In this document: in pieces, positions 1 through 64,000 of the stretch
Position numbering within the stretch: position 1 is the first letter of the stretch
Layout of the letters: every line of letters begins with the position of its first letter
Source of the DNA: Chloroflexota bacterium
Lineage (GTDB): Bacteria; Chloroflexota; Anaerolineae; Aggregatilineales; J027
NCBI GenBank assembly: GCA_024434115.1
Contig: QMIT01000001.1
Span: 372,001-436,000 of the forward strand
Length of the DNA stretch: 64,000 nt
Reading direction: 5' to 3'
Made by a program: the position numbers and the translations under genes
The notes under the pieces: generated by a model
The model's input: the letters and a program-made list of their open reading frames with translations, nothing else
Database searches by the model: none
Told to the model about the DNA's origin: nothing

Positions 1-1266
1 ATAGATGCCGTAGTCAATGCGCCATTGATTCAGCGAAATGATCTGTGTGTCAGGGGGTAAATAGCGCCGCAGGTAATAACCGAGAGCTTTGTCCCCGCCG
101 CGCACATCCATTAAAACGGGTTCACCTGTCGGATAATTTTGGGCGACATAACGTGCCATAGCCCGCCAATCGGGTTGTACATAGCGCGAATCGGTACTGG
201 CAAGCCCATTCACCAATACCAACACCGCAAGAATAACACGTCCGGGTGGACGAAAAGACACGATGCCATGCCCGGCGAGAATGGCAATGGGCAGCAGCAG
301 CAGGGCCAGATTGCGATCTGTCAGCACTGTCACCATCGGATAGACCCCAATCGAAATGGCAATCGGCACCCCCAACCATAACACCGGATACCACACAGCG
401 GGGGATTGATTCCATTGCAGGTGATTTTTGAATGCTAGGCTGCCGACCAATATCAATCCAATACCCAAGATGACGGGTCTACCTAAATAATCAACGGCTA
501 GGGTATCGGCGGTCTCCCACGACAGGGACATGGAATGGAGGATGCCTTCGGGCCGAATCAATAGTTGATGGACAGCGACAATGGCCCAAGGCGTGAAGGC
601 CAGCAATGATAGACCCATGATGCCCATTAATTGTCCGATGCGACGGCGCGGACGCAGCACCAGCGCGGCGTAGATGACCTGAACCGGCAAGATGAGGGCA
701 GTGTAATAATGGGTATAGACACCCGCGATGATGAGCACGGCATAAAGCAGCGTGCGTCGGCGGTTCGGGTTTTCCAGCCATAATAGAAATACGAAACTGC
801 TGGCGGCCATCCACATAAAGGCAAGCGGGTAATGCCGTACCTCCTGTGAAAGCAAGATATGTTTGTCAGCAATCGCCAAGACCAATCCCGCCGCAATTCC
901 GGCAGAAGGTGAGAACAACTTACGCCCAATCCGGTCTACCAGTGCAACCGTCAAAAGGGCCGGACAGACCGCCCAAAAGCGCATCGGGATTTCGCCGTCC
1001 CCCGCGACCTGCCGCCATGCACTCAGTGTTATGAAATACAATGGAGGGTGTAAATCATCTACTAAATTGCGGGTGACAAGCGCCAGACTGCTGGGTTCGG
1101 AAAATTCGACTGACCAACCTTCATCCCCCCATAAGCCATTTGCGTCAAGATGGTGTATACGCAGGTATGCTGCCAAAAGCAGAACCAACACAGAACCAAG
1201 CAGGGCCAGTCGTGATGGTAATTTTTCTGAGTCTAGTTTTCTGATATTTCGCTTAAACTTTAACAT
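1..1266 (-). CDS. Membrane glycosyltransferase, GT39/ArnT-like (3' end outside window)
   Basis: The reverse strand is open from an ATG at 1266 to the left edge (422 codons, no stop), so the C-terminus lies outside the window. The protein has a basic N-terminus and a first membrane segment at about residues 20-36. The loop motif GLWGDEGW near residues 44-51 follows, the usual position of the acidic residue that binds the lipid-linked sugar donor in dolichyl-phosphate-mannose-type transferases. HPPLYF and a chain of hydrophobic helices come next. These enzymes transfer sugars from polyprenyl carriers outside the membrane. The donor and acceptor cannot be told. The start lies only a few tens of bases from the divergent gene at 1293, so one of the two starts may be further inside. 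The family is fairly sure; the exact start is less so. Confidence 0.75.
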   Translation of the reverse strand, partial: MLKFKRNIRKLDSEKLPSRLALLGSVLVLLLAAYLRIHHLDANGLWGDEGWSVEFSEPSSLALVTRNLVDDLHPPLYFITLSAWRQVAGDGEIPMRFWAVCPALLTVALVDRIGRKLFSPSAGIAAGLVLAIADKHILLSQEVRHYPLAFMWMAASSFVFLLWLENPNRRRTLLYAVLIIAGVYTHYYTALILPVQVIYAALVLRPRRRIGQLMGIMGLSLLAFTPWAIVAVHQLLIRPEGILHSMSLSWETADTLAVDYLGRPVILGIGLILVGSLAFKNHLQWNQSPAVWYPVLWLGVPIAISIGVYPMVTVLTDRNLALLLLPIAILAGHGIVSFRPPGRVILAVLVLVNGLASTDSRYVQPDWRAMARYVAQNYPTGEPVLMDVRGGDKALGYYLRRYLPPDTQIISLNQWRIDYGIY

Positions 1267-1292
1267 ATCGAGTTGTGATGGAAAGGAATATT

Positions 1293-2624
1293 GTGGTGAC
1301 ACCTGAATCTTATCGTAACCCTGCTCGTCAACGCCGCCTTATCATACCAGCACTTCTGGCGGTATGGGGATTGTTATTCTCCGTGCTGTTGGCGGTTAAT
1401 TTGACCGCATCTGCTCAGGGGGGCATAGCCACGACCCCTACACCCTTTGGCGATGACTGGTATACGCAAACCACTCAATGGGATTTGCCCTATTATTTAC
1501 CCGGCACCGGCGAGGGTGATGCCACATGGACGGTCAGCGAAAGCGAATTTGAGAGTTATTATCCTAACGGGTTTAGTTTTTCGACGGTTGCCACCAGCGA
1601 CAAGGGGGAGATCGTCCAAGCCTCGGTCATTTGGTCGCATGTTCCCGGTAAGCTGACCCGACGCGATGCTGAAATTGACACTCGAACGGGTTATGTCTCG
1701 ATGCGCTGGCGTCCTGATGAATCCTTACCCCCATGGGTCGCTGTCAATTTCTATTGGAGTTTTGCCGATAGTGAGGGCAATCGCTATCGCACCGACTGGA
1801 TTTTGGGCAATGAGTATGCGGATTCCGGCGATGAATGGGAGCGCACTGAATCCGATGATGTGATTGTTTATATCCAATCAGGCCTGCCAGAGGAAATCTT
1901 GGATTTGACAGTCGCCGCCGTAGCCGAACAAAAGGATACCTATATTTCTGCATGGGGGGAACCGCTGCCCTATATTCCGCGTGTCATTCTCTTTTCCAAC
2001 CAAACAGATTTCCAGCGGTGGCGGGATGCGTTTGGTGGCAGCAGTGTGATTGGGCAGACTTCCGATGACTGGGGCGCGACAGTGCAGGTTATTTCAGATG
2101 AGGACTCCCGTCGCCTCGCCTATGGCACGGTACTGCATGAAATTGGGCATCTCTATCAATTTCATATGGCCCCGGATGCTTTCCCGGCTGGCTCATGGTT
2201 TACGGAAGGCAATGCGACTTTTTTTGAACTCGATCAGCAGTACAGCTATGTCCGACGTGTGCGGAATCTGGCTCGCCATGACGAACTGCCCATCTTGTTG
2301 GAAGGGGATGGCCCGATCTCTTTTGAAACAGGGCCAGACGGACAAGGGCGCTTGGGGTATGATATTGGCTACACATTTTTTGTGTGGCTGACCGACACTT
2401 TTGGATTGGAAGCTCATCATCAACTCATCCATGAATTGGCGGCAGGTACACCACGTAATGATGCCTTGCAGATCGTTACGGGCATGTCGCTGGTGGATAT
2501 GGAAACGGCATGGCGTGAATCATTGGGAGCGGATGGCCCTCCGCCGACGCTGATTCCAACACAACCTTATCGCTTTCCGCCGACGGTGACGCCTTTCCAA
2601 TATTCGACCAGTGCGGCCCAGTAA
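1293..2624 (+). CDS. Secreted gluzincin metalloprotease, peptidase MA-like
   Basis: After a basic N-terminus there is one hydrophobic segment ending in ASAQ, a signal peptide or membrane anchor. The catalytic part holds VLHEIGHLYQF, an HExxH zinc site, near residues 280-290. WFTEGNATFFE follows about 20 residues later and supplies the glutamate third ligand, an arrangement typical of the peptidase MA-like family. The tail PTLIPTQPYRFPPTVTP is Pro/Thr-rich. The open frame reaches back to GTG 1275 and ATG 1278. GTG 1293 is preferred because AAAGGAA sits just upstream, whereas nothing like a ribosome site precedes 1278. The substrate is unknown; the protein presumably acts outside the membrane. 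Confidence 0.8.
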   Translation: MVTPESYRNPARQRRLIIPALLAVWGLLFSVLLAVNLTASAQGGIATTPTPFGDDWYTQTTQWDLPYYLPGTGEGDATWTVSESEFESYYPNGFSFSTVATSDKGEIVQASVIWSHVPGKLTRRDAEIDTRTGYVSMRWRPDESLPPWVAVNFYWSFADSEGNRYRTDWILGNEYADSGDEWERTESDDVIVYIQSGLPEEILDLTVAAVAEQKDTYISAWGEPLPYIPRVILFSNQTDFQRWRDAFGGSSVIGQTSDDWGATVQVISDEDSRRLAYGTVLHEIGHLYQFHMAPDAFPAGSWFTEGNATFFELDQQYSYVRRVRNLARHDELPILLEGDGPISFETGPDGQGRLGYDIGYTFFVWLTDTFGLEAHHQLIHELAAGTPRNDALQIVTGMSLVDMETAWRESLGADGPPPTLIPTQPYRFPPTVTPFQYSTSAAQ

Positions 2625-2686
2625 ATTTTTACCCATGTATTGTGGGGCGGTTGGCTCAATCAATCGCCCCTTATGAAAGACAAGTT

Positions 2687-3724
2687 ATGCCTCAAGCTAT
2701 TTTGACCTGTGACCCCGATTCCGTTGATTTTGCCCGCCATGAATTAAAAGAAGCCGCTCCAAATGCTCATATTGAAGAAATCTTATCCCCCGGTGTGCTG
2801 CTGGTTGAGTTAGGAGATTCCTACTGGGAGTTTGCCGAGAAATGGCATCAACAGCCGCCCATTTTTGTGCGCCATCTCTGCCCCGTCCAAGTGACTGTGC
2901 CCTTACATTCCACCCCGCAGGATTTAGACGACCTATTGCAGGCTGTCGCGGTGGAATTTAATGAATTAATTGACCCTGAACTGTCATTTTCGGTGCAGAC
3001 CCGTATTTTGACTAAGGACTATCCCCTCAAGCCCTTTGATGTGAATACCGCCCTCGCCAATCTGATTCACGAGTCTACCGATGCCCCACTGGATGTCCGT
3101 AAGCCCCTGCAAATTTTGTCAGTAGTGGTCGCCCAAAATCCAGCCATTGCCTATCTTGGCCTTTCACCAACGATGCTGAATATCTCGGATTGGGCCGGGG
3201 GGATGCGGCGTTTCATGCACGAAGACGAACAGATCAGCCGCGCCGAATTTAAGTTATTAGAGGCACTGGAAGTTTTTAAGATTGAACCGCCTGTGCGTGG
3301 TTTGGCCCTCGATCTGGGTGCTGCGCCGGGTGGGTGGACACGCATTTTGCGGCAAAAAGGCCAGTATGTCACCGCGATTGATCCAGCCAGCTTGGATATT
3401 CGGCTCAAGGGGGACGATGGGATTCGCTATTTACGCATGACCGCCCAAGCCTATCTCAAAGATGAGCCAGATTTCTATGACTTGATTGTCAACGATATGC
3501 GGATGGATGCGCGTGATTCAGCCCGTGTCATGGTTTCCTATGCCCCATTTCTATACCCGCATGGGGCAGGGTTGATGACCCTCAAATTGCCAGAGGAAGA
3601 TCGGCAGCCTGTTCTTAAACAGACCTTCGATATTTTGCGCAAAGCCTATATCATTGCCGGGGCACGTCAGTTGTTTCATAATCGCAGTGAAATTACAGTG
3701 TACCTGAAGCCACAAAAACGCTAA
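2687..3724 (+). CDS. RlmM/FtsJ-like SAM-dependent RNA 2'-O-methyltransferase
   Basis: The C-terminal half carries DLGAAPGGWT around residue 210, the SAM-binding signature of the FtsJ/RrmJ Rossmann fold. VTAIDPASLD, a later NDMRMD segment and a Lys in LMTLKLP are consistent with the K-D-K-E set of 2'-O-methyltransferases. The N-terminal 150 residues resemble the THUMP-containing part of RlmM, which methylates C2498 of 23S rRNA in E. coli. The length (345 aa) is close to RlmM. The open frame extends upstream to 2642, but the ATG at 2687 begins the conserved MPQAILTCDPDSVDFA segment and fits the family better. Whether the target is the same nucleotide is unknown. Confidence 0.75.
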   Translation: MPQAILTCDPDSVDFARHELKEAAPNAHIEEILSPGVLLVELGDSYWEFAEKWHQQPPIFVRHLCPVQVTVPLHSTPQDLDDLLQAVAVEFNELIDPELSFSVQTRILTKDYPLKPFDVNTALANLIHESTDAPLDVRKPLQILSVVVAQNPAIAYLGLSPTMLNISDWAGGMRRFMHEDEQISRAEFKLLEALEVFKIEPPVRGLALDLGAAPGGWTRILRQKGQYVTAIDPASLDIRLKGDDGIRYLRMTAQAYLKDEPDFYDLIVNDMRMDARDSARVMVSYAPFLYPHGAGLMTLKLPEEDRQPVLKQTFDILRKAYIIAGARQLFHNRSEITVYLKPQKR

Positions 3725-3730
3725 TGTTAT

Positions 3731-3758
3731 TTGTTTGTAATCTATTCCATGTTAGAAT
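3731..3758 (+). promoter_or_regulatory. Probable sigma70-type promoter of the PadR-mod operon
   Basis: TTGTTT at 3731-3736, a 16-bp spacer and TAGAAT at 3753-3758 lie just after the stop of the methyltransferase gene and 34 bp before the PadR start. Confidence 0.45.
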
Positions 3759-3769
3759 AGGGGGCTATG

Positions 3770-3788
3770 GTTACGTCAAGGTGGTAAC
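3770..3788 (+). promoter_or_regulatory. Inverted repeat in the padR leader, possible operator
   Basis: GTTAC at 3770-3774 and GTAAC at 3784-3788 form a 5-bp inverted repeat with a 9-nt centre, between the promoter and the PadR start codon. PadR proteins often repress their own operon through such sites; here that is inference. Confidence 0.25.
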
Positions 3789-3791
3789 ACC

Positions 3792-4340
3792 ATGAGTCAG
3801 CTAACACCTGATGAAGTGCTGTTGGGCTTGTTAGCAGTTCAACCGAGTCATGGCTATCAATTATTAGAGCATTTTCGTGACCCGGCTCGACTGGGGCAGG
3901 TCTGGAATTTAAGCACCAGCCAGTTGTATGCTGTCCTAAAGCGCCTTGAACAGCAGGGCCTGATTGTGGGGAGGGCGATTGAGGTCATTGATGCGCCGAC
4001 GCGCACCGAATATACGCTTACGACAAAGGGAAAGAATCGTTTTGAAACATGGCTGCACAGCCCATCTCCTTCGTCGAGTGTCCGGCGTGTGCGGGTCGAA
4101 TTTCTGAGCCGACTATATGTTGCCCGTTTGCAGAATAGGCCAACAGCCGCACTGGTGGGGTATCAAAAAAACTCGTGTATAACAACCCATCGTCATTTGC
4201 TGACTCAACGTGACCAAACAGCGCCGGGGATTGGCTATTTGGCAGTGGAATTGCAGATTGCCCAACTCGGTGCCATTTTGAAGTGGATTGACCGCTGCGA
4301 ACTTGTTCCATTCAATGAGGAGGAATTAGATGAAACGTAG
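3792..4340 (+). CDS. PadR family transcriptional regulator
   Basis: The first 85 residues form a winged helix-turn-helix of PadR type: the LLGLLAVQPSHGYQL start, then STSQLYAVLKRLEQQGLI and the wing with TEYTLTTKGK. A C-terminal helical dimerisation part follows (182 aa in total, normal for PadR). The 3' end overlaps the modA start by 11 bp, so the two genes are translationally coupled. This suggests the regulator controls molybdate uptake, a task usually done by ModE. The effector is unknown. Confidence 0.85.
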   Translation: MSQLTPDEVLLGLLAVQPSHGYQLLEHFRDPARLGQVWNLSTSQLYAVLKRLEQQGLIVGRAIEVIDAPTRTEYTLTTKGKNRFETWLHSPSPSSSVRRVRVEFLSRLYVARLQNRPTAALVGYQKNSCITTHRHLLTQRDQTAPGIGYLAVELQIAQLGAILKWIDRCELVPFNEEELDET

Positions 4341-5586
4341 GGTGTTGTCGGCTATTTTGGTTATTGCCTTATCGCCACTTTTTGTTCCACACCATGCCCA
4401 TGCTCAAGATACAACCCTGACCGTCCTAGCGGCTGCTTCACTAACGGATGCCTTTGAGGAAATCGCCGGGACATTTGAGGCTGTCAATCCGGGAGTGAAC
4501 GTCGAATTTCAATTTGGGGCGTCGTCCGACCTAGCCGCACAGTTGGCCGAGGGTGCGCCTGCCGATATTTTTGCGAGTGCCAATAATCGGCAAATGCAGG
4601 TGGCAAAGGATGCGGGTCGGATTGAAGGCAAAACGTACACGTTCGTCAAAAATCGTTTGGTAGTGATTGTACCTGCTGATAACCCCGCTGGAATTGAATC
4701 CTTGCATGATTTGGCGAATGATGGGGTGCTGCTGGTAGTGGTAGCGGAAGGCGCTCCGGTACGCGATTACACCAATGCGATGGTAGATAAATTGGTCAAT
4801 GTGTCGGGCTATGGAGAGGAGTTTAAGAGTGCCTTTTTCAGCAATGTCGTTTCTGAAGAGGACACCGTGCGGCAGGTTACGGCAAAGGTCGCATTAGGGG
4901 AAGCCGACGCGGGTTTGGTCTATGTTTCAGATGTCACGCCGGATATCGCCGAAGACGTCAAAATGATAAGTGTGCCGGATGCCTACAATACACTGGCGAC
5001 CTACCCAATTGGCATCACCAATGATTCAGCCAACAAGGAATTGGCCCAAGCGTTTATTGATTACGTGCTGTCCGATGCGGGGCAGGATACCTTAGTGGCC
5101 TGGAACTTTATCTCGGTGCGGATTCCTGAAATACCGAATACCGTTAGCCTACCTACCGATGGCCTACTGCATGTGGGGGGGCAGGTTTATAACCCGCTCG
5201 TCTTGACTATGGATAATCTACGCGCTTATCCCTCACAAACCGCTGAAGTGACGTATCTAAGCGGGGAGGATACTGTTGATGCAAGTTTCACAGGCGTGAT
5301 GTTGTGGGATATTTTGAGCAGCGCACAGGTCAATTTTAATGCCGACGTAGGCAATGATAAATTAGGCTTCTATATCGTGGCGACAGGCAGCAATGGCTTT
5401 CAAGCTGTCATTGCATGGGGTGAGATTGATCCTGAATTTGGCAATCAACCTATCTTGGTCGCCTATGAAAAAGATGGAACAGCTTTGGAGGCTGCCCAGT
5501 TGGTGGTTCCCGGTGATGGTCGGGGTGGCCGCTATGTGAGTGGTCTTGTTAGCTTGGAAGTACGTGACGCCCCTTCTGTAGAATAG
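4330..5586 (+). CDS. modA: Molybdate ABC transporter substrate-binding protein with extra C-terminal domain
   Basis: A signal peptide ends near AHAQ (residues 23-26). Residues 28 to about 255 form a ModA periplasmic binding domain with the diagnostic LTVLAAASLTDAFEEIA start and GASSDLAAQL, the oxyanion-binding region. At 418 aa it is about 160 aa longer than usual ModA. The extra part (about 268-418) has a beta-rich sequence including LHVGGQVYNPLVLTMDNL, resembling the molybdopterin-binding fold of sulfite-oxidase-like proteins. It lacks the cysteine that ligates Mo in the catalytic enzymes. The ModA call is firm; the nature of the added domain is inference. modB follows after 6 bp. Confidence 0.85.
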   Translation: MKRRVLSAILVIALSPLFVPHHAHAQDTTLTVLAAASLTDAFEEIAGTFEAVNPGVNVEFQFGASSDLAAQLAEGAPADIFASANNRQMQVAKDAGRIEGKTYTFVKNRLVVIVPADNPAGIESLHDLANDGVLLVVVAEGAPVRDYTNAMVDKLVNVSGYGEEFKSAFFSNVVSEEDTVRQVTAKVALGEADAGLVYVSDVTPDIAEDVKMISVPDAYNTLATYPIGITNDSANKELAQAFIDYVLSDAGQDTLVAWNFISVRIPEIPNTVSLPTDGLLHVGGQVYNPLVLTMDNLRAYPSQTAEVTYLSGEDTVDASFTGVMLWDILSSAQVNFNADVGNDKLGFYIVATGSNGFQAVIAWGEIDPEFGNQPILVAYEKDGTALEAAQLVVPGDGRGGRYVSGLVSLEVRDAPSVE

Positions 5587-5592
5587 GATTCA

Positions 5593-6486
5593 ATGGATAT
5601 ACAAGAGACGAAAGTGCGCCGGGGTGATGTGCGTGTCACCCCTTTTCGCAAAATACCCCACGTTTTGCAGAGTTTCCGCTGGTTCATCAACCTATTGGGG
5701 AAAAGCGGCCTTGCCCTGCTGTTTCTATTAGCGATCCTGTTGATTGCCTTGCCCTTAGGCTCTCTCATTTACCGAGTCTACCAAGAACAGGCATGGGAAG
5801 CGGGGGCCGATCCACTCCTCCCCCAAGCCATATCCCTCACTTTCCAGACCACCGCCGTAAGCCTCATGCTGATTTTGCTACTTGGTACACCATTGGCCTA
5901 TGTCCTGTCGCGGGGTCGCTTTTGGGGCCGGCGGCTGTTGAATGTGCTGGTTGAACTACCCATTGTGTTGCCTCCGGCGGTGGCTGGTTTTGCACTATTG
6001 GTCGCGTTCGGCAGACGTGGATTGCTTGGCCCGACGCTTATGGATGTGGGCATTCGACTGACCTTTACCCGCTATGCCGTCATTTTGGCCCAAACCTTTG
6101 TAGCAATGCCGTTTTATGTGCGGTCAGCCCAAGTCGGGTTTAATCATGTGGATCGTGAAATCGAGGCCGCTGCATTGGTGGATGGCGCTTCCCGCTGGCG
6201 TCGTTTCTGGTTGGTGACACTGCCGCTTTCTAGTCGGGCCTTGCTGACGGGGGCGTTGATGAGTTGGGCAAGGGCACTGGGTGAGTTTGGTGCGACCATT
6301 TTGTTTGCGGGCAGTGCGCCGGGACGTACCCAAACCATGACCTTGCTGATTTATAAGACCTATCAGCAGAATATTCCAGCCGCCCTTTGGACAGCCCTGA
6401 TTTTGATTGGTATTGCTGCCAGTGTTTTGTTTGTAGTACAGCTATTGAGCCGAGAAGACCGTGAGGACTCTGCTACGTCTCGTTAA
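5593..6486 (+). CDS. modB: Molybdate ABC transporter permease
   Basis: An inner-membrane protein with about five or six hydrophobic helices and the ABC permease EAA loop, EIEAAALVDGASRWRRF, followed by LPLSSRALLTGALMSWARALGEFGATI, as in ModB/CysT-type permeases. The N-terminus is some 35 residues longer than in short ModB proteins. It directly follows modA. No ATPase gene (modC) follows: the next gene lies on the other strand, and their 3' ends overlap by 14 bp. The ATP-binding subunit must be encoded elsewhere or shared. Confidence 0.85.
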   Translation: MDIQETKVRRGDVRVTPFRKIPHVLQSFRWFINLLGKSGLALLFLLAILLIALPLGSLIYRVYQEQAWEAGADPLLPQAISLTFQTTAVSLMLILLLGTPLAYVLSRGRFWGRRLLNVLVELPIVLPPAVAGFALLVAFGRRGLLGPTLMDVGIRLTFTRYAVILAQTFVAMPFYVRSAQVGFNHVDREIEAAALVDGASRWRRFWLVTLPLSSRALLTGALMSWARALGEFGATILFAGSAPGRTQTMTLLIYKTYQQNIPAALWTALILIGIAASVLFVVQLLSREDREDSATSR

Positions 6487-7009
6487 CCAACTGGGGATAG
6501 AGTTGGTTGGCCCAAGTGCGTACCGCGTTTAAATCCCGCCAATCACCGCGTTCCCCAAAGGTGATAATCAGCAGCACCCGCCATAAGACATTCAGTCGTC
6601 TAAATGCGACTGCCCCGGCGAAATGTTCCACTGCAATGGGTTGGATGTTGGGGTAGGGCCTCAAGCCTCTACGAACCCACTTCTCGACAAGGGTATGATT
6701 TTTGGGCGTAGGCTTTCTCATTTGAGCGCCAACACTGAAAACTGCGACTGGGCAAGACTCCAAAATGCTCACGTTTTGTCGGATAAAACGAACAGCGGAT
6801 GGCATCATACGCCGGAAGTAAATTGCGCTACCCAGCACAATCGCGTCATAGTCACCTGCGCTTGGCATCTTCTTTACTGCGGCGGTTTCTACCCCTATTC
6901 CCTTAAGGCGGAGAGCCTCGGCTATTTGCTCTGCTATTTCGCGGGTTGTGCCGCCGCGTGAGGCATAGACAACCAAAATACGCTTCGTTTTGGGTAATTC
7001 GCTCATCAA
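6473..7009 (-). CDS. Flavodoxin-domain protein
   Basis: ILVVYASRGGTTREIAEQIAE at residues 11-31 is the FMN-phosphate loop of flavodoxins, and DYDAIVLGSAIYFRRMMPSA matches the second FMN loop of the flavodoxin_5/HemG-like group. The length (178 aa) fits. HemG-like members oxidise protoporphyrinogen, but no heme genes lie nearby, so only an FMN-dependent redox role is claimed. It is convergent with modB. Confidence 0.8.
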   Translation of the reverse strand: MMSELPKTKRILVVYASRGGTTREIAEQIAEALRLKGIGVETAAVKKMPSAGDYDAIVLGSAIYFRRMMPSAVRFIRQNVSILESCPVAVFSVGAQMRKPTPKNHTLVEKWVRRGLRPYPNIQPIAVEHFAGAVAFRRLNVLWRVLLIITFGERGDWRDLNAVRTWANQLYPQLVNET

Positions 7010-7083
7010 GGGTCATTTCCCTAATTTCGAGTTTTGACTCTAAAAATGACTGTAGATGAAATGTTTTGGAGCGGCAAGCGAGT

Positions 7084-7105
7084 AAGTCACTGGTTTAGGT
7101 GACTT
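7084..7105 (+). promoter_or_regulatory. Perfect 7-bp inverted repeat upstream of the GntR gene
   Basis: AAGTCAC (7084-7090) and GTGACTT (7099-7105) are exact reverse complements with an 8-nt centre. There is no T-run, so a terminator is unlikely. It lies upstream of the -35 of the gntR promoter and could be an activator or repressor site. Confidence 0.3.
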
Positions 7106-7110
7106 TGTTC

Positions 7111-7155
7111 CGTATATCTTGACAAGAAATCGTATACGATTATACAATTATACGA
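7111..7155 (+). promoter_or_regulatory. gntR promoter with embedded GntR/FadR-type operator
   Basis: TTGACA at 7119-7124, an 18-bp spacer and TACAAT at 7143-7148 form a good sigma70 promoter. Between them lies the perfect 12-bp palindrome ATCGTATACGAT (7129-7140). Half-sites CGTATA (7111-7116) and TATACG (7150-7155) flank it. GntR-family proteins bind such short palindromes; a regulator bound here would block RNA polymerase. Autorepression is inferred. Confidence 0.6.
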
Positions 7156-7181
7156 GTGAATTAGAATATTGGAGGGGACGA

Positions 7182-7823
7182 TTGGTACTAGCCAAAAACA
7201 CTGCCGAGCATGTGGCGGAATACCTTCGGATGGCGATTCTTCGGGGCGACATCAAAAGTAATGAACCCCTGCGCCAAGACAAAATCGCTGAAGAATTAGG
7301 CATCAGCAAGATTCCTATCCGCGAGGCTTTGGTACAACTCAAAGCCGAAGGATTAGTAACACTTCATCCCAATCGTGGCGCATTTGTTTCGACCCTAAAT
7401 GCAGCAGAGGCAGGTGAGATTTATACCATCCGCATCGCTCTGGAAACCGTCGCGTTTGAATCGGCGATTCCGCATCATACGCCATCTCAATTGATGCAGG
7501 CCGAAAACACACTGCGGGTGATGGATGTCGAGACCGACGTGGCCCGCTGGACAGAACTGAATTGGCAGTTTCATGCCCAACTGTACCAAGCTGCCCAAAT
7601 GCCCCGGTTGATAAGCATCTTGGAACCCCTACATATCAATGTGGCACGTTATCTCGTGCTCTATCTCAATAACCTCGGCTTTCAAACTACGTCACAAAAT
7701 GAGCACTACGCGATTTTGCAGGCCTGCCGTTCTGGAAATGTTCCTGAAGCGGTTCAGTTGCTTCGCCAGCATCTCCAATCGGCTTCCACCACCTTAGCGG
7801 CTTTTTTACGGTCAGAAATGTAA
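7182..7823 (+). CDS. GntR family transcriptional regulator, FCD (FadR) subfamily
   Basis: An N-terminal winged helix with LRQDKIAEELGISKIPIREAL, the GntR recognition-helix region, is followed by a helical FCD effector domain of about 130 aa. The frame is open back to the TTG at 7119, but that TTG is the promoter -35 box. The real start is the TTG at 7182, which has GGAGGGG at 7171-7177, giving 214 aa. The PLP-enzyme gene starts 12 bp after the stop, so the two form an operon. The regulator probably senses a small organic acid or amino-acid-related compound handled by that enzyme. Confidence 0.85.
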   Translation: MVLAKNTAEHVAEYLRMAILRGDIKSNEPLRQDKIAEELGISKIPIREALVQLKAEGLVTLHPNRGAFVSTLNAAEAGEIYTIRIALETVAFESAIPHHTPSQLMQAENTLRVMDVETDVARWTELNWQFHAQLYQAAQMPRLISILEPLHINVARYLVLYLNNLGFQTTSQNEHYAILQACRSGNVPEAVQLLRQHLQSASTTLAAFLRSEM

Positions 7824-7834
7824 AGGAATAGGGC

Positions 7835-9190
7835 ATGGGTAATTCACCTCAATTTGAAGTCCACGATAGCAGTATTTTAGACAACGCGCGGGCCATTTTG
7901 GAAAAAGCGAATTCTCCCAAAGGCATGGCGGATGCGGTCATAGCGGCGGTGGAGCGCAACGAAGAATGGCGGGGCAAACGCTGTATCAATCTCTTAGCCC
8001 CCGAAGCTCCCACTAGCCCCACTGTGCGTCGGCTATTGGCCTCTGAAATCGGGACACGCGCCGCCGAAGGGCACATCGGACGAGTCAATCGCTGGTTTGC
8101 GGGCACACAGTATATTGATGAAGTCGAGTCATTGTGTGTCGAGTTGCTCAAAAAGGCCTTCCGCTGCAACTATGCCGATCATCGTCTGATGGGGAGCATG
8201 TTGGGCAATATGGCGGTTTATCATGCGCTTGTCCAGCCGGGTGATCGTATTATGACGGCATCACAGCCGTTTGGCGGGCATTCCAGTAACCGCCCCGATG
8301 GGCCAGCGGGTACACGTGGCCTCGAAATCTACGATATTCCCTATGACCCGGATGAACTTGAAGTGGATTTAGATAAATTCACCGAAGAAGCCCAGCGCGT
8401 TCGCCCCAAATTGGTGGTGATGGGTATGTCTATGACCCTGTTTCCCCTCCCAGTGCGTGAGATGTCCTCGATTATTGCGGAGTGGGGCGGTCAATTTGTG
8501 TTTGATGGTGCGCACCAAGCGGGCCTCATCGCGGGTGGTCAATTCCAAGACCCCCTCAATGAAGGCGCGGCGATTCTGACAGGCTCGGCAGGCAAAACCT
8601 TCAGCGGCCCCCAAAGCGGCATGATTATGTGGAACGATTCGTCGTTGACCAAACCCATTACGGAAGCCATATTCCCGGTATTGGTAGCGACGCATCAGGT
8701 CAATCGTGTGGCAGCACTGGCAGTCGCCGCCGCAGAGATGCTTGAATTTGGGCGGGTGTATATGGCGCAGATTGTCAAAAATGCGCAGGCCCTCGGTAAA
8801 GCACTAGATTCACGTGGCATTCCCGTCCTAGCGGCCCATCGTGGTTATACCCGTACCCATCAAGTGATCGCCAATGTGCGCCAGTTCGGGGGTGGGCTAG
8901 AAGTGGCTCATCGTTTGGCCGAAGCCAATATCATTTCCAACAAGAACCTGACTCCCGGTGACACCCCGGCGGATTGGGATCGGCCCAGCGGCTTGCGGAT
9001 GGGCACGATTGAAGTGACCCGCTTGGGAATGATGCAAAAGGACATGGAGACGATTGCCGAGTTTATGGCGCGGGTGCTGGTCAAGGGGGAAGACCCCCAA
9101 TCGGTGCGCCGCGATGTCGAAGCTTTCCGCCTTCCCATGCAGGATTTTTACTATAACTTTGATAACGGCTGGCCCGCTGCTCAACAGTGA
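7835..9190 (+). CDS. SHMT-like fold-type I PLP enzyme
   Basis: The 451-aa protein follows the serine hydroxymethyltransferase pattern: INLLAPEAPTSPTV (SHMT: INLIASENYTSPAV) at 51-64, retaining the glutamate at 57. DGAHQAGLIAGG at 224-235 supplies the PLP-binding Asp and His, and SAGKTFSGPQSG carries the PLP lysine K254. The usual THK before the Schiff-base lysine is AGK here, so the histidine is lost, and the sequence is diverged throughout. It is therefore probably not the housekeeping GlyA but a relative acting on another beta-hydroxy amino acid, such as an aldolase or alpha-methylserine-type transferase. Cotranscription with a GntR regulator supports an inducible catabolic role. Confidence 0.75.
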   Translation: MGNSPQFEVHDSSILDNARAILEKANSPKGMADAVIAAVERNEEWRGKRCINLLAPEAPTSPTVRRLLASEIGTRAAEGHIGRVNRWFAGTQYIDEVESLCVELLKKAFRCNYADHRLMGSMLGNMAVYHALVQPGDRIMTASQPFGGHSSNRPDGPAGTRGLEIYDIPYDPDELEVDLDKFTEEAQRVRPKLVVMGMSMTLFPLPVREMSSIIAEWGGQFVFDGAHQAGLIAGGQFQDPLNEGAAILTGSAGKTFSGPQSGMIMWNDSSLTKPITEAIFPVLVATHQVNRVAALAVAAAEMLEFGRVYMAQIVKNAQALGKALDSRGIPVLAAHRGYTRTHQVIANVRQFGGGLEVAHRLAEANIISNKNLTPGDTPADWDRPSGLRMGTIEVTRLGMMQKDMETIAEFMARVLVKGEDPQSVRRDVEAFRLPMQDFYYNFDNGWPAAQQ

Positions 9191-9212
9191 GGCTAGATTT
9201 CAGATTGAAGCC

Positions 9213-9247
9213 ACCTGTCACTACTTTAGTTTCAAATAGTGACAGGT
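9213..9247. terminator. Hairpin between convergent genes, likely bidirectional terminator
   Basis: ACCTGTCACTA (9213-9223) and TAGTGACAGGT (9237-9247) form a perfect 11-bp stem with a 13-nt loop between the PLP-enzyme stop and the convergent gene's stop. There is no long T-run on either side. Confidence 0.5.
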
Positions 9248-9262
9248 ACGGATTGGTTCAGA

Positions 9263-9835
9263 TTAGTGGTCGAGCGGTGGCTTGGTTGGGTCTTGGATGT
9301 AACGGCCCAGTATCAGCGAACGGACGACTTCCTCCCATGCGGCTTCATATTTCGCAGCTTCGTCTACCCAAAAATCGAAGGTAATCAGTATCTGAACATT
9401 CCAGCCCCGTGCCACTAGGATACGGGTAAAGGCCTCTCGATTGTCATTTTCGGTATCTTCAAAACGGTGTTCGACCCAAACGATTTCAACCCCCGGACGA
9501 TTGACCCGGAATAGCTCACTTTTGGCGAGGACTTTCATTTTGCTGTCGTTGGTGGAATCAATCAGCATTTTGTCGAGTGGCAGCCCACTCCAATCCACCC
9601 CTACAGGCAGCCGCCAAAAGGAAGTGGTGAGGCGTGCATTGTCGTTGGGTGGGTCGGCGTCATGCAGTTCAAACGGCTCTAGTTTTGCCACAATCCATGT
9701 ATCCGGCACATTGAAACTCACCAAACCACGCTCCAATACCACGATTTTGTAGCCTTCGGGCGCTTTCCATGTGTGGTTCGCTGGCAGCGGTATGGTGGTT
9801 GCTTTAGGGTTCAGCTTATGTTTAGGCCGTTTCAT
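9263..9835 (-). CDS. Hypothetical soluble protein, possibly Mog1/PsbP-like fold
   Basis: 190 aa with no signal peptide or membrane segment. A basic N-terminus is followed by alternating beta strands (VSFNVPDTWIVAKLEPFEL), a middle part, ILITFDFW, and a C-terminal helix ending in AAWEEVVRSLILG. This order of strands plus a final helix is seen in DUF1795/Mog1-PsbP-like proteins, but the match is only by pattern. It is transcribed alone, convergent with the PLP-enzyme gene. Function unknown. Confidence 0.6.
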   Translation of the reverse strand: MKRPKHKLNPKATTIPLPANHTWKAPEGYKIVVLERGLVSFNVPDTWIVAKLEPFELHDADPPNDNARLTTSFWRLPVGVDWSGLPLDKMLIDSTNDSKMKVLAKSELFRVNRPGVEIVWVEHRFEDTENDNREAFTRILVARGWNVQILITFDFWVDEAAKYEAAWEEVVRSLILGRYIQDPTKPPLDH

Positions 9836-9947
9836 GAATGCCTCCCCGTATAGGTTGAATCCGTCATATCCATTCTAACGCATTTTAAAAAACCAAAATG
9901 TCAAGCGAAACTTTTGTGGATTACCTCCAAAGTATGGGGGTAAAAAA

Positions 9948-9976
9948 TTGACCCTTGTGTAAATTCACAAAATAGG
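9948..9976 (+). promoter_or_regulatory. Palindromic site and possible promoter upstream of glnA
   Basis: TTGACC at 9948-9953 could be a -35 box. Immediately after it is TTGTG-TAAATT-CACAA (9955-9970), an inverted repeat with 5-bp arms. It resembles, but is 2 bp shorter than, a CRP-type site. It lies about 100 bp before glnA and may be a nitrogen- or carbon-control operator; the -10 (AATAGG, 9971-9976) is poor. The rest of 9836-10065 shows nothing else clear. Confidence 0.35.
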
Positions 9977-10065
9977 CTTCGGAAATTTGAGAAGTGAATA
10001 CAATTTGCCCGATATTATTCCAACGCCATGTCGTTCGTCAAAAAACAATAGAAGGTTAGGTAGTT

Positions 10066-11487
10066 ATGTCTGAATCACTCCGCAACTTCCTCGAAATTCC
10101 CTATGAACAGCTAGAAGAGCTGAATCTTGAGGCAAAAACCAAACGCCAAAATCGTGTTTCAGCCGATACTATCCGTGAAGAACGGATGCGTTATTTGACG
10201 GATGAAAAGCGTATCAAGGCCGTGACCGTATGCTTCACCGACCTCGAAGGCCGCTTCCACATGCTGGATTATGACAAGAAATTCTTGTTGAAGGCCGCTG
10301 ATAATCTCACCTTCGATGGGTCATCAGTACGTGGCTTCAGCCAACAATCTGAATCCGACCTGCGCTTGGGCATTGACTGGTCGGCGTTCTATTGGCTGCC
10401 CTCCGATGTGTTTGGCCCCGGCAAAGTTTTGGTCTTCGGTGAGGTTTTGGAGCGTGATGGCAGTCCCTATCCTGCCGACATGCGTTCGGCCCTGAAGCTG
10501 TATACTGCCGACCAATATCAAAAGAACGGTTATACCTTCAACTTATCCAATGAAATTGAGGGCTTCATCTTCCGGGGCCGTCATGCTGAACAGCGTTACG
10601 TTGAAACGGGCCAATTTGAATTCGTTTCGACGGGGGGTTACTATCACTCGCTCCCCGGCGATACCCTGCGTACATTCATTGACAAGGCTGCGGAAGTGCA
10701 GCGTGCGATGGGGTTTGCGAATGAAAAAGATCATCCTGAAGTCGCCCCGTCCCAGTTTGAAATGAATTACTCCTATTCGGAAGCTGTCATTGCCGCCGAC
10801 CAGATTCAACTGTATAAGCTGGTGGCCCGCCAAGTCGCACAGCAAATGGATTTGACCGCCAGCTTCCTGCCGAAACCCGTGACAGGGGTAAACGGCAGCG
10901 GGATGCACACCAATATGTCCATCTCCAAAGGCGACACCAACTTGTTCTATCAAAAAGATGGTCAGGATGGCATCTCTAGCCTCGCATGGGATTTTGTGAA
11001 ACGTATTTTGAGCGTTGGCCGCGAAATTTGCTTGGTTCTGAACCCCAGTGTCAATGCCTATCGCCGCCTCGATCCCCACTATGAAGCGCCCAATCAAATC
11101 AAGGCGTCGCCGATTGACCGGGGCAGCATGGTGCGTATTCCAATTGGCAATTCACGTTCAGCCCGTATTGAAGTCCGTTCCATCGCACCTGACGCCAACC
11201 CCTACCTCGCGGTTTATACCCTGTTCCGCACGGGTCTGGAAGGGAAAATTAGTACCCATCTCTCGCCCGACGCGATCCTGCCCGACAACATCTATGACGC
11301 TATCTCCGATTTCTGTGGCGGGGTGTTTGTCCGACAAGTATTGGGAGACGAGATTTGCGAACGCTATGCGGCATTGAAGCAGGCCTCGGCTGATCGCTGC
11401 CCACGTCTGTTGGGTTCACAGATCAAGCCCGCCGAAATTCAATTCCACCACGAAGTCACTAACCAATACTACTGGAATCAGTTCTAG
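10066..11487 (+). CDS. glnA: Glutamine synthetase type I
   Basis: 473 aa, the usual GSI size. It makes glutamine from glutamate, ammonia and ATP in the cytosol. The N-terminal beta-grasp domain has TFDGSSVRGF, the latch region that places the Asp of the neighbouring subunit in the active site. The catalytic domain has an NEIEGFIF metal-binding strand, NGSGMHTNMS, RIPIGNSRSARIEVR and PDANPYLA. Near the end PDNIYDAISD resembles the NLYDLP loop that carries the adenylylated Tyr in GSI-beta enzymes, so covalent control is possible but not shown. It is monocistronic and followed by a strong terminator. Confidence 0.95.
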   Translation: MSESLRNFLEIPYEQLEELNLEAKTKRQNRVSADTIREERMRYLTDEKRIKAVTVCFTDLEGRFHMLDYDKKFLLKAADNLTFDGSSVRGFSQQSESDLRLGIDWSAFYWLPSDVFGPGKVLVFGEVLERDGSPYPADMRSALKLYTADQYQKNGYTFNLSNEIEGFIFRGRHAEQRYVETGQFEFVSTGGYYHSLPGDTLRTFIDKAAEVQRAMGFANEKDHPEVAPSQFEMNYSYSEAVIAADQIQLYKLVARQVAQQMDLTASFLPKPVTGVNGSGMHTNMSISKGDTNLFYQKDGQDGISSLAWDFVKRILSVGREICLVLNPSVNAYRRLDPHYEAPNQIKASPIDRGSMVRIPIGNSRSARIEVRSIAPDANPYLAVYTLFRTGLEGKISTHLSPDAILPDNIYDAISDFCGGVFVRQVLGDEICERYAALKQASADRCPRLLGSQIKPAEIQFHHEVTNQYYWNQF

Positions 11488-11498
11488 TCGAAATAGGG

Positions 11499-11531
11499 GA
11501 GGGGTATCCGCAGGGATGCCCCTCATTTTTT
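11499..11531 (+). terminator. Rho-independent terminator of glnA
   Basis: GAGGGGTATCC (11499-11509) pairs with GGATGCCCCTC (11514-11524) through 11 bp (one G-U) with a GCAG loop, followed by ATTTTTT. It isolates glnA from the following tRNA gene. Confidence 0.9.
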
Positions 11532-11558
11532 GTTGTTCAAGTCAATCTGCGGTATCAT
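11530..11558 (+). promoter_or_regulatory. Candidate promoter of the CUA tRNA cassette
   Basis: TTGTTG (11530-11535), a 17-bp spacer and TATCAT (11553-11558) place transcription start about 15-17 nt before the tRNA 5' end at 11582. The -35 overlaps the end of the glnA terminator T-run. Confidence 0.45.
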
Positions 11559-11581
11559 CTTTTTTATGCTTTTGCGAGTTT

Positions 11582-11653
11582 GGGTCATATGCTCGTTGGA
11601 TGGGCGGCGGACTCTAAACCCGCTAGAAGCGAGTTCGATTCTCGCATGACCCA
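11582..11653 (+). tRNA. tRNA with anticodon CUA (UAG-reading, putative amber suppressor)
   Basis: The cloverleaf can be drawn completely. The acceptor is GGGTCAT/ATGACCC (7 perfect bp) with discriminator A11653. The D stem is GCTC/GGGC with G18-G19 in the loop. The anticodon stem is GCGGA/CCCGC (A31-C39 mismatch) with loop CTCTAAA. A 5-nt variable loop, T stem GCGAG/CTCGC and T loop TTCGATT follow. Anticodon CTA is at 11614-11616, with canonical U33 and A37. CCA is not encoded. The core is odd: A at position 8, G14 and U15 replace the near-universal U8, A14 and R15. The acceptor (GGGTC, A73) and loop resemble tRNA-Lys(CUU) with U36 changed to A. It is not tRNA-Pyl, since the variable loop, T loop and D loop are standard. 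Charging identity is unknown. Confidence 0.75.
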
Positions 11654-11666
11654 TTGTGGAGGAAAT

Positions 11667-11729
11667 ATGTTGTAGGTTTACTATTCCAAAACGAGAGACC
11701 CCCCAAACTGTATCTCCCTCTCTACCTGA
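11667..11729 (+). CDS. Leader ORF with in-frame UAG at codon 3
   Basis: GGAGGA (11658-11663) precedes ATG 11667. Codon 2 is TTG and codon 3 is TAG (11673-11675). If UAG is read, translation continues in frame to TGA at 11727-11729, a 20-residue peptide. Without readthrough it is a two-codon minigene (Met-Leu-stop). The Shine-Dalgarno begins only five bases after the tRNA 3' end, so tRNA processing would release an mRNA starting right at this leader. The readthrough part spans the left arm of the hairpin at 11708-11762. This fits a regulatory leader whose full translation requires the CUA tRNA. Function is inferred from arrangement only. Confidence 0.55.
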
Positions 11730-11762
11730 ACTGATGTTTATGCAAATCAAGAGGAGATACAG
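11708..11762 (+). promoter_or_regulatory. Hairpin sequestering the ribosome binding site of the 140-aa gene
   Basis: CTGTATCTCC (11708-11717) pairs perfectly with GGAGATACAG (11753-11762), and TCT/AGA adds 3 bp after a bulged C. The right arm contains the Shine-Dalgarno (GAGGAG, 11751-11756) of the gene starting at 11765. The left arm lies inside the leader ORF, 33 nt beyond its UAG. A ribosome stopping at the UAG would leave the stem intact; one reading through to 11729 would open it. Confidence 0.6.
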
Positions 11763-11764
11763 AC

Positions 11765-12187
11765 ATGAATACCCTTCCAAAAGCGATCACCGCTCAAATA
11801 ACAGTTGACCTTTCTACCTACCAGAGTATCCGCAGCCACTGGAGTGATTTGATGCGCTCCACACGCAGGCAAGAATTACGGGCTTCGCATCATCTGCTTT
11901 ACCTAGCGCTGTTAGGTAAGGATTGGCGCAAGGCTTTTCGCTGTCTTTCTAATTCAAACAAACTCAATAATGGCGCGTTTCCGGGATGGGGACTTTTTTG
12001 CGCCACAGCCGTACTGCATATGGTAGCGTGTGAGGAGGAAGTGCTGGCTCCATTTGATGGCCTTGTTACGCCAGCCATGCTTCAGCAGGTTCGGCAATTG
12101 ATCCCGGTTCCGAATGCCTACAAACTCAAACCGGAACAATTTGTGGCAGGGGAGTTTCCCTTTGAGGCGTATGTTGTGCCCGCTTGA
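11765..12187 (+). CDS. Unrecognised 140-aa protein of the CUA-tRNA cassette
   Basis: A compact soluble protein without signal peptide, membrane segment or cysteine metal site. Recognisable stretches are a basic SHWSDLMRSTRRQ segment near residues 24-36, SHHLLYLALLGKDWRKAF at 41-58, a GAFPGWGLF turn, and an acidic C-terminal half ending in FEAYVVPA. I cannot assign a family. It starts at ATG 11765 with GAGGAG 9-14 nt upstream, and that site is buried in the leader hairpin. The PTH2-like gene follows after 38 bp and is probably in the same transcript, which suggests a role connected with the CUA tRNA. Confidence 0.75.
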   Translation: MNTLPKAITAQITVDLSTYQSIRSHWSDLMRSTRRQELRASHHLLYLALLGKDWRKAFRCLSNSNKLNNGAFPGWGLFCATAVLHMVACEEEVLAPFDGLVTPAMLQQVRQLIPVPNAYKLKPEQFVAGEFPFEAYVVPA

Positions 12188-12225
12188 GTCAAGGCCTAAG
12201 TCTAATTAGCCGACAGGAGGAAACG

Positions 12226-12633
12226 ATGCCAGAATCCTAGACGGTTGCACAGGTATATGCCTATGTTCTTGTCCGAACCGACATTGCCCTTGAACAGCAA
12301 ATTGTGCAGGTCGGACATGCGTGTTTGGAAGCAGGACGTAGATTTGACTGGCCGGATACCCCCTGTAATCTTGTTGTCCTCGGTGTTGCCAACAGTGGTG
12401 AATTACAGGCCACGATTGAACGGGTGCAACTGGCTGAAGTGCGTATCGCGCTGTTTTATGAACCAGACCATCAGCTTGGGCTAACGGCTGCCTGTACAGA
12501 ACCCATCTCCGGCGCATTTAGGCGACTCTTTCGGCGCTTTCCTCTTTGGAATGTGGATGGGGCAACCTCAGCACGCGGGCCACCACACCGCGTTTTCCTG
12601 AAGTCGCGGGTTAATGAACGTATGTTCTATTGA
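12226..12633 (+). CDS. Peptidyl-tRNA hydrolase 2-like protein with in-frame UAG at codon 5
   Basis: A strong ribosome site (AGGAGG, 12215-12220) precedes ATG 12226. Codons run ATG CCA GAA TCC TAG, then stay open to TGA at 12631-12633 (135 residues counting UAG). The part after UAG follows the PTH2 fold: VYAYVLVRTD strand, QQIVQVGHACLEAG helix (PTH2 family: KGKxAAQVAHA), NLVVLGV strand, a helix, RIALFYEPD and GLTAACTEPI, ending RRFPLW. PTH2 enzymes release tRNA from stalled peptidyl-tRNA. No ATG, GTG or TTG lies in frame between the UAG and GTG 12304, and starting at 12304 would remove the first strand and RTD motif. Intact protein therefore needs UAG readthrough, which the tRNA 585 bp upstream could provide. 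The alternative is a recent nonsense mutation. Confidence 0.7.
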
Positions 12634-12839
12634 TTGGAGTTATATGCGCCGAAGTTGAATCCGTAACCACGGTTACGCATGAGTTTGAATGACAACAATG
12701 ATGTTAATAAACGGATGGGCTTGGATAGGCGATTTTGAGACTAAGCAAGGTAAAAGTCTAACTGTTTTCCAATGGAACCAAAACTTGGTTCGACACCCAC
12801 GCAGCATGACCTGTTGGGGGTGTCCGATAGAAAGACAAT
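12634..12839. other. Intergenic stretch after the cassette with two hairpins
   Basis: CGTAACC (12662-12668) and GGTTACG (12671-12677) form a tight hairpin. GACACCC (12792-12798) and GGGTGTC (12818-12824) form a second one with a 19-nt loop. Neither has a T-run. No convincing gene is visible; the second hairpin may end transcription from either side. Confidence 0.35.
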
Positions 12840-13730
12840 TTAGGCTGATGTATCCAGCGATAAGAGAAAAATGCTCATCATCAACATGCCTGCCCCAACC
12901 ATCCCCGTTGCAGCCAGTGTTTCCCCAAATAATACCCACGCCAAAAGTGCGGCTACCAGCGGGTCAAGCATCCCGATGATACTGGCGGCGGTGGCGGAGA
13001 CCGAACGCAGGCCTGTTTGGAACATCCAATAGGCGAAGGCGGTTGGGATAAGGCCGAGATAGAGCACTAGCATCCAGCCCTGCGCGGTATGGACGACGAC
13101 TACGCCTTTCACCAAATTGACCGCGATCAATACAATTGTGCCGACCCCAAAGGTGATGGCTGTGACTTGTAGTGGGTGGTAATCGGCGGCAAGGAATCGC
13201 CCACAGACAATCATGCTGGCATAACCGACGGCGGAGATCAGCGACAGGATGGTGCCGAGCAGCAAATTGTAATTCGTGCCCTCCGGGGAATGTAGTCCGA
13301 CGAGCAGTACACTTCCCATCATGGCACTCATCAAGGCCAGCACGATGCGTCCATTGAGTGTCTCGAATTTCAGCAGCACGGAGACGCATGTTACCACTAA
13401 GGGCGCAAGACAGATAGTTAGAACGGTGGCAATCGTGACGCCAGTGGCTTGAATCGCCGCGAAATAGGCTGCGTGAGAAATCGCTAAAAATGTGCCACTC
13501 AATAGGAGGATGCTGAAGTCGCGCCGCTGAATTTGGAACATCTGGCGGCCCACGATGAACCAGCACGCCGCCAATAGCACCGGAGTGGCAATCAGCATTC
13601 GGGCGAGGTTGATGAATAGCGAGGTGGTAGTGTCCAAATTGTAGATGGCTTGGGTGGCGACCCCGATGGTGCCCCACGTGATGGCTGTGCCTGTTACCAA
13701 CCAGAGGCCGCCGGGTTGAAATTTCTGCAT
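12840..13730 (-). CDS. EamA/DMT-family transporter
   Basis: About ten hydrophobic helices in two similar halves, as in the drug/metabolite transporter superfamily. The first half begins WLVTGTAITWGTIGVATQA (family pattern: WGxxxV). The second half has GLIPTAFAYWMFQTGLRSVSA and the family signature LDPLVAALLAWVLFGE. The frame is open to 13790, but the ATG at 13730 starts directly before the first helix and gives 296 aa, the usual EamA length. The exported or imported solute cannot be told. It stands alone, convergent with the PTH2-like gene. Confidence 0.85.
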   Translation of the reverse strand: MQKFQPGGLWLVTGTAITWGTIGVATQAIYNLDTTTSLFINLARMLIATPVLLAACWFIVGRQMFQIQRRDFSILLLSGTFLAISHAAYFAAIQATGVTIATVLTICLAPLVVTCVSVLLKFETLNGRIVLALMSAMMGSVLLVGLHSPEGTNYNLLLGTILSLISAVGYASMIVCGRFLAADYHPLQVTAITFGVGTIVLIAVNLVKGVVVVHTAQGWMLVLYLGLIPTAFAYWMFQTGLRSVSATAASIIGMLDPLVAALLAWVLFGETLAATGMVGAGMLMMSIFLLSLDTSA

Positions 13731-14013
13731 GATAGAGATGCCCTTTAATCGTATGTAATGGATGAAACATGGGAAGCCAAAAACTTCCACTACGCTTAAC
13801 GATGGGTGGGCAAGGTGCGAATCAAATTACACCACAGCAGTGTGTTTCTACTGGGGATAGGTGGGAAGATTGCCGCTTGCCCGGTCTTAGGCAGCGACTG
13901 GGGGTGGGTTGGTGATGTGGAGAGGCAAGGCCATTTGTTTATCCCTTTTGGAAATTTGAATCTTTGTAGATAGTATGATAGAGCCGTGCGGATGTCAATC
14001 AGTCTAGGGGAGG

Positions 14014-15012
14014 ATGACCAAAAGAATCAGTATGACGGCATTAGGGTTGATGTTCCAACGCGAGTATCCACCGGAAGAATTAATCGCATTTACGAAAGCG
14101 GTGGAAGCATCGGGTTTAGATGAATTGTGGGTCGTTGAAGATTGTTTTTATGCGGGTGGGATTGCCCAAGCCGCAACAGCTTTAGCACACAGCGAAAGAC
14201 TGAAAGTGGGATTGGGGATTATTCCGGCGGTGTCGCGCAATCCAGCCTTCACCGCGCTTGAAATCGCCAGCCTTGCCCGAATCGCTCCGGCTCGATTTTT
14301 GGCAGGTATTGGGCATGGCGTGACGGAGTGGATGCAGCAGATTGGCGCATTCCCAAAATCGCAGTTGGCGGCGCTTGAAGAAGCCACCCGTGCGGTCAAA
14401 GGCATACTGAGCGGCGAAAATTTCAGTATTGCGGGGGAATGGGCACAACTTCGAGATGTTCAACTGGTGCATCCACCACAGGTTGTGCCGCCAGTTTATT
14501 TGGGGGTACGGAGCGCCAAATCATTACAAATTTCAGGGCGGGTCGCGGATGGCAGCATTTTGGCAGAGGGGTGTTCTCCTGCCTATATCCGTTGGGCACG
14601 CGAACAGATTGAGATTGGACGCCAAGCCGCAGGTCGTACTGAGCATCATCACGTTACCCTGTATATTTATTGGTCAATGGATGAGGATGAAACCGTTGTG
14701 GAGAGACGTGTGCGGGAACGGTTGGCAGCGAACATGGCAGGTGGACATAAAGACCCCTATCAAGAGGCGTTGGGGGTTGTGGACGATGTAAAAGCCCTTC
14801 TAATGGCAGGTGGAGTAGAGGCCCTGCGCGACAAAATGCCCGTTGAGTGGTTGCATGATTTGGCGGTTTATGGCACTCCCGAAACCTGTGCCCGAACGTT
14901 GGATCATCTGGCAGCGGCAGGGGCAGATAGTATCACACTTGTTCCGTTAATGGATAAATCTGTTGCACTCAAGACGTATGTGCCGCGCCTGCTGCGCCAT
15001 TTGGGACGGTAG
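14014..15012 (+). CDS. LLM-class flavin-dependent oxidoreductase
   Basis: A TIM-barrel protein of the bacterial luciferase-like superfamily (332 aa): EASGLDELWVVEDCFYAGG early, LKVGLGIIPAVSRNPAF, ARFLAGIGHGVTEWM, and a C-terminal YGTPETCARTLDHLAAAGAD. This last pattern is typical of F420-dependent members such as methylene-H4MPT reductase-like enzymes, though FMN use is possible. AGGGGAGG abuts the ATG at 14014, so the spacing is short; ATG 14032 is an alternative start. The substrate is unknown. The 220 bp before it (13791-14013) show nothing certain. Confidence 0.85.
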   Translation: MTKRISMTALGLMFQREYPPEELIAFTKAVEASGLDELWVVEDCFYAGGIAQAATALAHSERLKVGLGIIPAVSRNPAFTALEIASLARIAPARFLAGIGHGVTEWMQQIGAFPKSQLAALEEATRAVKGILSGENFSIAGEWAQLRDVQLVHPPQVVPPVYLGVRSAKSLQISGRVADGSILAEGCSPAYIRWAREQIEIGRQAAGRTEHHHVTLYIYWSMDEDETVVERRVRERLAANMAGGHKDPYQEALGVVDDVKALLMAGGVEALRDKMPVEWLHDLAVYGTPETCARTLDHLAAAGADSITLVPLMDKSVALKTYVPRLLRHLGR

Positions 15013-15145
15013 AGCGAGCATAATCTCCTCGGTCATGTTTGGCTGAGGAGTATCATTGCAGGTTGATGTCAAGCAGGTGATTCAATAGACCATACAAATA
15101 AACGACCAGCGATTTTATTAGTGTCGGCAGTCTTAACCTTATCGT

Positions 15146-16465
15146 CTAGCTGATGGCCGCATTAATTGGGTCGAGGAGCTTGGTTTCCATTTCTTTTGGC
15201 AAAGGAGTTCTACTATCCAGTCGTTTCATGATTTCAACAAGAAGTTCAGTCTTGGTTTTAACAATTCCATTTAGTTCAATACGATCCTCGCGGATTGAGA
15301 TTTGATCTAGTTGATTTGGGGTGCATGAGAACAATTCAGCCATTATTGATACGGGATAGACATATTCAATACCATTTCGATCCCACCTAATAATATTTTC
15401 GCTCTCGATACCCATATTTTCTAGTTCCGCAACTAAACCCGGTTGATGAACTTGGTCAAGCACTACAAATAGGCGATTTCTATAAGGGCTTTTTGACAAA
15501 TCTCCAAAGGCTTCGCGGAGACCAGCTACTTTGCGCTTTACATCCCCACTCGATGATATAACAGTCAATCTTCTTCCTAGAAAACGCAATTGAAGCAAGC
15601 GATCAATGTAAGCAAGGTCGGTTTTTCCCTCGACAATTACTATAGCGGCGGGAAAATACATCATTTCTAGGGAATTGCCTAATAGATTGAATTGGAGACG
15701 ATGGAAATCGTTTATTGAGGCGGTTTGGGCAAGATCAACGGTTTCTTTATCTTTGGAAACAATATAGTTGCTCTGGATATCTTGCCTGTTGAGGAAAATA
15801 TGAGAATGAGTAGCGAGGAAAACCTGATGCAGGTGCGGAAAGTAACGATCACGATTTTCTGGGCCTTGTAAAAATTCTGCAAATGCCTGCTGAACTTTTG
15901 GACTTAGGCCAAGCTCTGGCTCATCAATAAGAATTTTACTGAAACGCTCATCCATACAAATCCCAAGCATTGTCATAAGCAAACGAGTGCCTGTACTACC
16001 AACGGAGATATTTTGACCATCCATATCTATATAGCTGACACTCAAGTCGTTATCTGGATCGACTCGCTTTAGGGTAAACATGTTGCCAAGCAGGTCTCCG
16101 CAAAGCTGCAATAAAGTGTCACGCTTTGAATTACTTAGACCCACAATTACTCTGTGCAAATCGAAAAAATTGTTTTCAAAATTATATTGCTCTTTCCCAA
16201 ACTGACTATTGAACTGAGTTTCAAAACTATCAATTTCATTTGGATCCCGAAGGCCTGAGCTAAAATGGTAGACATGATAAAATCTGTTTACCCCTATCAA
16301 ATATGATGTGCGGCCAAATTTTTGTTTAAGTGATTTCAGGAGTAGGGACTTTCCAGAGTTGTTTGGCCCTGCGAGAACAACCAGAGGCTTATTCTTCGTG
16401 TCCGAAAGAAATACGGGTATTTGGGGATGAAATTTTAGGTCATGGCTGTAGTAATTAAACATCAT
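15146..16465 (-). CDS. OLD-like AAA ATPase with degenerate TOPRIM-like region
   Basis: ABC-type ATPase features: Walker A GPNNSGKS at 33-40, ILIDEPELGLSP (Walker B) at 178-189 and an H-loop VFLATHSHIF near 215-224. The C-terminal third has IVIVEGKTDLAYIDRLL (276-291), the first acidic motif of TOPRIM nucleases, and VVLDQVH (334-340), where the usual DxD is reduced to a single Asp. OLD-family nucleases act in phage defence, for example P2 Old or Gabija GajA; without a clear DxD, nuclease activity is uncertain. Base composition is visibly more AT-rich than its neighbours and it stands alone, so horizontal transfer is likely. The flanks (15013-15145, 16466-16714) are AT-rich and otherwise featureless. 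Confidence 0.75.
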   Translation of the reverse strand: MMFNYYSHDLKFHPQIPVFLSDTKNKPLVVLAGPNNSGKSLLLKSLKQKFGRTSYLIGVNRFYHVYHFSSGLRDPNEIDSFETQFNSQFGKEQYNFENNFFDLHRVIVGLSNSKRDTLLQLCGDLLGNMFTLKRVDPDNDLSVSYIDMDGQNISVGSTGTRLLMTMLGICMDERFSKILIDEPELGLSPKVQQAFAEFLQGPENRDRYFPHLHQVFLATHSHIFLNRQDIQSNYIVSKDKETVDLAQTASINDFHRLQFNLLGNSLEMMYFPAAIVIVEGKTDLAYIDRLLQLRFLGRRLTVISSSGDVKRKVAGLREAFGDLSKSPYRNRLFVVLDQVHQPGLVAELENMGIESENIIRWDRNGIEYVYPVSIMAELFSCTPNQLDQISIREDRIELNGIVKTKTELLVEIMKRLDSRTPLPKEMETKLLDPINAAIS

Positions 16466-16714
16466 TAGATAGAGTTAAGTTCCTTTTTTATACAAAACCT
16501 AGACTGAGTTGCCATCAAATTCTAGAATAAATTTTAGGTAGCCTTCGTAATACTTATAATTATAACATATATTCCTAATTTGGCTAGAGTTAATACGTCT
16601 GTATTCGAGGACTTCGCTTCCATTTTTGGTGTTTTATAGAAAATTGTTAGGTCTTATGAGATAATTTTCAACAAATTTCCTTCGAATATTAGCCCTGCGA
16701 AATCCTGAACAACT

Positions 16715-19222
16715 ATGCACATCAAACCTGAAATCATGAGTCCTGCCGGATATTGGCCCCAACTAAATGCCGCGATTGAGGCGGGGGCGGATGCCGCCTA
16801 TTTTGGACTCAAACACTTTACTGCCCGTGCCAAAGTCGGTTTTACCCTGACCGAACTACCGGATGTGATGCAAACGCTGCATTGGCGTGGCGTCAAGGGT
16901 TATGTTACATTTAATACGCTGATTTTTGACCATGAACTGCGCGAGGCATGTAAGACGCTTGAACAAATCGCCATTGCCGGAGCGGATGCGGTGATTGTGC
17001 AAGATGTCGGAATGGCCCAATTGGTGCAGCAAATCGCGCCGAATCTTAATGTGCATGGCAGCACGCAAATGAGCATCACCAGTGCGGAGGGCGTGGCATT
17101 GGCCCAGCGATTTGGGGTCAGTCGAGTGGTGCTGGCGCGGGAACTCTCGCTGAAAGAAATCCGGGTCATCCGTGAGCAGACCGATTGTGAACTGGAAATT
17201 TTTGTACATGGGGCGTTGTGTGTGTCCTATTCAGGCCAATGTTTTTCATCCGAGGCGTGGGGAGGACGGAGTGCCAATCGGGGTCAATGTGCCCAAGCGT
17301 GCCGTTTGCCCTATGACTTAATAATGGATGACGAAATGAGGCCGTTGGGGGATGCCCGATATTTACTGTCCCCCGGCGATTTATACGCCCTACATCAAAT
17401 TCCCGAAATCATAGATATTGGGATTTCGACAGTCAAGATTGAAGGGCGGTATAAAGATGAAAATTATGTGGCCGTGACCACAAATGCCTATCGTCAAGCG
17501 GTGGATGCGGCGTGGGAAAATCGTCCTATGCCGATTACCCCACAAGATGAGGCCGCCATTGAGCAGGTCTATTCGCGGGGGCTAGGGCCACATTTCCTGA
17601 CGGGCCCCAATCACCAAACGGTGGTGTTGGGGCGTTCGCCGCGACATCAAGGGGTGCTGTGTGGCAGGGTGGTGCGGATAAGTCAAGATGCCGTCGTCGT
17701 TGAGCCAACCGAGATTCAACATGTCGCGCCATTGAAGGCTGGGGATGGGGTTGTTTTTGATGCTGCCGATTGGCGCAGTCCCGAAATCGAGGAAGAAGGC
17801 GGACGACTGTATGAGGTCAAGCCGATTGGCAAAAATCTTGAACTGCGTTTTGGCAAAGGGGCGATTCATTTTGGGCGTATCCATGTCGGAGATTGGGTGT
17901 GGCGCACACATGATGTGACGGTTGATAAGACGGCGAAACCCTTCACTCAAGCCAATACGCCCGTTTATCGCCAACCTGTGGATGTGCAAATCGTCGCCTA
18001 TGAAGGCCAACCCCTTCAATTGACATGGGCGCTGGTGAAAAATCCTGAAATTCGGTTTCATGTGCAGTCGGATGAACCACTGACCCGTGCCAACAGTCGA
18101 AGTGTCACCGCCGATTATTTACACCAGCAACTAGGGCGGTTGGGGAATACGGCCTATCGGTTGGAAAATTTGAGGGCGGATATTGAGGGCGACCCGTTTA
18201 TTCCCAGTTCGCTGCTGAATCGGCTGCGTCAAGAAGCGGTTGAGTTACTGATCCAGCAGCAAGCCGCTACAACGGAAATTATTACGGCTGATCCCATCGG
18301 CGTATTGGAAGATGCCCTATTCGCACTGGAGTACCATTCGGAGGGAATACCGCTGGATGCTCCCCGACTACATTTGTTGGTGAGAACGCCGGAACAGTTG
18401 GAGGCGGCGCTGGAAATTCAGCCCGCCAGTATCACGCTCGATTATCTGGATTTGTATGGCCTGAGTCCGGCGGTTGAGCGCATCAAAGAGGCCGGAATTA
18501 CTGCCCGTGTCGCCAGTCCGCGCATTTTGAAACCGGATGAACAGCGGGTGGTGAATTTTCTGCTGCGGTTGGATTGCACATTGGTGGTGCGTTCGGGTGG
18601 GTTATTGGAAGCCTTGCAGGGGCGGCATCAATATCCACTCATTGGAGATTTCAGCCTAAATATTGCGAATCAGCTTACGGCGGATACCTATCTTAGACTC
18701 GGCCTTACCAAAATCACGCCGACGCATGACTTAAACGCCGACCAGATTAGCAAATTAGCGCAGTCCATCGGGGGCGAGCGATTTGAAGTGATCGCCTATC
18801 ATCATCTGCCCGTTTTCCATACCGAACACTGCGTTTTTTGCCGATTTCTGTCCAGCGGAACGAGTTATTTGGATTGCGGTCAACCCTGCGAAAGCCATAA
18901 GGTCGCCCTACGCGATGGGCAAGGTCGCAGTCATCCCGTCATGGCGGATGTGGGCTGCCGTAATACGGTGTTTGGTGCAGAGGCACAGGTCGCCAGTCGT
19001 CACCTAGACCAGTTATTGCGAAGCGGCATCCGTGATTATCGGCTGGAATTTGTGCATGAATCGCCTGAGCAAGTGCGAAAAGTCGCGGTGGCATTCCAAG
19101 CCTATTTTGTGCGCGAAATCACGGTGGCGGAACTCGATCAGCGGGTGCGAAAAGTTATCCCGACGACGGAAGGCTCGTTTTTTGTGCCGGAGGATTATCT
19201 GCGGTTGCCTGTCATTCAATAG
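16715..19222 (+). CDS. U32 family peptidase-like protein, RlhA/YdcP-like
   Basis: Residues 5-330 form the U32 barrel: EIMSPAGYWPQLNAAIEAGADAAYFG, then EIFVHGALCVSYSGQCF. The cysteines in NRGQCAQACRLPY match the Fe-S/substrate region found in RlhA, TrhP and UbiU/V proteins. The middle part carries the DUF3656-like extension. The C-terminal 150 residues have a second cysteine group (HCVFC, CGQPCESHK, VGCRNTVF). E. coli RlhA hydroxylates C2501 of 23S rRNA with prephenate-derived oxidant; a similar RNA-hydroxylation role is likely. The 835-aa length corresponds to the long form of the family. Its end overlaps the convergent creatininase gene by 11 bp. Confidence 0.85.
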   Translation: MHIKPEIMSPAGYWPQLNAAIEAGADAAYFGLKHFTARAKVGFTLTELPDVMQTLHWRGVKGYVTFNTLIFDHELREACKTLEQIAIAGADAVIVQDVGMAQLVQQIAPNLNVHGSTQMSITSAEGVALAQRFGVSRVVLARELSLKEIRVIREQTDCELEIFVHGALCVSYSGQCFSSEAWGGRSANRGQCAQACRLPYDLIMDDEMRPLGDARYLLSPGDLYALHQIPEIIDIGISTVKIEGRYKDENYVAVTTNAYRQAVDAAWENRPMPITPQDEAAIEQVYSRGLGPHFLTGPNHQTVVLGRSPRHQGVLCGRVVRISQDAVVVEPTEIQHVAPLKAGDGVVFDAADWRSPEIEEEGGRLYEVKPIGKNLELRFGKGAIHFGRIHVGDWVWRTHDVTVDKTAKPFTQANTPVYRQPVDVQIVAYEGQPLQLTWALVKNPEIRFHVQSDEPLTRANSRSVTADYLHQQLGRLGNTAYRLENLRADIEGDPFIPSSLLNRLRQEAVELLIQQQAATTEIITADPIGVLEDALFALEYHSEGIPLDAPRLHLLVRTPEQLEAALEIQPASITLDYLDLYGLSPAVERIKEAGITARVASPRILKPDEQRVVNFLLRLDCTLVVRSGGLLEALQGRHQYPLIGDFSLNIANQLTADTYLRLGLTKITPTHDLNADQISKLAQSIGGERFEVIAYHHLPVFHTEHCVFCRFLSSGTSYLDCGQPCESHKVALRDGQGRSHPVMADVGCRNTVFGAEAQVASRHLDQLLRSGIRDYRLEFVHESPEQVRKVAVAFQAYFVREITVAELDQRVRKVIPTTEGSFFVPEDYLRLPVIQ

Positions 19223-20018
19223 GTTTCTGAGACGCCGCAAAAAACTCGGCTTGCAGTTGGGGTGTCACCGCGTCATCCTTAACCAATCGAATCGCTTGCG
19301 CTAAGACCTTCGCCAGTGCAGTCAGCCAACGTTCCCCTTTTTCGGCGGTTGCCACACTGCCATCGCCCCGGTAGTGGGTAGGGTGATCGGCATACCACCA
19401 TGTTCCGGTGCTAATCCCCGCATCCCGTAAGACCTTCATACGTTCCAATGGCATCCCCTCGCCATCATTACGGAGTTGGTCAGGGTGAACCAAATCGGGG
19501 CGGATCACCATAATCGCGCTCGTTTCGACCTCCCCCGCGTGCCCATCTACGCTGGATACCCATTGTTTTTGCATCGCTGCTTCATCGTCGGGGTGTAAGC
19601 GTGGTTGTGCCACATATACGACGTAATCACGCAGGCTCTCCAACTGTATCTGCAAGAAAAAATGGATGAGGTTTTCATTGCCGCCATGTGCATTGACAAG
19701 AACAATTTTCTTGAGGCCATTGCGAGCGATTTCACGGCATACATTGTCCATGAGACGCACAATCAAATCAGCATCAATCGCAATTGTTCCTGCGCAATGA
19801 CGGGCCTCTAAAATCTGGGTAAAAATGAAATCGGGAAAGATGAGGGCGGGTTCAATTGCGGCGGCGCGACGGCAAATTTCGCGCCCGATGTACATATCCG
19901 TACCGAGTGGTAAATGGTGGGCATGGCGTTCAATACAGGATAATGGCAGCAGGCAAACACCCTGTGCCGACGCTACGGCTTGTGGAAATTCATCGCCGGT
20001 GAGTTCTTCCCAACGCAT
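19212..20018 (-). CDS. Creatininase-family amidohydrolase
   Basis: The 268-aa protein has the family metal sites: LPLSCIERHAHHLPLGTD at 25-42 (family: GSxEQHGPHLPLGTD, with RHAH in place of QHGP), VNAHGGNEN near 108-116, and DGHAGEVETS near 158-167 with the late Glu ligand. Members include creatininase, FAPy deformylases and mycofactocin MftE. The substrate cannot be chosen here. The changed first motif suggests a non-creatinine substrate. It is transcribed towards the U32 gene. Confidence 0.85.
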   Translation of the reverse strand: MRWEELTGDEFPQAVASAQGVCLLPLSCIERHAHHLPLGTDMYIGREICRRAAAIEPALIFPDFIFTQILEARHCAGTIAIDADLIVRLMDNVCREIARNGLKKIVLVNAHGGNENLIHFFLQIQLESLRDYVVYVAQPRLHPDDEAAMQKQWVSSVDGHAGEVETSAIMVIRPDLVHPDQLRNDGEGMPLERMKVLRDAGISTGTWWYADHPTHYRGDGSVATAEKGERWLTALAKVLAQAIRLVKDDAVTPQLQAEFFAASQKPIE

Positions 20019-20096
20019 GGATTTGACTCCTTGAGTAACAAAAATACTGGAATCAATACTACCATCGTTGGGATAAACTCACAGGGCTTGGGGCGA

Positions 20097-21194
20097 TTAT
20101 TTTGGCACAGCGACGGCATTACGACGGGCAATTTCTTGCCGGACGACAGGGGCGACCCTTGTACCAAAAAGCTCGATAGCGTGCATCATCTTTTTGTGTT
20201 CAATGGTATTGTAGCCCATGTAGAGGGAGAAACGTTGATGGCTGAGCTTCTCGTGCTGGAATAGGATTTTTTCGATAATTTCATCCGGCGTGCCAACAAA
20301 ATCCGCTCCACGCAACTGGCGACCTGTTTCCATTTGTTGGCGACTGGTTGGCGACCAGCCCCGCTCTCGTCCAATCTGGCTGAACAACATATGGGCGGTT
20401 GGATAATATTCGTCTACCGCCTCCTGCGTTGTATCGGCAATAAAGCCATGTGAGTTGACACTCAATGGGATTTGGTCGGGATCATGCCCGGTTTGTTTGG
20501 ATGCTTCCCGATAGAGATGAAAAAATGGGGCAAAGCGCTCTGGCATCCCCCCAATAATCGCCAATGCCATTGGCAGACCCAATGACGCTGCTCGGACGAC
20601 GGATTCTGGTGTGCCACCTACCGCGACCCATATCGGTATTTCTGCTTGGGCAGGTCGGGGATAGATGCCAAGATTCTCAATCGGTGAGCGAAATTGACCT
20701 GACCATGTAATCTGTTCGGACTCGCGGAGTTTGACCAGTAGCTCCAATTTTTCGGCGAAAAGCTCATTATAATTATCGAGGTCGTAGCCAAACAATGGAA
20801 ATGACTCGATAAATGAACCGCGCCCCGCCATAATTTCGGCTCGCCCATTGGAGAGCAAATCAAGGGTGGCAAAATCTTGAAAGACGCGCACGGGGTCGTC
20901 CGAACTCAACACTGTGACCGCCGTTGATAAACGAATGGATTTGGTACGCGCCGCTGCTGCCCCCAAAATCACAAGTGGCGAAGAGGCCAGATATTCTTCC
21001 CGATGATGTTCGCCAATAGCAAAGACATCCAGACCCACTTGGTCAGCCAATTCAATGGTTTCAAGCAGATTTTGCATCCGCTCCACCGGGCTGATTTTCG
21101 CGCCTGTTGTGGGGTGGGGCATTAGTTCGACAAAGGTATGCAGCCCTAACTCAAAGGGGCGTTCATGATTGGGCGTGTTCGTTACAACTGCCAT
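20097..21194 (-). CDS. LLM-class FMN-dependent monooxygenase/oxidoreductase
   Basis: 365 aa, luciferase-like barrel: [35 protein letters not shown], the [27 protein letters not shown] block typical of FMN-dependent alkanal-monooxygenase-like members, and [18 protein letters not shown]. The flavin is bound near the C-terminal mouth of the barrel in this family. The gene is monocistronic on the minus strand, 78 bp upstream of the creatininase gene in the same direction, so they may be cotranscribed. Substrate unknown. It is only distantly similar to the LLM protein at 14014. Confidence 0.88.
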
Positions 21195-21349
21195 GTTTTC
21201 TCGCTCTTTATGTTGTCCACAAATATCTTTATAGAGACAGCTTTAGTCGGGGTTAACTTACTTAGAGGTACTTGTCTAGAATAGAAAAGGAATTGATAGG
21301 AGGAAGGGAATTTACAAATATACCTCATCACCATAAAAAACATTTAGGT

Positions 21350-22282
21350 CTATTTTTTTGTTTTCACCTGCTGTTTGAGAAAGTCTTCTAATCTGTCAGT
21401 TGTATTGAACACATCTGAAGGCCATAGCCCCATTATTTTAGCCATGACAAATTCTGTAAGGTGAACGAAAAGAATCGCATGATCGTGGGTGGAAGGGTCG
21501 TTTTCAAATCTTCCAAAATGAATCAGTTTATTCCGCACCGTTACGAGTGATTTAATACGGTTTCTTGAAACCTCATCAATCTCACCTTTCAGCGCATATT
21601 CAGTCATAATAAAAGAAATCTTCTCAACTGCCTCGAGTTGATGAATCTGGTTACGGGACAACCATCGTCTATTATGAAGTGTAAATAGATGCTCCCAGAT
21701 TGTCCAACATTGACTAAATGCTGATTCCAAACTCTGACGGCGGAAAGCCTGATTTGCCAAAAACAGAAAGTATCCACCTTCATATTTCTTTTGCCATTCA
21801 TTAGTCCGCATTATTGAATATATTTGATTCAGCCCTTCTTCAAATCCAATGTCATACCCAATAGGTGATATCGAATCTAATACTTGCTTCTTGTATGGAA
21901 TTGAGCAGCGAAGTGTTCCTCCCCATTGATATTCTCTTGGGTCAGCGGTGATAACACCTATATCAACATTATTTTCGTCAATTGCGAAAACATCACGCCC
22001 AATAAATAAGGAAAGAAGCAGGAGGATATCATTCAAAGCAGTGCAATTCTGATTTGCCCATTCGAGCACTGCTTTGTCTTCGCTTTTGGGAATTTCCACA
22101 TATGCCGTGATCGCATGTTGACCTGTATTTGCGAGGACTTCAAATTCCGAGTGAACAGTAACTAAATGCTGTAGTTGATTGAGCCTATTTTGATAATCCT
22201 CAACCCTGATAAATTTGTATCCAAAGATTGTTAGAACTGGGCACCAATCTGGAAATTCGAGGTTGTATATCCACTTTCGCAT
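21350..22282 (-). CDS. Hypothetical protein with C-terminal HEPN-like region
   Basis: 310 aa, no signal peptide. The C-terminal helical part includes SAFSQCWTIWEHLFTLH (about 188-204) and VTVRNKLIHFGRF (about 247-259). The Arg250-x4-His255 spacing is the hallmark of HEPN nucleases, which cut RNA in toxin-antitoxin, Abi and other immunity systems. The N-terminal 170 residues are unrecognised and may be a sensor, as in ApeA-type HEPN proteins. Codon use is AT-rich compared with the neighbours, which points to transfer. No antitoxin-like partner is adjacent. The HEPN call is from motif and helix pattern only. Confidence 0.6.
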   Translation of the reverse strand: MRKWIYNLEFPDWCPVLTIFGYKFIRVEDYQNRLNQLQHLVTVHSEFEVLANTGQHAITAYVEIPKSEDKAVLEWANQNCTALNDILLLLSLFIGRDVFAIDENNVDIGVITADPREYQWGGTLRCSIPYKKQVLDSISPIGYDIGFEEGLNQIYSIMRTNEWQKKYEGGYFLFLANQAFRRQSLESAFSQCWTIWEHLFTLHNRRWLSRNQIHQLEAVEKISFIMTEYALKGEIDEVSRNRIKSLVTVRNKLIHFGRFENDPSTHDHAILFVHLTEFVMAKIMGLWPSDVFNTTDRLEDFLKQQVKTKK

Positions 22283-22430
22283 TTGATTAAAACCTTAACA
22301 TTTATGATTGCTCGAAATAAGGCATCATCGCCTTGCATATCAGGGATCTAGGTGCCCTCTGTAACAGAATGGATGCCTCTCCGCTTCATTATACAATCAG
22401 AAGTCGTTATAGGGATTGAGAGGTTACTCA

Positions 22431-22550
22431 ATGGGGCCGAGGGGACTTTCTTTTGTCGAACGAGACCGCCTTGAACGACTTTCCCCGCAGTCGCAACGAG
22501 TTGGAAACCTCATATACCACAGAATTCAGATCGCCATTGCAATAGCCTAA
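22431..22550 (+). CDS. Possible small protein, 39 aa
   Basis: ATG GGG CCG to TAA at 22548-22550. GAGAGG (22419-22424) lies upstream and TATACA/TACAAT about 40 bp before. The peptide is basic in its first half (VERDRLERLSPQSQRVGNL) and hydrophobic at its end. It could be a small gene, a degraded gene start or chance. Confidence 0.2.
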   Translation: MGPRGLSFVERDRLERLSPQSQRVGNLIYHRIQIAIAIA

Positions 22551-22732
22551 AACGGTTACATGTCGCTTTTATGTTTGGGCCATTGCCCCAACTGCCCAGA
22601 GAATACTTGAATTTACAATGGTAGATAAACCTCAATCAAGACCGAGATCGTGTACCCGATGGTGAAACAGGCTCTATGCGAGATTAAGTCGTTTGATTTG
22701 AGTCGAAAAGTAGATAGGTGAGAAAAACGCGC

Positions 22733-22738
22733 TATAAT
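22733..22738 (+). promoter_or_regulatory. -10 box of the ATPase-helicase operon
   Basis: A perfect TATAAT 41 bp before the start of the first operon gene; the -35 region 17 bp upstream (GTAGAT) is poor, so an activator may be needed. Confidence 0.4.
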
Positions 22739-22778
22739 CATCACCTTCTACTTACGTTTAATAGAACTTGAAACGACG

Positions 22779-23801
22779 ATGCCAGATCCAACCCTTATCA
22801 CTCAACTTGACCAACTCCGTGATTATTATGTACAGCAGCAAAAGACGACCAACAACCTGATTTCTGGTTTAAAAAATGCGTCCGCTGCATGGAATAAACT
22901 GAACCGTGCTATGGGAGACTATGCCCCGATTGCGGTTGATGCCGACCACCTAGAGCAGGCCCAGCAAGCGCTTCAGCAGATGCCTGTCAAGATGGCAGTC
23001 GAAGAGGTTTTGTTAGCCGATTTACGCCAACAGAACAAAGCTCTGACGCAGCTTGTCACAGCGCTCAAGGAAACCAGTACCGCACTGCAAAGCGACCCGG
23101 TTGATGTGATTAAACTGGATCGGGGATATGCCGTCCTCCAAAATTCCGAGCTAGAACATGAACTGCTCGAAGAACTTGAACAAGAACTTCAGCGGGCACA
23201 GGAACAGTTGGGCAATGTGTTTGGTGCAGCCTTGCATGAACGGTTGGCAGAACTTGGTATTGACATGGCGGGACGTGCGCCACGCTTTGAGGCTGGGCGG
23301 TTTGAGATTGTTGCCAATTTCATTTCACGCAAAGTGAGTCTCAACTATGGCAAGATGGAAGTCGCTCGCAACATCCCGATTAGCATAGATGCGGTGATTC
23401 GTGCCTATCAAACGGCGGTTAAACAGATTATGGGTCGGAATGAGGACGGGGAAGTTTGGATTAAGCAGTTCAAAGCCGCCTATGAAAATGCCCGTCGTCT
23501 CGCCGAAAAATCGTCGCCGCGTGTAAACATTGTGGACTGCTATTTTCAAATGGTGCTACTGCGGCAAAATCGCGCTTTTGGCTTGGAACCGAGCAAGCAT
23601 ACCATCACAGATTACACCCGCCCGCAGTTTATGTATGATTTTGTACAATTCAGAAATTTTGCAGCCGAGGGCCAGCAAATTCACCTACATGTTGCTACCA
23701 AATCTCAAACCGACACACCGAGCAAAAGCATGTGGATGGTGGATGGGGACAGCCCTCACGCTGGCTACTATGTTGCCGATGTTGAATTTACGCGAGGCTA
23801 A
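22779..23801 (+). CDS. Coiled-coil protein, first gene of the ATPase-helicase operon
   Basis: 340 aa. Residues 40-160 are rich in Gln, Glu and Leu with heptad character (ALTQLVTALKETSTALQ, then LEHELLEELEQELQRAQEQLG), predicting coiled coil. A globular C-terminal half follows, containing APRFEAGRFEIVANFISRKVSLNYG and ISIDAVIRAYQTAVKQIMG. No catalytic motif is visible and I do not recognise the family. It is 2 bp from the next gene and clearly in the same operon. A structural or DNA-contacting partner for the two ATPases is a reasonable guess. Confidence 0.75.
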   Translation: MPDPTLITQLDQLRDYYVQQQKTTNNLISGLKNASAAWNKLNRAMGDYAPIAVDADHLEQAQQALQQMPVKMAVEEVLLADLRQQNKALTQLVTALKETSTALQSDPVDVIKLDRGYAVLQNSELEHELLEELEQELQRAQEQLGNVFGAALHERLAELGIDMAGRAPRFEAGRFEIVANFISRKVSLNYGKMEVARNIPISIDAVIRAYQTAVKQIMGRNEDGEVWIKQFKAAYENARRLAEKSSPRVNIVDCYFQMVLLRQNRAFGLEPSKHTITDYTRPQFMYDFVQFRNFAAEGQQIHLHVATKSQTDTPSKSMWMVDGDSPHAGYYVADVEFTRG

Positions 23802-23803
23802 CG

Positions 23804-25102
23804 ATGCTCCCTGAACCCCATCTTGCTCGCCGGATTATCGAAGTATTGGCCCAGTCGGGGACGCCGCTTTCCAAAGGTATCAGCTATTACAATGTTGGCA
23901 ACGCATCACTACTTGACACGATTGATACCCACTATTTGAGTTCATTTCTATCCGATGGTGGGGCGGTGTTTAAGCTAGTGGTTGGGGATTATGGTAGTGG
24001 GAAGTCGCACTTTTTGTACTGTGTGCGAGATCGGGCATGGCAGCGCAATTTCGCTGTGAGTAAGGTTGATCTTAGCCCGAAAGAAAGCCCTTACGACGAT
24101 CAACAGCGAGTTTACATGGCAGTGGCCTCCTCCATTATCTGGCATGAGCTAGGGGATATGGGAGAGGATGAGCGTGGCTTAACCCGTTTTTTGGAGGGTA
24201 CATTGCGCCGCCTCGTGGCCCCCACTGGATTGGATTTGGAAGACCCCGGCGCGGCTGAACTCCCCGAAGTCCATGCCTTTTTACAAACCCTCAACGCGAT
24301 TCCGGTGGACAGCTTGAGTTTTCACAAAGCGATTCAAGGTTATTTTTATGCGCTCCTGCGAGGTCAAGAACTCCGGTTGGAGGCGTTGGGACGCTGGTTG
24401 CACGGGGAACAACCCACGCCCGAAGATATGCGTGATCTGCGCCTGATCGGGGTGACGGAAAAAATCAATAAAAACAACGCCTTCAAGATGCTGCGCTCCT
24501 TGTGCCAGATGGTGCGGGCGATGGGCTACAGCGGATTGGTGCTGTTGTTTGATGAGGGGGATCGCATGATGAGCGTGGGCGGGAAATCCGAGAAGGTGGC
24601 AACCGATAACCTACGCGAAGTCATTGACCGCTGCCGGGAAGATTTGCCGGGTGCGATGTTTATATATGCAGTGCCACCCGCGTTTATCCATGATATTGTC
24701 CCCAAATACCCGGCGTTGCAACAGCGGGTACAAACGCCCAGTTATTTTTCGCGCACGAATCCCTTTAGCCCTCAAATTGACCTGAGTCGCCTAGATGTGC
24801 CCGATACCGAGCTTCTGACCGAAATCGGCTATCGCTTACAGGCGATTTTTGAGGTGGCCTATAATTATCGCCTGAACGCAGATATTCAGGCGCAGAATAT
24901 CCAAATACTTTCGCAGGCTGCCCGTGAATCTTATCTAGCGATTAGCCATCGCCGCCTGTTTATCAAGACGTTGGTGACAGAGTGGTTTCGACAGAAAGAA
25001 GAGGGCGAACAGATTATTAATCGGGAGTATGCTCAAGCCGCTATTCGTGGACAGAGTGACAGTCTGATGCTGCTGGAAGATGCGACGCAAACGCCCTATT
25101 AA
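23804..25102 (+). CDS. BrxC/BrxD-like (DUF2791) P-loop ATPase
   Basis: 432 aa. The N-terminal RRIIEVLAQSGTPLSKGISYYNVG leads into FKLVVGDYGSGKSHFLYCVRD, a Walker A of the GDxGSGKSHF type. LVLLFDEGDRMM is Walker B, and an arginine-rich C-terminus is involved in oligomer contacts in related proteins. This is the pattern of DUF2791/BrxD ATPases from BREX type 2 loci. It starts 2 bp after the previous stop. It probably forms a complex with the related ATPase encoded next. Acting on DNA is inference from the family. Confidence 0.8.
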   Translation: MLPEPHLARRIIEVLAQSGTPLSKGISYYNVGNASLLDTIDTHYLSSFLSDGGAVFKLVVGDYGSGKSHFLYCVRDRAWQRNFAVSKVDLSPKESPYDDQQRVYMAVASSIIWHELGDMGEDERGLTRFLEGTLRRLVAPTGLDLEDPGAAELPEVHAFLQTLNAIPVDSLSFHKAIQGYFYALLRGQELRLEALGRWLHGEQPTPEDMRDLRLIGVTEKINKNNAFKMLRSLCQMVRAMGYSGLVLLFDEGDRMMSVGGKSEKVATDNLREVIDRCREDLPGAMFIYAVPPAFIHDIVPKYPALQQRVQTPSYFSRTNPFSPQIDLSRLDVPDTELLTEIGYRLQAIFEVAYNYRLNADIQAQNIQILSQAARESYLAISHRRLFIKTLVTEWFRQKEEGEQIINREYAQAAIRGQSDSLMLLEDATQTPY

Positions 25103-25126
25103 CGCCACGATGAGGACTAGTTAAGT

Positions 25127-26503
25127 ATGGAATCACGCACGGTTAACCACCCCCAATTAGGGCGCGGCAGATTATTAAAGACCTACATGAACGGCCATGA
25201 GTTTGAGGTTCTATTTGACTCTGGCAAACGTTTTCGCCTGCCAGCACGTGAATTTGAATCTCGTGAGGCGGTTCCGCTTCAGGCTGTAATTACCCCTATG
25301 CCGCCTCGCAAGTCTGTTTTGGAAGGCGAACAGTTCCGCGCTCGTCAAACACTAGAATCGCTGCGGTTCGGGATCGTTCCCGTTCAAGATGTTGAGACGC
25401 TGACCATTGGCCTAGAGACGGAAAGCATCAGTTTGAACCGTGCCATTGAACGCAGCCGTGATCGTGGCGGCGAAGCGATGGCGGTGATCGGTGATTATGG
25501 TTACGGCAAGAGCCATTTTATCGAACGGGCGGCGCGACGTGCGCTGCGAGAAAATTTTTTAGTAATGACCGCCAGCCTCGATTTAGTTGAGGTGCCGCCT
25601 TCCAAGCCACGTGAAATTTACCGCGCCTTGACTGTATCCACCCGCTACCCTGATAGTGAACGGCGTGGATTGCGCCCCCTCTTGGAAAAAGCGCATCAGC
25701 AGTTTGAAGTCGTGCAGAATCTCACGCACATAGCACCACTAGGGGAGCGATGTCCATTGGCGAACGCCCTCAATGCCCTAGCCGCTTGTGCCAGCCAAAC
25801 CGCTTATGAAGATATTATCCAGTGGATTTCAGGGCAAATTAAACCCACCCCTGACATGCGAGTCTATCTCAAAAAGCCGCCAACCCTTTATGCAGCGGGG
25901 GAGGTTGCACGGCAGTATATCTATCTGCTGAGTGGGTTGAGTGTTGTTGCGGTGCAGTTGGGCTACAGTGGTTTGGCGGTGTTGGTGGATGAATCTGAGC
26001 ATTATTCGCTGCTCAAGGTTCGCCAGCGAGACCGCGCTGATTCATTTTTTAAATCCATGATTTATGCCAGCACGGGTGATGAGCGGATTGACGTAAACCG
26101 TATTCCACATCATTATCTCGCTCAATATCCTATCCCCTTCGCTCCCAACCCGCAGTTGTTCTTTCTATTTGCGCTGACCGAGAGCGAGAATCGTTTACCG
26201 ATTGACGAATGGTTAACTCCTTCGCAAATTGTGCGACTGGATGATCGTTTTGTTGAGCGAGACATTCGTAACTTTATGCGGACACTCGCAGATTATCACC
26301 ATCTCGCCTATCGTTACAGCGGCGCAGCAGACGAGATTATTCAACATGCGCCCGGAATGCTCTATCGCACGCTGACCCAACACCGGATTAATCTCCGCGA
26401 ATTAATCCGCACCGCTGTTACGCTCTATGATCTCCTTTACCTCTATGACGATACCAACCCTAATGGGCTTTTGAACGAATTGGCAGATGGACTAGGGATG
26501 TGA
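25127..26503 (+). CDS. Second BrxC/BrxD-like ATPase with N-terminal Tudor-like segment
   Basis: Residues 1-45 (NHPQLGRGRLLKTYMNGHEFEV, then LFDSGKRFRLPAREF) look like the small beta-barrel of DUF3553/UvrD-tail type that binds partners or nucleic acid. The ATPase follows: MAVIGDYGYGKSHFIERAA (Walker A) and LAVLVDESEHYSLL (Walker B). It is related to the preceding ATPase but clearly diverged (458 aa). The stop overlaps the start of the helicase gene (GTGA). Two unequal DUF2791 ATPases side by side suggest a hetero-oligomer. Confidence 0.8.
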   Translation: MESRTVNHPQLGRGRLLKTYMNGHEFEVLFDSGKRFRLPAREFESREAVPLQAVITPMPPRKSVLEGEQFRARQTLESLRFGIVPVQDVETLTIGLETESISLNRAIERSRDRGGEAMAVIGDYGYGKSHFIERAARRALRENFLVMTASLDLVEVPPSKPREIYRALTVSTRYPDSERRGLRPLLEKAHQQFEVVQNLTHIAPLGERCPLANALNALAACASQTAYEDIIQWISGQIKPTPDMRVYLKKPPTLYAAGEVARQYIYLLSGLSVVAVQLGYSGLAVLVDESEHYSLLKVRQRDRADSFFKSMIYASTGDERIDVNRIPHHYLAQYPIPFAPNPQLFFLFALTESENRLPIDEWLTPSQIVRLDDRFVERDIRNFMRTLADYHHLAYRYSGAADEIIQHAPGMLYRTLTQHRINLRELIRTAVTLYDLLYLYDDTNPNGLLNELADGLGM

Positions 26504-28554
26504 ATGATCTTGGGGCGCGGCTGAAGCTCAAAACACGCCTGCCGCGCACTTGGAGTGCCTTTTTCGAGCGGTATGGTAATTTCACGTCCGCCCAACTTGC
26601 CGCTATTCCTCCGTTACTGGATGGTCGAAATGTGATGCTTTGTGCGCGAACTGCTAGTGGGAAAACCGAAGCAGCAGTCGCACCATTGATTGAACGCCAT
26701 TATTTTGACGACGAACTGCAACTGCTTTATGTTACGCCGACTCGTGCCCTGACCAGTGATCTTTATGGGCGACTGTGGCTACCATTGGACATGCTACGGA
26801 TTACACTGGCGGTCAAAACCCACGACCTGACTACGTTTGACCCGAAACATCCGGCGCAGGTTTTGATTACCACACCCGAAGCGGTGGATTCACTGCTGGC
26901 GAGTCATGCACGGGTCTTTATCCCCCTCAAAGCGGTTATTCTTGACGAACTGCACCTTTTTGATGGCACCGTGCGCGGCGATCAACTGCGCGTGATTTTA
27001 AATCGGATTCGGCAGATCAAGGCTTATGCTTATGCCCAAGGGGAAACCGACCATGCCCATTTGCAATTCGTCGGGCTTTCGGCAACTATTGCTGATCCGG
27101 TTGGGACGGCGGCGCGGTACTTCCCCGATGCTGTGACGATCTCACTCCCCGAAAAACGCAAGATTCATGCTGAATTGCTGGCGTTGGACGGCGAAAATGC
27201 CGATGCCCTGCGTGATTATCTGAATACATTTCGAGCAAAGGGCTGGAAAAAGGCGCTGGTTTTTTGTAATACCCGCGCTGAGGTTGAACAATACGCGGCG
27301 GCTGTACGGCCTCGTTCCCCTTTTGGAAACGCGGTCTATGTTCATTATTCAAACATCGCACCGAAACGCCGCCGTGAGATTGAAGAACGCTTTGCACAAG
27401 ACGAATCAGCGATATGTTTTGCCAGCAGTACCCTTGAACTTGGGATTGATATTGGCGGCATTGACACCGTTATCATGATTGGCACACCGGGCAGCAGCGC
27501 ATCGTTTATGCAGCGGATGGGACGGGGCAATCGCCGTAAGGGGACGATTCAGATTGCGTGTTTTTACCGGACGCCGCTTGAAGAACAGCTATTTCGGGTA
27601 TTGTTGGAGCATTCTGAACTCGATGAACCCAGCGGAAATTTTCATCCGGCGGTGGCGATTCAACAAATCTTCAGTTTAATCAAACAAAGTCCGCAGGGGG
27701 GGATACGGATCAACAGCATTGCGTCGCTTTTTGCTGAAATGCTCTCCGTGCAAGACCTTGAAGCTATCATCGGTCAGTTGGTCGAGTTGCAGTTTTTACA
27801 AATGGGCAAACCGGACGAATGGAAAGCGGGTGAACGCTTAAATCGCCTGTTTGATGAGCAGAACCGCGCCCAAACAGACATCAGCATTTATAGCAATATT
27901 GGCAGCGGGGCAAGTACCATCGCTATCCGTAACCAACACACGGATGAAGTGCTGGCGAATGTGCAGGCAAGCTGGTTATACCGCGATCACTTAACTTTAG
28001 AGGGCCGGTCTTTTCAAATCCACTGGCAAGATCAGGAAACCATTTGGATTACGCCCAGTTCAGTTTCTAAGCAGACCGTAAAACCCATTTTTCTTTCGGG
28101 ACGCCAACGGCTGTCTCATGAAATCGCCAACGGCCTTGCGTTACATCTTCATTTGTCACCGGGGGATGTGTTTCAGGCCCAAGCGGAGGATGGCTGGTAT
28201 TTATTTCACTGGCTTGGCGATGTGTATGGGAGCATTCTCTTGGAGTTGCTACGGTATCGTTATCATGCCGAAGAGACGACGCATTTAGGACTCTGCCTGC
28301 GCCTGCCTGAGCCAATTTCGATCTTACCCCGCTGGTCAGAATCCCAAATTGCAGACTGTATTGGGGATCACTATCTTCATCTGGAAACGCTGCTGTCATT
28401 AGGGGCATTTCATCGCTATTTGCCTCAAGTGCTGCGCCGCCGCTGTCTTTTGGAGCAGATCAATCTGCCTCGCCTGAGCCGTATTCTGAACGCCCTTACC
28501 CTTGTTACCGAGTCCGATCAACTGGCGATTGACCCTTTCAGTCTGCTTGGGTAG
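26500..28554 (+). CDS. Lhr-like DEAD/DEAH-box helicase (BrxHI-like)
   Basis: 684 aa with all SF2 motifs in order: Q-like FTSAQLAAIPPLL, motif I ARTASGKTEA, Ia VTPTRAL, II ILDELHLF (DELH), III GLSAT, V LELGIDIGGIDTVI and VI QRMGRGNR. The C-terminal 250 residues form an extra domain like that in Lhr/BrxHI helicases. The start is GTG 26500, whose bases overlap the TGA of the preceding gene; the nearby ATG 26504 is out of frame. In BREX type 2 loci a BrxHI helicase sits next to BrxD, so this operon looks like that half of the system. Strand and substrate preference unknown. Confidence 0.85.
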   Translation: MNDLGARLKLKTRLPRTWSAFFERYGNFTSAQLAAIPPLLDGRNVMLCARTASGKTEAAVAPLIERHYFDDELQLLYVTPTRALTSDLYGRLWLPLDMLRITLAVKTHDLTTFDPKHPAQVLITTPEAVDSLLASHARVFIPLKAVILDELHLFDGTVRGDQLRVILNRIRQIKAYAYAQGETDHAHLQFVGLSATIADPVGTAARYFPDAVTISLPEKRKIHAELLALDGENADALRDYLNTFRAKGWKKALVFCNTRAEVEQYAAAVRPRSPFGNAVYVHYSNIAPKRRREIEERFAQDESAICFASSTLELGIDIGGIDTVIMIGTPGSSASFMQRMGRGNRRKGTIQIACFYRTPLEEQLFRVLLEHSELDEPSGNFHPAVAIQQIFSLIKQSPQGGIRINSIASLFAEMLSVQDLEAIIGQLVELQFLQMGKPDEWKAGERLNRLFDEQNRAQTDISIYSNIGSGASTIAIRNQHTDEVLANVQASWLYRDHLTLEGRSFQIHWQDQETIWITPSSVSKQTVKPIFLSGRQRLSHEIANGLALHLHLSPGDVFQAQAEDGWYLFHWLGDVYGSILLELLRYRYHAEETTHLGLCLRLPEPISILPRWSESQIADCIGDHYLHLETLLSLGAFHRYLPQVLRRRCLLEQINLPRLSRILNALTLVTESDQLAIDPFSLLG

Positions 28555-28568
28555 ATGGGTAAAATTCC

Positions 28569-28607
28569 GCGAAGAGGCCAACTAGACAGATTTGAACGCC
28601 TCTTCGC
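28569..28607. terminator. Hairpin between convergent helicase and copA genes
   Basis: GCGAAGAGGC (28569-28578) and GCCTCTTCGC (28598-28607) form a perfect 10-bp stem with a 19-nt loop, 15 bp from each stop. On the minus strand it is followed by GGAATTTTACC, a weak T-run. Likely bidirectional terminator. Confidence 0.6.
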
Positions 28608-28620
28608 TCAACGATCGAGT

Positions 28621-30948
28621 TTATACAGATTGCGGCGCTGTAGTACGTGTATCCCTTGAGGTGTGCCCCTCGTTCCTTGTGGTTTTGTTGAAGGCCTTAC
28701 CCCGGAGGCGGAGACTATTGGAAACAACGCTGACGCTGCTAAAGGCCATTGCGAAAGCTGCGAGCATCGGATTCAGTTCACGTAGCATCATCGGGCCGAA
28801 TTCCAACAGGGCTAATACACCAGCCGCGACAGGAATAAGGATGACGTTGTACCCAAAGGCCCAAAATAGATTTTGATAGATGACCTGCATGGTTTGATGC
28901 GAGAGCCGGATGGCAGTCGGGACGGTTCGCAAATCACCACGCATCAAGGTGACATCGGCGGTTTCCATTGCGACATCCGTACCCGTGCCAATTGCCATAC
29001 CAACATCGGCTTGGGCAAGAGCAGGGGCGTCGTTGATGCCATCCCCGACCATCGCAACGGTCAATCCTTCAGCTTGCAGTTTTTGAATTTGGGCCGCTTT
29101 TTCACCGGGCTGCACTTCAGCCAACACGCGATCAATGCCTGCTTCGGCGGCAATCGCTTGGGCGGTGGCTTGATTATCCCCAGTCAGCATAATGACTTGT
29201 AAGCCCATCGCGTGCATGGCGGCTACTGCATCACGCGAGCCATCTTTGATGGTATCGGCGACGGCGATCACCCCAATGATTTGGTTATCTAGGGCGACCC
29301 ACATGGCGGTTTTACCCTGCGATTGTAACTTTTCGGCTTCGACCTCAAGGTTGGCAAGGGCGATATGGCGTTCTTTCATCAATTTGCGATTACCGACCAA
29401 CACTTGCTGGCCTTCCACTTGGGCTGAAACGCCGTGTCCAGTGATGGCCTCAAACTGCTGGGGGTCTATCAGAGTCAACCCCTGATTTTGCGCGGCTTGG
29501 ACGATGGCCTCACCTAATGGATGTTCACTGCCACGTTCGGCACTGGCGGCAAGGGCGAGAACCCGATTTTTGTCCATCTGAGTGTTTTCGCTCAAGACAA
29601 TATCGGTGACGGTGGGTTCGCCTTTGGTAATGGTACCGGTCTTGTCCAAGACAATCGCCTGCAATTTGTGGGCGCTTTCGAGTGAACGGCTATTTTTGAA
29701 TAGAATACCATTTTCAGCACCTTTGCCGACACCGACCATAATCGCGGTGGGGGTGGCGAGACCCATTGCACACGGACAGGCGATCACCAGCACGGCAATG
29801 GTGCGAATCAGTGCATGGGTGAAATCACCATCTACGGCATACCAAACGCCAAAGGTCAGCAGAGCTAGAACGATCACCGCAGGCACAAACACCGCCGCGA
29901 CCTGATCTACAATCGCTTGGATAGGGGCTTTGCTACCTTGTGCCTGTTCCACCAATTTGATAATTTGGGCCAGCGCGGTTTGTTTGCCAATGCGGGTGGC
30001 CTCAAATTTCAGCAGACCATTTTTGTTGAGCGTTGCGCCAATGACCATCTCACCGGGGAATTTGCTGACGGGCAGGGATTCACCCGTGAGCATACTCTCA
30101 TCTACGGAACTGACACCTTCTTTGACGACGCCATCCACCGGAATTTTTTCGCCGGGGCGCACAATGACCAGATCACCCAAACGGACTTCACTAATCGGCA
30201 CATCCACCTCAGTCCCCCCACGAACGACGCGGGCCGTGCGGGGTTGAAGGCCGATTAATTTCTTGATGGCTTCGCTGGTGCGACCTTTAGCACGGGCTTC
30301 GAGTAGCTTACCAAGAACGATTAGGGTAATAATGATGGCGGCGGTTTCAAAATAGACATGTTCACCGAGACCCTCAACCCCCAATGCAATCGGGATGCTG
30401 TAGAAATAGGCCACTGATGACCCCATCGCTACCAACACATCCATATTGGCAGCGCCATTGCGGAGTGCCTTGTACGCACCGACGTAATAATCTTTGCCGA
30501 CATAGAATTGGACGGGGGTGGCGATAATCCAGAACAGGATATTGACCCAACTTTCCATCGCCCACATGCCCAACAAATCTAAATCGCGGGCCATGCTAAA
30601 GGCTAGTAGGGGGAAAGCAAAAACCGCTCCAACTAAAAATCGGCGCTTTTGATGTTTCAGTTCGGCGGCACGGGCTTCGGCTTCTTTGTCTTGTAAATCT
30701 TCTTCTTCGGCAGCCACAACCACGCCATAGCCCGCGTTTTCCACCGCGGTCACGAGGGTGTTGGTAGATACCGTCGGGGCGATTTTCACAACCGCCCGCT
30801 CAGTGGCGAAGTTGACATCGGCTTCGACTACGCCCTCCACTTTACGTAGAGCACGATTGACGGCCTTTGAGCAATTGGTGCAAGTCATCCCGGTGATGGG
30901 AAGTTCGATGGTAATGAGGTTGTTGGGTGCGACAGTGGCGTCTGACAT
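28621..30948 (-). CDS. copA: Copper-exporting P1B-type ATPase
   Basis: 775 aa with one N-terminal HMA domain (GMTCTNCSK, Cys23 and Cys26), eight expected membrane helices, the ion-channel CPC in [15 protein letters not shown], phosphorylation site [19 protein letters not shown] (the HP motif), TGDN and [11 protein letters not shown]. These are the Cu(I)-ATPase (P1B-1) signatures. It moves Cu(I) out of the cytoplasm using ATP. It is the third gene of csoR-copZ-copA and is separated from copZ by a terminator-like hairpin. Confidence 0.95.
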
Positions 30949-30982
30949 CTATGATCCTTTCTGAATGTCGTTTCATGCACCG

Positions 30983-31010
30983 AAAAAAAAGCCCTGTTAT
31001 TAGGCAGGGC
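30983..31010 (-). terminator. Intercistronic rho-independent terminator between copZ and copA
   Basis: On the minus strand GCCCTG-CCTAATAA-CAGGGC (31010-30991) is followed by eight T (30990-30983). A canonical terminator shape inside the operon, so copA is probably expressed by partial readthrough. Confidence 0.75.
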
Positions 31011-31021
31011 ATGAGTGTGCG

Positions 31022-31237
31022 TTAGGCCTTTACTTCTTCGGGGGGATATTCAATTTCGACGAGGGCGTTTTTGATTTGTTCCCATGTTGCCGGGTTGTCC
31101 CATTCGACCACAACCTGCTTGGTTTTTTCGTCGGCATGGGCCGATTTTACGCCTGCAATGCTTTTAATTTCACGCTCGACGGTGTGGACACAGTGACCGC
31201 AGCTAATGGCTGGAACGTTGAAGGTTTTGGTGGACAT
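31022..31237 (-). CDS. copZ: Copper chaperone, HMA domain
   Basis: 71 aa, a complete single HMA domain. The Cu(I)-binding motif is SCGHC near residues 12-16 (usual MxCxxC, with a Ser before the first Cys). VKSAHADEKTKQVVVEW is the following strand-turn-strand. Such chaperones carry Cu(I) to the CopA HMA domain and to CsoR. It lies 22 bp after csoR in the same direction. Confidence 0.92.
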   Translation of the reverse strand: MSTKTFNVPAISCGHCVHTVEREIKSIAGVKSAHADEKTKQVVVEWDNPATWEQIKNALVEIEYPPEEVKA

Positions 31238-31259
31238 TGAAATTTCTCCTATGATTGGG

Positions 31260-31541
31260 TTACTTTGTCCGATGTTCGGTACGGAATACTTCCATGACTT
31301 CGGCTAGAACACGCTCACGTTCGTTCGGGTCGTCGCCCCGAATGGCGGTGGTGAGGCAGGTGTCTAGGTGATTTTCCAAGATGAGTTCACTGACCCGGGC
31401 TAGGGCGGCTTGGGTCGCCTGTATTTGTTTGATGATGTCAATACAATAGCGATCTTCCTCTAACATGGTGATGATGCCATTGATATGACCCGAAACGCTT
31501 TTGAGGCGGTTGACGACATTGGTGTGATTGTGATGTTCCAT
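31260..31541 (-). CDS. csoR: CsoR-type copper-sensing repressor
   Basis: 93 aa, an all-helical CsoR/RcnR protein. NRLKSVSGHINGIITMLEED is the family start. The Cu(I) ligands Cys33, His58 and Cys62 are all present with the standard spacing (C-x24-H-x3-C). Cu(I) binding makes CsoR leave its G-tract operator. A matching palindrome lies just upstream at 31555-31581, so the operon is expected to be copper-induced and autoregulated. Confidence 0.93.
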   Translation of the reverse strand: MEHHNHTNVVNRLKSVSGHINGIITMLEEDRYCIDIIKQIQATQAALARVSELILENHLDTCLTTAIRGDDPNERERVLAEVMEVFRTEHRTK

Positions 31542-31554
31542 AGACCCTCAATTT

Positions 31555-31581
31555 TACCCCTCCCCCCTCTGGGGTGGGATA
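31555..31581 (-). promoter_or_regulatory. CsoR operator
   Basis: TACCCC (31555-31560) and GGGGTGGGATA (31571-31581) form the pseudo-palindrome known for CsoR sites: on the minus strand TATCCCACCCC, a short centre, then a G-run ending GGGGTA. It lies between the -10 box and the csoR start. Confidence 0.7.
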
Positions 31582-31593
31582 TGCTATACTCCT

Positions 31594-31621
31594 ATTGTAG
31601 TAGATAGTAGCAGGGTGTCAA
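31594..31621 (-). promoter_or_regulatory. Promoter of csoR-copZ-copA
   Basis: Minus-strand TTGACA (31621-31616), a 16-bp spacer and TACAAT (31599-31594): near-consensus sigma70, directly upstream of the CsoR operator. Confidence 0.75.
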
Positions 31622-31759
31622 GCTGATTTGGGAAATTCACGCGGAATGTCACATGAAAAATGTGCCAGACGCGATGCATCAATACGCCAACGTCACCGAT
31701 AATAAAACTATTGACCCAAACGATGCTGTTACGCCTCATTGCGGTAAAGGATTGATACA

Positions 31760-32806
31760 ATGAACTTATGGGTAATTTTCCTGACAGGCCTTACGACTGG
31801 TGGATTATCGTGCTTGGCGGTACAGGGTGGCCTATTGGCAACTGCTATCACAGGGCAGAGCCACACCGGACGCCAAAAAAAACTCCACGATGAAGTATTA
31901 CAGATGCAAGTCGCTGCCAATCCTTGGCCCGTAGTCTATTTTCTCGGTGCAAAATTATTGGTCTATACCGCATTGGGGTTTTTGCTTGGCATTGTAGGGT
32001 CAGCACTGCAAATCTCGCCTAAAACTCAAGCGGTCATGCAGCTTCTCGCCGCATTTTATATGTTGGTGACGGCTCTCAATATGTTAGAAGTCCATCCCAT
32101 TTTTCGCTATTTTGTGATTCAACCTCCCAAGTCATTTACCAAACGGGTGCGGAATCAGGCCCGTCAGCAAAGTTTCTACACGCCTGCGATTTTGGGGGCG
32201 ATGACTGTGTTGATTCCCTGCGGCACAACCCAAGCCATAATGGTTTTGGCGATTAGCGAAGGGCAGGCGGTTTTGGGTGCGGCGATTATGGCAATTTTTG
32301 TGCTGGGTACATCCCCCACCTTTTTTGTGCTCGGTTTCTTAGCGACCCAATTCCAACATCGTGTCAGACGGGCTTTCAACTATACCGCTGCTACCTTGAT
32401 TATTTTGGTGGGATTGCTGTCCGCAGATAGCGCCCTCAAAGTGCTTAACTCGCCATTTGTGCCCAGTTATACGGTGACATCGGCCCTAGAATCATTGGGT
32501 ATTTTGACGCCGAAGCCCGTCTATGCCGAAGATGTAGACGGGGTTGAGGAGATGACGATTCAGGTTGAAGCGGAAGCCTATGAACCGAATCACTGGATTG
32601 CCAAACAAGGCAAGCCGCTGCGGATTCGTTTGATTACTGAAGACACCTATGGCTGTACACTGGTTTTTACCATTCCTGAATACGATGTGGTGCAGTTTTT
32701 GGAAAGTACCGACGAAAAGATTATCGAGTTGCCACCACAGCAACCCGGCGAAATCAAATTTATGTGTAGCATGGGGATGTATACGGGCAAGATCGAGATT
32801 CAATAG
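31760..32806 (+). CDS. TauE/UreH-like membrane protein with C-terminal cupredoxin domain
   Basis: 348 aa. About six membrane helices (residues 5-230) have the conserved turns GGLSCLAVQGGLLA and LIPCGTTQAIMVLAISEG of the sulfite-exporter-like/UreH-DsbD group found in copper loci. The C-terminal domain (about 260-348) is a cupredoxin-like beta barrel ending PGEIKFMCSMGMYTGKI, where Cys and Met residues could bind copper, with another Cys in TYGCTLVF. It is divergent from csoR across the copper-regulated region. Possibly a copper transporter or a periplasmic copper or redox relay. It starts with AAAGGA before ATG 31760. Confidence 0.8.
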   Translation: MNLWVIFLTGLTTGGLSCLAVQGGLLATAITGQSHTGRQKKLHDEVLQMQVAANPWPVVYFLGAKLLVYTALGFLLGIVGSALQISPKTQAVMQLLAAFYMLVTALNMLEVHPIFRYFVIQPPKSFTKRVRNQARQQSFYTPAILGAMTVLIPCGTTQAIMVLAISEGQAVLGAAIMAIFVLGTSPTFFVLGFLATQFQHRVRRAFNYTAATLIILVGLLSADSALKVLNSPFVPSYTVTSALESLGILTPKPVYAEDVDGVEEMTIQVEAEAYEPNHWIAKQGKPLRIRLITEDTYGCTLVFTIPEYDVVQFLESTDEKIIELPPQQPGEIKFMCSMGMYTGKIEIQ

Positions 32807-32818
32807 GGGGACTTCTTT

Positions 32819-33040
32819 ATGGTGAAGCAGCAGTTCAAAATTCAGGGGATGCACTGTGTGGGCTGTGCGATGACGATTGATGGTGCGGTTGAAGATTTAC
32901 CGGGCGTGAAATCGGCCTCTACGAACTATAAGCGCCAAGTGGCAGTAGTGGAATATGACGAACGCCAAGTGAGCGAGACCGACATTTTGCAGGTGATTCA
33001 TGAGGCGGGTTATTCGGGTAAGGTTGCGGAATCGAACTGA
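32819..33040 (+). CDS. Second small HMA-domain copper protein
   Basis: 73 aa HMA fold with the canonical GMHCVGCAMTI motif (MxCxxC) and DILQVIHEAGYSG at the end, closer to the classical pattern than the copZ at 31022. It starts 12 bp after the cupredoxin-fusion gene and is cotranscribed. It may hand copper to that membrane protein. Confidence 0.88.
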   Translation: MVKQQFKIQGMHCVGCAMTIDGAVEDLPGVKSASTNYKRQVAVVEYDERQVSETDILQVIHEAGYSGKVAESN

Positions 33041-33087
33041 TGTATACAAGAGGGTATATTTATGCCATTGCGCCGCCCTAAAAAGGA

Positions 33088-33115
33088 TTGACACCCAAGC
33101 ATTCTTTGTTATACT
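33088..33115 (+). promoter_or_regulatory. tRNA-Lys promoter
   Basis: TTGACA (33088-33093), a 16-bp spacer and TATACT (33110-33115), 14 bp before the tRNA. Confidence 0.8.
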
Positions 33116-33129
33116 TGCACCCAAAATTC

Positions 33130-33204
33130 GGCTCAGTAGCTCAATGGCAGAGCAGTTGACTCTTAATCAATTGGTTGGGGGTTCGAGTCCCTCCTGAGTC
33201 ACCA
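33130..33204 (+). tRNA. tRNA-Lys (anticodon CUU)
   Basis: Full cloverleaf: acceptor GGCTCAG/CTGAGTC (one G-U), D arm GCTC/GAGC, anticodon stem GTTGA/TCAAT with loop CTCTTAA (anticodon CTT at 33162-33164), T arm with TTCGAGT, discriminator A and encoded CCA. The core bases (T8, A9, A14) are canonical, unlike the CUA tRNA at 11582. Confidence 0.95.
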
Positions 33205-33217
33205 TATGAAAACATTT

Positions 33218-33239
33218 ACCAGCAAAATGCTGGTTTTTT
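33218..33239 (+). terminator. Terminator of tRNA-Lys
   Basis: ACCAGC (33218-33223), loop AAAAT, GCTGGT (33229-33234), then TTTTT to 33239. Compact rho-independent terminator. Confidence 0.85.
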
Positions 33240-33314
33240 GTTTAAAGTACCTGTTGGTGGGTAAACTTGTCCCTGACAGTGTATAGATTAGCATCAAGGG
33301 TTGGAGAAAGATCA

Positions 33315-34409
33315 ATGGGTTGTGCGCTCAGAAAAATCATCTTGTTGGTGATAGCCCTGCTTACATTAAATGCTTGCGGTGCAGAAGACACCCCCATCAT
33401 CGTGACCGAGATTCCAACCAACACCCCTAGTCAACAAGCACCACCCACCGCAACGTTCACCATAGCGCCAACGGTGGCGGCTGTAGCATTTAACACGATG
33501 ACGCTCATTCCAACCGTCGAGCGCCGCCGCGACGTTACATCAACATCCGGCCCATCGCCGACCAGCCCTTTGCGCCCCACCTTTACCCCTGCACCAGCGA
33601 CCTTGACGGCGACCTCTTTGCCAACGCTGGCGGGGATTGAAATTGAATATTTTGCCAATGAGACGACGGGGGCACTTGCACCGGGGGCCAATGTTACCCT
33701 GTTTTGGCGCGTGACTGGGGCGGAACGGGTCAGCATTTATCGCTTGGATGCGGAAGGCGAACGCACCAAAGAATGGCGGGTGGATAACGAGGGCCGTATC
33801 ACCGTCGCTACTGAAAGCACGGATGTGGACGAGGCCAAATTTGAACTGGTTGCCAGCAATGCGGATGGGGTTGCCAATGCCGAAGTGAGTGTACCCCTTG
33901 CGGCGGCTAATTGTCCCCAATTGTGGTTCTTTAGCCCTGCGCCAGCGACCTGTCCAAATGGCCCCGGTGAACCAACCTTCCAAGTGGAGCAGCGTTTTGA
34001 GCGAGGTTTCATGATCTGGCTAGACAATACCCGTGAAATCGTGATTGTTTACTCGGACGACCAACAACCACGCTGGCTGCGTGTGCCAGATGCGTTTACG
34101 GAGGGCCAACCAGAACGCGATGACTCAATCCAACCCCCGCCGGATTTGTTCCAACCCATACGTGGTTTTGGGTTGATATGGCGAGAAAATCCCCGTACCC
34201 GTGATCGGTTAGGCTGGGCGACTGAGCCGGAATTAGGTTATGACGGTATTGTGCAAACAACGGGCCTAACCGATAATGATCGCGTGATTTATTTGCGTAC
34301 CCGTGACGGTGGGATTTTAGAATTATCAGCGAATGGCGGCGCATGGCAAGTTTTGCCGTATCAACCCCCGATTGCTGTGCCACCTACATTGCCGACAGCC
34401 ACCCCATAA
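33315..34409 (+). CDS. Secreted lipoprotein, Thr/Pro-rich linker
   Basis: The start is ATG 33315 (GGAGAAAG just upstream); the frame opens earlier at 33267. A type II signal ends with the lipobox LNAC near residues 18-21. A Thr/Pro-rich linker follows to about residue 100. Next comes a beta-rich part (IEIEYFANE, then VTLFWRVTGAERVSIYR) typical of Ig-like repeats, and a C-terminal globular part with LGWATEPELGYDG. The latter pattern recurs in Chloroflexota surface proteins, where it may bind cell-wall polymers. No catalytic motif seen. Function unknown; located on the outer face of the membrane. Confidence 0.75.
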   Translation: MGCALRKIILLVIALLTLNACGAEDTPIIVTEIPTNTPSQQAPPTATFTIAPTVAAVAFNTMTLIPTVERRRDVTSTSGPSPTSPLRPTFTPAPATLTATSLPTLAGIEIEYFANETTGALAPGANVTLFWRVTGAERVSIYRLDAEGERTKEWRVDNEGRITVATESTDVDEAKFELVASNADGVANAEVSVPLAAANCPQLWFFSPAPATCPNGPGEPTFQVEQRFERGFMIWLDNTREIVIVYSDDQQPRWLRVPDAFTEGQPERDDSIQPPPDLFQPIRGFGLIWRENPRTRDRLGWATEPELGYDGIVQTTGLTDNDRVIYLRTRDGGILELSANGGAWQVLPYQPPIAVPPTLPTATP

Positions 34410-34444
34410 AGCTCTTAAACTACTCGTAAAGGTAAATAACGTAG

Positions 34445-35620
34445 ATGCTTCCTGAACAATCTCAAAATAGTGACGCGATTGATATTCCACAAGTCACAAC
34501 CCTGCCTCCCCGCGAGGTGGATGATCGCCTGCGCTTGGCTGTCGCAACCGTATTAGACATTGAAGAAACCACCCATCCACCAGCCCCAAACATTGAAATT
34601 CAATATGTGGGTCAACTGCGCGTTCCGAGCGAAGGGGTAATAGACCAACTCGACCCAACACTTGAGCAGCTTGGGGTTCATGCCTATTTGAGCCAAAATG
34701 ATGAGACAGGCAAGCACTTAGTAACTGTGGTTCGGGGGCGCTACACCTCTCGAACTTGGCCTTGGTGGCCCAATCTGGTGCTTCTCATGATGACAATCCT
34801 CAGCTTGCTCTTGATTGGAGCAGGGACACAGGCAGGGCTTGAGGGTCGGGATGTGGAAGATTTCAGCGACATCCACTTATGGGAAGGTTGGCCGTATGCC
34901 CTCAGTTTAATGTTGATATTGGGGGCGCACGAACTGGGACATTATTTTATGGCGCGGCGCTATCGGGTTAATGCAACGCTGCCCTATTTTATCCCGATGC
35001 CGGTTGGCTTTGGAACGCTAGGGGCAATTATTTTGTTTCGCAGCCCCATCAAGAACCGTAAGGTTTTGTTTGATGTAGGGGCAGCAGGCCCATTGGCGGG
35101 TTTGGTCTTTGCCATTCCGATTCTCATCATTGGCCTTGCAACATCCGACATCAAAGAAATCCCCAAAAATGAGAATATCACTCGTGAAGGCAATTCTCTG
35201 CTCTATGCTGCTGCTAAAATTGTGATATTTGGGCGTTTTGTGCCGGATGGGGATGAAGATGTGTATATCAATCAATTGGCGATGGCGGGTTGGACGGGCC
35301 TGCTTGTCACAGCGCTCAATTTGGTGCCATTAGGTCAATTGGATGGGGGGCACGTCATTTATACCCTTTTTGGCCGACGAGTCCGCAAGCTGTATGTGCC
35401 TGTTGTCGCCATATTCGTTACTTTAACCGTTCTGGTAAGTCTGTCGTGGGCTATCTGGACTCTTCTGCTCATCTTATTTGGGTGGCAGCACCCAGCGCCC
35501 TTAGATGATGTTACTCCGTTGGATCGGCGTCGGCGTCTGATTGGGTATATTGCCTTGATCATTTTTGTCTTGGTGTTCGTTCCAAATCCTATCCAAATTA
35601 TTCCAGCCGGGTCGCGGTAG
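34445..35620 (+). CDS. M50-family site-2 intramembrane protease
   Basis: 391 aa. The zinc motif GAHELGHYFMARRY lies near residues 160-173 in the first core helix, and the third ligand is in LNLVPLGQLDGGHVIYTLF (NxxPxxxLDG) near 290-308. The N-terminal 100 residues are soluble, as in EGY/slr-type bacterial site-2 proteases. It cleaves membrane-anchored substrates within the bilayer; no sigma/anti-sigma partner is adjacent. The transglycosylase gene begins 7 bp downstream. Confidence 0.9.
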   Translation: MLPEQSQNSDAIDIPQVTTLPPREVDDRLRLAVATVLDIEETTHPPAPNIEIQYVGQLRVPSEGVIDQLDPTLEQLGVHAYLSQNDETGKHLVTVVRGRYTSRTWPWWPNLVLLMMTILSLLLIGAGTQAGLEGRDVEDFSDIHLWEGWPYALSLMLILGAHELGHYFMARRYRVNATLPYFIPMPVGFGTLGAIILFRSPIKNRKVLFDVGAAGPLAGLVFAIPILIIGLATSDIKEIPKNENITREGNSLLYAAAKIVIFGRFVPDGDEDVYINQLAMAGWTGLLVTALNLVPLGQLDGGHVIYTLFGRRVRKLYVPVVAIFVTLTVLVSLSWAIWTLLLILFGWQHPAPLDDVTPLDRRRRLIGYIALIIFVLVFVPNPIQIIPAGSR

Positions 35621-35627
35621 GGGCAAT

Positions 35628-36452
35628 ATGGGTCGCCGTACACACAAAGAAGCAACACCGCCAGCGAAGAAAAAAACGACCAGCAGTAAAGGGCACAAAA
35701 AACCCGCTCCGAAAAAGAAAGCCCCTTCGCGGTTTCAGCAATGGCTCAATAGACTTCCTGCGCTATTTGTGGTCGCACTGGCGATCTATTTTTTGGTCAT
35801 TCAGGTGGTAGGGGGTTTAGCCGATTGGGTAGGCATTAGCGACTCTGGTCAAGGCGACACCTTTGGCCGTTATGATGGTCTGTATGAGACTGACCGCGAG
35901 CTTGCCGAATTATTTTCGCCAAGTGTGGACTATTGGGAACCCGCCATTTATCAATGGTCGCAAGACTTTGGCCTTAATCCGAATTTAGTGGCGACGGTTA
36001 TTCAAATTGAGTCGTGTGGTGATCCTTATGCAGTGTCGAATGCGGGAGCACAAGGGTTGTTTCAGGTCATGCCTGCTAATTTTCAAGAACCGGGTCTCAA
36101 TCAGCTTGATCCGATGGATAACGCCCGCATTGGGTTAAACATTCTTGCAGAGTGTCTGCGTTTTTCGCGTGACCCAAATTTTGACGGGGAGATTGATGGG
36201 CCGCCGGATGTTGGGTTGGCGCTGGTTTGTTATAACGGCGGGCCAAGTGTGTTGAGTACCCCGCGTGAACAGTGGGTGCAAGAATCTCAAAATTATTATA
36301 AATGGGGTACAGGCATCTGGGCGGATGCTTCACAAGGTCGCTCTACTAGCTCGACCCTCAATGAATGGGTGGCAGCGGGCGGCTGGTTGTGTGACCGCGC
36401 CAGAACCCGCCAGCAGTTGCTCCGTCCGCTGCCGTCGCTAACGCTGAACTAG
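35628..36452 (+). CDS. Lytic transglycosylase, SLT domain
   Basis: The start at ATG 35628 follows the M50 stop by 7 bp. A Lys-rich cytoplasmic N-terminus (about 35 aa) is followed by one membrane anchor (LPALFVVALAIYFLVIQVVGG) and an extracellular SLT domain. The catalytic Glu is in TVIQIESCGDPYAVS, followed by GAQGLFQVMP and ALVCYNGGP, the three goose-lysozyme-like motifs. It cuts peptidoglycan glycan strands. Coexpression with the site-2 protease suggests an envelope-maintenance operon. Confidence 0.9.
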   Translation: MGRRTHKEATPPAKKKTTSSKGHKKPAPKKKAPSRFQQWLNRLPALFVVALAIYFLVIQVVGGLADWVGISDSGQGDTFGRYDGLYETDRELAELFSPSVDYWEPAIYQWSQDFGLNPNLVATVIQIESCGDPYAVSNAGAQGLFQVMPANFQEPGLNQLDPMDNARIGLNILAECLRFSRDPNFDGEIDGPPDVGLALVCYNGGPSVLSTPREQWVQESQNYYKWGTGIWADASQGRSTSSTLNEWVAAGGWLCDRARTRQQLLRPLPSLTLN

Positions 36453-36460
36453 CCACGAAT

Positions 36461-37474
36461 CTATTCGGCGGGTAGGGTGATTTTATCTATCGTGAAGGGC
36501 AGCGACGGATCCACCAGAAAACTGATGACCGGTGCCAGCGAAATGGAGTCCAAATTGGTGACATAGACCGTGTTATCCAGATAAGCTACGTCGCTTGGTT
36601 CACGGAAATCTTCGGCCAGAATGGTGATCTCCCCGTTGAGTTCTATCCGGGCCACTTTGTTGGTGTCATAAATGGTGAAAATGACCCGCCCCAAGTCATC
36701 AATGGTAAGGCCATCCAATTCACGATCATCTTCGCTATATACAGTGCCTAGTAATTTTGGACTGCGGTCAGCTTCAAAATCAATGCGATAGACAATACCC
36801 GCCGCAGTGTCGGCAACCACGATGTCATCCGTTACAGCATCATAGGCTAGTCCTGTTGGTTGCACTTCTTTGCTCACTTCAGGGAGCACCCACCACGTTT
36901 CATATTCCCCGGCATCGTTCAATTTTAAGATTGTTCCGCGCTGGGTGTCGGTGAAGTAGAGCACGCCGTCTTTATCAAAGGTGATGGAGTGGGGGATTTC
37001 GTCGTTGTCGAGTTTGCCGATTTGTTCAACCGTCTGTCCATCAGCGGAAATGCGTTTGATTTGTCCCTGACCTCGACGTGGGTCGCAATCCTTGCGGTCA
37101 ATCACATATAATGTGCCATCCGGAGCAAAGGCCATGCCCGATGCAGCCTCGATGGTTTTGCTGCCGCCCTTCACCCATGTGGTGCGTTCACCGTCGGGGG
37201 TAATCTGCCAAATATCGCCTGTACAAAAACTGCCTGCATAAATATTGCCGTCCGGCCCGATAGTTAAGGCACCGGGATAGGCACGATCACCGGGGAGTTC
37301 AACAAATGTCTCCGCCGACGCGCCTGTTAGAACCGCTTTGGATTCACGGCGTTCGGTATTAAAAGCACTGCGGATGAGTAAGGCAGTTAGTCCACAGATA
37401 AAAATCAATGAGATGACAAAAAAGAGGGTGACACCCAAGATTCGTCTTTGGCGCTTGTTGGTTTGTGTTGCCAT
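36461..37474 (-). CDS. Membrane-anchored SMP-30/NHL-like beta-propeller protein
   Basis: From the preferred start ATG 37474 (the frame is open to 37498), an N-terminal anchor (VTLFFVISLIFICGLTALLI) is followed by about six blade repeats of the type GLAYDAVTDDIVVADTAAG and GPDGNIYAG. This is the pattern of gluconolactonase/SMP-30 and NHL propellers. The acidic metal-binding residues of lactonases cannot be confirmed. It likely faces outside the cell; the ligand is unknown. Confidence 0.75.
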   Translation of the reverse strand: MATQTNKRQRRILGVTLFFVISLIFICGLTALLIRSAFNTERRESKAVLTGASAETFVELPGDRAYPGALTIGPDGNIYAGSFCTGDIWQITPDGERTTWVKGGSKTIEAASGMAFAPDGTLYVIDRKDCDPRRGQGQIKRISADGQTVEQIGKLDNDEIPHSITFDKDGVLYFTDTQRGTILKLNDAGEYETWWVLPEVSKEVQPTGLAYDAVTDDIVVADTAAGIVYRIDFEADRSPKLLGTVYSEDDRELDGLTIDDLGRVIFTIYDTNKVARIELNGEITILAEDFREPSDVAYLDNTVYVTNLDSISLAPVISFLVDPSLPFTIDKITLPAE

Positions 37475-37500
37475 TGCTGCTTGTTCCAGTGTAAACACAA

Positions 37501-37529
37501 CGACAGACGGAAATGAACCCCGTCTGCCG
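37501..37529 (-). terminator. Terminator of tRNA-Ser
   Basis: On the minus strand CGGCAGACGG (37529-37520) pairs with CCGTCTGTCG (37510-37501) with one G-U, loop of 9, followed by TTGTGTTT. Confidence 0.6.
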
Positions 37530-37538
37530 TCATTGATT

Positions 37539-37631
37539 TGGCGGAGAGAGTGGGATTTGAACCCACGACAGGGAATTACCCTGTACCCGCTTTCCAGGCG
37601 AGCGCATTAGGCCAGACTATGCTACCTCTCC
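37539..37631 (-). tRNA. tRNA-Ser (anticodon GGA)
   Basis: Acceptor GGAGAGG/TCTCTCC, discriminator G, encoded CCA at 37541-37539. Anticodon loop CTGGAAA with GGA at 37595-37593. The long variable arm ACAGGGTAATTCCCTGT is typical of class II tRNA-Ser, and the T loop is TTCAAAT. Confidence 0.95.
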
Positions 37632-37690
37632 AATTTCATTCAATTAAATGCGATTATAGCGGTAAGCACTACGCCCGGTCAATACAAAGT

Positions 37691-38377
37691 TCAAGCCAAT
37701 ACCGGGCTGATGTCATAGGGTGGGCCGCTGATTTGAAAGCCCTGCCCACTGCTGTCCATGCTCAAAATGGAGACTGGCGATAGAGAGGCAGGAACTCCGG
37801 TTTCGGGCCACCAAATGCGCCCCTTCTTGACGATAATCAGCAGCCCTGTCGCGTCCCCCAATGCTACAAAATCTTCACTTTCGCTGTTTCGGTAGACCTT
37901 CAGTGGCAAATAACTTTGAATCTGGCGCACCGTTGCGGCCACATCGGATGTGGTCAACCCAACTTCACTGATAGTTAACAGGCTATTACCACCAAATGGC
38001 GTATCGGAGGCATTGGGGAGATCGTGTCGGGCAATCAGTTCCAAAATGTTACCTGCCGGGTCGTAAAAATAGAGCGCATGGGCGTTCCAACTTTCAAAAC
38101 GGAATTCATCCTGTCCAGCGGGGTTATGAATGAGTTCTATCCGTGCAGATAGCCATGCTTTAGCCTGTACAAATTGATTTTCGGGGATATTAAACGCAAA
38201 ATGATAGTTGCCCTCCCAATCCTCGTCGGCCTGCAAAAAGGTCAATTTGGAGCGGCCCACTCCAAATGTGATGACTTCCTCACCGCCTTCTAACATCGGT
38301 AATCCCAAAATATCTGTATAAAAATGATGCTGGGCTGGTAAATCTTGGGTCAAAAGCGTTAGGTGGGCGATTTCCAT
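37691..38377 (-). CDS. VOC-superfamily protein, two glyoxalase-like modules
   Basis: 228 aa. The first module opens IAHLTLLTQDLPAQHHFYTDILGL and ends YFYDPAGNILELI, the paired beta-alpha-beta-beta-beta units of the vicinal oxygen chelate fold with a His and a Glu at metal positions. The second, shorter module starts ISEVGLTTSDVAATVRQIQ. This resembles CatE-like ring-cleaving dioxygenases, but the second module is diverged. Substrate unknown. Confidence 0.8.
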   Translation of the reverse strand: MEIAHLTLLTQDLPAQHHFYTDILGLPMLEGGEEVITFGVGRSKLTFLQADEDWEGNYHFAFNIPENQFVQAKAWLSARIELIHNPAGQDEFRFESWNAHALYFYDPAGNILELIARHDLPNASDTPFGGNSLLTISEVGLTTSDVAATVRQIQSYLPLKVYRNSESEDFVALGDATGLLIIVKKGRIWWPETGVPASLSPVSILSMDSSGQGFQISGPPYDISPVLA

Positions 38378-38460
38378 AATGGTGTTTTACTCACAACAAG
38401 GATGATTCAAGGTGGTGGTCATTATCCCCCATTTCGGCTGGTGAGGCGAGATAAGCTTTG

Positions 38461-39339
38461 TCACACACGCTGCATAACCTGTTTAATCCGGTCTTGATCG
38501 GTTAGGCTATAGGTCTCAAATTTACGCGGTAGTTCGGTGTAATCAAGATGTTTGCCCCAACGTCCTACTTCAAAGGTGTAATGATAAACTGCGTTGAAAT
38601 CAAATTCGATGCGTGCATTGCCTGATAATGGCACTTGCACATGGGAGGGCAGGGGTGTATCCACGTCCAATAGATAGACCAACGTCGTCAAATTCGGGTT
38701 GATATGATGTCGTCCATCGGTTACGGCAATGGTGTAGGCATGAGAATCGGGAGCGGAGGGATATGCGGGCATACTGGCGAGGGGGGAGACGCTTTGATGC
38801 AAAAAATCCAGTTCAATGAGGGATGTACCAGTGCGTAAGGCGGTTGTCCGATTTTGCTGATAGCCAATTTCGCCGCTACCGCCGTGTTTGTTGCTTGGTG
38901 AGAGCAATTCAATGCGGGTGACGGGTTTCCCTAGTGTCTCGTGTCCCGTCACTTGATAAATGGCGGTAGCTGCTAGGGTGATTCCTTCATCATCCGGCAG
39001 GCTCGATACCTCAATGGTCTGGATGCGAGGGTCTTCCGTCACGGTGGCTGATGGTGGGGTAGGTCGTTGGAAACTGACGCTAGTGCGGAAAATGGCGACA
39101 TCGGGTTCAGGGCGGCGCTGAACGGTACCATCAAAATCCTCGACCCAAATTTGAAGAGAATGTTCTGGTCGGGCGACAAAATCATTGGGTAATTGCTGAT
39201 TCAATGCGTTTGTGATGTCCCCAATGTGGCTGGTGTGAAAACTATGCCAAATCGAAGGACTTTCGAATAGATTTTGGGCGATGCTGTGCAGATGGGCGTT
39301 AATCCCCCGGTAAGGATTTTTCATGGATTGAATGGGCAT
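38461..39339 (-). CDS. DUF4058 family protein
   Basis: 292 aa. The start MKNPYRGINAHLHSIAQN with WHSFHTSHI matches the N-terminus of DUF4058, and ETLGKPVTRIELLSPSNKHGGSG matches its central ELLSPxNK motif. The family is common in cyanobacteria and Chloroflexota, often in many copies, with no known function. The ELLSP/K arrangement recalls nuclease-like folds, but that is speculative. It begins 5 bp after the AlkD-like gene on the same strand. Confidence 0.8.
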   Translation of the reverse strand: MPIQSMKNPYRGINAHLHSIAQNLFESPSIWHSFHTSHIGDITNALNQQLPNDFVARPEHSLQIWVEDFDGTVQRRPEPDVAIFRTSVSFQRPTPPSATVTEDPRIQTIEVSSLPDDEGITLAATAIYQVTGHETLGKPVTRIELLSPSNKHGGSGEIGYQQNRTTALRTGTSLIELDFLHQSVSPLASMPAYPSAPDSHAYTIAVTDGRHHINPNLTTLVYLLDVDTPLPSHVQVPLSGNARIEFDFNAVYHYTFEVGRWGKHLDYTELPRKFETYSLTDQDRIKQVMQRV

Positions 39340-39344
39340 GATGG

Positions 39345-39959
39345 CTAATCCTTCAAAAATCTACTCGCTAGTTTATAGACCTGTGCCACTTTTTTAGATG
39401 ATCTATCCCATGATGATAACTCAGTCCGAACTAGATCGGGATAGGTGCGGCTGATGTCTCGCAGCGCATTCCCCACCGATTTTCGGACATACTCACTTTC
39501 ATCGGCATGTAATTGACTCAATAGCTGGATGGCGATTTTGGGGTGCTTATCGAAATACGGGCGGCTTGTCCAGATACGCAGGCCTTCGGTCACGGCACGG
39601 CGTACATGATGATGGGGATCGCCTAGCCAATCACGAATAGTTGAGAGGGCGTTTTCGTAACCTATATCGGCACAAAATTGGTCAAAGGCCATCGCTAGGA
39701 TTTCTTGTACACGCCAATTGTCATCGCGGCTGATCTGGTCGCGCATGAATTGAAGGATGTCGCTGGATTGGGCTGCAAATCGTCCAAAAAGAAAGGTCGC
39801 CAACATGCGTGCCTGATGTATCTCGCTTTTGAATAATTCATGGGCAAGGGAGACACAAATCTCAGGTGGCTGGCTGGCGACCAACTCATCCGCCGCTTTC
39901 TTGATGTCGGTAAACCCGTGCTGGGTTTTTTGTACTCGTTCAATCAGTGTGTTAATCAT
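39345..39959 (-). CDS. AlkD-like DNA alkylation repair / HEAT-repeat protein
   Basis: 204 aa built of helical repeats: RMLATFLFGRFAAQ, NWRVQEILAMAFDQFC, HHVRRAVTEGLRIWTSRP and EYVRKSVGNALRDISRTYPDLV. The pattern VRKSVGNALRDIS and a Trp/Arg-rich inner surface match AlkC/AlkD glycosylases, which excise alkylated purines. The start overlaps the methyltransferase stop by 1 bp, so these are cotranscribed. Confidence 0.75.
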   Translation of the reverse strand: MINTLIERVQKTQHGFTDIKKAADELVASQPPEICVSLAHELFKSEIHQARMLATFLFGRFAAQSSDILQFMRDQISRDDNWRVQEILAMAFDQFCADIGYENALSTIRDWLGDPHHHVRRAVTEGLRIWTSRPYFDKHPKIAIQLLSQLHADESEYVRKSVGNALRDISRTYPDLVRTELSSWDRSSKKVAQVYKLASRFLKD

Positions 39960-40573
39960 CAGCGTTTTTTGCAGTAGCAGTAGATGAAACTTTGGTCGGT
40001 GCCAAACGGGGTATGATGCAGTTCATGATGGCTCTCGACCAATTCAAACGGCTCCCCAAATTCGCCATGTAGGTGTTCAGGGTCGTAACGCGCCACTTCC
40101 AAGCCGCTGCAATGGGTTGGGCCGTCTGGCGCAAAGGTCGCTACAATGATATGCCCGCTGGGTTTTAGGGCGTGTCGGGCAAGGCGAACATAGGCGGCAC
40201 GATCTTCAGGTCGAGTCAAAAAATGGAATACAGCCCGGTCATGCCAGACGTCATAAAATTCGGCGGGCAGGCTAGTTTGGGTAATGTCTCCTTCTAGCCA
40301 TGTCACACGATTGACACTTTCCCCCAATCGGAGTTGGGTGTTTTGGAGCGAGGCAGCCGAAATATCCAATACGGTAATATTTTGAAAATCGGCATCCAGA
40401 AGGAAATCCACCAATGTTGAACTGCCACCACCGACATCAATGATTTTAGCATCGTGGGGAATGCCCGTGTTCTTGATGATCTCCAGCGACTTTTGTGGTT
40501 GTCCTTGATACCAGCTAACTTCGGTGTTGGCTTTGGTCATATAGACCTTTTCCCAGTGCGATTTGGCATCCAT
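39959..40573 (-). CDS. Class I SAM-dependent methyltransferase
   Basis: 204 aa. AKIIDVGGGSSTLVDFLLDAD is motif I of the Rossmann fold, ITVLDISAASL motif II with the acidic residue, and DVWHDRAVFHFLTRPEDRAAYV is the post-I region typical of TPMT/thioether-type small-molecule methyltransferases. The N-terminal HWEKVY and VSWYQ are also family-like. The substrate is not identifiable. Confidence 0.85.
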   Translation of the reverse strand: MDAKSHWEKVYMTKANTEVSWYQGQPQKSLEIIKNTGIPHDAKIIDVGGGSSTLVDFLLDADFQNITVLDISAASLQNTQLRLGESVNRVTWLEGDITQTSLPAEFYDVWHDRAVFHFLTRPEDRAAYVRLARHALKPSGHIIVATFAPDGPTHCSGLEVARYDPEHLHGEFGEPFELVESHHELHHTPFGTDQSFIYCYCKKR

Positions 40574-40602
40574 CGGTGTGATTTCCTTCTGCTTGCTAAA
40601 AA

Positions 40603-42807
40603 CTAAATGGCCTCCGCGATGATTTCCGAGACGTCGCGCACGACCAAATCCTCCACCGCCATTGATTGTTGGGCGCTGTTGAGCATGACAGTGCAGAATG
40701 GGCAGGCCGTCGCAATTGTAGCGGGTTTGTCCAGCTTGACATTGGTACCCACTTCACGTACTGCACCTGTGTGGTCATAGGGAATATCGCCATTGAGAGC
40801 ATTGACGGCTTCGGTTAGGCGCACCATGTTAACAGGTTGGGTCTGGTGGGTTTCCATAAAGACCTGAGCACCGCCGCCGCCACAGCACAACCCACGATCC
40901 CGACTGCGGGCCATTTCGACCAGATTGACGCCGGGAATCGCCTCAATCATTTTGCGCGGGCTGTCATATTCATCATTATAGCGCCCGATATAGCAGGAGT
41001 CGTGATAGGTAATCTGCCTAACCGCTTCCGACATTTCCCCCGCCGATCCGTTGCGCGAATAGTCGGGTTTGATCTTGCCCTCCGCAATCAGCTTGGCGAT
41101 GTATTGACTGTGATGCACTACCGTATAGTTGCCACCGAAATCGGGGAACTCGTTTTTGATGGTGTTAAAGCAGTGTGGGCAGTGGGTGATTATCGTGTTG
41201 AATTCATATTGGTTGAACGTCTCGATAATACCCGGTACGGCTTCTTGATAGAGGGCTTCATTGCCGCCGCGTCGTGCCCATTCACAATGGCAGGTTTCTT
41301 CATCCCCCAACATGCCCCAATCCACGCCTGCCGCATTTAAGATTTTGGCGACGGCCTGACTGGTACGCTGCGAATTGGGGTCGAACGCACCAGAGCAGCC
41401 CACCCAATATAACACGTCCACCTTTTTCTTTTCGGCCATGATAGGCGGCTCGAATTCAAGTTCTTCTGTCCATTTCAAACGCGAATCACGGTTGTTCCAA
41501 GGATTACCTGAGCGTTCGGCATTGTTGAAGGTCGTGCCGAGTAGAGCGGGTGGCTCGCCTTCCATCAACACCAAATGGCGGCGCATATCTACGATGCTGT
41601 CCACATGCTCAATCAATACCGGGCATTCATAGACGCAGGCACGGCAGGTTGTACAAGCCCATAACGCATCTTTGCTAAGGAGTTCGCGCCCCTGATATTC
41701 CACTCCGATAATTGGCATGTCGTCGGGATTGAATTTGTGGTCAGCGGCAGCGGCGGGATGTAACCCGACTCCCAATGGCCCGCTATAGAGATTCATGGCG
41801 GAGCGAATATCGAGAATGATTTGCTTGGGGTTCAGGGGTGTCCCCGCGAGGTAAGCAGGACAGGCAGCTTGGCAGCGTCCACATTCGGTACAAGCATCCC
41901 CATCCATCAACTGTGCCACGCGGAAATCGGTCAGACGCCCCACGCCAAATTGCTCAACATCGGGATTTTCGAGGTCGAGTTTAGCAAGCTGGCCGGGTTC
42001 CCGGAAATTGCTGAAAAAGATGTTGAGTGGGCTGTAAATAGTGTGCTTGAGGGGGGTATCTACCAACGTCACAATAAACACGGCGACCTGAATGGCGTGG
42101 AACCACCACATGCCGACATGCCAATCGCGCCAGAGGGATTCACTGTCACTGAGGATGAGCAGCCCCTGAGCTAACGTCCACCCGGCAAACGAATAGCGTC
42201 CCCAAGAATCGCCAATATAGTCGTTGAGCGCCGCCAGACGGAAGGCTTCGAGGAGTAGCCCCGTCAGCACCAACAGGAACAATTGGAATAGTACGGCATT
42301 AAATCCAACCGTCAGGGTCAATTTCTTGGGGCGAAGGGCATTGCGGCGATAGAGAGCGTAACCGAGGCCACCCAAAAAGGCGAGTGTGAAGGCGTCTAGG
42401 GCCACCTCATAGACAACATAGGCGGCGTGTTTGAGTAGTTTTTCATCCAGAATTTTGACAAAAAAATCTTGGTCAATCGTGGCGAGGGCTGTCCCGATAA
42501 ACAGGGCGGTAAACCCGAAGAATATCCCGGCGTGCATCAGGCCGGGGGCGCGATCTCGCACCAACCGAGATTGGCCCAGTGCATACTTGAGGACGCGACC
42601 AATCCGTTCGGGCAGATGGTCAAATTGCAGTTCGCCTTGCCCCTTGCGCCAAATTTGCAAGCGTATCCATAGCCGTCCAAGCAACAGGAACATGGCGGCA
42701 AACATGAGGATATACAGATACATCTCGTGCCCTTCGACATTCCACATCGTCCAGCGACAGGGCGTATCGAGATTGGTACACACTTTATCGGGAAAACCAT
42801 CGGGCAT
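40603..42807 (-). CDS. EtfD-like membrane Fe-S oxidoreductase
   Basis: 734 aa. The N-terminal 280 residues contain about six membrane helices with His residues, like the NarI-type heme b subunit. Two [4Fe-4S] motifs follow: CTECGRCQAACP and CTTCRACVYECP. Two CCG (heterodisulfide reductase HdrB-type) domains are at VGCSGAF/HCPHCF and HDSCYIGRYND/LCCGGGG. This fused layout is that of EtfD, which passes electrons from electron-transferring flavoprotein of beta-oxidation to menaquinone. No etfAB lies in the window, so the donor is inferred. The N-terminus could begin at one of two Met codons. Confidence 0.88.
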   Translation of the reverse strand: MPDGFPDKVCTNLDTPCRWTMWNVEGHEMYLYILMFAAMFLLLGRLWIRLQIWRKGQGELQFDHLPERIGRVLKYALGQSRLVRDRAPGLMHAGIFFGFTALFIGTALATIDQDFFVKILDEKLLKHAAYVVYEVALDAFTLAFLGGLGYALYRRNALRPKKLTLTVGFNAVLFQLFLLVLTGLLLEAFRLAALNDYIGDSWGRYSFAGWTLAQGLLILSDSESLWRDWHVGMWWFHAIQVAVFIVTLVDTPLKHTIYSPLNIFFSNFREPGQLAKLDLENPDVEQFGVGRLTDFRVAQLMDGDACTECGRCQAACPAYLAGTPLNPKQIILDIRSAMNLYSGPLGVGLHPAAAADHKFNPDDMPIIGVEYQGRELLSKDALWACTTCRACVYECPVLIEHVDSIVDMRRHLVLMEGEPPALLGTTFNNAERSGNPWNNRDSRLKWTEELEFEPPIMAEKKKVDVLYWVGCSGAFDPNSQRTSQAVAKILNAAGVDWGMLGDEETCHCEWARRGGNEALYQEAVPGIIETFNQYEFNTIITHCPHCFNTIKNEFPDFGGNYTVVHHSQYIAKLIAEGKIKPDYSRNGSAGEMSEAVRQITYHDSCYIGRYNDEYDSPRKMIEAIPGVNLVEMARSRDRGLCCGGGGAQVFMETHQTQPVNMVRLTEAVNALNGDIPYDHTGAVREVGTNVKLDKPATIATACPFCTVMLNSAQQSMAVEDLVVRDVSEIIAEAI

Positions 42808-42899
42808 AATAAAAACGCTCCAATCAACAATGTATTTAGGTAAAAATCAAATCACGGTTTGATTATGTAGTATAACGTAACAAATCCAGCCTGCAAGCA

Positions 42900-43496
42900 T
42901 CACGGAGCATACCCCAAGCGTGCTTCCAATTTTGTTTTGACTTCGGGCCATTCCTCGTCGGTGACACTGAAATAGACCGAATGGCGATAGTGGCCGTCGG
43001 GCATGATATAGTGATTGCGCAGCACACCTTCACGTTTTGCGCCGATTTTTTCAATGGCCCGTTGGCTCTGCAAATTGCGGGAATCGGTTTTGAGTTGTAG
43101 ACGGATGGCTTTGAGATTTTCAAAGGCATGGCGCAGCAGCAGATATTTGGCTTCGGGATTAATCGCTGTGCCCTGATGCGTTTTGCCAATCCATGTGCTG
43201 CCGATTTCGAGGCCGCGATGGGCAGGGCGAATTTCCATAAAGGTCGTCACGCCGACGGGCTGATTGGTTGCAACCTCGACTTGGCAAAACGGGCACATAT
43301 CGGGGACTGCCAACAGATTTTGCAGATACTTCCGAAAGCCCTCTAATGTCCATTCAGTGGGTATGGAGGCAAAATGTTGAAAAGTATCGGGCGACACGGC
43401 CTGCCATAACCCCTCGGCGTGGCGGTCAGCATAGAGTGGTTCAAGTCGCACAGCACGTCCGGTTAAGGTTAGGGGCGTTACCCAAGTTTGGCTCAT
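42900..43496 (-). CDS. GNAT acetyltransferase, RimJ/RimL type
   Basis: 198 aa from ATG 43496, which has GAGGA upstream (the frame is open to 43508). LTGRAVRLEPLYADRHAEGLW is the first strand-helix, EIGSTWIGKTHQGTAINPEAKYLLL is the acetyl-CoA loop region, and AIRLQLKTDSRNLQSQRAIEKIGA is motif A/B with the N-x-x-S-Q-R-A pattern of RimL-like proteins. It acetylates a protein N-terminus or a small amine. Confidence 0.88.
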   Translation of the reverse strand: MSQTWVTPLTLTGRAVRLEPLYADRHAEGLWQAVSPDTFQHFASIPTEWTLEGFRKYLQNLLAVPDMCPFCQVEVATNQPVGVTTFMEIRPAHRGLEIGSTWIGKTHQGTAINPEAKYLLLRHAFENLKAIRLQLKTDSRNLQSQRAIEKIGAKREGVLRNHYIMPDGHYRHSVYFSVTDEEWPEVKTKLEARLGYAP

Positions 43497-43508
43497 GGTT
43501 GTCCTCAA

Positions 43509-44222
43509 TTAGCGAAATAGTCCGAATACCCCGCGCAACTGCTCCATGCCCGTATAGATGGCGGCGGCGGTTTCTTCGGGGATGTAAATGACGTTCTTGA
43601 GTTGCAGTTCTGGAAAAGGGCTTCCCGGCAGATCGTCGGGGGTAAATCCGCCATGCAGCACGGGAATAATGCGTGTGTTTGGGGTTTCCAATGCCCATTG
43701 GATTTCACGCTGGCAGTATTCGGAATCTAATGTGGAAGGGCCGATGCAAGCGATCAATATATTGCTGTTTTTGACCCGTCGTTCGAGCAAGCTGTACCAT
43801 TCGTCGCCGGGGTCTATGCCACGAATATCTAAAAACGGCATAAAGCCATCTACGCGCAGTTCCGACCAGATGAATAGGGCAAGGGCGCTGCTGACGGAAC
43901 GGCGATAGGAGATAAATATCGAAACGGGGGGCGGAGCATTCAATAGTTCAAAAGTTTTGGGGGTTAATTGCACAACAATCGGGTTGCCTTCACGGGCGAT
44001 AGTCATGTAGCCAAGTGCCAGCATCAGGCTCAAGGCGGGCGGTTGGTTGTCCCAGACTTCTTGGATATATTGGCGTGGGCCGCTGTCGGTCAGTTCCCCC
44101 CGAAAATAGCTGAGACTGGCATCCCATTTTTCATTTATCGCCCCCCACGCAAGGTCATAGGCAAAACGTTGGATACGCTGGATGGGGTCTTTGGGCAGGG
44201 GCAAACCAAGCGGGTCGTCCAT
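43509..44222 (-). CDS. TIR-domain protein
   Basis: 237 aa. The N-terminal 95 residues are unrecognised, partly helical. Residues 99-237 form a TIR domain: VSIFISYRRS (box 1), FLDIRGIDPGDEWYSLLE (box 2/BB loop) and SEYCQREIQWA, where Glu173 is the expected NADase catalytic glutamate. Bacterial TIR proteins cleave NAD+ or make cyclic ADP-ribose signals in phage defence. The genes directly upstream encode a YcxB-like protein and an NB-ARC/TPR protein, resembling the parts of an NLR split over genes. Confidence 0.88.
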   Translation of the reverse strand: MDDPLGLPLPKDPIQRIQRFAYDLAWGAINEKWDASLSYFRGELTDSGPRQYIQEVWDNQPPALSLMLALGYMTIAREGNPIVVQLTPKTFELLNAPPPVSIFISYRRSVSSALALFIWSELRVDGFMPFLDIRGIDPGDEWYSLLERRVKNSNILIACIGPSTLDSEYCQREIQWALETPNTRIIPVLHGGFTPDDLPGSPFPELQLKNVIYIPEETAAAIYTGMEQLRGVFGLFR

Positions 44223-44248
44223 TGAATGACTCCGAAAATATTAGTATC

Positions 44249-44788
44249 TTAACGCTTGCGAAGTAAACCTCTATCTACGACCAGTCGCTCAAATGCTTCA
44301 ATATCCTCAGCCGATGCGAAGGATCGAAATGGAATCCACTGAAAGCTCTTTTTGTTGAGATATAAAAAGTAATAATCAGGCGATTTTGTTACTTTTCGAT
44401 ATTCTGTCCATCGCACACGGGATTGATTGCTTTGATCATCTTGCACTTGTACAAATTCTGGGTCAAATTCGAAAACAACCGAGTGGCCGAAAGCGCCGCT
44501 TTTGGTTAACTTTGATAGTTGAAATCGAGCATCAAGTTGTTTGATTCCGATGCTACCAGCTATGATTAGAGTAAGTAGACCCAAACCCGCTAGTAATGGA
44601 ATAATCCCCGGATTTTTACCATTTTGACTAGCGCTAGTCATATACGAAAGCAAAAAACATACGATCATTAGCGCAAAAAGTCCCCATTGAACTATGTCTT
44701 GAGACCCTATGCGATGGCCTGCGCGTACAACTTTATGGAGATCATCCGGTGTCGTTTGGATAGGGGTGGTTTTAATCGTCATATTCAC
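44249..44788 (-). CDS. YcxB-like membrane protein
   Basis: 179 aa. Two close membrane helices (WGLFALMIVCFLLSYM and GIIPLLAGLGLLTLIIAGSI) are followed by a cytoplasmic beta-rich domain. Its VRWTEYRKVTKSPDYYFLYL and SFQWIPFRSFAS match the YcxB-like C-terminal domain. Function of the family unknown. It lies between the NB-ARC/TPR and TIR genes, 8 bp from the former. Confidence 0.75.
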   Translation of the reverse strand: MNMTIKTTPIQTTPDDLHKVVRAGHRIGSQDIVQWGLFALMIVCFLLSYMTSASQNGKNPGIIPLLAGLGLLTLIIAGSIGIKQLDARFQLSKLTKSGAFGHSVVFEFDPEFVQVQDDQSNQSRVRWTEYRKVTKSPDYYFLYLNKKSFQWIPFRSFASAEDIEAFERLVVDRGLLRKR

Positions 44789-44796
44789 CTGTAGAT

Positions 44797-47187
44797 TTAA
44801 GTATTCGCCTCATACGCGGCTTGGGCGTAGACCTGCAAATCGCTTTCAATAGGAGCAAAAGTGTACCCTTCGCGTATTAAGCGATCATAACGCCCTTTGG
44901 CACGGCCCAAAAAGCGCAGGGCATCGTCGGAGGGGTCAAGGTCTACCGAGGCTTCTAACAGCCGGATGGCCTGTGGTAGTTGACCCGCATCAGTCAAGAG
45001 CAGTCGTCCCAAATCGAGGGTGATCTGGGCAATCGAGGCTCGGTCTCCGGCGACGAGTGCCAAATAAAGCGCCTGCCGACTGTAATAAATGGCCCAATCG
45101 TAATAGCTCTCGGCTTCGGCAACAAACGCCAGATTGCTCAATTGAAAACGCTCATCCTCAATATCGCCCATTTCGCGGGCGATTTGCAGTGCCAGCATAT
45201 GCCGCTGACCTGCTTCTTTCCAGCGGCCCATGCGACCAAAGGCCGTGCCGAGATTGCCCAAAGCGCGACCCTGTAAATCGCGCCGCCCGACCTGTTCAAA
45301 ACGAGCAGCGGATTGGGCCAGCACAATCGTGGCTTCTTGAAAATCGCCCTTGTCTAGGAGGGTCGTGGCGAGTTTGCCCTGTGCTAGACCAATGGCTACG
45401 GCATCACCCGATTTTTTAAGTATCTCGACTGCTTCCTGATAGATTCTCAGGGCGTTGTCATAGTCACCCTCCAGAACATAGGCATCGCCCATCACGATGA
45501 CGATCCGCCCTTTGCGACCCGGATAGTGTTCGCCGTTAATCATTTCCATTGCATGTTGGGCCGCTTCGATGGCCTGCTGGGGTTCATTCATGGTCAGCAA
45601 CACCGCCGCCAAATTTTCATAGGTCATCAAACGTCGGGCCTCGTCATTGAGTTCTTGGCTTAGAGTGACGGCCAGTTGATATTTGGGTACAGCGAGTTCG
45701 GGTTGCTTGTGGCGAGTGTACCAATCGCCCAATGCCATCGCCAATTTAAGTGCCTGTGCTCGATTGCTATTGGCAGTGGCTTCTTCGAGGGCAATTTCAA
45801 GCGTCTCCCGCGATAGGGTGCGGATAGACTCGGTATCAATCACCATACGAGTCGGCTCGTCGGGTGGGAGAGGGGGTAAATCGGGTGGCAGGGTTTTAAA
45901 TTCTTGGGTCGCTTCCGGCACAAAAGGCTTAATAGATTGCCCCGGTCTTTCAGATTGGCTGGTCAGCAGTCGCCCAAGCAGTGCATAAAATCCCTGATAG
46001 CCGCGTGCGTGAATAACGTTTTGCGTGCCATGCTGTCCCAATAGTTTAAACAGAGTCTCCAGTGTATCAAATTGCTGTGTCGTGGCGGCGTAACGGGCTG
46101 TGCCCCATAAGTTATCCATCTCACGTGCCAGATGGTCATAGGCGGTTGGATCAGGTTCACCCGCGTGCAGCTTCACAAATTTCATAGTGTTGTTCAAAAT
46201 GCGGTTGCGGGTGGCTTCCAATTTATTCTGGGCCTGCAAACGTGAACGGGCAAATGTCCGTGCCAGATCATGCACACGATAAAAGGGTGGGTGGTCAGCA
46301 AGGCGGATTTCATCGCAAAATCCGCGCTTGACAAGGTGTTGAAGAATCCCCGGTAGGGTGCGTTCTGACACTCCACTGATCGCGCTTAATAATGGGATGC
46401 CAATGCGATCAGTGAATAATGATCCTAGCAGCAAAAATAACCCCTGTGCTGGCGCATCCAATAATCCATAGGCCGCCGCCAAAACCCCTAGCGTTCGGTT
46501 TTCGGGGCCAACGGGGGTTTCGGGCAGCAGGCTGGTAAAATGCGTCTGGGTGACATTGGCATTGGTGATTTGATTAGCCGCTACCACGAGGCCAAGAGGG
46601 TGTCCTTGAATGTAATGCAGGAACGGTGCGAGTAGGGCGGTACGGGTTTGTTCATCTAACTGGGCGGCATGACGATAAAATTGTTCAGCATCTTTGTCAT
46701 TCAGCTTATCTAACTGAAAAATCGTCCATTGGCCGTCTACTGGAACGCCGCTGGTCATGATGACGGGATGATGGGGGGGAATGCACTGTTTCAAAAATTG
46801 GGTAATTACCCCAACTGACAATGGCCCATCTAGGACAAGCAGGGGGCGATTTTGCTCCAATAGGGCTTGCGCCATATCCAGTTGGGTGGAGACATCATCC
46901 GTTGCTAAGGCTGAAATCCCATAGGTGCGTGCCACCCGATTGGACAGCATCAGAACGTCGTCATAATAAACCGGAAACCATAACACACCGCCGGGGCGCT
47001 CTACAAACTGCGCGGCGACACTAGCAGCCAACCCACGCCGCCCAATTCCTGATGCTCCATAGAGCCAAACAACATCCCCCGCCGCCGCTAAATCACGCAG
47101 GCGTTTCAGTTCACCTGCTCGGCCAAAAAGCGGATTAGGAGGTGTGACGGGCAGCACCTCAACCGAATGAATGGGTTTTTCCAGCAT
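44797..47187 (-). CDS. NB-ARC-like/STAND protein with TPR repeats and altered P-loop
   Basis: 796 aa. NPLFGRAGELKRLRDLA opens an AP-ATPase/NB-ARC domain. The P-loop position reads GASGIGRRG, so the Lys and Ser/Thr of GxxGxGK[ST] are both Arg. Walker B is LLVLDG, and QGHPLGLVVAANQI matches the GLPLA motif. A winged helix follows, then about ten TPR-like repeats from residue 460 (ALKLAMALGDWYTRHKQPEL and similar). STAND proteins sense ligands through repeats and signal after nucleotide exchange; this one may bind nucleotide poorly or not at all. Upstream of, and probably cotranscribed with, the YcxB-like and TIR genes. Confidence 0.85.
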   Translation of the reverse strand: MLEKPIHSVEVLPVTPPNPLFGRAGELKRLRDLAAAGDVVWLYGASGIGRRGLAASVAAQFVERPGGVLWFPVYYDDVLMLSNRVARTYGISALATDDVSTQLDMAQALLEQNRPLLVLDGPLSVGVITQFLKQCIPPHHPVIMTSGVPVDGQWTIFQLDKLNDKDAEQFYRHAAQLDEQTRTALLAPFLHYIQGHPLGLVVAANQITNANVTQTHFTSLLPETPVGPENRTLGVLAAAYGLLDAPAQGLFLLLGSLFTDRIGIPLLSAISGVSERTLPGILQHLVKRGFCDEIRLADHPPFYRVHDLARTFARSRLQAQNKLEATRNRILNNTMKFVKLHAGEPDPTAYDHLAREMDNLWGTARYAATTQQFDTLETLFKLLGQHGTQNVIHARGYQGFYALLGRLLTSQSERPGQSIKPFVPEATQEFKTLPPDLPPLPPDEPTRMVIDTESIRTLSRETLEIALEEATANSNRAQALKLAMALGDWYTRHKQPELAVPKYQLAVTLSQELNDEARRLMTYENLAAVLLTMNEPQQAIEAAQHAMEMINGEHYPGRKGRIVIVMGDAYVLEGDYDNALRIYQEAVEILKKSGDAVAIGLAQGKLATTLLDKGDFQEATIVLAQSAARFEQVGRRDLQGRALGNLGTAFGRMGRWKEAGQRHMLALQIAREMGDIEDERFQLSNLAFVAEAESYYDWAIYYSRQALYLALVAGDRASIAQITLDLGRLLLTDAGQLPQAIRLLEASVDLDPSDDALRFLGRAKGRYDRLIREGYTFAPIESDLQVYAQAAYEANT

Positions 47188-47245
47188 GGGTTAGCTCGAT
47201 TAGTGGTGATTGCAAAATGATTATTTAGTTGACAAAATTTATAGC

Positions 47246-47500
47246 CTAGTTGTTCTCTGGCGGCAGCACCGATGGAAGGTCGCTTTCGGGCACGTCTTTC
47301 CATTTCAGGCCTTCTTCGGGCAACAGCACCGGAATACCATCCCGGATGGGATATTTATAACCAGAATCGTCACAGACTAGCCACATATTGTTGACCAAAC
47401 GCAGTCGTCCGGGATCATCCCCTTTGGTTTTGTCATGCACGCCGACTGGGCAGCGGAGGATATTCAATAAGTCTTCGGAAATTGGCGCTTGATTGCCCAT
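47246..47500 (-). CDS. Trm112/YcaR-like small protein
   Basis: 85 aa from ATG 47500; starts at 47512 and 47545 are also possible. SEDLLNILRCPVG (Trm112: LLxxLxCPxC), WLVCDDSGYKYPIRDGIPVLLPEE matches the second half of the Trm112/UPF0434 fold (YPIxDGIPxML). Only two of the usual four zinc cysteines remain, so zinc binding may be lost. Members activate methyltransferases as small partner subunits. Confidence 0.8.
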   Translation of the reverse strand: MGNQAPISEDLLNILRCPVGVHDKTKGDDPGRLRLVNNMWLVCDDSGYKYPIRDGIPVLLPEEGLKWKDVPESDLPSVLPPENN

Positions 47501-47637
47501 GAAAATAGCCATCCTTCTCTGGTGAATTTCAAAAGTCGTTTTCAATTATACAAAAATTGTGCAAAATTACCCGCCTCTGTACAAAGGTGTGGCAAAATAA
47601 GAAGTTGAAAAACGGTTGAGATTTCGGATTAATTCAG

Positions 47638-47664
47638 TTGACTTTTAACGCTTGTCGTTATAGT
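47638..47664 (+). promoter_or_regulatory. Candidate promoter of the response-regulator gene
   Basis: TTGACT (47638-47643), a short 15-bp spacer and TATAGT (47659-47664), 45 bp before the start codon. Confidence 0.4.
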
Positions 47665-47709
47665 CTGAAGGCTTGATGTTTTACGACTACATGAGGAAGT
47701 AGGTAGGTC

Positions 47710-48078
47710 ATGCAGCATATTCTAATAGTCGAAGATAACCGCGACATTGCTGCGTTGTACCAGCGTGCCTTGTTTAAATATCAGCATACTCTGGTCAGCA
47801 GTGCCGAGAAAGCACTCGAAAAACTAAAAGATCAGACTTATGACCTCATTATTTTGGATCTGCACCTTGCGGAGATGTCGGGTTTACATTTATTGGAACA
47901 TATCCGAACCCAACCCGATGGTGAAAAAGTCAAGGTTTTTGCTATTTCGGCTGATGATCTGCTCAAGCCCAAATGCGAGGCACTTGGCATTCAGGCATGG
48001 ATGACCAAACCAATTGAGATTGATGTGTTTATGGAGACAGTAGATCGTTGGGTAAATCAACCTGCAACCCACAAGTAG
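47710..48078 (+). CDS. Stand-alone response regulator receiver (CheY-like)
   Basis: 122 aa, a receiver domain only. HILIVEDNRDIAALY supplies the acidic pair (Glu9-Asp10), LIILDLHLAEMSG the phospho-accepting Asp51, FAISADD the Ser/Thr switch residue, and WMTKPIEIDVF the conserved Lys. No output domain, so it acts by protein contact or phosphorelay. No kinase is adjacent. Confidence 0.92.
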   Translation: MQHILIVEDNRDIAALYQRALFKYQHTLVSSAEKALEKLKDQTYDLIILDLHLAEMSGLHLLEHIRTQPDGEKVKVFAISADDLLKPKCEALGIQAWMTKPIEIDVFMETVDRWVNQPATHK

Positions 48079-48082
48079 ACGC

Positions 48083-48110
48083 TGGACAATTACCCCGTAA
48101 CGTGTAAAAT
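48083..48110 (+). promoter_or_regulatory. Candidate promoter of the PstS-like gene
   Basis: TGGACA (48083-48088), a 16-bp spacer and TAAAAT (48105-48110). Confidence 0.5.
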
Positions 48111-48214
48111 CACCCTTCGGTTTTAGCTTATTAGCACAAGAATATCCCACCTACGGCGTGGCCTTTGACGATGGGACACGCTGCTTTCTGTCACGTTTCT
48201 TTTCGGAGGCTTTC

Positions 48215-50548
48215 ATGACTAACCTGTTCCGGCGTACCCTCCATGCGGCGTTACTTTTGACGCTGGTACTGATGGCAGGGTTGCCTACTTATCAAACCCG
48301 CACCAGCTTTGCGCAAGATGATGGCTCTAATGAAGTCGTCGTGGCGGGGTCACGTTATGTGCAAGACCTGCTGCAACGATTGGCGGACAACTACAATGCG
48401 GCGGCAGAAAACGATACAACTGTCCAATTTGATGCGCAGGGTAATGCGGACGGCTTTACACGGTTGTGCGGTGGAGTTGTGGATGCAGTCATGGCGACTG
48501 AACCGATTTCCGATGAACAACTGCTGGTCTGCGATACCAATGCAGTGGAATTTGTGGAATTGGTGCTGGCCTATGAAGCGTTGGTACTTGTCCCCAGCGC
48601 TGGTGCCCCAGCGACTTGCATTGACCAATCCAGCCTGCCAAGCGTACTCGGTGAGGGTGGAGCAGCCCAACTCAATTGGTCAGTTATCAACCCAACCGCA
48701 ACCCCGGGTGACATTACCCTGTATGGCCCAAATCCTGAAAGCCAAACAGTTGTTGGTTTCCTTGCTTCGCTGCTGCCAGACGCGCCGCGCACGGATTATA
48801 CTCAATATGAATCCCCTCAAGCGGTTGTGGATATACTCAAAGACCCAGCCAGCATGAGTGTGGCGTTTATGACGTTTGCTGAATGGTCAGGGCTTGAAGA
48901 TCAAGGCGGTTTGACCCCCTTGCAAGTCAGTACCGATCAATTGCTAACCTGTCTTTCGCCGGATGAGGGCACGATTGCTGCTGGGACGTATCCCTTCCGC
49001 CGCCAATTGATGCTGTATGTCAATGTGAGTGCCTTCGACAAAGCCAATTTTGTTGAATTTGCTAAATACGCGGTGGGTGCGGATGGTCTGCCAGTGGTGG
49101 ACGATGAATTTAACTTCACCGTGCCTGTCCAAGCAGTGTTGGATCGCGGCCTCAACAATATTACTGGCCCGATTGTAGGGCGTACATTTACCCGCCCCAA
49201 TTCCCCAGTGACGCTGAATACTGCTGCTGAGGGTTCGGTGACCGTCAACGGTACGGGTTTGGCATCAACCGCCACTAAACCCATTTATGATTCCTTTACG
49301 GGAACCTATGCCAATGTTGACCTGACGGTTGGCGCGATGACCAATGACCAAAGTTGGGGCGCATTCTGCGCCGGGACAGCCTCGGTGATTCAAGTCAATC
49401 GTCCTCCGACAGAAGCCGAATTAGCCACCTGCACCGAAAACAACATTGACCCCTATACCATCAATTTTGGTGCTCAGGCAGTTGTGCTGGTTGTGAAGGC
49501 CGATTCTGATCTGCCCGTGTGCCTCGATTACAGCCAATTGTCGGCTATGCTGGTACAAAATGTGCTTGATCCACAAGCTGGCACATTGAATCCTGAAGCC
49601 ACTGCCGAAGCAACAGAGGTCGTCCCAACGGAAGTGCCTACGGAAGCCGTCACCGAAATTCCGACGGCAGAACCCACCGAAGTCCCTACGGAAGCACCTG
49701 CTGACACCACGCCTGAAGCGACAGAAGCTCCCTTTGTGCCGCTTGACCCCGCCAAACTGCAAGGGCCTGCTCGTTGGAACGAAATCAATCCCGAATGGCC
49801 TGATCGCCAACTATTGGTGCTGGCTCCCAGCTTAGGTGCGATTGAAACCGACTTGATTTTGGCAACGGTGACTGATGGTCAGCAAGTGCTGCGTCGCACC
49901 GATGCCCCCATTGTTCAGATGTCGCCTGTCAACACCCCCAACGCATCCGGGGCGACGGATATTCCCGATCTGCAATATCGTGTTGGCGCTACCGCACATT
50001 TTGATGGCGCGATTACTTATGCCCTGTGGACGGCTTTCCAATCCGACCCCGGCAAAGATGGGGTACGGGTCGTCCAGATTGACGCTGGTAATGGGTGTAT
50101 TGAGCCAACCGCCGAGACTATTCTTGATGGCAGCTATCCGTTCTCCTATAGCTCGATGCTGGTCTTCTCGAAGGCAGCGTTGAATGATGATGTGGTGGCC
50201 GCGCTCTTATGGCAGGCCTTCAACAGTGATGCGCTGATTCAGATTGAAACCCTCGGCCTCGTTGGGTTTGATCGGGCTGCACTGGAAGCCGAACGCGAAG
50301 GCATCTTCACGATGATTGAGGAAGCTCGTCGTGCCGCAGCAGAAGCCGATCCTGATGCCGAATCCGGCGATGCTACCCCCGAAGCAACTGAGGAAGTGAC
50401 TGAAACGCCTACTGAAACCCCAACCGAAGAACCTACGGAAACGGCAACTGAGACCGCAACCGAAGTTCCCACTGAGATTCCAACCGAGGTGCCAACTGAG
50501 TTACCAACGGCAGAACCTACTGAAGCCCCAACTCAGGCGGCTCAATAG
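48215..50548 (+). CDS. Secreted PstS-like protein with two binding modules and Thr/Pro/Glu linkers
   Basis: The start is ATG 48215, with GGAGG at 48205-48209; the frame opens earlier at 48158. The signal peptide ends near TSFAQ. The first module (about 35-300) resembles phosphate-binding PstS-like proteins (VVVAGSRYVQDLLQRLADNY, TRLCGGVVDAVMATEPIS). A linker of TE-VPTE type units is followed by a second partial module (LQGPARWNEINPEWPDRQLLVLAPS) that matches the same part of the first. The C-terminal 60 residues are again Thr/Pro/Glu repeats. No Pst transporter genes are adjacent, so it may bind anions for sensing or surface functions. Confidence 0.75.
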   Translation: MTNLFRRTLHAALLLTLVLMAGLPTYQTRTSFAQDDGSNEVVVAGSRYVQDLLQRLADNYNAAAENDTTVQFDAQGNADGFTRLCGGVVDAVMATEPISDEQLLVCDTNAVEFVELVLAYEALVLVPSAGAPATCIDQSSLPSVLGEGGAAQLNWSVINPTATPGDITLYGPNPESQTVVGFLASLLPDAPRTDYTQYESPQAVVDILKDPASMSVAFMTFAEWSGLEDQGGLTPLQVSTDQLLTCLSPDEGTIAAGTYPFRRQLMLYVNVSAFDKANFVEFAKYAVGADGLPVVDDEFNFTVPVQAVLDRGLNNITGPIVGRTFTRPNSPVTLNTAAEGSVTVNGTGLASTATKPIYDSFTGTYANVDLTVGAMTNDQSWGAFCAGTASVIQVNRPPTEAELATCTENNIDPYTINFGAQAVVLVVKADSDLPVCLDYSQLSAMLVQNVLDPQAGTLNPEATAEATEVVPTEVPTEAVTEIPTAEPTEVPTEAPADTTPEATEAPFVPLDPAKLQGPARWNEINPEWPDRQLLVLAPSLGAIETDLILATVTDGQQVLRRTDAPIVQMSPVNTPNASGATDIPDLQYRVGATAHFDGAITYALWTAFQSDPGKDGVRVVQIDAGNGCIEPTAETILDGSYPFSYSSMLVFSKAALNDDVVAALLWQAFNSDALIQIETLGLVGFDRAALEAEREGIFTMIEEARRAAAEADPDAESGDATPEATEEVTETPTETPTEEPTETATETATEVPTEIPTEVPTELPTAEPTEAPTQAAQ
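50383..50539 (+). repeat. Degenerate Thr/Pro/Glu-coding repeat
   Basis: About 50 codons encode units such as TETPTEEPTE and TEVPTEIPTE, with variable synonymous codons; a similar shorter run lies at about 49600-49735 in the same gene. It probably forms an extended wall-spanning tail. Confidence 0.75.
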
Positions 50549-50570
50549 ATAAGGTCGCAAGGATATAACG

Positions 50571-50603
50571 AGGGCGGGCGAATGACCTGCCCTTTTTATT
50601 TTT
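50571..50603 (+). terminator. Rho-independent terminator after the PstS-like gene
   Basis: AGGGCGGG (50571-50578) pairs with CCTGCCCT (50586-50593) with one G-U, followed by TTTTATTTTT. Confidence 0.85.
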
Positions 50604-50668
50604 GCAAAGCCTTTTGGTTTGATAGATAATGTTTTCAAAACACCCATCCAATCAGCGAGGAATTTCTG

Positions 50669-51979
50669 ATGCGCGGTGCAAATCTACGATTGTTGTTGCT
50701 TTGCCTGCTGGTCTTGACTTTGATGCCTATAGGGTCGGTTAGTATACGACCTGCTTTTGCTCGTCAATCGGAACCATTTGCGGTGGTGGCGAATGATGCT
50801 CTTGCCGAACGGATGAGTCGGGCGCTCATTGATGCCTATCCCTACGGCGGATTTGAGACACGGCGCAGTTCCGAGGCGACTCTCACCAATTTGTGTGCGG
50901 GTGAATTTTTGGTACTTGCCACAACAACACCCCCAACGGCTGAAGAATTTGCGGATTGCCCTACCGCCGTAGAGCTTATTGTGGCGATTGATGGTTCGGT
51001 GGTTATCATTTCGACACAGGTAGATTTTTTGCTTTGTCTTGAAGCCGAACAATTAAAAACCCTCTTTGGTACAAATGGCCCGCGTGATGCCGAAACATGG
51101 AATCAATTAAATCCTGATTTCCCAGAGCGGCGTGTCAGCGTTTTTGCGACCAACGACCAAGACGTGGAAGATTTCTTTTTTCAGCGCGTGATCGGGGAGG
51201 ATAGCGGTCAACGGCGTGGCATTGAGGCGTTTGGCGACGAACCCTATCGTCAAATTAATACGCGGCAGGGCGGGATTGGGTTTGTACCGCTATCCGAATA
51301 TTTTAGCAGTCCACCCACCTACAGCGTCGTGCCCTTAAATAACGGGACGAGCTGCCAACTGCCAACGGAACGGACTATCGCGGAAGGTGACTATCCGGCT
51401 GCTGGCCCAGTGTATTGGTATATTAGTCGAGATGCTTCCCTGCCTGCTTCGGAAATCTCCACCTTGCTAGCCTTTGTTTTTGGCGAGGAGGGTGCTGCCG
51501 CCATTCAATCGAGTGGAGGATGGTCTGTACCTCCAGATTTGACTAGCCTCTCGTTGCGCAATCTCCAAGATGGGGTGATGGGGCCGGTGTTGTCTGGTGA
51601 TAACGGCCCAGATTTTGTAGTGCGCTTGACATGGGAAACCAGCCACGACCTTGATTTGGGCCTCTATTTGCCGGGAGGCACTGAGGTTAATTTTACCAAT
51701 CCAGCTGAACCGGGATTCTATCGCCAATCGGACAGCGGGAATGACTATTGCTCAACATCCGCTGCCAGCCCTCAAGAGCAAATCGTCGCGCTCGATGGAA
51801 TCGCCTATCCCACCGATTATTTGGCCTATGTTCAGCTTTCGTTGGCGTGTGGAAATGAAGAAACCACTGCTGCCTTTACCGTAGAATTTTTGATTGATGG
51901 GCAGGTTGTGGACTCAGCAGAAGGCAGTATTGGAGAGGGCGAGAATCCCTTTGTCGTGACGTTTACCTATCCGGGCTAG
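50669..51979 (+). CDS. Second secreted PstS-like protein with C-terminal beta domain
   Basis: 436 aa. A signal peptide (LLLLCLLVLTLMPIGSVS) ends near AFARQ. The binding module has the same signature blocks as its neighbour (ATLTNLCAGEFLVLATTTPP and DAETWNQLNPDFPERRVSVFA), but only one module. The last 130 residues are a beta-sandwich (VVRLTWETSHDLDLGLYLPGG), similar to domains in extracellular proteins that bind polymers. It is separated from the previous gene by a terminator but clearly a diverged paralogue. Ligand unknown. Confidence 0.75.
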   Translation: MRGANLRLLLLCLLVLTLMPIGSVSIRPAFARQSEPFAVVANDALAERMSRALIDAYPYGGFETRRSSEATLTNLCAGEFLVLATTTPPTAEEFADCPTAVELIVAIDGSVVIISTQVDFLLCLEAEQLKTLFGTNGPRDAETWNQLNPDFPERRVSVFATNDQDVEDFFFQRVIGEDSGQRRGIEAFGDEPYRQINTRQGGIGFVPLSEYFSSPPTYSVVPLNNGTSCQLPTERTIAEGDYPAAGPVYWYISRDASLPASEISTLLAFVFGEEGAAAIQSSGGWSVPPDLTSLSLRNLQDGVMGPVLSGDNGPDFVVRLTWETSHDLDLGLYLPGGTEVNFTNPAEPGFYRQSDSGNDYCSTSAASPQEQIVALDGIAYPTDYLAYVQLSLACGNEETTAAFTVEFLIDGQVVDSAEGSIGEGENPFVVTFTYPG

Positions 51980-51999
51980 GTAATCTGCTTGCTGGAACC

Positions 52000-52029
52000 A
52001 AAAAGGCCGATCTGATTGTCGGCCTTTTT
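52000..52029. terminator. Bidirectional terminator
   Basis: AAAAAGGCCGA (52000-52010), 8-nt loop, TCGGCCTTTTT (52019-52029): a symmetrical terminator between convergent genes. Confidence 0.9.
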
Positions 52030-52048
52030 AGTATCATGGCCTATTCGA

Positions 52049-52777
52049 TTACACACTCATCCGGCTGAAATTCAGCAGTTCGTCAACATGGGCATCCAGT
52101 TCAGCAAGCAGGGTGTCGGCGTCTTCTTGGCTTAACTTGCCATCGTTGACCGCTTGGTTGATTTGTTCCGTCGCGTCGCTGATAATTTGAGTCTTGACCG
52201 CTGCTACATCCCCGCCATTTTCAGTAATGATGGTGGCAAGGCTCTTGCCGTCACGCAGTTCTTGGCGCACATCCTGAACCTCAAGGTCTGTGGTTTCGGT
52301 GACGACATCCATTACGATGCGGCGCAGACCAAAGTTGACGCGAGCATTAATCACACGCTGGCCCAGTTCATGGTCGAGAATTTCTTGGATTTTAGTGTCC
52401 AATTCCGCTTTCAGTTCGGCAGCGCGTTCTTCGTTGATGCGTTCATTGGCAAGGGCTTCATCAATTTGGGCTTCGGCTTCAACTTTGGCATCCGCCGCGA
52501 CTTGGGCCGGATCACCGCCATTGGCTGTAATCAGGTCACTGAGGGTTTGACCTGCTTCGGCGCTTTGCAAAAATTCACGAGTATCCATGCCCACCGATTC
52601 GGCGGCGGTGTCGTTGACGATACGGACGAGGGCTAGGCCTCCACGATGACCACCCCGATTACCCCCACGATCTCCGAGTGGGCCTTGCGCGAACGACACC
52701 CCAACGGCGCTGAATACCATCGCAACGGCAACTACCGCAACAGTTGCCCCCAATACACCACGCTTCAATGACTTCAT
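52049..52777 (-). CDS. Secreted protein with two helical repeats
   Basis: The start is ATG 52777 (AGGAG upstream); the frame opens at 52819. The signal peptide ends VGVSFAQG, followed by a Gly/Arg-rich stretch (GDRGGNRGGHRGG). Two similar blocks follow. Each has a helix, then LSDLITANGGDPAQV or LATIITENGGDVAAV, then an acidic helix with INEERAAELKAEL or LSQEDADTLLAEL. The duplicated unit is common in actinobacterial and Chloroflexota secreted proteins of unknown role. No catalytic residues seen. Confidence 0.75.
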   Translation of the reverse strand: MKSLKRGVLGATVAVVAVAMVFSAVGVSFAQGPLGDRGGNRGGHRGGLALVRIVNDTAAESVGMDTREFLQSAEAGQTLSDLITANGGDPAQVAADAKVEAEAQIDEALANERINEERAAELKAELDTKIQEILDHELGQRVINARVNFGLRRIVMDVVTETTDLEVQDVRQELRDGKSLATIITENGGDVAAVKTQIISDATEQINQAVNDGKLSQEDADTLLAELDAHVDELLNFSRMSV

Positions 52778-52968
52778 GTTCCTATTCTCCTTGTTTGAAT
52801 CAGTTAATCCGACTGACACTTCGTTTCGTTCTTATGAGCCTATTTTCAGGGACAGATGTAACCGGAGTGTTATCTTTCCCCTCAGAAACTGTAAAATTTT
52901 GTGTTGTAAACCCTCGCAGAGCGTTTAAAATTGCATTATTTGTAGTCGTCATACAGCAGGATGCAACA

Positions 52969-53958
52969 TTGGATTTATCCATCATCATCGTAAATTGGAA
53001 TGTCGCGGAGTTATTGACGCGATGCCTAGAAAGTATTTATGAATCGCCGATTGCCATAGTCGCCCCAGACGGCACATGCACGGGGGAGGGGCTGCTGACT
53101 CAAGTTATAGTGGTAGATTCCGCCAGCCAAGATGGTAGTGTGGAAATGCTCCGTGAACGGTTTGGATGGGTGCATCTCATAACGTGTGAGCAGAATATTG
53201 GATTTGTACGTGGAAATAATTTGGGCCTAAGATCGGCTACTGGACGGGCGGTTTTGCTGTTGAACCCGGATACTGAAGTTATGGGAGATGCTCTGCCGCG
53301 CCTGATGGTTGCTTTGAATTCTGACCCGAAAGTGGGAGTGGTTGGGCCACACACCCTGAACCCCGACGGCACATATCAGCAAACGCGTCACCATTTCCCG
53401 ACCCTGCTCATTGGTATAGCTGAAAGCCCTTGGATCAGTAATATTGCCCCACGCCGCTTGCTCGATTGGTTTTTTATGCGTCAGATGCCCAACGACGCAA
53501 CCTTCCCAGTGGATTGGGTCAAGGGATCGGCATTACTGGCACGGCGAGAGGTTTGGGAGCAAGTTGGCAGCCTTGACGAGCGCTACATTATGTATTCCGA
53601 GGAAATGGATTGGTGCAGGCGTGCCAAAGACGCGGGTTGGGAGATTTTGTATGTAGGGGACGCCAAAATCGTCCATCATGAAGGGCAAAGCAGCAAACAG
53701 GTCAAAGCTCGCAGCCATGTACATTTTCAACACAGCAAACTACGCTATTTTCGCAAGTTTCATGGTCGCTGGCAGGCTGAAATTTTCCGACTGGCAATGG
53801 TGGTAAACTATGCGAATCAGATTGGGATTGAGGCCGCTAAATGGAGCTTGGGCAGTCAGCGCCCATTACGTTGGGAGCGAGTCAAGGCCTATTGGTTGGT
53901 GATTCGGTCATTGTTGTGGGCCGGTGAATCTATCGTGCTTGAAAACAAGGGGAAGTGA
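52969..53958 (+). CDS. Family 2 glycosyltransferase (rhamnosyltransferase-like)
   Basis: The frame is open from 52744, but TTG 52969 has AGGA 8-11 nt upstream and begins the conserved (M)DLSIIIVNWNVAELL, giving 330 aa. The nucleotide-sugar site includes VVDSASQDGS and the metal-binding LLNPDTE (DxD-like). DWVKGSALLARREVW and SEEMDWCRRAKDAGW follow, a set typical of dTDP-rhamnosyl and related GT2 enzymes. Cytoplasmic, membrane-associated, working on a lipid-linked or surface glycan. The next gene follows after 4 bp. Confidence 0.88.
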   Translation: MDLSIIIVNWNVAELLTRCLESIYESPIAIVAPDGTCTGEGLLTQVIVVDSASQDGSVEMLRERFGWVHLITCEQNIGFVRGNNLGLRSATGRAVLLLNPDTEVMGDALPRLMVALNSDPKVGVVGPHTLNPDGTYQQTRHHFPTLLIGIAESPWISNIAPRRLLDWFFMRQMPNDATFPVDWVKGSALLARREVWEQVGSLDERYIMYSEEMDWCRRAKDAGWEILYVGDAKIVHHEGQSSKQVKARSHVHFQHSKLRYFRKFHGRWQAEIFRLAMVVNYANQIGIEAAKWSLGSQRPLRWERVKAYWLVIRSLLWAGESIVLENKGK

Positions 53959-53962
53959 CTCG

Positions 53963-55153
53963 ATGCGGATTGGCATCATCACAGGTGAGTTTCCGCCGAT
54001 GCAAGGCGGGGTAGGGGATTATTCATTGGAATTGGGGCGGGCGATGGTGACACAGGGACACGAGATATTTGTCCTGACGAGTGACCGCGCCGTGCCTGTT
54101 ATTCAAGAACGGGGGATTCAGGCGCAACCGACAGTGACGAATTGGGGTCGCTGGGGGAAACAAAAATCCGGTGATGGACAGCGTGGGGAGGTACAGGCTG
54201 CTCAGTGGGCCAAAGCGAATCAATTGGATGTGGTTAATATCCAATATCAAGCAGCGGCCTATAATATGCGGGTTGCGGCGAATTTGCTGCCCGAAGCACT
54301 TGGGCATATAGCCCCTGTCGTGACGACCTTCCATGATCTGCTTGTCCCCTATCTATTTCCTAAAGCTGGCCCTGTCCGCAAAAAAGTCATTTACCGCATG
54401 GCACGCCAAAGCAAGGGCGTGATTGTGACCAATCGGGGCGACGAACGGGAACTAGCGCAACAGGGTCAGATGCCCCCCGTGATGCGAATTCCGATTGGCT
54501 CCAATATCGCCGTACAGCCCCCCACTGATTATGACAAAACGGCATGGCGTGAGGCGCACTTTCTTCCACATGATGCGTTTATTGTTGGCTTCTTTGGATT
54601 CATCAATCGTAGCAAGGGCGTGGATACACTGGCACAGGCGATTCGATTGTTGGTAGATCGCGGTATCAACGCTCATTTGTTGATTGTCGGTGGTCAGACG
54701 GGTGCGAGTGACCAGACGAATATTCAGCAGGCCGATGAAGCGGAACGGATGGTGGGAGGCTTGGGCATTTCGCGGCGGGTGCATTGGACAGGTTTTGTCA
54801 CCCCCGAAGCTGTCAGCGCCCATCTGATGGCGTGTGATGTGGTGGCCCTGCCGTTCCGCGATGGGGTGTCGTATCGGCGGGGCACACTCATGGCGACCCT
54901 CGCGCATGGCTGTCCAATTGTGACGACTTTCCCGCAGGTGGATGAACCCGATTTGGTGGATGGACAGGCGATGAAAATGGTGCCGCCCGATTCACCTCAG
55001 AAATTGGCCGATGCCCTGCGTGAATTAGCCCATGATGAAACCCAACGCATTCGGCTTGGCAAAGCAGCGGCCCAACTCGCCACCCAGTTTAGTTGGGATG
55101 CGATTGCAGCGGCGACCCTGCGCTTTTTTGAGCAGCTACGGGGTTCACGGTAA
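53963..55153 (+). CDS. Family 4 glycosyltransferase
   Basis: The start at ATG 53963 has GGGGAAG upstream (the frame opens at 53924). MRIGIITGEFPPMQGGVGDY is the classical GT4 N-terminus. IVGFFGFINRSKGVDTLAQAI (donor-domain start) and PDSPQKLADALRELA follow, with a Glu-type region around VVALPFRDGVSYRRGTL. A retaining GT-B enzyme that uses a nucleotide sugar. It is coupled to the GT2 gene and probably builds the same glycan. Its 3' end overlaps the convergent gene by 9 bp. Confidence 0.9.
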   Translation: MRIGIITGEFPPMQGGVGDYSLELGRAMVTQGHEIFVLTSDRAVPVIQERGIQAQPTVTNWGRWGKQKSGDGQRGEVQAAQWAKANQLDVVNIQYQAAAYNMRVAANLLPEALGHIAPVVTTFHDLLVPYLFPKAGPVRKKVIYRMARQSKGVIVTNRGDERELAQQGQMPPVMRIPIGSNIAVQPPTDYDKTAWREAHFLPHDAFIVGFFGFINRSKGVDTLAQAIRLLVDRGINAHLLIVGGQTGASDQTNIQQADEAERMVGGLGISRRVHWTGFVTPEAVSAHLMACDVVALPFRDGVSYRRGTLMATLAHGCPIVTTFPQVDEPDLVDGQAMKMVPPDSPQKLADALRELAHDETQRIRLGKAAAQLATQFSWDAIAAATLRFFEQLRGSR

Positions 55154-57322
55154 TCCTGTACCACCGGGCCACTGCACTTGGATGGTTACGGGCAAGCGGA
55201 TGGCGTCGTTGCCGTTGGTCATAAGTTGGCGTTCATTACTGCCCGATTGCCAATCATACCAGCCGACCAAAATGGAATAGTCTCCGGCGGGTAGGTTGGG
55301 CGGCAGCAAGATTTCGCGGGTATCAAAGATCGTTTCGCCAGATTGCCATGAACTTAAGGGTCGGGTGTTATTCACCGCATAACCATCGGCTTGTGCCACC
55401 ACATGCCCCTGCGCATCTACCAAATGTACCAGTGCACTATAATCGGCAGCAGCAGGCGCGAGAGCCTGCCAATAGAACACGACTCGAACGCTACCCCCCG
55501 ACCATGCGGTATTGCCATCAGCCAGCGCGATGCCTGCTAACTGGGCAAATGGCGACCACACAACCTCCTCTAATCTCACAAATCCCGCATTTTCGGCATA
55601 GGGCAGGACTTCAAATTCACCAGTAGAACGATCATCCCCGCACGCCAATTCCCATTGATAGTTGCCTGCCGAAACGTGCAGGGGGAGACCGATTTGCTCA
55701 CGGATGACCTCATCCCCTTCAGCGGTGTTGGCGGGATAAATGGATTCGAAAAAGGGGTGAGCGTCCTCAATGACTACGTTTCCTGCCGAGCCTAGCAAAC
55801 GGGCGCGGATTTCGTTGGGTATGGTGTCGCCTTCGTTTAATCGAATATCACAGTTTAGCGGAAGGGTGTCGCCTTGCACGAGGGTAGGGGGTATGATCAA
55901 GGGTAGGCGTCGTTGATACACGGTCATCGGGCTAAAGGTATCGGTCTCGGTGCTAAATTGGGCGGCGGCGCGATAGTAGGTGTCGAACCAATCTTGCGCG
56001 ATGACCTGCTGCCATGTGTAATAACCCGTTGCGACGACATAATCCGTTTTGTATTTTAGGACGGCGTAATCATCCTGCTTAAAATACATTTCTGGCACAA
56101 TCAGGCCGGGGGAATCAATCGTATGACGTTGAGCGTAATACCCCATCACACCCAAATCACCGACGAGCAGAGTGGTATTGGTTGGGGTATTGGCCTCGAC
56201 CCACTTCCCTAACACAACATACGTCCTCGTGCGAGGTGGTGGATCAGCAAAATCTTGTGATCTGACGATAGCGAGCACGCCCGAAACGCCGACCAAAACC
56301 CCCGCCAGCGCGAATCGCCATAATTTGTTGTGACCCATCTGCTCAAAAATCCACGTGCCGCCAATCACCATGAGGACAATACAAATAGTGAATAGGGGGG
56401 TGTAGTACCAGAAGGCCGCGACGTTCAAAATGGTGTAGCCCGCCAGATAGAAGCCTGCCCATAAAGCCACCGGACGCAGGGGTTTGATTTTGAGGACGCG
56501 CCATGCCCCAATGATGATGAAGAAAAAGGCGGTGACGCTGAGGGGGTTGTTGTCCCAATAGAAGATTTTCCACCAGCTCCAACCATCTTTCAAAAATTGG
56601 ATGCCTTCCAAGCTGGATTGTTTCGCGCCAAAGGTGTTGGGTAGGGGGGTGTCAAAATAGGCCCATGCGAATAGATACCAAGGAGCAATCGCCGTCGCAT
56701 AGACTAGACCTAATGAGTAAGGCAATTGACGCAAGCGGGAGATGATAGGTGCATCTTGGTGATCCCGCCAACTATCCCATACCGCCACTAACCACAATGT
56801 CCCGCCCAAAACGACCCCATCGGCGCGTGTCCATGTCAGGGCTGCCGCTGCCAAGATCGCTTCATAAGGCCGGTCACGTTCCCAACGCCACAAAGCCAGC
56901 ATCAACAATGTGCAGTAGAGCAAAGTCTCCATGCCAAAACTGACATATATCAGTGGTGAGGTGGCTAAAATGACGCTGATAGTAAAACCGCCATAATGCG
57001 AAAGATGGTCATGGGTCAGCAAAAAGGCGAGACCACAGGTTAGGGCCAGTAGAATCGCGCTGAGGAGATTGCCTGCATGTAATAAATCATGGGTGAGAAA
57101 ATAGACCCCGGACATCAGCAGGGTATAAAGGGGGGTGGTCGTGCCTTGCACATGCTCACCCGGATTAAACACAAAACCCCGCCCCTCCGCGATATTGCGG
57201 CTGTAGGCATAGGTTATAAATACGTCGTCTTGGGTATAGTCCCAAAAAGCGGCGGTCAGATAGGCGATAAGGCCGAGTAGGATGACCCCAAACAGCCAAT
57301 AATGGCGTGATCGTAGCATCAT
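55145..57322 (-). CDS. Large membrane glycosyltransferase with C-terminal beta module (copy 1)
   Basis: 725 aa. About twelve membrane helices occupy residues 8-390. The first outer loop has WDYTQDDVFITYAYSRN (acidic DD in the GT-C donor position) and EHVQGTTTPLYTLL. The extracellular C-terminal 280 residues are beta-rich and end LPAGDYSILVGWYD, then RLPVTIQV. It resembles ArnT/PMT-like GT-C enzymes that use polyprenyl-linked sugars. It shares its end module with the genes at 57319 and 59608. Its start overlaps the stop of the 57319 gene by 4 bp. Confidence 0.82.
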   Translation of the reverse strand: MMLRSRHYWLFGVILLGLIAYLTAAFWDYTQDDVFITYAYSRNIAEGRGFVFNPGEHVQGTTTPLYTLLMSGVYFLTHDLLHAGNLLSAILLALTCGLAFLLTHDHLSHYGGFTISVILATSPLIYVSFGMETLLYCTLLMLALWRWERDRPYEAILAAAALTWTRADGVVLGGTLWLVAVWDSWRDHQDAPIISRLRQLPYSLGLVYATAIAPWYLFAWAYFDTPLPNTFGAKQSSLEGIQFLKDGWSWWKIFYWDNNPLSVTAFFFIIIGAWRVLKIKPLRPVALWAGFYLAGYTILNVAAFWYYTPLFTICIVLMVIGGTWIFEQMGHNKLWRFALAGVLVGVSGVLAIVRSQDFADPPPRTRTYVVLGKWVEANTPTNTTLLVGDLGVMGYYAQRHTIDSPGLIVPEMYFKQDDYAVLKYKTDYVVATGYYTWQQVIAQDWFDTYYRAAAQFSTETDTFSPMTVYQRRLPLIIPPTLVQGDTLPLNCDIRLNEGDTIPNEIRARLLGSAGNVVIEDAHPFFESIYPANTAEGDEVIREQIGLPLHVSAGNYQWELACGDDRSTGEFEVLPYAENAGFVRLEEVVWSPFAQLAGIALADGNTAWSGGSVRVVFYWQALAPAAADYSALVHLVDAQGHVVAQADGYAVNNTRPLSSWQSGETIFDTREILLPPNLPAGDYSILVGWYDWQSGSNERQLMTNGNDAIRLPVTIQVQWPGGTGLP

Positions 57323-59484
57323 TCGATAGTCACTGTTCCTAACAAAGCGGAGTCCCCAATAGGAGTGCCATTTTTATCACGGACGGGCAGGCGCTGAAAA
57401 GTGTCAGGGTTATAAATTCCAATAACGACCTGATAATCACCAGCCGATAAATCGAGCAAGGGCACCCTCACCACATCCTCAATTTGTTCACCTTGGCCCC
57501 ATGCCCAAATTGGATAACGTTCCCCGCCGGGAACAGGGTCGCTTTGGGCAACTTTTTGACCTGCATTGTCCAAAATGTGGACAAAAAGTTTGTAGGGCCG
57601 TCGTGGTGCGGAATACGTTCCCCAAGTCAGATATAGATTGAGTATGTTATCCGTGATGTCCATCTCATATCTCGCCAACGCCACGCCTTCAAAACGGAAT
57701 GAGGCGGAATCAAGTAGAGTCGGGTCAATCGGCGGGGCGGGTGTCCATAAATGCCCAATGATGACGCTGCGTTGCTTGCTGCCATTCACAGTGGCTTCTA
57801 ATGGAATACCATCGGGTAGGGCGAAAAGGGATAGTTGCAAGGGATAGACCTCGCCCGCTTGGACATTTTTCTCAATCGGCAGGGCAAATTCATCACAAAA
57901 GATTTTATTTGGCTGCCACAGCGTATAGTTGCCCAAACCCGTAAATGATTCGCGCTTACCCACCCATTGGCTGTCGAGCGTGGTGACCGTAAGGGAAAAC
58001 GGATAGGGCAGGGGGATTTTTTGGTTGCCATCCGGCGCTTGCCAGCACAATTTGAAGCGGCGATGGTCCCCGTTGTGGATGAGATTGCTATCCACCGTAT
58101 AACCCAGAAAGCGCGGGCCGCCAAAATCAATGACTGGGCCTGCCAAGTTTTCAGGGACATCATCGCGGAGGGGTGGGGGGCCAAACGCATGGATAATCAC
58201 CGCCGGAACCATCACCAATGCCATGCCACCCAACGCCCCGGCGAACCAACCACGCCACTGTCGAAAGTGATACAAACCTGTCACCACCAGCAAAACAAAG
58301 GCGTCATAGTAGGGATAGGTGAGTCGGCCTGTAATGAGGTCGAACATAGACATCCATTGGAACAGCGCCGCCAAGCCGACCCCAACAGTCAATAGAAGCA
58401 GCAGGGTGTGGCGGGTCGGGCGGGTGTATAGCCATCCAATCACGCCTAATCCCAATAAGGTCAATGGCACAATATAGCCCCATTCGGAGGGTCGGACTTC
58501 GCCAGAGCCGAAATTGGCCCACAACGAGAGAATGAGAATCGGGGTGCGGCGTAGAATTTGTGAGATAGACTGGGATTCATCCCATGCCCACGGCTGTGCT
58601 TTGTGGGGGGCTGTACCCAGTGGGTCATCATAGAGTATCCAACCGCGTACATACCACCATCCAGCAATCAGACTAGCGATGGCGATGACCGCTGCACACC
58701 GGATGATTAATGAACGCCAATTTTGTTTGGTTTGCCACCAGCCGATGAAAATACCGACTGGCGGAATACTCCACAGGGCCAATCCGCTGGCTTTGGAGAG
58801 GGCGGTCAGTCCCATGACAATCCCAGCGAAAAGTAACAGGCGATTGTTCTGCCAATCATTGATAAGATGCAATCCCACCGCCAATATGAGCGCCCCGAAG
58901 GCGATCACGGCAACATCATTGCTGGCAAGGGCGAAGGTTTGAATCAGCAGGGGGTTCATGCCATAGGCCAATGCCGCGAACACTGCCCATGATTTTTGAG
59001 TGGGCCAGATGGCAAGGGCTGACCAATAGACTCCTAAGAGAGCCAAGATGCCATAGAGGGGGGCTATTCGGCGTATCCATTGTAAGGCCGCGCTCATTTG
59101 TTGTTGGTCATTTGTCATGGCGTGCTGGCGGGGTTGCATCATAAAATGATTGCGGTTATCGCGCCCGGTCACTGGCGACGGATAGGCGCCCCAAGGATTG
59201 GTCTGATAGTGGATATCCCAATCCCCAAAATCCCGCAGACGGGTAAAAAGAGCGGCTGTCGTATAATAGAGCGGCGCTTGGGCAGCGGCTTGTTTGATAG
59301 GGGTATCCAGATCGTGGTCGGGGTTGGGGAATTTTCCGGTACGGGCCACTTTCATCACATAGGCGAAATGTTCACCTTCGTCCGGCCCTTCAAACGGTGG
59401 CACGGTTTCGGCATACAGGGTGGTGAAACCAAGAAAAAGCAATATCAAAATAAATAAGGGACGATGATTTTTTAGTGCCCGCAT
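57319..59484 (-). CDS. Large membrane glycosyltransferase with C-terminal beta module (copy 2)
   Basis: 721 aa. The N-terminal part has YAETVPPFEGPDEGEHFAYV, with the acidic PDE in the first outer loop, and about ten helices including LIAGWWYVRGWILYDDPLG. The C-terminal 270 residues are beta-rich and end LSAGDYQVVIGIYNPDTFQ and RLPV. The PDE-x-HF motif and the WWYVRN-like turn are shared with the gene at 59608. Translationally coupled to copy 1. Donor and acceptor unknown. Confidence 0.8.
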   Translation of the reverse strand: MRALKNHRPLFILILLFLGFTTLYAETVPPFEGPDEGEHFAYVMKVARTGKFPNPDHDLDTPIKQAAAQAPLYYTTAALFTRLRDFGDWDIHYQTNPWGAYPSPVTGRDNRNHFMMQPRQHAMTNDQQQMSAALQWIRRIAPLYGILALLGVYWSALAIWPTQKSWAVFAALAYGMNPLLIQTFALASNDVAVIAFGALILAVGLHLINDWQNNRLLLFAGIVMGLTALSKASGLALWSIPPVGIFIGWWQTKQNWRSLIIRCAAVIAIASLIAGWWYVRGWILYDDPLGTAPHKAQPWAWDESQSISQILRRTPILILSLWANFGSGEVRPSEWGYIVPLTLLGLGVIGWLYTRPTRHTLLLLLTVGVGLAALFQWMSMFDLITGRLTYPYYDAFVLLVVTGLYHFRQWRGWFAGALGGMALVMVPAVIIHAFGPPPLRDDVPENLAGPVIDFGGPRFLGYTVDSNLIHNGDHRRFKLCWQAPDGNQKIPLPYPFSLTVTTLDSQWVGKRESFTGLGNYTLWQPNKIFCDEFALPIEKNVQAGEVYPLQLSLFALPDGIPLEATVNGSKQRSVIIGHLWTPAPPIDPTLLDSASFRFEGVALARYEMDITDNILNLYLTWGTYSAPRRPYKLFVHILDNAGQKVAQSDPVPGGERYPIWAWGQGEQIEDVVRVPLLDLSAGDYQVVIGIYNPDTFQRLPVRDKNGTPIGDSALLGTVTIE

Positions 59485-59607
59485 TGTATTCTGCCAATAA
59501 AGTTGGTTAAAACGACGGCAAACGCAGAGCAGTAGGCTATGGACTGATGGGCTAGGCCGCGCTACACTCTCTCGCCGTCTTTGGATTCATACTAGAAAAG
59601 ATTTAGC

Positions 59608-61935
59608 ATGAATTGGATTTTACCGGAAATTCCTCCACAATTGCAGCGTCGGCGTTTGGCACTTATGGGATTGTTTGTGGCGCTGGCGTTGATCTATATG
59701 CTGACCTCACCCATTTTTGAGGTTTCCGATGAGATGCTCCATTTTCCAGTGGTGGATTATATCGCCAGCACGGGTAAACTGCCCTATCAAGACCCTACCA
59801 AAGAGACTCTATGGCGACAAGAGGGCAGTCAGCCGCCCTTGTATTATCTAATCGCGGCGCTGTTGGTGTTGCCAATTGACCGTAGCGATTTGGAGACGCG
59901 GCTTTTTTATAACCCCCATTCCAAAGTCGGCATCGGTCTTGCCAGCGACAACCAAAACATCATTGTCCATGATGCGGAAGCCGAATCTTTTCCCTATAAA
60001 CAAACGACCCTAGCTGTCATGATTTGCCGCCTGTTTAGTATCTTGTTGGGGGCGGGCACGGTCTGGTTAACTTTTGATATGGCGCGACTGGCGATTCCAA
60101 CACGGCCTATGCTTGGTTTTTTGGCGATGGCCTTTGTCGCTTTTAACCCGATGTTTTTGTTCATCACCGCCAGCGTCAATAATGATAATCTGGTGATCTT
60201 CTTAGGGACGGCAATAATTGTACAAATGCTGGCCCTATGGCGATTGGGCTGGCATTGGGGGCGGATTGGCCTATTGTCGGTGTTATTGGGCATGGCGGCC
60301 CTGACCAAACTCAGCGGATTGACCTTTGCGCCGATGGTCGCCCTCACCATTTTTGCAGTGTATTGGCGAGAGCATCGTCCATTCAAAGATTTGGTTGTGG
60401 CGGGGATAGCCGTTGCCGCTGGAATTGGCCTAATTGCCGGATGGTGGTATATCCGCAATGTGCAACTGTATGATGATCCGACGGGCCTCAACACCATGAT
60501 TGAAATCGCAGGCAAGCGCCCCGCCAATTTTGGCTTACAGGATGTGTGGGCCGAGCGCGAAGGATTTTATTATGCCTATTGGGGGTGGTTCGGCGGCTTA
60601 AATGTCATCAGCCCACAGCGATTTTTTGATTACACGTTGGCGATAGGCAATTGGGGGGCGGCAGGATTAGTCCTCATTGGGGTACGGTGTTGGAAGCGAT
60701 GCACTAGTGCAAGTCCCGTTGTTTTGCTCTTAGTGCAACTGGCCTTGATATTCGGCGGGGTTGTGCGTTGGACATTGCAGACACCCGCCAGTCAGGGGCG
60801 CTTATTGTTCCCTGCTATTGCCATCATCGGGGTATTGCTGGCTATAGGATGGAGCGGCCTCTTGCGGATGCTCGGTCTACCCAATCGCCTTGCCGCCATT
60901 GCTGTGATGCCTTTAGCTACTTATGCCCTCATTTTACCCTTTACGGTGATTCGCCCTGCCTATACCCCCCCGGATACGATTGAACAATTGCCCTCAGACG
61001 TCCGCCTAACCGATGCCCAATTTGGCCCGATTCAACTGTTGGGCTACCAGATTGATGACACGCCCGTGATTTTGAATGAAAAGACCGATGATGAAATTGA
61101 GATTACCCTATACTGGCGACCTCAAGCCCAGTCCGAAACCCCGTTGAGTTTCTATATACAGGTGTTTGGCCCTGCCGCCAATTTGACTGATCCACCTGTC
61201 GTGATTGGGAAGTTGGATAGTTTTCCGGGCAGGGGGTTACGCCGCACCGATACATGGGAAATTGGCAAGATTTACGCCGAAACCTATCACATTGAGATAA
61301 ATGATGATCTTGCCAATACGCCATTTGAACCACGCTTCAAAATCGGCTGGCGTGATTTTTTTGCTGGTGTGGAAATCGCTTCTATCCGCAGTGATGCGAC
61401 GGCCATTAGCGAAGTGATTTTGCGCGGGGGCAGTATCGTAGGAGAGTATGACGGCGATGGATACCCATGTTGTGATGTTTCGTTCGGAAACGTTGCTTGG
61501 CTTCGGGCCGATTTGCTGCGACCCTCAACTCGCTATCAAGTGCAGCCAAACGACACCATTGAACTGAGTTGGACATGGTATATTGCCAATCCAACTTCAG
61601 CGGATTTCACCGTTTTTGTTCAGTTAATTGACCCAGCAAATCCCGCTCAATTATGGGGTAGCGGTGATGCGGTACCGCGCCAAGACTGGTATCCCACCCA
61701 CGCTTGGTTAGCCAAAAAATATGCTCATGATAAATATATGGTTAGAGTCTCAGATACAACGCCGCCCGGTGTTTATCGTATCTTAATCGGATTTTATCGG
61801 CCTTCGGATGGGGTTCGCCTGCCTGTCAATGCCCCTAGCTGGGATGGAGTTCCGAACCCATTCCCGGATGCGTTCCTTTCCCCGATTGAGGTAGAAGTTT
61901 TGCCCGCTGAATCCCCCATGCAGGGAGATGAATAA
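59608..61935 (+). CDS. Large membrane glycosyltransferase with C-terminal beta module (copy 3)
   Basis: 775 aa, divergent from copy 2 and most similar to it. IFEVSDEMLHFPVVDYIA is the first loop, QPPLYYLIAAL follows, then LIAGWWYIRNVQLYDDPTG, and a C-terminal beta region ends PPGVYRILIGFYRPSDG and RLPVNAP. Twelve or so helices. The stop TAA overlaps the ATG of the next gene, which is coupled. The 120-bp gap to copy 2 must hold both promoters; none is clear. Confidence 0.82.
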   Translation: MNWILPEIPPQLQRRRLALMGLFVALALIYMLTSPIFEVSDEMLHFPVVDYIASTGKLPYQDPTKETLWRQEGSQPPLYYLIAALLVLPIDRSDLETRLFYNPHSKVGIGLASDNQNIIVHDAEAESFPYKQTTLAVMICRLFSILLGAGTVWLTFDMARLAIPTRPMLGFLAMAFVAFNPMFLFITASVNNDNLVIFLGTAIIVQMLALWRLGWHWGRIGLLSVLLGMAALTKLSGLTFAPMVALTIFAVYWREHRPFKDLVVAGIAVAAGIGLIAGWWYIRNVQLYDDPTGLNTMIEIAGKRPANFGLQDVWAEREGFYYAYWGWFGGLNVISPQRFFDYTLAIGNWGAAGLVLIGVRCWKRCTSASPVVLLLVQLALIFGGVVRWTLQTPASQGRLLFPAIAIIGVLLAIGWSGLLRMLGLPNRLAAIAVMPLATYALILPFTVIRPAYTPPDTIEQLPSDVRLTDAQFGPIQLLGYQIDDTPVILNEKTDDEIEITLYWRPQAQSETPLSFYIQVFGPAANLTDPPVVIGKLDSFPGRGLRRTDTWEIGKIYAETYHIEINDDLANTPFEPRFKIGWRDFFAGVEIASIRSDATAISEVILRGGSIVGEYDGDGYPCCDVSFGNVAWLRADLLRPSTRYQVQPNDTIELSWTWYIANPTSADFTVFVQLIDPANPAQLWGSGDAVPRQDWYPTHAWLAKKYAHDKYMVRVSDTTPPGVYRILIGFYRPSDGVRLPVNAPSWDGVPNPFPDAFLSPIEVEVLPAESPMQGDE

Positions 61936-64000
61936 TGTTTCAACGAGTACGCCGTTCGCCGGACACATGGGCGATTTTGGTGCTGATTGGCTTGTGGGCC
62001 ATCTTTTTTTGGCGACTGTATACCCCGAATGAAGTGGATCAGGTGTCCTTGCAAGAGGGTGATTTTTCCGGCCAATTTGTGGCGTGGACATCTTACAGCG
62101 TCGAACGATTCCGTGAAGGTGAAATCCCACTGTGGAATCCCTATATGAACGCGGGTACGCCCTTTTTAGCCGACCCACAAACAGCGGTATTGTATCCCCC
62201 GCGCTTATTAACCGTTGCCCTGCTTGCCAGCCAATCGGACGTGAGCAATGGGGAGGTGTACGCGGCCCTACAGCGCGAAATGACCCTGCAAGTGTTGTTG
62301 GGAACGCTTATGATGTACGCCTTTTTGCGCCGCCTGACCCGCGACATTGCCCAAGATGTCCCTACCCAGATTTCGGTGATTTCAAGTCTCATTGGGGCGC
62401 TGGTGTTTGGATTTGGCGGATTTATGAGCGCCTATCCTCCGCTGCAACTGCCCCTCTTGGAAAGCGCGATTTGGATACCGCTGGTGCTGCTCGGTATTCA
62501 TGAGGCTACCCGTCCGACACATGCAAGAATTGGCTGGCAGTGTTTGGTCTTAGCAGGGGTGGCGTTGGCGCTGTGTGCGTTGGCGGGGCACCCCCAAACG
62601 CTCTTATTCACGACTTATAGTGCAGTCGCTTATCTGGTGTATCGCTTATGGCGGCGGGGCACGGATTGGAAAACGATTGGTTTGGCAATTCTCGTGATGT
62701 CCCTAATCGCGGGTGGGTTGAGTGCTGCTCAATTGCTGCCGACTGCCCAATTTCAAAGCCAGACCTACCGCGAAAACTTCAGCGTAGACGACAAGGGTGG
62801 CGGGTTTTCGATGCAAGACCTAACCCAATTTGTGTTCCCCTACATGCTTGGACGCTGGACGCCGCTGTATCTTGGCTTGATCGGGCTGGTGCTGGTTGGG
62901 GTAGCGATTTGGCGGCGAGTACCGGGATATGGATTCTGGCTCGGTGTGGGCCTGTTTGGATTGACCCTCTCATTTGGGCAACGATTGGCAATATACGATT
63001 TTGTCTATGTGCTGCTGCCGGGGTTTGGCTTTTTCCGAGGTCAAGAACGGGCTGCGTTTGTCGTGGCGACGGCGGGGGCGGTGCTTGCCAGCATGGGGGC
63101 GGTACAGATCCTGACGTGGGACTATCTCAGCGACCACAAACCCCTGCGCCAACTTCGGCGGGTATTGATTGGCTTGATGGTGCTGTGTGCCCTTTTCGGC
63201 CTGATATTTTTTGTGCTGCGTCTGATTCCACCCAACGGCGAATTGTATCAAGGGGCGTTGGATTCAGCGGGATTGGCCCTGCTCATAGCGGTGTTGATGA
63301 CCCTAATTTTGCCCAGCGTCATGCAGCAGGCGACTCAACTAAAATGGCAGGTGGTGTTGGTGGCATTAGTTGTGTTTGACCTATTTAGCGCAAATATGGG
63401 GGGCGAAAATTATGAGCCTATCCCGGCTAATGACCGTTTGCCCGAACCCGCCTTTATCCAAATGATGCGCGATAACCTCTCGCTGGGCCAAAAAATTGAA
63501 GGGCTGGTCGGCATTGGCAGCAGCTACAGCACAATGTACGATTTGCCCGATATTTGGGGCAATAGTCCGCTGCAATTTGAGGCGGTGGAGTTCTATTTGC
63601 GAAACATTCCGGTGGAGCGTCGCTGGGAACTGCTATCAGTGCAGGTGTTAAATGCCGAATGGGATACCCTACCTGTGCCATACACCCGTATCGGTGAAGG
63701 GTCGGGTTTTTATGTCTATCGTTTAGATGATCCCCGCCCGTTTGCCCATATGATGTATCAAGTGCGGGTGGTATCGAATAATGGTGAGGCGCGGCAGTTA
63801 GTTGGGGATTTGAATTTCCCCGTGCGCGACGTGGCAGCATTAAAAGAAAATCCCGGCGCTTTGCCTGAAAACCCCGGCAATACGGTTGTGACATTACAAA
63901 CACTCGACCCCGAAAAAATCCGTATTCAGACACAGGGCGACACATCGGGCGTTTTGACATTGGCCCTGCCGTATGATACGGGCTGGAAGATCGAAATTGA
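61935..64000 (+). CDS. YfhO-like membrane protein (3' end outside window)
   Basis: ATG 61935 shares its A with the TAA of the preceding gene. The frame stays open to the right edge (688 codons). About twelve helices; features of the YfhO family include DFSGQFVAWTSYSVERFREGEIPLWNPYMNAG, LGFGGFMSAYPPLQLPLLESAIWIPLV, LAGHPQTLLFTTY and FRGQERAAFV. The C-terminal soluble part begins near residue 490. YfhO proteins are GT-C-like and in Gram-positives help glycosylate teichoic acids, so a related surface-glycan role is likely here. The ORF continues beyond the window. Confidence 0.85.
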   Translation, partial: MFQRVRRSPDTWAILVLIGLWAIFFWRLYTPNEVDQVSLQEGDFSGQFVAWTSYSVERFREGEIPLWNPYMNAGTPFLADPQTAVLYPPRLLTVALLASQSDVSNGEVYAALQREMTLQVLLGTLMMYAFLRRLTRDIAQDVPTQISVISSLIGALVFGFGGFMSAYPPLQLPLLESAIWIPLVLLGIHEATRPTHARIGWQCLVLAGVALALCALAGHPQTLLFTTYSAVAYLVYRLWRRGTDWKTIGLAILVMSLIAGGLSAAQLLPTAQFQSQTYRENFSVDDKGGGFSMQDLTQFVFPYMLGRWTPLYLGLIGLVLVGVAIWRRVPGYGFWLGVGLFGLTLSFGQRLAIYDFVYVLLPGFGFFRGQERAAFVVATAGAVLASMGAVQILTWDYLSDHKPLRQLRRVLIGLMVLCALFGLIFFVLRLIPPNGELYQGALDSAGLALLIAVLMTLILPSVMQQATQLKWQVVLVALVVFDLFSANMGGENYEPIPANDRLPEPAFIQMMRDNLSLGQKIEGLVGIGSSYSTMYDLPDIWGNSPLQFEAVEFYLRNIPVERRWELLSVQVLNAEWDTLPVPYTRIGEGSGFYVYRLDDPRPFAHMMYQVRVVSNNGEARQLVGDLNFPVRDVAALKENPGALPENPGNTVVTLQTLDPEKIRIQTQGDTSGVLTLALPYDTGWKIEI

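Follow-up and report, generated by a model that had tools for sequence, protein, structure and literature searches.

A probable local stop-codon gate, operated by a cognate suppressor tRNA, in PTH2-like genes of an Anaerolineae bacterium and of phages

The prfB gene, which encodes RF2, is autoregulated by way of an in-frame UGA near its start, where a frameshift sets the level; like the genes described below it is a translation-related gene with an early stop, but these appear to use a dedicated suppressor tRNA in place of the frameshift. The ribosome-arrest attenuators ermC and tnaC combine a leader peptide with a hairpin that hides the next ribosome site. The locus analysed here shares both features with them, the difference being that its arrest region would be reached only after suppression of a UAG codon. 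For the suppressor tRNAs of code 15 and code 4 phages a role in the regulation of lytic genes has been proposed (PMC10879173, PMC9523058). As is proposed here, UAG or UGA codons of phage genes are read there by a phage-encoded suppressor tRNA to which a regulatory role is ascribed; here, in contrast, UAG keeps its stop function in most genes, the codon concerned lies next to the tRNA in a single conserved gene family, usually at codons 3-5, and the module is found in bacterial chromosomes too. Other phage suppressor tRNAs have been left as orphans: XacN1 carries two CUA tRNAs per terminal repeat, whose target its authors did not find (PMC5852040), Summit has a suppressor tRNA for which its authors named no target (PMC9022506), and Atu_ph07 has been reported with a UCA suppressor tRNA (PMC6102473). 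The same tRNAs are taken up below, with candidate targets added. A full-text search of open-licence papers returned no report linking a suppressor tRNA to such a gated gene; the proposed gene switch is without previous description in the papers covered, an earlier report elsewhere being possible.

The cassette and its Anaerolineae relatives

The window analysed is a 64,000-nucleotide stretch of Chloroflexota (Anaerolineae) DNA, in which a tRNA with the anticodon CUA, a leader containing UAG, a hairpin burying a ribosome site (SD), orf140 and a PTH2-like gene follow one another in that order (Table 1). An earlier note on this DNA had picked out the CUA tRNA, the UAG leader, the hairpin and the UAG-containing PTH2-like gene, and each of the four is found where it had been placed. 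That much of its account stands; absent from it were the phage homologues, the R-D-P-P codons that precede the hairpin arm and the partner with an HD domain. What it observed is real and has a wider reach than it supposed.

Table 1. Positions of the cassette features in the window, and of the leader cassette of phage Summit
Feature	Position	Strand	Basis or remark
glnA terminator	11499-11524
Candidate promoter, TTGTTG-17-TATCAT	11530..11558	+	read in the sequence; directly 3' of the glnA terminator
tRNA, anticodon CUA (amber suppressor)	11582..11653	+	ARAGORN (11581-11654), Rfam
Leader SD, GGAGGAAA	11658-11665
Leader ORF, ATG-TTG-UAG-GTT...TGA	11667..11729 (ATG 11667)	+	sequence reading; kept in relatives
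Leader UAG, codon 3	11673-11675
R-D-P-P codons	11694..11705	+	lie directly before the 5' arm; may act as a polyproline pause site
Hairpin 5' arm, CUGUAUCUCC	11708..11717	+
Leader TGA	from 11727
Hairpin 3' arm, GGAGAUACAG	11753..11762	+	includes the SD of orf140
orf140, protein of unknown function	11765..12187	+	predicted all-helical
SD of PTH2-like gene, AGGAGG	12215-12220
PTH2-like gene, MPES-UAG-TVAQVYAYVLVRTD...	12226..12633 (ATG 12226, stop 12631-12633)	+	UAG readthrough required; PTH2 fold by AF2 + Foldseek
In-frame UAG, codon 5 of PTH2-like gene	12238..12240	+	sequence; kept in L032, L033, L034, L044
Dispersed repeat, ~80 bases	12614-12700		directly 3' of the PTH2-like gene; many copies in genomes of the genus
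Summit leader cassette	L135 49442-49945		same leader also at L364, L365

The tRNA has no encoded CCA and carries a 31:39 mismatch in its anticodon stem; it is complete yet diverged, its Rfam tRNA score of 42 bits being above the cut-off and the lowest among the genome's 45 tRNAs. Identical or near-identical copies are carried by four relatives (L032, L033, L034, L044). Among the genome's tRNAs examined the nearest is tRNA-Tyr (GUA), with differences in the anticodon arm mainly at the first anticodon base and at position 39, a likeness that offers a lead to the origin of the tRNA and says nothing on its charging. A CUA tRNA with a linked UAG target, as befits an amber suppressor, is present, and its charging and its decoding of UAG in the cell are predicted. 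The candidate promoter ahead of it is graded weak because a consensus scan found no match there and picked up the terminator only; its TATCAT and spacing are also present in L034.

The leader's readthrough frame is open to its TGA and specifies the peptide MLxVYYSKTRDPPNCISLST. Its UAG and R-D-P-P are kept in five Anaerolineae, and across these five genomes the R-D-P-P codons differ by nothing but synonymous changes (AGA/CGA, CCC/CCT, CCA/CCG/CCC), which, judged by sequence only, argues for translation of the leader. The M-P-E that precedes the UAG of the PTH2-like gene behaves in the same way, codons 2 and 3 differing only synonymously (CCA/CCT, GAA/GAG) in the four species aligned; together these changes indicate selection on the reading frame to either side of the UAG. 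Taken alone, the leader's folding energy is unremarkable (z = -1.4); what sets the hairpin apart is its conservation and covariation. Comparison of the window with the arms in L034 (GUUGUAUCUC/GAGAUACAAC) and L044 (GUUAUAUCUCCUU/AAGGAGAUAUAAC) reveals two pairs altered on both sides with pairing preserved; the arms co-vary in L031, L034 and L044, and in the phage contig L139 they are replaced by another helix. The proposal that the hairpin buries the ribosome site of orf140 and overlaps the readthrough part of the leader is borne out by these conserved, compensated pairs. A P-P pair lies just 5' of the hairpin's 5' arm in the window, L034, L044 and L139, mostly as R-D-P-P, with R-A-P-P at the equivalent position in the phage. 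The downstream orf140 has homologues in four further Anaerolineae and in L139; its predicted structure (AF2 mean pLDDT 78.6) gave no fold match.

The PTH2-like frame offers no usable start between its UAG and the domain: the ORF caller's sole option, a GTG at 12304, lies within the conserved domain. The readthrough product is predicted with AF2 at a pLDDT of 94.9, and all 13 PDB matches returned by Foldseek at E < 0.001 are PTH2 entries (probability 1.00, TM 0.69-0.85 over the query). The fold is that of the PTH2, Bit1 and PTRHD1 hydrolases. In place of their canonical D-A-G-x-T, however, the present family conserves R-D, Q, H, E-P-D and T-A, with E-P-D...T-A standing where the canonical motif would, and the sequence falls short of the Pfam cut-off (PF01981, 15.1 bits against a gathering score of 23). 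For these two reasons "PTH2-like" is the proper name, hydrolase activity is not assured, and the protein is best called a putative peptidyl-tRNA hydrolase.

Three of four congeners hold the same cassette: tRNA-CUA, a leader beginning ATG-TTG-UAG, orf140 and a PTH2-like gene with UAG at codon 5. Close relatives having a sense codon in place of the UAG and no CUA tRNA would speak against suppression, and the search for them went the other way, the three congeners that have the gene keeping both the UAG and the CUA tRNA. In the fourth, G004, the match extends only to the end of glnA, with neither a PTH2-like gene nor any other cassette match; at G004:C11:14824-15043 (L355) the glnA end gives way to unrelated sequence that may be an inserted element. 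The layout is repeated in one more Anaerolineae MAG (L044), whose PTH2-like gene starts MVSER-UAG. The cassette was not found in the 399 other Chloroflexota genomes sampled (the single hit among 400 being the source genome itself), and plasmids gave no match to it.

Putatively gated PTH2-like genes in phages

Searches with the readthrough protein matched jumbo phages in whose annotation the PTH2-like gene was lacking or split. The domain turned up at 224 loci in scans of viral contigs, one genome scan and annotated phages; dereplication left 128 of them. A gene was counted as gated if an in-frame stop lay 5' of the domain, with an ATG a few codons before the stop and no ribosome-site ATG after it; by this rule 83 loci are gated and 44 ungated, and one is at a contig edge. 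The gated genes have the pattern ATG-(1-9 codons)-stop-core, the stop being UAG in 77, UGA in 5 and UAA in 1. It is codon 3 in 53/83, and UAG at codons 2-10 accounts for 77/83. Under a stricter rule the arrangement occurs in 7 of the 2768 other long open frames of the studied loci, against 83/127 PTH2-like genes, which excludes chance.

CUA is also the commonest anticodon of these loci, present in 75/128, with the next commonest in 22. The earlier note had asked whether UAG in this family goes with a CUA tRNA; it does so in 59 UAG-gated genes, which have tRNA-CUA in the locus. The other 18 UAG-gated loci have no CUA tRNA within the stretch examined; the complete genomes of XacN1, RAS14, LR756511 and CBB all contain tRNA-CUA. 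About 12 PTH2-like genes have a CUA tRNA nearby and no UAG in either PTH2 or HD (e.g., L055, L107, L110, L111, L114, L323), so that the association may have a second reason. In phages the tRNA and its target are close together. The full cassette is found in the 177.7-kb phage contig L139: a UAG leader, an SD-burying helix (UCUCCUAA/UUAGGAGA) unlike the bacterial one, an orf140 homologue and an MSLDL-UAG-PTH2 gene, with the tRNA-CUA 1.7 kb off. UAG is also found deep within PTH2 or HD genes (L120, L122/L324 and CBB-type phages).

Several individual arrangements may be recorded here. At L121 4902-4990 a tRNA-CUA ending in CCA is overlapped by the ATG of a UAG-gated PTH2 gene, and maturation of this tRNA would therefore cut the message and remove its ribosome site. 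The 735-kb phage L133 (about 4995-5100) has UAG at codon 3, a second UAG inside PTH2 and two CUA tRNAs. In phage RaK2 (L129, about 4960-5001) the domain is preceded by LH-UAG-VNN-ATG, which looks as though the gate had been lost and a new start codon gained. At L102 4234 a second PTH2-like start, ATG-UAG-IGSKLIVITRRDL, leads into an unrelated C-terminal part. Finally, ATG-ACN-UAG starts two more small families near tRNA-CUA in several phages (L072 6734, L076 5419 and L101 7241; L063 6784 and L064 6972), one of which resembles a zinc ribbon.

The identity of the stop is matched by that of the anticodon. UAG-gated genes have CUA in the locus in 59 cases and UCA in none, while the UGA-gated genes have UCA in 5/5 and CUA in none (Fisher 1.3e-7, a value that overstates independence because the rows are related). 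Kinship is addressed by a tree of 122 proteins, whose columns are few and whose deep forks are poorly supported. It places the UGA genes among UAG genes in four or more groups, each with support of its own. UGA rows stand beside UAG rows, L245 with L246, for example, and L082 with L069 and L217. Codon and anticodon have therefore switched together more than once. The phage Atu_ph07, chosen from the paper as a test, has a PTH2 gene that starts ATG-ATT-GGC-GAA-CAC-TTT-UGA (ATG-5 codons-UGA), with a weak SD; two additional PTH2 genes of this phage seem to lack a gate, and the 80 kb around the UGA-gated gene do not include the UCA tRNA. In a Neisseriaceae MAG (L046, about 3655-3674) ATG-CAT-UAA precedes the domain, and no UUA tRNA was found among its 30 tRNA loci examined. 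UUA tRNAs, possible ochre suppressors, occur in phages with the PTH2-like gene at L351 2428 (RAS14), L087 10129, L233 and L132 4236 (Lak-A1).

An HD gene accompanies the PTH2-like gene in 27/128 loci, with UAG near its start in 11 and inside it in 5, and UGA in 1. In L286, L297, L314 and L251 a tRNA-CUA goes with a PTH2 gene lacking UAG, and the UAG is in the HD gene instead. In XacN1 (ORF364) and RAS14 an HD-like domain is fused to PTH2 and the fused frame starts ATG-AAG-UAG; the XacN1 PTH2 core itself is without UAG. The HD domain has no Pfam match, so "HD-like" rests on the H...HD...D alignment pattern, and the sole PDB matches of the domain are weak (E 0.017), to entries named poly(A) polymerase.

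These arrangements bear on the orphan suppressor tRNAs. The CUA tRNAs of XacN1 are confirmed here, and the HD-PTH2 fusion is the only convincing SD-ATG-x-UAG gene of that phage; no other convincing one was found in ME3 or the L139 contig. Summit has no recognisable PTH2 of the PTH2-like family. Like DLP_3 and DLP_5, which are Stenotrophomonas phages too, it has an MK-UAG-VYKPP-stop leader followed in a row by an SD hairpin, a small gene and tRNA-CUA, and the UAG leader before CDS_069 is a likely target of Summit's suppressor tRNA. The candidate targets suggested by these sequences are accordingly the HD-PTH2 fusion for XacN1, the UAG leader for Summit and the UGA-gated PTH2 gene for Atu_ph07.

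Readings of the proposed gate

UAG is still a stop in these genomes: it ends 18/52 long ORFs in the window, 20/236 in ME3 and 76/452 in viral flanks, and the source genome has RF1 as well as an ordinary Pth. The expectation that UAG serves as the normal stop and is hardly open to global reassignment is thus upheld by the 18/52 long window ORFs, and code-15 recoding is rejected on the same ground. Insertion of a non-standard amino acid, pyrrolysine or selenocysteine, because that residue matters, is suggested by ARAGORN's labels of tRNA-Pyl and tRNA-SeC for these anticodons. A pyrrolysine system was rejected, as the best PylS match in the genome scores 20.8 bits against a cut-off of 178 (in a search that 1/14 control genomes passed), and so was a selenocysteine tRNA for the UCA cases, these tRNAs being canonical, 73-77 nt long and without the long variable arm. 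The tRNA bodies and discriminator bases, moreover, vary from locus to locus, from which it follows that the identity of the inserted residue is probably not what counts, and the position of the UAG ranges from codon 2 to mid-gene; a special residue is hard to credit. That pseudogenes, sequencing errors or wrong start calls have produced the pattern is next to inconceivable: beyond the stop codons themselves nothing speaks for it, and the same stop recurs in five Anaerolineae assemblies and in the phage isolates ME3, CBB, BF-like, XacN1, RAS14, Arash and pT24, before a conserved core and over the low background given above, while covariation of stop and anticodon refutes it. Covariation also weighs against a minigene in which AUG-x-UAG would act by terminating or by shedding short peptidyl-tRNA, the tRNA being incidental. 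The frequency of stops at codon 3 and the documented early drop-off with Pth recycling (PMC10192219) are in keeping with a minigene, but UAGs deep inside PTH2 or HD genes are not, and we consider it very improbable. PADLOC defence models gave no match for the PTH2-like, orf140 or HD protein.

The earlier note proposed that UAG is read through locally, by the CUA tRNA next to it. This has gained support from four more Anaerolineae and from phage homologues with the same UAG, and further backing from independent changes of UAG to UGA, accompanied by the corresponding change of anticodon from CUA to UCA. The sequence comparisons support the cognate match of codon and anticodon, the retention of the gate and coding downstream of the UAG. 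On these grounds a cognate suppressor tRNA very probably gates the PTH2-like protein locally, and often the HD-domain protein too; that the whole is best explained as a self-contained stop-codon gate we hold with high confidence. The tRNA-CUA of the cassette, charged by an ordinary synthetase, would compete with release factor 1 at the UAG codons 3-5 of its neighbours. Termination there would yield nothing beyond a peptide of 2 to 4 residues, and suppression would yield the PTH2-fold protein; since the stop in the gene is cognate to the adjoining tRNA, the gene should be made only with that tRNA active. In the bacterium a second output would be orf140, under control of the leader. A ribosome reading through the leader UAG would enter the 5' arm of the hairpin, probably pausing at the conserved R-D-P-P (a P-P pause inferred from the codons), and so probably help to open the hairpin and free the ribosome site of orf140. 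In phages the outputs would be the PTH2-like protein and often its HD-domain partner, fused or adjacent.

What the gate is for can be said only tentatively. Peptidyl-tRNA drop-off, with its need for recycling by Pth, is greatest at early codons (PMC10192219), and a hydrolase whose synthesis tracks UAG suppression therefore fits feedback or recycling: short peptidyl-tRNAs released through suppression and early termination would call for a peptidyl-tRNA hydrolase. The favoured guess is that output possibly follows the balance between charged suppressor tRNA and release factor, and that the hydrolase recycles or limits the suppressor tRNA; hydrolase feedback on the tRNA, an idea of the earlier note, is plausible. 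The gate might instead sense release-factor activity, much as RF2 controls prfB through its in-frame UGA, PTH2 (and HD) being made when termination at UAG fails and the suppressor tRNA acting as a built-in competitor of RF1. Output must indeed go up as RF1 goes down, RF1 is present and UAG serves as a stop in the usual way, and the effector fold comes from a translation-rescue family; the UGA/UCA variants would nevertheless sense RF2, so that which factor is sensed would be immaterial, and it would have to be explained why phages should monitor termination in their hosts, which leaves such a sensor unlikely. A timing or safety catch, holding off proteins that are harmful early until the phage has its tRNAs transcribed, processed and charged, would suit the closeness of phage tRNA and target and the L121 tRNA whose 3' end overlaps the start codon of its target. 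It is rather improbable, however: transcriptional timing would be simpler, and the cassette is kept beside glnA in the bacterial chromosomes of several species.

With feedback as the purpose, the gate would represent a new class of switch, spread by phages and domesticated in a bacterium with its code unchanged, in which a hydrolase that limits or recycles the suppressor closes a homeostatic loop; this larger picture is put forward as a conjecture of somewhat less than even standing. If the gate itself is real, a stop codon is usable as a local, tRNA-operated gate while the standard code is retained. The purpose of phage suppressor tRNAs, a question raised in the XacN1 and Summit papers, would gain a testable answer, and gene calls would be corrected in many jumbo phages, whose annotations omit the PTH2 gene, split it or begin it within the domain. 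The gate would also constitute a natural orthogonal switch, in which evolution has already swapped stop codon and anticodon jointly several times, as a module present in the lineage of one bacterium and in many phages of diverse lineages.

Follow-up and report, generated by a model that had tools for sequence, protein, structure and literature searches.

The locus examined here raises the question of why a short leader with its own Shine-Dalgarno (SD) sequence should meet a stop at its third codon, stay open beyond it, and be followed by an RNA stem over the SD of the next gene. It lies in a window of 64,000 nucleotides from a Chloroflexota bacterium. The initial annotation had proposed that readthrough of the leader UAG gates translation of the next gene, which encodes a 140-aa protein, and that the Met-Leu-stop minigene connects peptidyl-tRNA drop-off to the peptidyl-tRNA hydrolase 2 (PTH2)-like protein encoded downstream. 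Our check confirmed exactly the positions that this annotation had given for the leader and its UAG, for the frame open as far as 11729 and for the 10-bp stem over GAGGAG (table 1), and the RNA folding that it called for returned the stem in both the MFE and the centroid fold. The pairing of 11708-11717 with 11753-11762 is perfect and includes part of the SD GAGGAG (11751-11756) of the 140-aa ORF, whose ATG is at 11765; as a single fold the stem is only mildly unusual (z -1.5). Absent from the annotation were the suppressor tRNA next to the leader, the further UAG inside the PTH2-like gene, a conserved Pro-Pro in the leader and the distribution of the system in phages. We conclude that the cassette is very probably a suppressor-tRNA-gated operon, that is, a translational attenuator. 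Comparison of sequences supports the leader, the stem, the second gate, the linkage to the tRNA, coding selection after the UAG, the match between gate and anticodon, and the predicted masking and release of the SD.

Table 1. Features of the proposed suppressor-tRNA cassette, in window positions
Feature	Position	Strand	Evidence
Terminator-like hairpin after glnA, setting glnA apart from the cassette	11499..11524	+	terminator scan
tRNA, anticodon CUA (reads UAG), no encoded CCA	11582..11653	+	ARAGORN; Rfam tRNA 42 bits; precedes the leader also in L005-L009
Leader SD, GGAGGA	11658..11663	+	sequence
Leader ORF, ATG TTG UAG ... UGA (ATG 11667-11669, TTG 11670-11672, TAG 11673-11675, then open to TGA 11727-11729)	11667..11729	+	readthrough peptide ML(UAG)VYYSKTRDPPNCISLST
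Gate UAG, leader codon 3	11673..11675	+	sequence; kept in all Chloroflexota homologues
Leader Pro-Pro codons, proposed arrest site	11700..11705	+	diversity of Pro-Pro codon pairs (arrest putative)
5' arm of SD-masking stem, CTGTATCTCC	11708..11717	+	fold; covariation
3' arm of stem, GGAGATACAG, overlapping SD GAGGAG	11753..11762	+	sequence; fold; covariation
140-aa all-helical protein	11765..12187	+	alignment; AlphaFold pLDDT 85; family precedes or is fused to PTH2-like in phages
PTH2-like gene (peptidyl-tRNA hydrolase 2 fold), in-frame UAG at codon 5	12226..12633	+	model matches PTH2 structures (3erj, E 1.2e-5)
Second gate UAG, codon 5 of PTH2-like gene	12238..12240	+	sequence; early UAG in many phage homologues

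The leader ATG begins 13 nt downstream of the tRNA-CUA gene. A scan found no intrinsic transcription terminator between this tRNA and the leader and its gene, the nearest being that of glnA, and tRNA and leader are probably on one transcript. The tRNA forms a cloverleaf with an anticodon fitting the gated stop, as a functional suppressor tRNA should, and would presumably be aminoacylated and decode UAG. Comparison with the host tRNAs gave no clear parent from which to read its amino acid identity.

The cassette sits in a Chloroflexota-type genome and occurs in 4/5 genomes of its genus. Downstream genes kept without the leader or the stem, the pattern that the initial annotation had named as contradicting it, were not seen in Chloroflexota: the leaderless genus member, G107, is without the entire cassette. 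The order tRNA-CUA, ML-UAG leader, stem, 140-aa gene and PTH2-like gene with its early UAG is common to L002/L005 and the other Chloroflexota homologues, these being L005 (CFX10), L006 (MAG_03), L007 (NC_groundwater_1614), L008 (Anaerolineae MAG) and L009 (Thermoflexales MAG). Leader, stem and UAG thus accompany a CUA tRNA in every one of them, in agreement with the suggested gating by readthrough. The leader is spelled ATG-TTG-TAG in five genomes and ATG-CTA-TAG, with a synonymous Leu codon, in L008; at the sequence level, the leader codons show the marks of selection. Among five distinct Chloroflexota stem arms, 100% of cells are paired, against 30-66% in slid controls, and two pairs have changed on both sides, compensatory changes of the kind that the annotation had proposed to look for. 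Given this pairing, we take the stem to be under selection. Furthermore, when codons 4-13, which follow the UAG, are compared between genomes, the leader frame has 28 synonymous against 42 nonsynonymous differences, and the other frames give 5/66 and 7/66; these codons behave as translated sequence.

The phage homologues extend this picture. A query with a phage PTH2-like protein recovered the jumbo phages ME3, Arash, GAP32/CBB, the BF-group and XbC2 phages, two uncultured megaphages and Tenacibaculum phage pT24. All these jumbo-phage PTH2-like genes open ATG-(1 to 3 codons, ATG not counted)-UAG, and the phage PTH2 relatives, with their early stop, offer no alternative start; XacN1 and CM1 have a fused protein of two domains, in which the UAG is codon 3. 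Scanning viral contigs with PTH2 alone returned 80 loci, many with the same gate plus a CUA tRNA within 3 kb. In a second phage group PTH2 is ungated and, as in the window, a UAG leader stands before the preceding 140-aa-like gene. The PTH2-based searches are blind to stops and tRNAs, and reduction at 85% identity left 69 records, mostly phages, with the window and its homologues included. At least 63 of these are gated by an early stop (60 UAG, 2 UGA, 1 UAA), and six are without a scored gate, among them L109, which appears gated by eye; 32 internal gates, all UAG, were scored automatically and the remainder assigned by inspection. A plasmid search gave no match.

The anticodon fits the gate stop in all 53 gated records that show a stop-suppressor tRNA (permutation p 2e-5). 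In L102 the leader reads ML-UGA-VYLQRPP and there are two UCA tRNAs, with no CUA or UUA among 49; L092 has ML-UGA-VKSQSP, one UCA tRNA and no CUA; and L103 has MIKVTDN-UAA-VPSLHDPP, one UUA tRNA and neither CUA nor UCA. As few as two or three independent events may underlie these cases. In the ungated RaK2 and Hallingskeid, no CUA tRNA is among the tRNAs found. Against the main reading, no suppressor tRNA was seen in the sequence examined of ten gated records, including LR756502 and L004. The PTH2-like gene of the former (L056, an uncultured phage) starts ATG AAA AAT TAG, and none of its 44 tRNAs examined is CUA. In the phage contig L004 neither ARAGORN nor Rfam finds a tRNA; just before its UAG leader is a tRNA-like stretch (4275-4378) with a 7-bp acceptor stem, a CCA end and no recognised anticodon arm. 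A tRNA of phage Arash (L048:4301-4375) is annotated as tRNA-Phe and called CUA by ARAGORN, L103 has a second tRNA-like sequence with a long insert (2197-2359) near its UUA suppressor, and the UAG-gated contig L108 has a tRNA with an apparent four-base anticodon CUAA.

The model of the PTH2-like protein (pLDDT 90) matches archaeal and human PTH2 structures (3erj, 1q7s, 1xty; best E 1.2e-5, TM 0.75). The PTH2 profile (PF01981) is matched by 22 of the 45 family members, the window protein alone staying below the gathering score. The family keeps R-x-D and Q-x-x-H; the usual Gly-Lys of the PTH2 motif is not kept, so PTH2-like activity is uncertain. The model of the 140-aa protein found no match in the PDB, and the protein weakly matches a Yersinia phage protein. 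L127 and L128 encode the 140-aa family and the PTH2-like domain as one fused protein, and an N-terminal domain is also present on PTH2 in XacN1, CM1, L136 and L138, which suggests that the two proteins work together.

For the cassette we infer readthrough, tRNA charging, Pro-Pro arrest and a purpose. With too little charged CUA tRNA, ribosomes would terminate at the leader UAG, the stem would stay closed and the 140-aa gene would go untranslated; the PTH2-like ORF would halt at its own UAG too. Where charged tRNA-CUA outcompetes RF1, the ribosome would go on as far as Pro-Pro or the stop after it, slow down and cover the 5' arm. The SD would then be freed and the 140-aa protein made, the PTH2-like protein being made through readthrough of its own UAG.

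ermC and cat are controlled by translational attenuation through leader peptides, and TnaC is arrested at a Pro-stop. These systems likewise combine a short leader ORF, a stem-masked SD that is released once a ribosome sits on the 5' arm. Here, however, the signal would be the decoding of a stop by a dedicated suppressor tRNA and not a drug or an amino acid, and the stop precedes the arrest site. RF2 (prfB) is autoregulated through an early in-frame UGA; both systems have an early in-frame stop gating a translation factor, with an outcome set by release-factor competition. In prfB, though, the bypass is a frameshift and the product the release factor, whereas the cassette would use in-frame suppression to make a PTH2 relative. 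The attenuator half is of a known kind, while a dedicated suppressor tRNA acting at a stop codon as the signal is one that we neither knew of nor found. A literature search, covering open-licence papers, returned no description of the system, which would make a stop codon a regulated switch without genome recoding, in a Chloroflexota bacterium and dozens of phages.

The purpose would be feedback or timing. UAG terminates 17 of the 46 long ORFs of the window and RF1 is present in the genome. An efficient suppressor would be costly where UAG is a common stop, which speaks against our main reading. For the same reasons one expects a suppressor of low strength or under tight limits, as fits a feedback role. 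We favour homeostasis, if tentatively: a PTH2 relative made in proportion to suppression may limit the suppressor or clean up after it, with a logic resembling that of RF2 autoregulation. Nearly as likely is a timing or leak-proof gate, an AND gate in which the stops silence the operon until the tRNA is present and charged (in phages, late enough) and neither PTH2 nor the 140-aa protein acts on the suppressor. A synthetic suppressor-tRNA feed-forward loop works in this way in E. coli, a gene with an early stop staying silent there until its suppressor tRNA has been produced, although it is engineered and has no leader, stem or arrest peptide (PMC7969014).

Stenotrophomonas phage Summit also bears on this question. 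Its authors wrote that the purpose of the phage's suppressor tRNA 'remains unknown'. Adjoining this tRNA we found AAGGAG-AAGACC-ATG-AAG-UAG-GTC-TAC-AAG-CCT-CCA-TAA, i.e. an MK(UAG)VYKPP-stop leader (L163:1442-1468 = 49442-49468), 88 nt before CDS_069, the gene of a small non-PTH2 protein. PTH2 was looked for in Summit and not found; therefore, the leader goes with suppressor tRNAs and not with PTH2 alone. A leader before an unrelated gene, like the second leaders behind PTH2 in L083, L120 and L131, speaks for a timing gate. A small-protein family similar to CDS_069 follows these second leaders. On the other hand, the same few targets recur, namely a translation-related fold and a single family of helical proteins, and this speaks for a functional link with suppression. 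We regard it as evenly balanced whether the cassettes form a widespread phage and bacterial system in which a dedicated suppressor tRNA, with no general recoding role, serves as a trans-acting switch for an operon made up of an arrest-peptide leader, the helical protein and the PTH2-like enzyme, and this enzyme feeds back on the suppressor's tRNA. If so, the orphan suppressor tRNAs of large phages would be explained as a class.

How a ribosome past the gate might free the SD is suggested by the leader peptides. After the stop two classes can be told apart, one with Pro-Pro (RPP, GPP, KPP, RDPP) and one with Asn/Asp-Ser-Ser. Pro-Pro is kept in 22 leaders through 13 different codon pairs, and so is under selection as peptide; the same diversity rules out that these codons are a mere anti-SD CCUCC. 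Reportedly, C-terminal Pro-Pro hinders termination (Hayes 2002, as cited in PMC2998420), and the conserved Pro-Pro probably holds the ribosome in place over the 5' arm of the stem. In a folding model of 32 leaders, with the ribosome footprint as an assumption, the SD is unpaired with a mean probability of 0.14 in the free RNA; a ribosome at the gate leaves this at 0.15, and one at the arrest site raises it to 0.54 (shuffled controls 0.40, 0.34 and 0.45; p 2e-8 at the gate, 8e-8 at the arrest site). In the window itself the probability is 0.03 both in the free RNA and with a ribosome at the gate. Blocking at Pro-Pro gives 0.14 and at the terminal UGA 0.39, and the weak release at Pro-Pro counts against the main reading. 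The leader ORF has its own SD, as an attenuator requires, and predicted structure together with covariation indicates that the downstream SD is masked without a leader ribosome or with one at the first stop; its release by a ribosome at the arrest site is a property of the model of these 32 leaders. Alternatively, Pro-Pro might be incidental and the ribosome, once past the gate, would simply run to a stop near the next start. In L007 (ATGA overlap), L008 (TAACCATG) and L109 the readthrough frame does run as far as the next start codon or close to it. Nevertheless, most phage leaders place their stop 56-73 nt before the next start, and the retention of Pro-Pro with many codon pairs makes such coupling without arrest unlikely. 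The leaders of L121 (2524), L123 (2563) and L126 (2226) have two UAG codons before the RPP motif.

The second proposal of the initial annotation, a sensor in which the PTH2-like gene answers to peptidyl-tRNA released at ATG-Leu-UAG, fares worse. In E. coli deficient in Pth, minigenes of two codons are toxic, lambda bar being an example (PMC8012679); they share with the cassette a very short ORF and the theme of peptidyl-tRNA hydrolase. In our leaders, however, it is the sequence after the stop that is conserved, while the codons before it differ in number and identity (Met-Met, Met-Lys, Met-Thr-Glu-Gln, and seven codons in L103). As a defined minigene is not the conserved element, we consider a drop-off sensor very improbable. 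The gating of the downstream SD by UAG readthrough, by contrast, withstood comparison: the frame after the UAG evolves like coding sequence, the phage gate stop co-varies with the anticodon, and SD accessibility shifts as predicted.

CUA tRNAs are a hallmark of recoded phages, and their presence here might suggest general recoding as in genetic code 15, with the gate UAGs ordinary sense codons; in that code, as proposed here, a phage-encoded CUA tRNA decodes UAG. In the host genome PylRS is absent (PylS_Cterm 20.8 bits against a 178-bit cut-off), which rules out pyrrolysine decoding and, together with RF1 and the stop usage given above, indicates that UAG is not reassigned. None of the gated records tested is recoded as a whole and the gate stop still terminates many of their ORFs; reading it as sense brings no distinctive gain in ORF coverage. 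Moreover, the gate stops are confined to the starts of genes and leaders (gates at codons 2-9 only), and 54 of 57 PTH2 domains have no UAG. With UAG still an ordinary terminator, reassignment as in code 15 is contradicted and hardly credible. Decay of a dying operon through nonsense mutations, with which the annotation of phage homologues from after the UAG would agree, is practically negligible given a gate kept across Chloroflexota and many phages, conserved proteins and the unbroken anticodon match.

Annotators of the phage homologues began the gene after the UAG. The class is easy to overlook, since gene callers start genes past the gate or miss the leaders. Direct reporter tests are feasible, since a gate stop can be exchanged along with its matching anticodon, and the gates offer specific, testable targets for phage suppressor tRNAs, which are frequently described with no target, namely XacN1 ORF364 and the leader before Summit CDS_069. 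The authors of the XacN1 genome reported two CUA tRNAs with no identifiable target, for which ORF364 is a candidate. It is annotated from a downstream start, and its frame reaches upstream to ATG AAG TAG (L050:946-966).

Follow-up and report, generated by a model that had tools for sequence, protein, structure and literature searches.

Why would a gene with a strong ribosome site and a well-preserved fold carry a stop codon at its fifth position? The question is raised by a peptidyl-tRNA hydrolase-like (PTH2-like) gene in a 64,000-nucleotide stretch of a Chloroflexota genome, hereafter the window, in which the ATG at 12226 is followed by the codons P-E-S, a UAG, 130 open codons, and a TGA at 12631–12633. 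The layout described in the initial annotation, from the AGGAGG ribosome site through the four codons and the UAG to the long frame behind it, was recovered exactly, and so was its statement that no alternative start precedes the core: the first ATG, GTG, or TTG after the UAG is a GTG at 12304, already inside the first core helix. This form (Shine-Dalgarno sequence, ATG, at most 12 codons, UAG, and then a run of 100 or more open codons, the whole not lying within another gene) occurs at the PTH2-like gene alone in the 382 kb tested, which comprise the window and 318.5 kb of contig C14 of the same genome. From comparative sequence analysis, we propose that the gene is part of a naturally occurring translational switch in which a dedicated amber-suppressor tRNA gates the operon twice (Table 1), a reading to which we assign a probability of roughly 0.8.

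Table 1. Features of the cassette and its surroundings, in window coordinates
Feature	Position	Strand	Basis
Terminator-like hairpin 3' of glnA	11499..11524	+	Consensus scan only
tRNA, anticodon CUA, candidate amber suppressor; CCA not encoded	11582..11653	+	ARAGORN; Rfam tRNA 42 bits; fold z −3.2
Shine-Dalgarno-like GGAGG of leader micro-ORF	11658..11662	+	Sequence
Leader micro-ORF, M-L-UAG-VYYSKT-RDPP-NCISLST-stop	11667..11729	+	ATG-Leu-TAG in same place in 9/9 cassettes
In-frame UAG, leader codon 3	11673..11675	+	Invariant; preceding Leu codon varies (TTG, CTA, CTG)
RxPP arrest-type motif, leader codons 10–13	11694..11705	+	Fixed spacing in 8/8 and in the ninth
Anti-Shine-Dalgarno arm, TGTATCTCC	11707..11717	+	Pairs with 11753–11763
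Shine-Dalgarno arm of orfX, GGAGATACAGA	11753..11763	+	Pairs with 11707–11717
orfX, 140 aa, helical, family unassigned; no internal UAG	11765..12187	+	Conserved in 9/9 cassettes
Shine-Dalgarno AGGAGG of PTH2-like gene	12215..12220	+	Sequence
PTH2-fold gene, ATG to TGA, UAG at codon 5	12226..12633	+	Sequence, predicted structure
In-frame UAG, codon 5 of PTH2-like gene	12238..12240	+	TAG in 34/34 tabulated homologues, fused homologues, and G782
RGPP motif near PTH2-like C-terminus	12574..12585	+	8/9 cassettes, synonymous variation; L009 without RGPP

The Chloroflexota cassette

The intact PTH2-like fold claimed for the translated frame is borne out by its AlphaFold2 model (18-row alignment, pLDDT 85), which matches Pth2 of A. 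fulgidus with a Z score of 14.9 and an rmsd of 2.0 over 103 residues and has a best Foldseek E value of 3.6e-6. The Pfam PF01981 score of the window protein is 15.2 bits, below the cut-off of 23 bits; a fused homologue from phage XacN1 passes at 25.3 bits. The residue at the UAG lies outside the folded core. Relaxed selection behind the UAG was looked for among the Chloroflexota homologues, and dN/dS instead ranged from 0.17 to 0.47 (6 of 10 pairs with unsaturated dS). A sense codon in place of the UAG was sought in the same homologues and found in none, the UAG being present in all nine loci. Together, this purifying selection and the shared UAG support the earlier view that the frame is functional and not a decayed pseudogene. 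That view did not take in the tRNA-CUA, the second UAG in the leader, the anti-Shine-Dalgarno hairpin, or the phage relatives, which are described below.

In all nine Chloroflexota loci the tRNA-CUA gene, the leader micro-ORF, orfX, and the UAG-interrupted PTH2-fold gene follow one another in this order, including a ninth locus (G782) that was looked at once the pattern had been fixed and that repeated every feature. The homologue records are titled Chloroflexi and Anaerolineae, and their PTH2-like genes open with MPE[S/Q/H]-UAG, MVSER-UAG, MPHQ-UAG, MIKG-UAG, MVKG-UAG, or MTKG-UAG. Within the class, the family occurs in 6 of 396 genomes and the tRNA pattern in the same 6, and one member of the genus (G001) has neither. 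In a phylum sample of 400 genomes the window's own genome was the sole match, and a search of plasmids gave no match. The cassette adjoins glnA in the window's genus and other genes elsewhere; the terminator-like hairpin behind glnA suggests that it forms a separate transcription unit, and a promoter scan found none. An AAA_21 ATPase, putatively AbiEii/OLD-like, is encoded nearby at 15146–16465.

The tRNA-CUA gene lies about 600 bases upstream of the PTH2-like gene. Across eight cassette copies, six of them distinct, 98.3% of the cloverleaf cells are paired and four pairs show compensatory change, against at most 49% of cells in slid controls. Among the other tRNAs of the genome tRNA-Tyr comes nearest, with the resemblance concentrated in the anticodon arm, which gives a weak hint on charging. 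The core of the Chloroflexota tRNA-CUA is also unusual, and its anticodon loop is closed by a mismatch; we count both against the proposed switch.

The leader has the consensus Met-Leu-UAG-x6-Arg-[Asp/Ser/Ala]-Pro-Pro, with six variable codons after the UAG. Its motif reads RDPP in the window and RSPP or RAPP in relatives, and the Arg and Pro codons differ synonymously between cassettes. In 8/8 sequences the last base of the second Pro codon is at +39, with the anti-Shine-Dalgarno arm beginning no more than 1 or 2 bases further on. The partner of this arm, TGTATCTCC, is GGAGATACA ahead of orfX; over eight sequences 85 of 88 cells are paired, with compensatory changes in three pairs, whereas no more than 47 of 72 cells pair in slid controls. 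The window hairpin has a fold z of −3.94 relative to dinucleotide shuffles; three members of the genus have A-A as the outermost pair, which counts against the proposal. A mechanism for RxPP stalling is described in PMC10951233, and PMC12992588 reports strong ribosome arrest for RAPP and RGPP, the latter being the strongest of these motifs, and partly permissive behavior for RDPP and RSPP. The RDPP of the window leader, partly permissive in the other contexts covered there (PMC12992588), counts against the arrest step.

The product of orfX, with dN/dS of 0.10 to 0.19 in unsaturated pairs, gave a weak structural model (pLDDT 66). At the other end of the operon, the RGPP tail of the PTH2-like protein is kept in 8/9 cassettes while adjacent residues drift; it is a possible second stall site, with no obvious gene downstream.

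Homologues in jumbo phages and their tRNAs

Searches with tblastn and pattern scans extended the family to jumbo phages and IMG/VR contigs; 31 phage records matched, 16 of which were fetched. The final tabulation holds 34 homologues, 8 from Chloroflexota and 26 phage or viral. Dropped before counting were L006 (a weak match inside a 390-aa frame), L101 (a fragment), L089 and L103 (contigs of L012 and L013), and L001–L005 where the window and L007–L010 hold the same loci; the near-duplicates BF/SNUABM19, L093/L094, and L096/L097 were kept. The upstream in-frame stop is TAG in 34/34, never UAA or UGA, and occupies codon 3 to 13, with an ATG start 2 to 12 codons ahead of it in every case. XacN1, RAS14, and CM1, in which an HD-like and a PTH2-like domain are fused, were considered as exceptions to this rule and rejected as such, since the fusions have their UAG at codon 3; the frame of XacN1 ORF364 reaches back through it. 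LR756501 has an additional stop within its frame and may be a recoded phage. The locus L021, used as a query against viral contigs, gave no match.

In CBB, GAP32, BF, XbC2, Kaldavass, and SNUABM19 the HD-like protein is encoded by a gene of its own, which overlaps the PTH2-like gene at its end and whose conserved frame contains a UAG at codon 47. The corresponding codon is a sense codon in ME3 and Arash, and L012 has a UAG at codon 3 of its HD-like gene. The HD domain profile scores are 16.0 and 16.9 bits (cut-off 22), and the His-Asp pair plus further His/Asp columns are invariant in the alignment. Among five related jumbo phages, pN/pS of the HD-like gene is 0.130 before the UAG and 0.126 behind it. 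For the PTH2-like gene of the same phages the value is 0.089 from the UAG to the start that is annotated in CBB and GAP32 and 0.147 for the rest, so that the stretch omitted by annotation is under strong constraint. A scan of viral contigs found no relative of orfX, and a profile comparison of orfX with the phage HD-like family, made with a thin profile, showed no relation.

Counted over the UAG-bearing phage loci, overlapping ones included, a Shine-Dalgarno site, ATG, and early stop followed by at least 70 open codons occurs 31 times when the stop is TAG, 8 times when it is TAA, and 4 times when it is TGA. In phages, none of the micro-ORFs with a UAG was followed by an RxPP leader (0 TAG cases), so that the arrest part of the proposal is supported for Chloroflexota only. 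A further family, with the pattern KEAAExYxWxHQQ and a UAG at codon 3, lies just before tRNA-CUA genes at L014:6972-7454 and L090:6790-7251; it has no convincing match in Pfam.

The tRNA-CUA was present in 36/36 UAG-bearing genomes or contigs checked: 9 from Chloroflexota, 10 phage records (ME3, Arash, and LR756501 within the fetched locus; CBB, GAP32, BF, XbC2, LR756511, and RAS14; and Kaldavass), 16 IMG/VR contigs, and XacN1, whose tRNA-CUA was taken from its paper (PMC5852040). SNUABM19, CM1, and K64-1 were left out of this count. RaK2 and Hallingskeid, which lack the UAG, have other tRNAs and no tRNA-CUA, and no tRNA was found across the 75-kb contig of L011, a UAG-less homologue. An overall P value is withheld because the related genomes are not independent. 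The phage tRNA-CUA bodies vary among themselves and do not resemble the Chloroflexota one, and the viral contigs held no exact match to the cassette's tRNA pattern; the property that all share is thus the anticodon.

Several smaller observations concern these loci. L011:4625-5330 combines its PTH2-like gene with a weak orfX relative and is possibly an ancestral or reverted state. RAS14 (L080) has a second stop-decoding tRNA beside tRNA-CUA, with anticodon UUA (c17428-17502). Up to three tRNA-CUA genes with different bodies occur per phage locus (L014, L092), which suggests a choice of inserted amino acids. In the phage contigs L012 and L014, the UAG-interrupted gene is preceded, at a distance of about 1 kb, by a predicted permuted tmRNA.

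A proposed suppressor-gated operon and competing explanations

In the proposed switch the cassette tRNA-CUA, for which the conserved cloverleaf speaks, would be charged and would decode UAG. By default RF1 would end translation at codon 3 of the leader, the RNA would fold, and the ribosome site of orfX would be hidden within the hairpin. When tRNA-CUA outcompetes RF1, the ribosome would be expected, from published work on RxPP and the fixed geometry of the motif, to stall at Arg-x-Pro-Pro, cover the anti-Shine-Dalgarno arm, and free orfX. The same tRNA would read codon 5 of the PTH2-like gene, whose protein would be made solely when UAG is sense, as its conservation and selection suggest. The output of the operon would then report how RF1 and charged tRNA-CUA compete at UAG, and jumbo phages could work in the same way, although their tRNA bodies differ and the partner gene is HD-like. 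More generally, we think it fairly likely that the suppressor tRNA is a natural trans-acting translational activator, and that small UAG regulons, made up of PTH2-like genes, HD-like genes, and arrest leaders, are maintained in both jumbo phages and Chloroflexota. Our guess is that either weak UAG termination or tRNA charging is what the switch senses, and that the cassette proteins act on tRNA or ribosomes; as the likeliest use, although at less than even odds, we put forward that a tRNA- or ribosome-directed factor is made when UAG termination fails. Counted against the switch is that UAG suppression could disturb about one quarter of the genes, those that end in UAG (74 among the 289 genes predicted across the 382 kb).

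The alternative that survives best, although we hold it to be rather unlikely, is that the PTH2-like protein strips the amino acid or peptide from tRNA-CUA, making suppression self-limiting and keeping UAG readthrough low. It departs from the switch in purpose, the gating being identical, and both the tRNA substrate to which a PTH2 fold points and the strict linkage of tRNA and protein speak for it. In Pth2 the catalytic lysine is in a GK motif. The GKK of 24bt aligns on aQQ of the PTH2-like protein in one weak alignment, and Q19 is invariant in the family alignment (A4); a glutamine appears to stand where Pth2 has its catalytic lysine, which would argue against a hydrolytic role of this kind. 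The gating of orfX or of the phage HD-like gene would also be left without explanation.

Re-initiation, with the UAG closing a short upstream ORF, translation restarting in frame behind it at a non-AUG codon, and the tRNA being unrelated, accords with the good Shine-Dalgarno sites that precede the short ORFs of the homologues. However, in 31 of the 34 the stretch from the UAG to the core offers no other ATG, GTG, or TTG, the stop is invariably UAG even though UAA or UGA would be equally suitable, tRNA-CUA is always present alongside, and the UAG of the phage HD-like gene sits at codon 47 within a conserved frame, all of which makes this reading highly improbable.

Reassignment of UAG throughout the genome, to pyrrolysine or another residue, has an equally slim chance. 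ARAGORN labels the tRNA Pyl on account of the anticodon alone, but PylS is absent (20.8 bits, where the cut-off is 178), and the pyrrolysine system was rejected on this score. General recoding of the code 15 type was rejected as well: RF1 is present, UAG serves as the stop of the 74 genes mentioned above, and TAG readthrough in general raises coding density no more than TAA and TGA controls do, with scatter among short loci. A novel residue at these few UAG sites is possible. Finally, a recent pseudogene or a sequencing error, for which the stop itself and nothing further speaks, is refuted by the identical UAG in 9/9 Chloroflexota assemblies and in diverse phages and by the purifying selection behind it.

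Relation to known systems

The preferred reading, an operon gated by suppression of UAG, shares elements with several known systems. Leaders such as those of ApdA, ApdP, SecM, and CruR also place Arg-x-Pro-Pro in an upstream ORF, where a stalled ribosome opens a hairpin over the next ribosome site. Here, in contrast, the motif would be reached only through readthrough of the UAG at codon 3, the leader has about 13 residues up to the stall with no export signal visible by eye, and a putative UAG-reading tRNA is encoded directly upstream. In prfB, the gene for RF2, an early in-frame stop ties expression to a contest at the stop codon. The cassette, as proposed, resembles this programmed frameshift in both respects, but has UAG and a candidate suppressor tRNA where prfB has UGA and a +1 shift, and its product is PTH2-like and not a release factor. 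Code 15 phages likewise encode tRNA-CUA and have UAG inside genes, whereas here one or two genes have a UAG near the start and UAG is a stop elsewhere in the tested loci. The pyrrolysine system also combines a CUA-anticodon tRNA with an in-frame UAG; it differs in PylS, which is absent here, and the UAG residue here lies outside the folded core. Pth2 itself shares the fold, but the gene described here is UAG-interrupted, the position of the catalytic lysine is apparently changed, and the window protein falls below the Pfam cut-off. The closest parallel in layout is an engineered amber switch (Liu et al. 2011, as cited in PMC6412442), in which a UAG in a leader ties downstream expression to a suppressor tRNA; that switch is synthetic and transcriptional, while the cassette is natural and, judged by its sequence, translational.

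Within the open-access literature searched, including the accessible parts of PMC6102473 and PMC10987492, we found neither a PTH2-like gene interrupted by UAG nor a natural operon gated by a suppressor tRNA described. PTH2 in jumbo phages is noted in the available part of PMC7824862, with no mention there of UAG; the terms amber and suppressor are both absent from the XbC2 paper (PMC11273794), and the XacN1 paper states that its authors could find no target for the suppressor tRNA (PMC5852040). The suppressor tRNAs of jumbo phages have so far been without a known target, and a conserved candidate is now seen, in XacN1 ORF364 among others. The layout of a UAG-gated arrest leader, as proposed for Chloroflexota, is otherwise only engineered in the literature searched. 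The system offers a direct test of what a natural suppressor tRNA does, and, if the switch operates as proposed, UAG would be a conditional, regulatory codon, on when termination loses to a dedicated tRNA, and not a fixed stop.

Gene callers cut or miss genes of this kind. No feature is annotated in BF and SNUABM19, and the starts called in GAP32 and CBB are late. The 77-aa family phrog_34073 begins about 32 residues into the true frame, behind the first strand, so that the database holds shortened versions.
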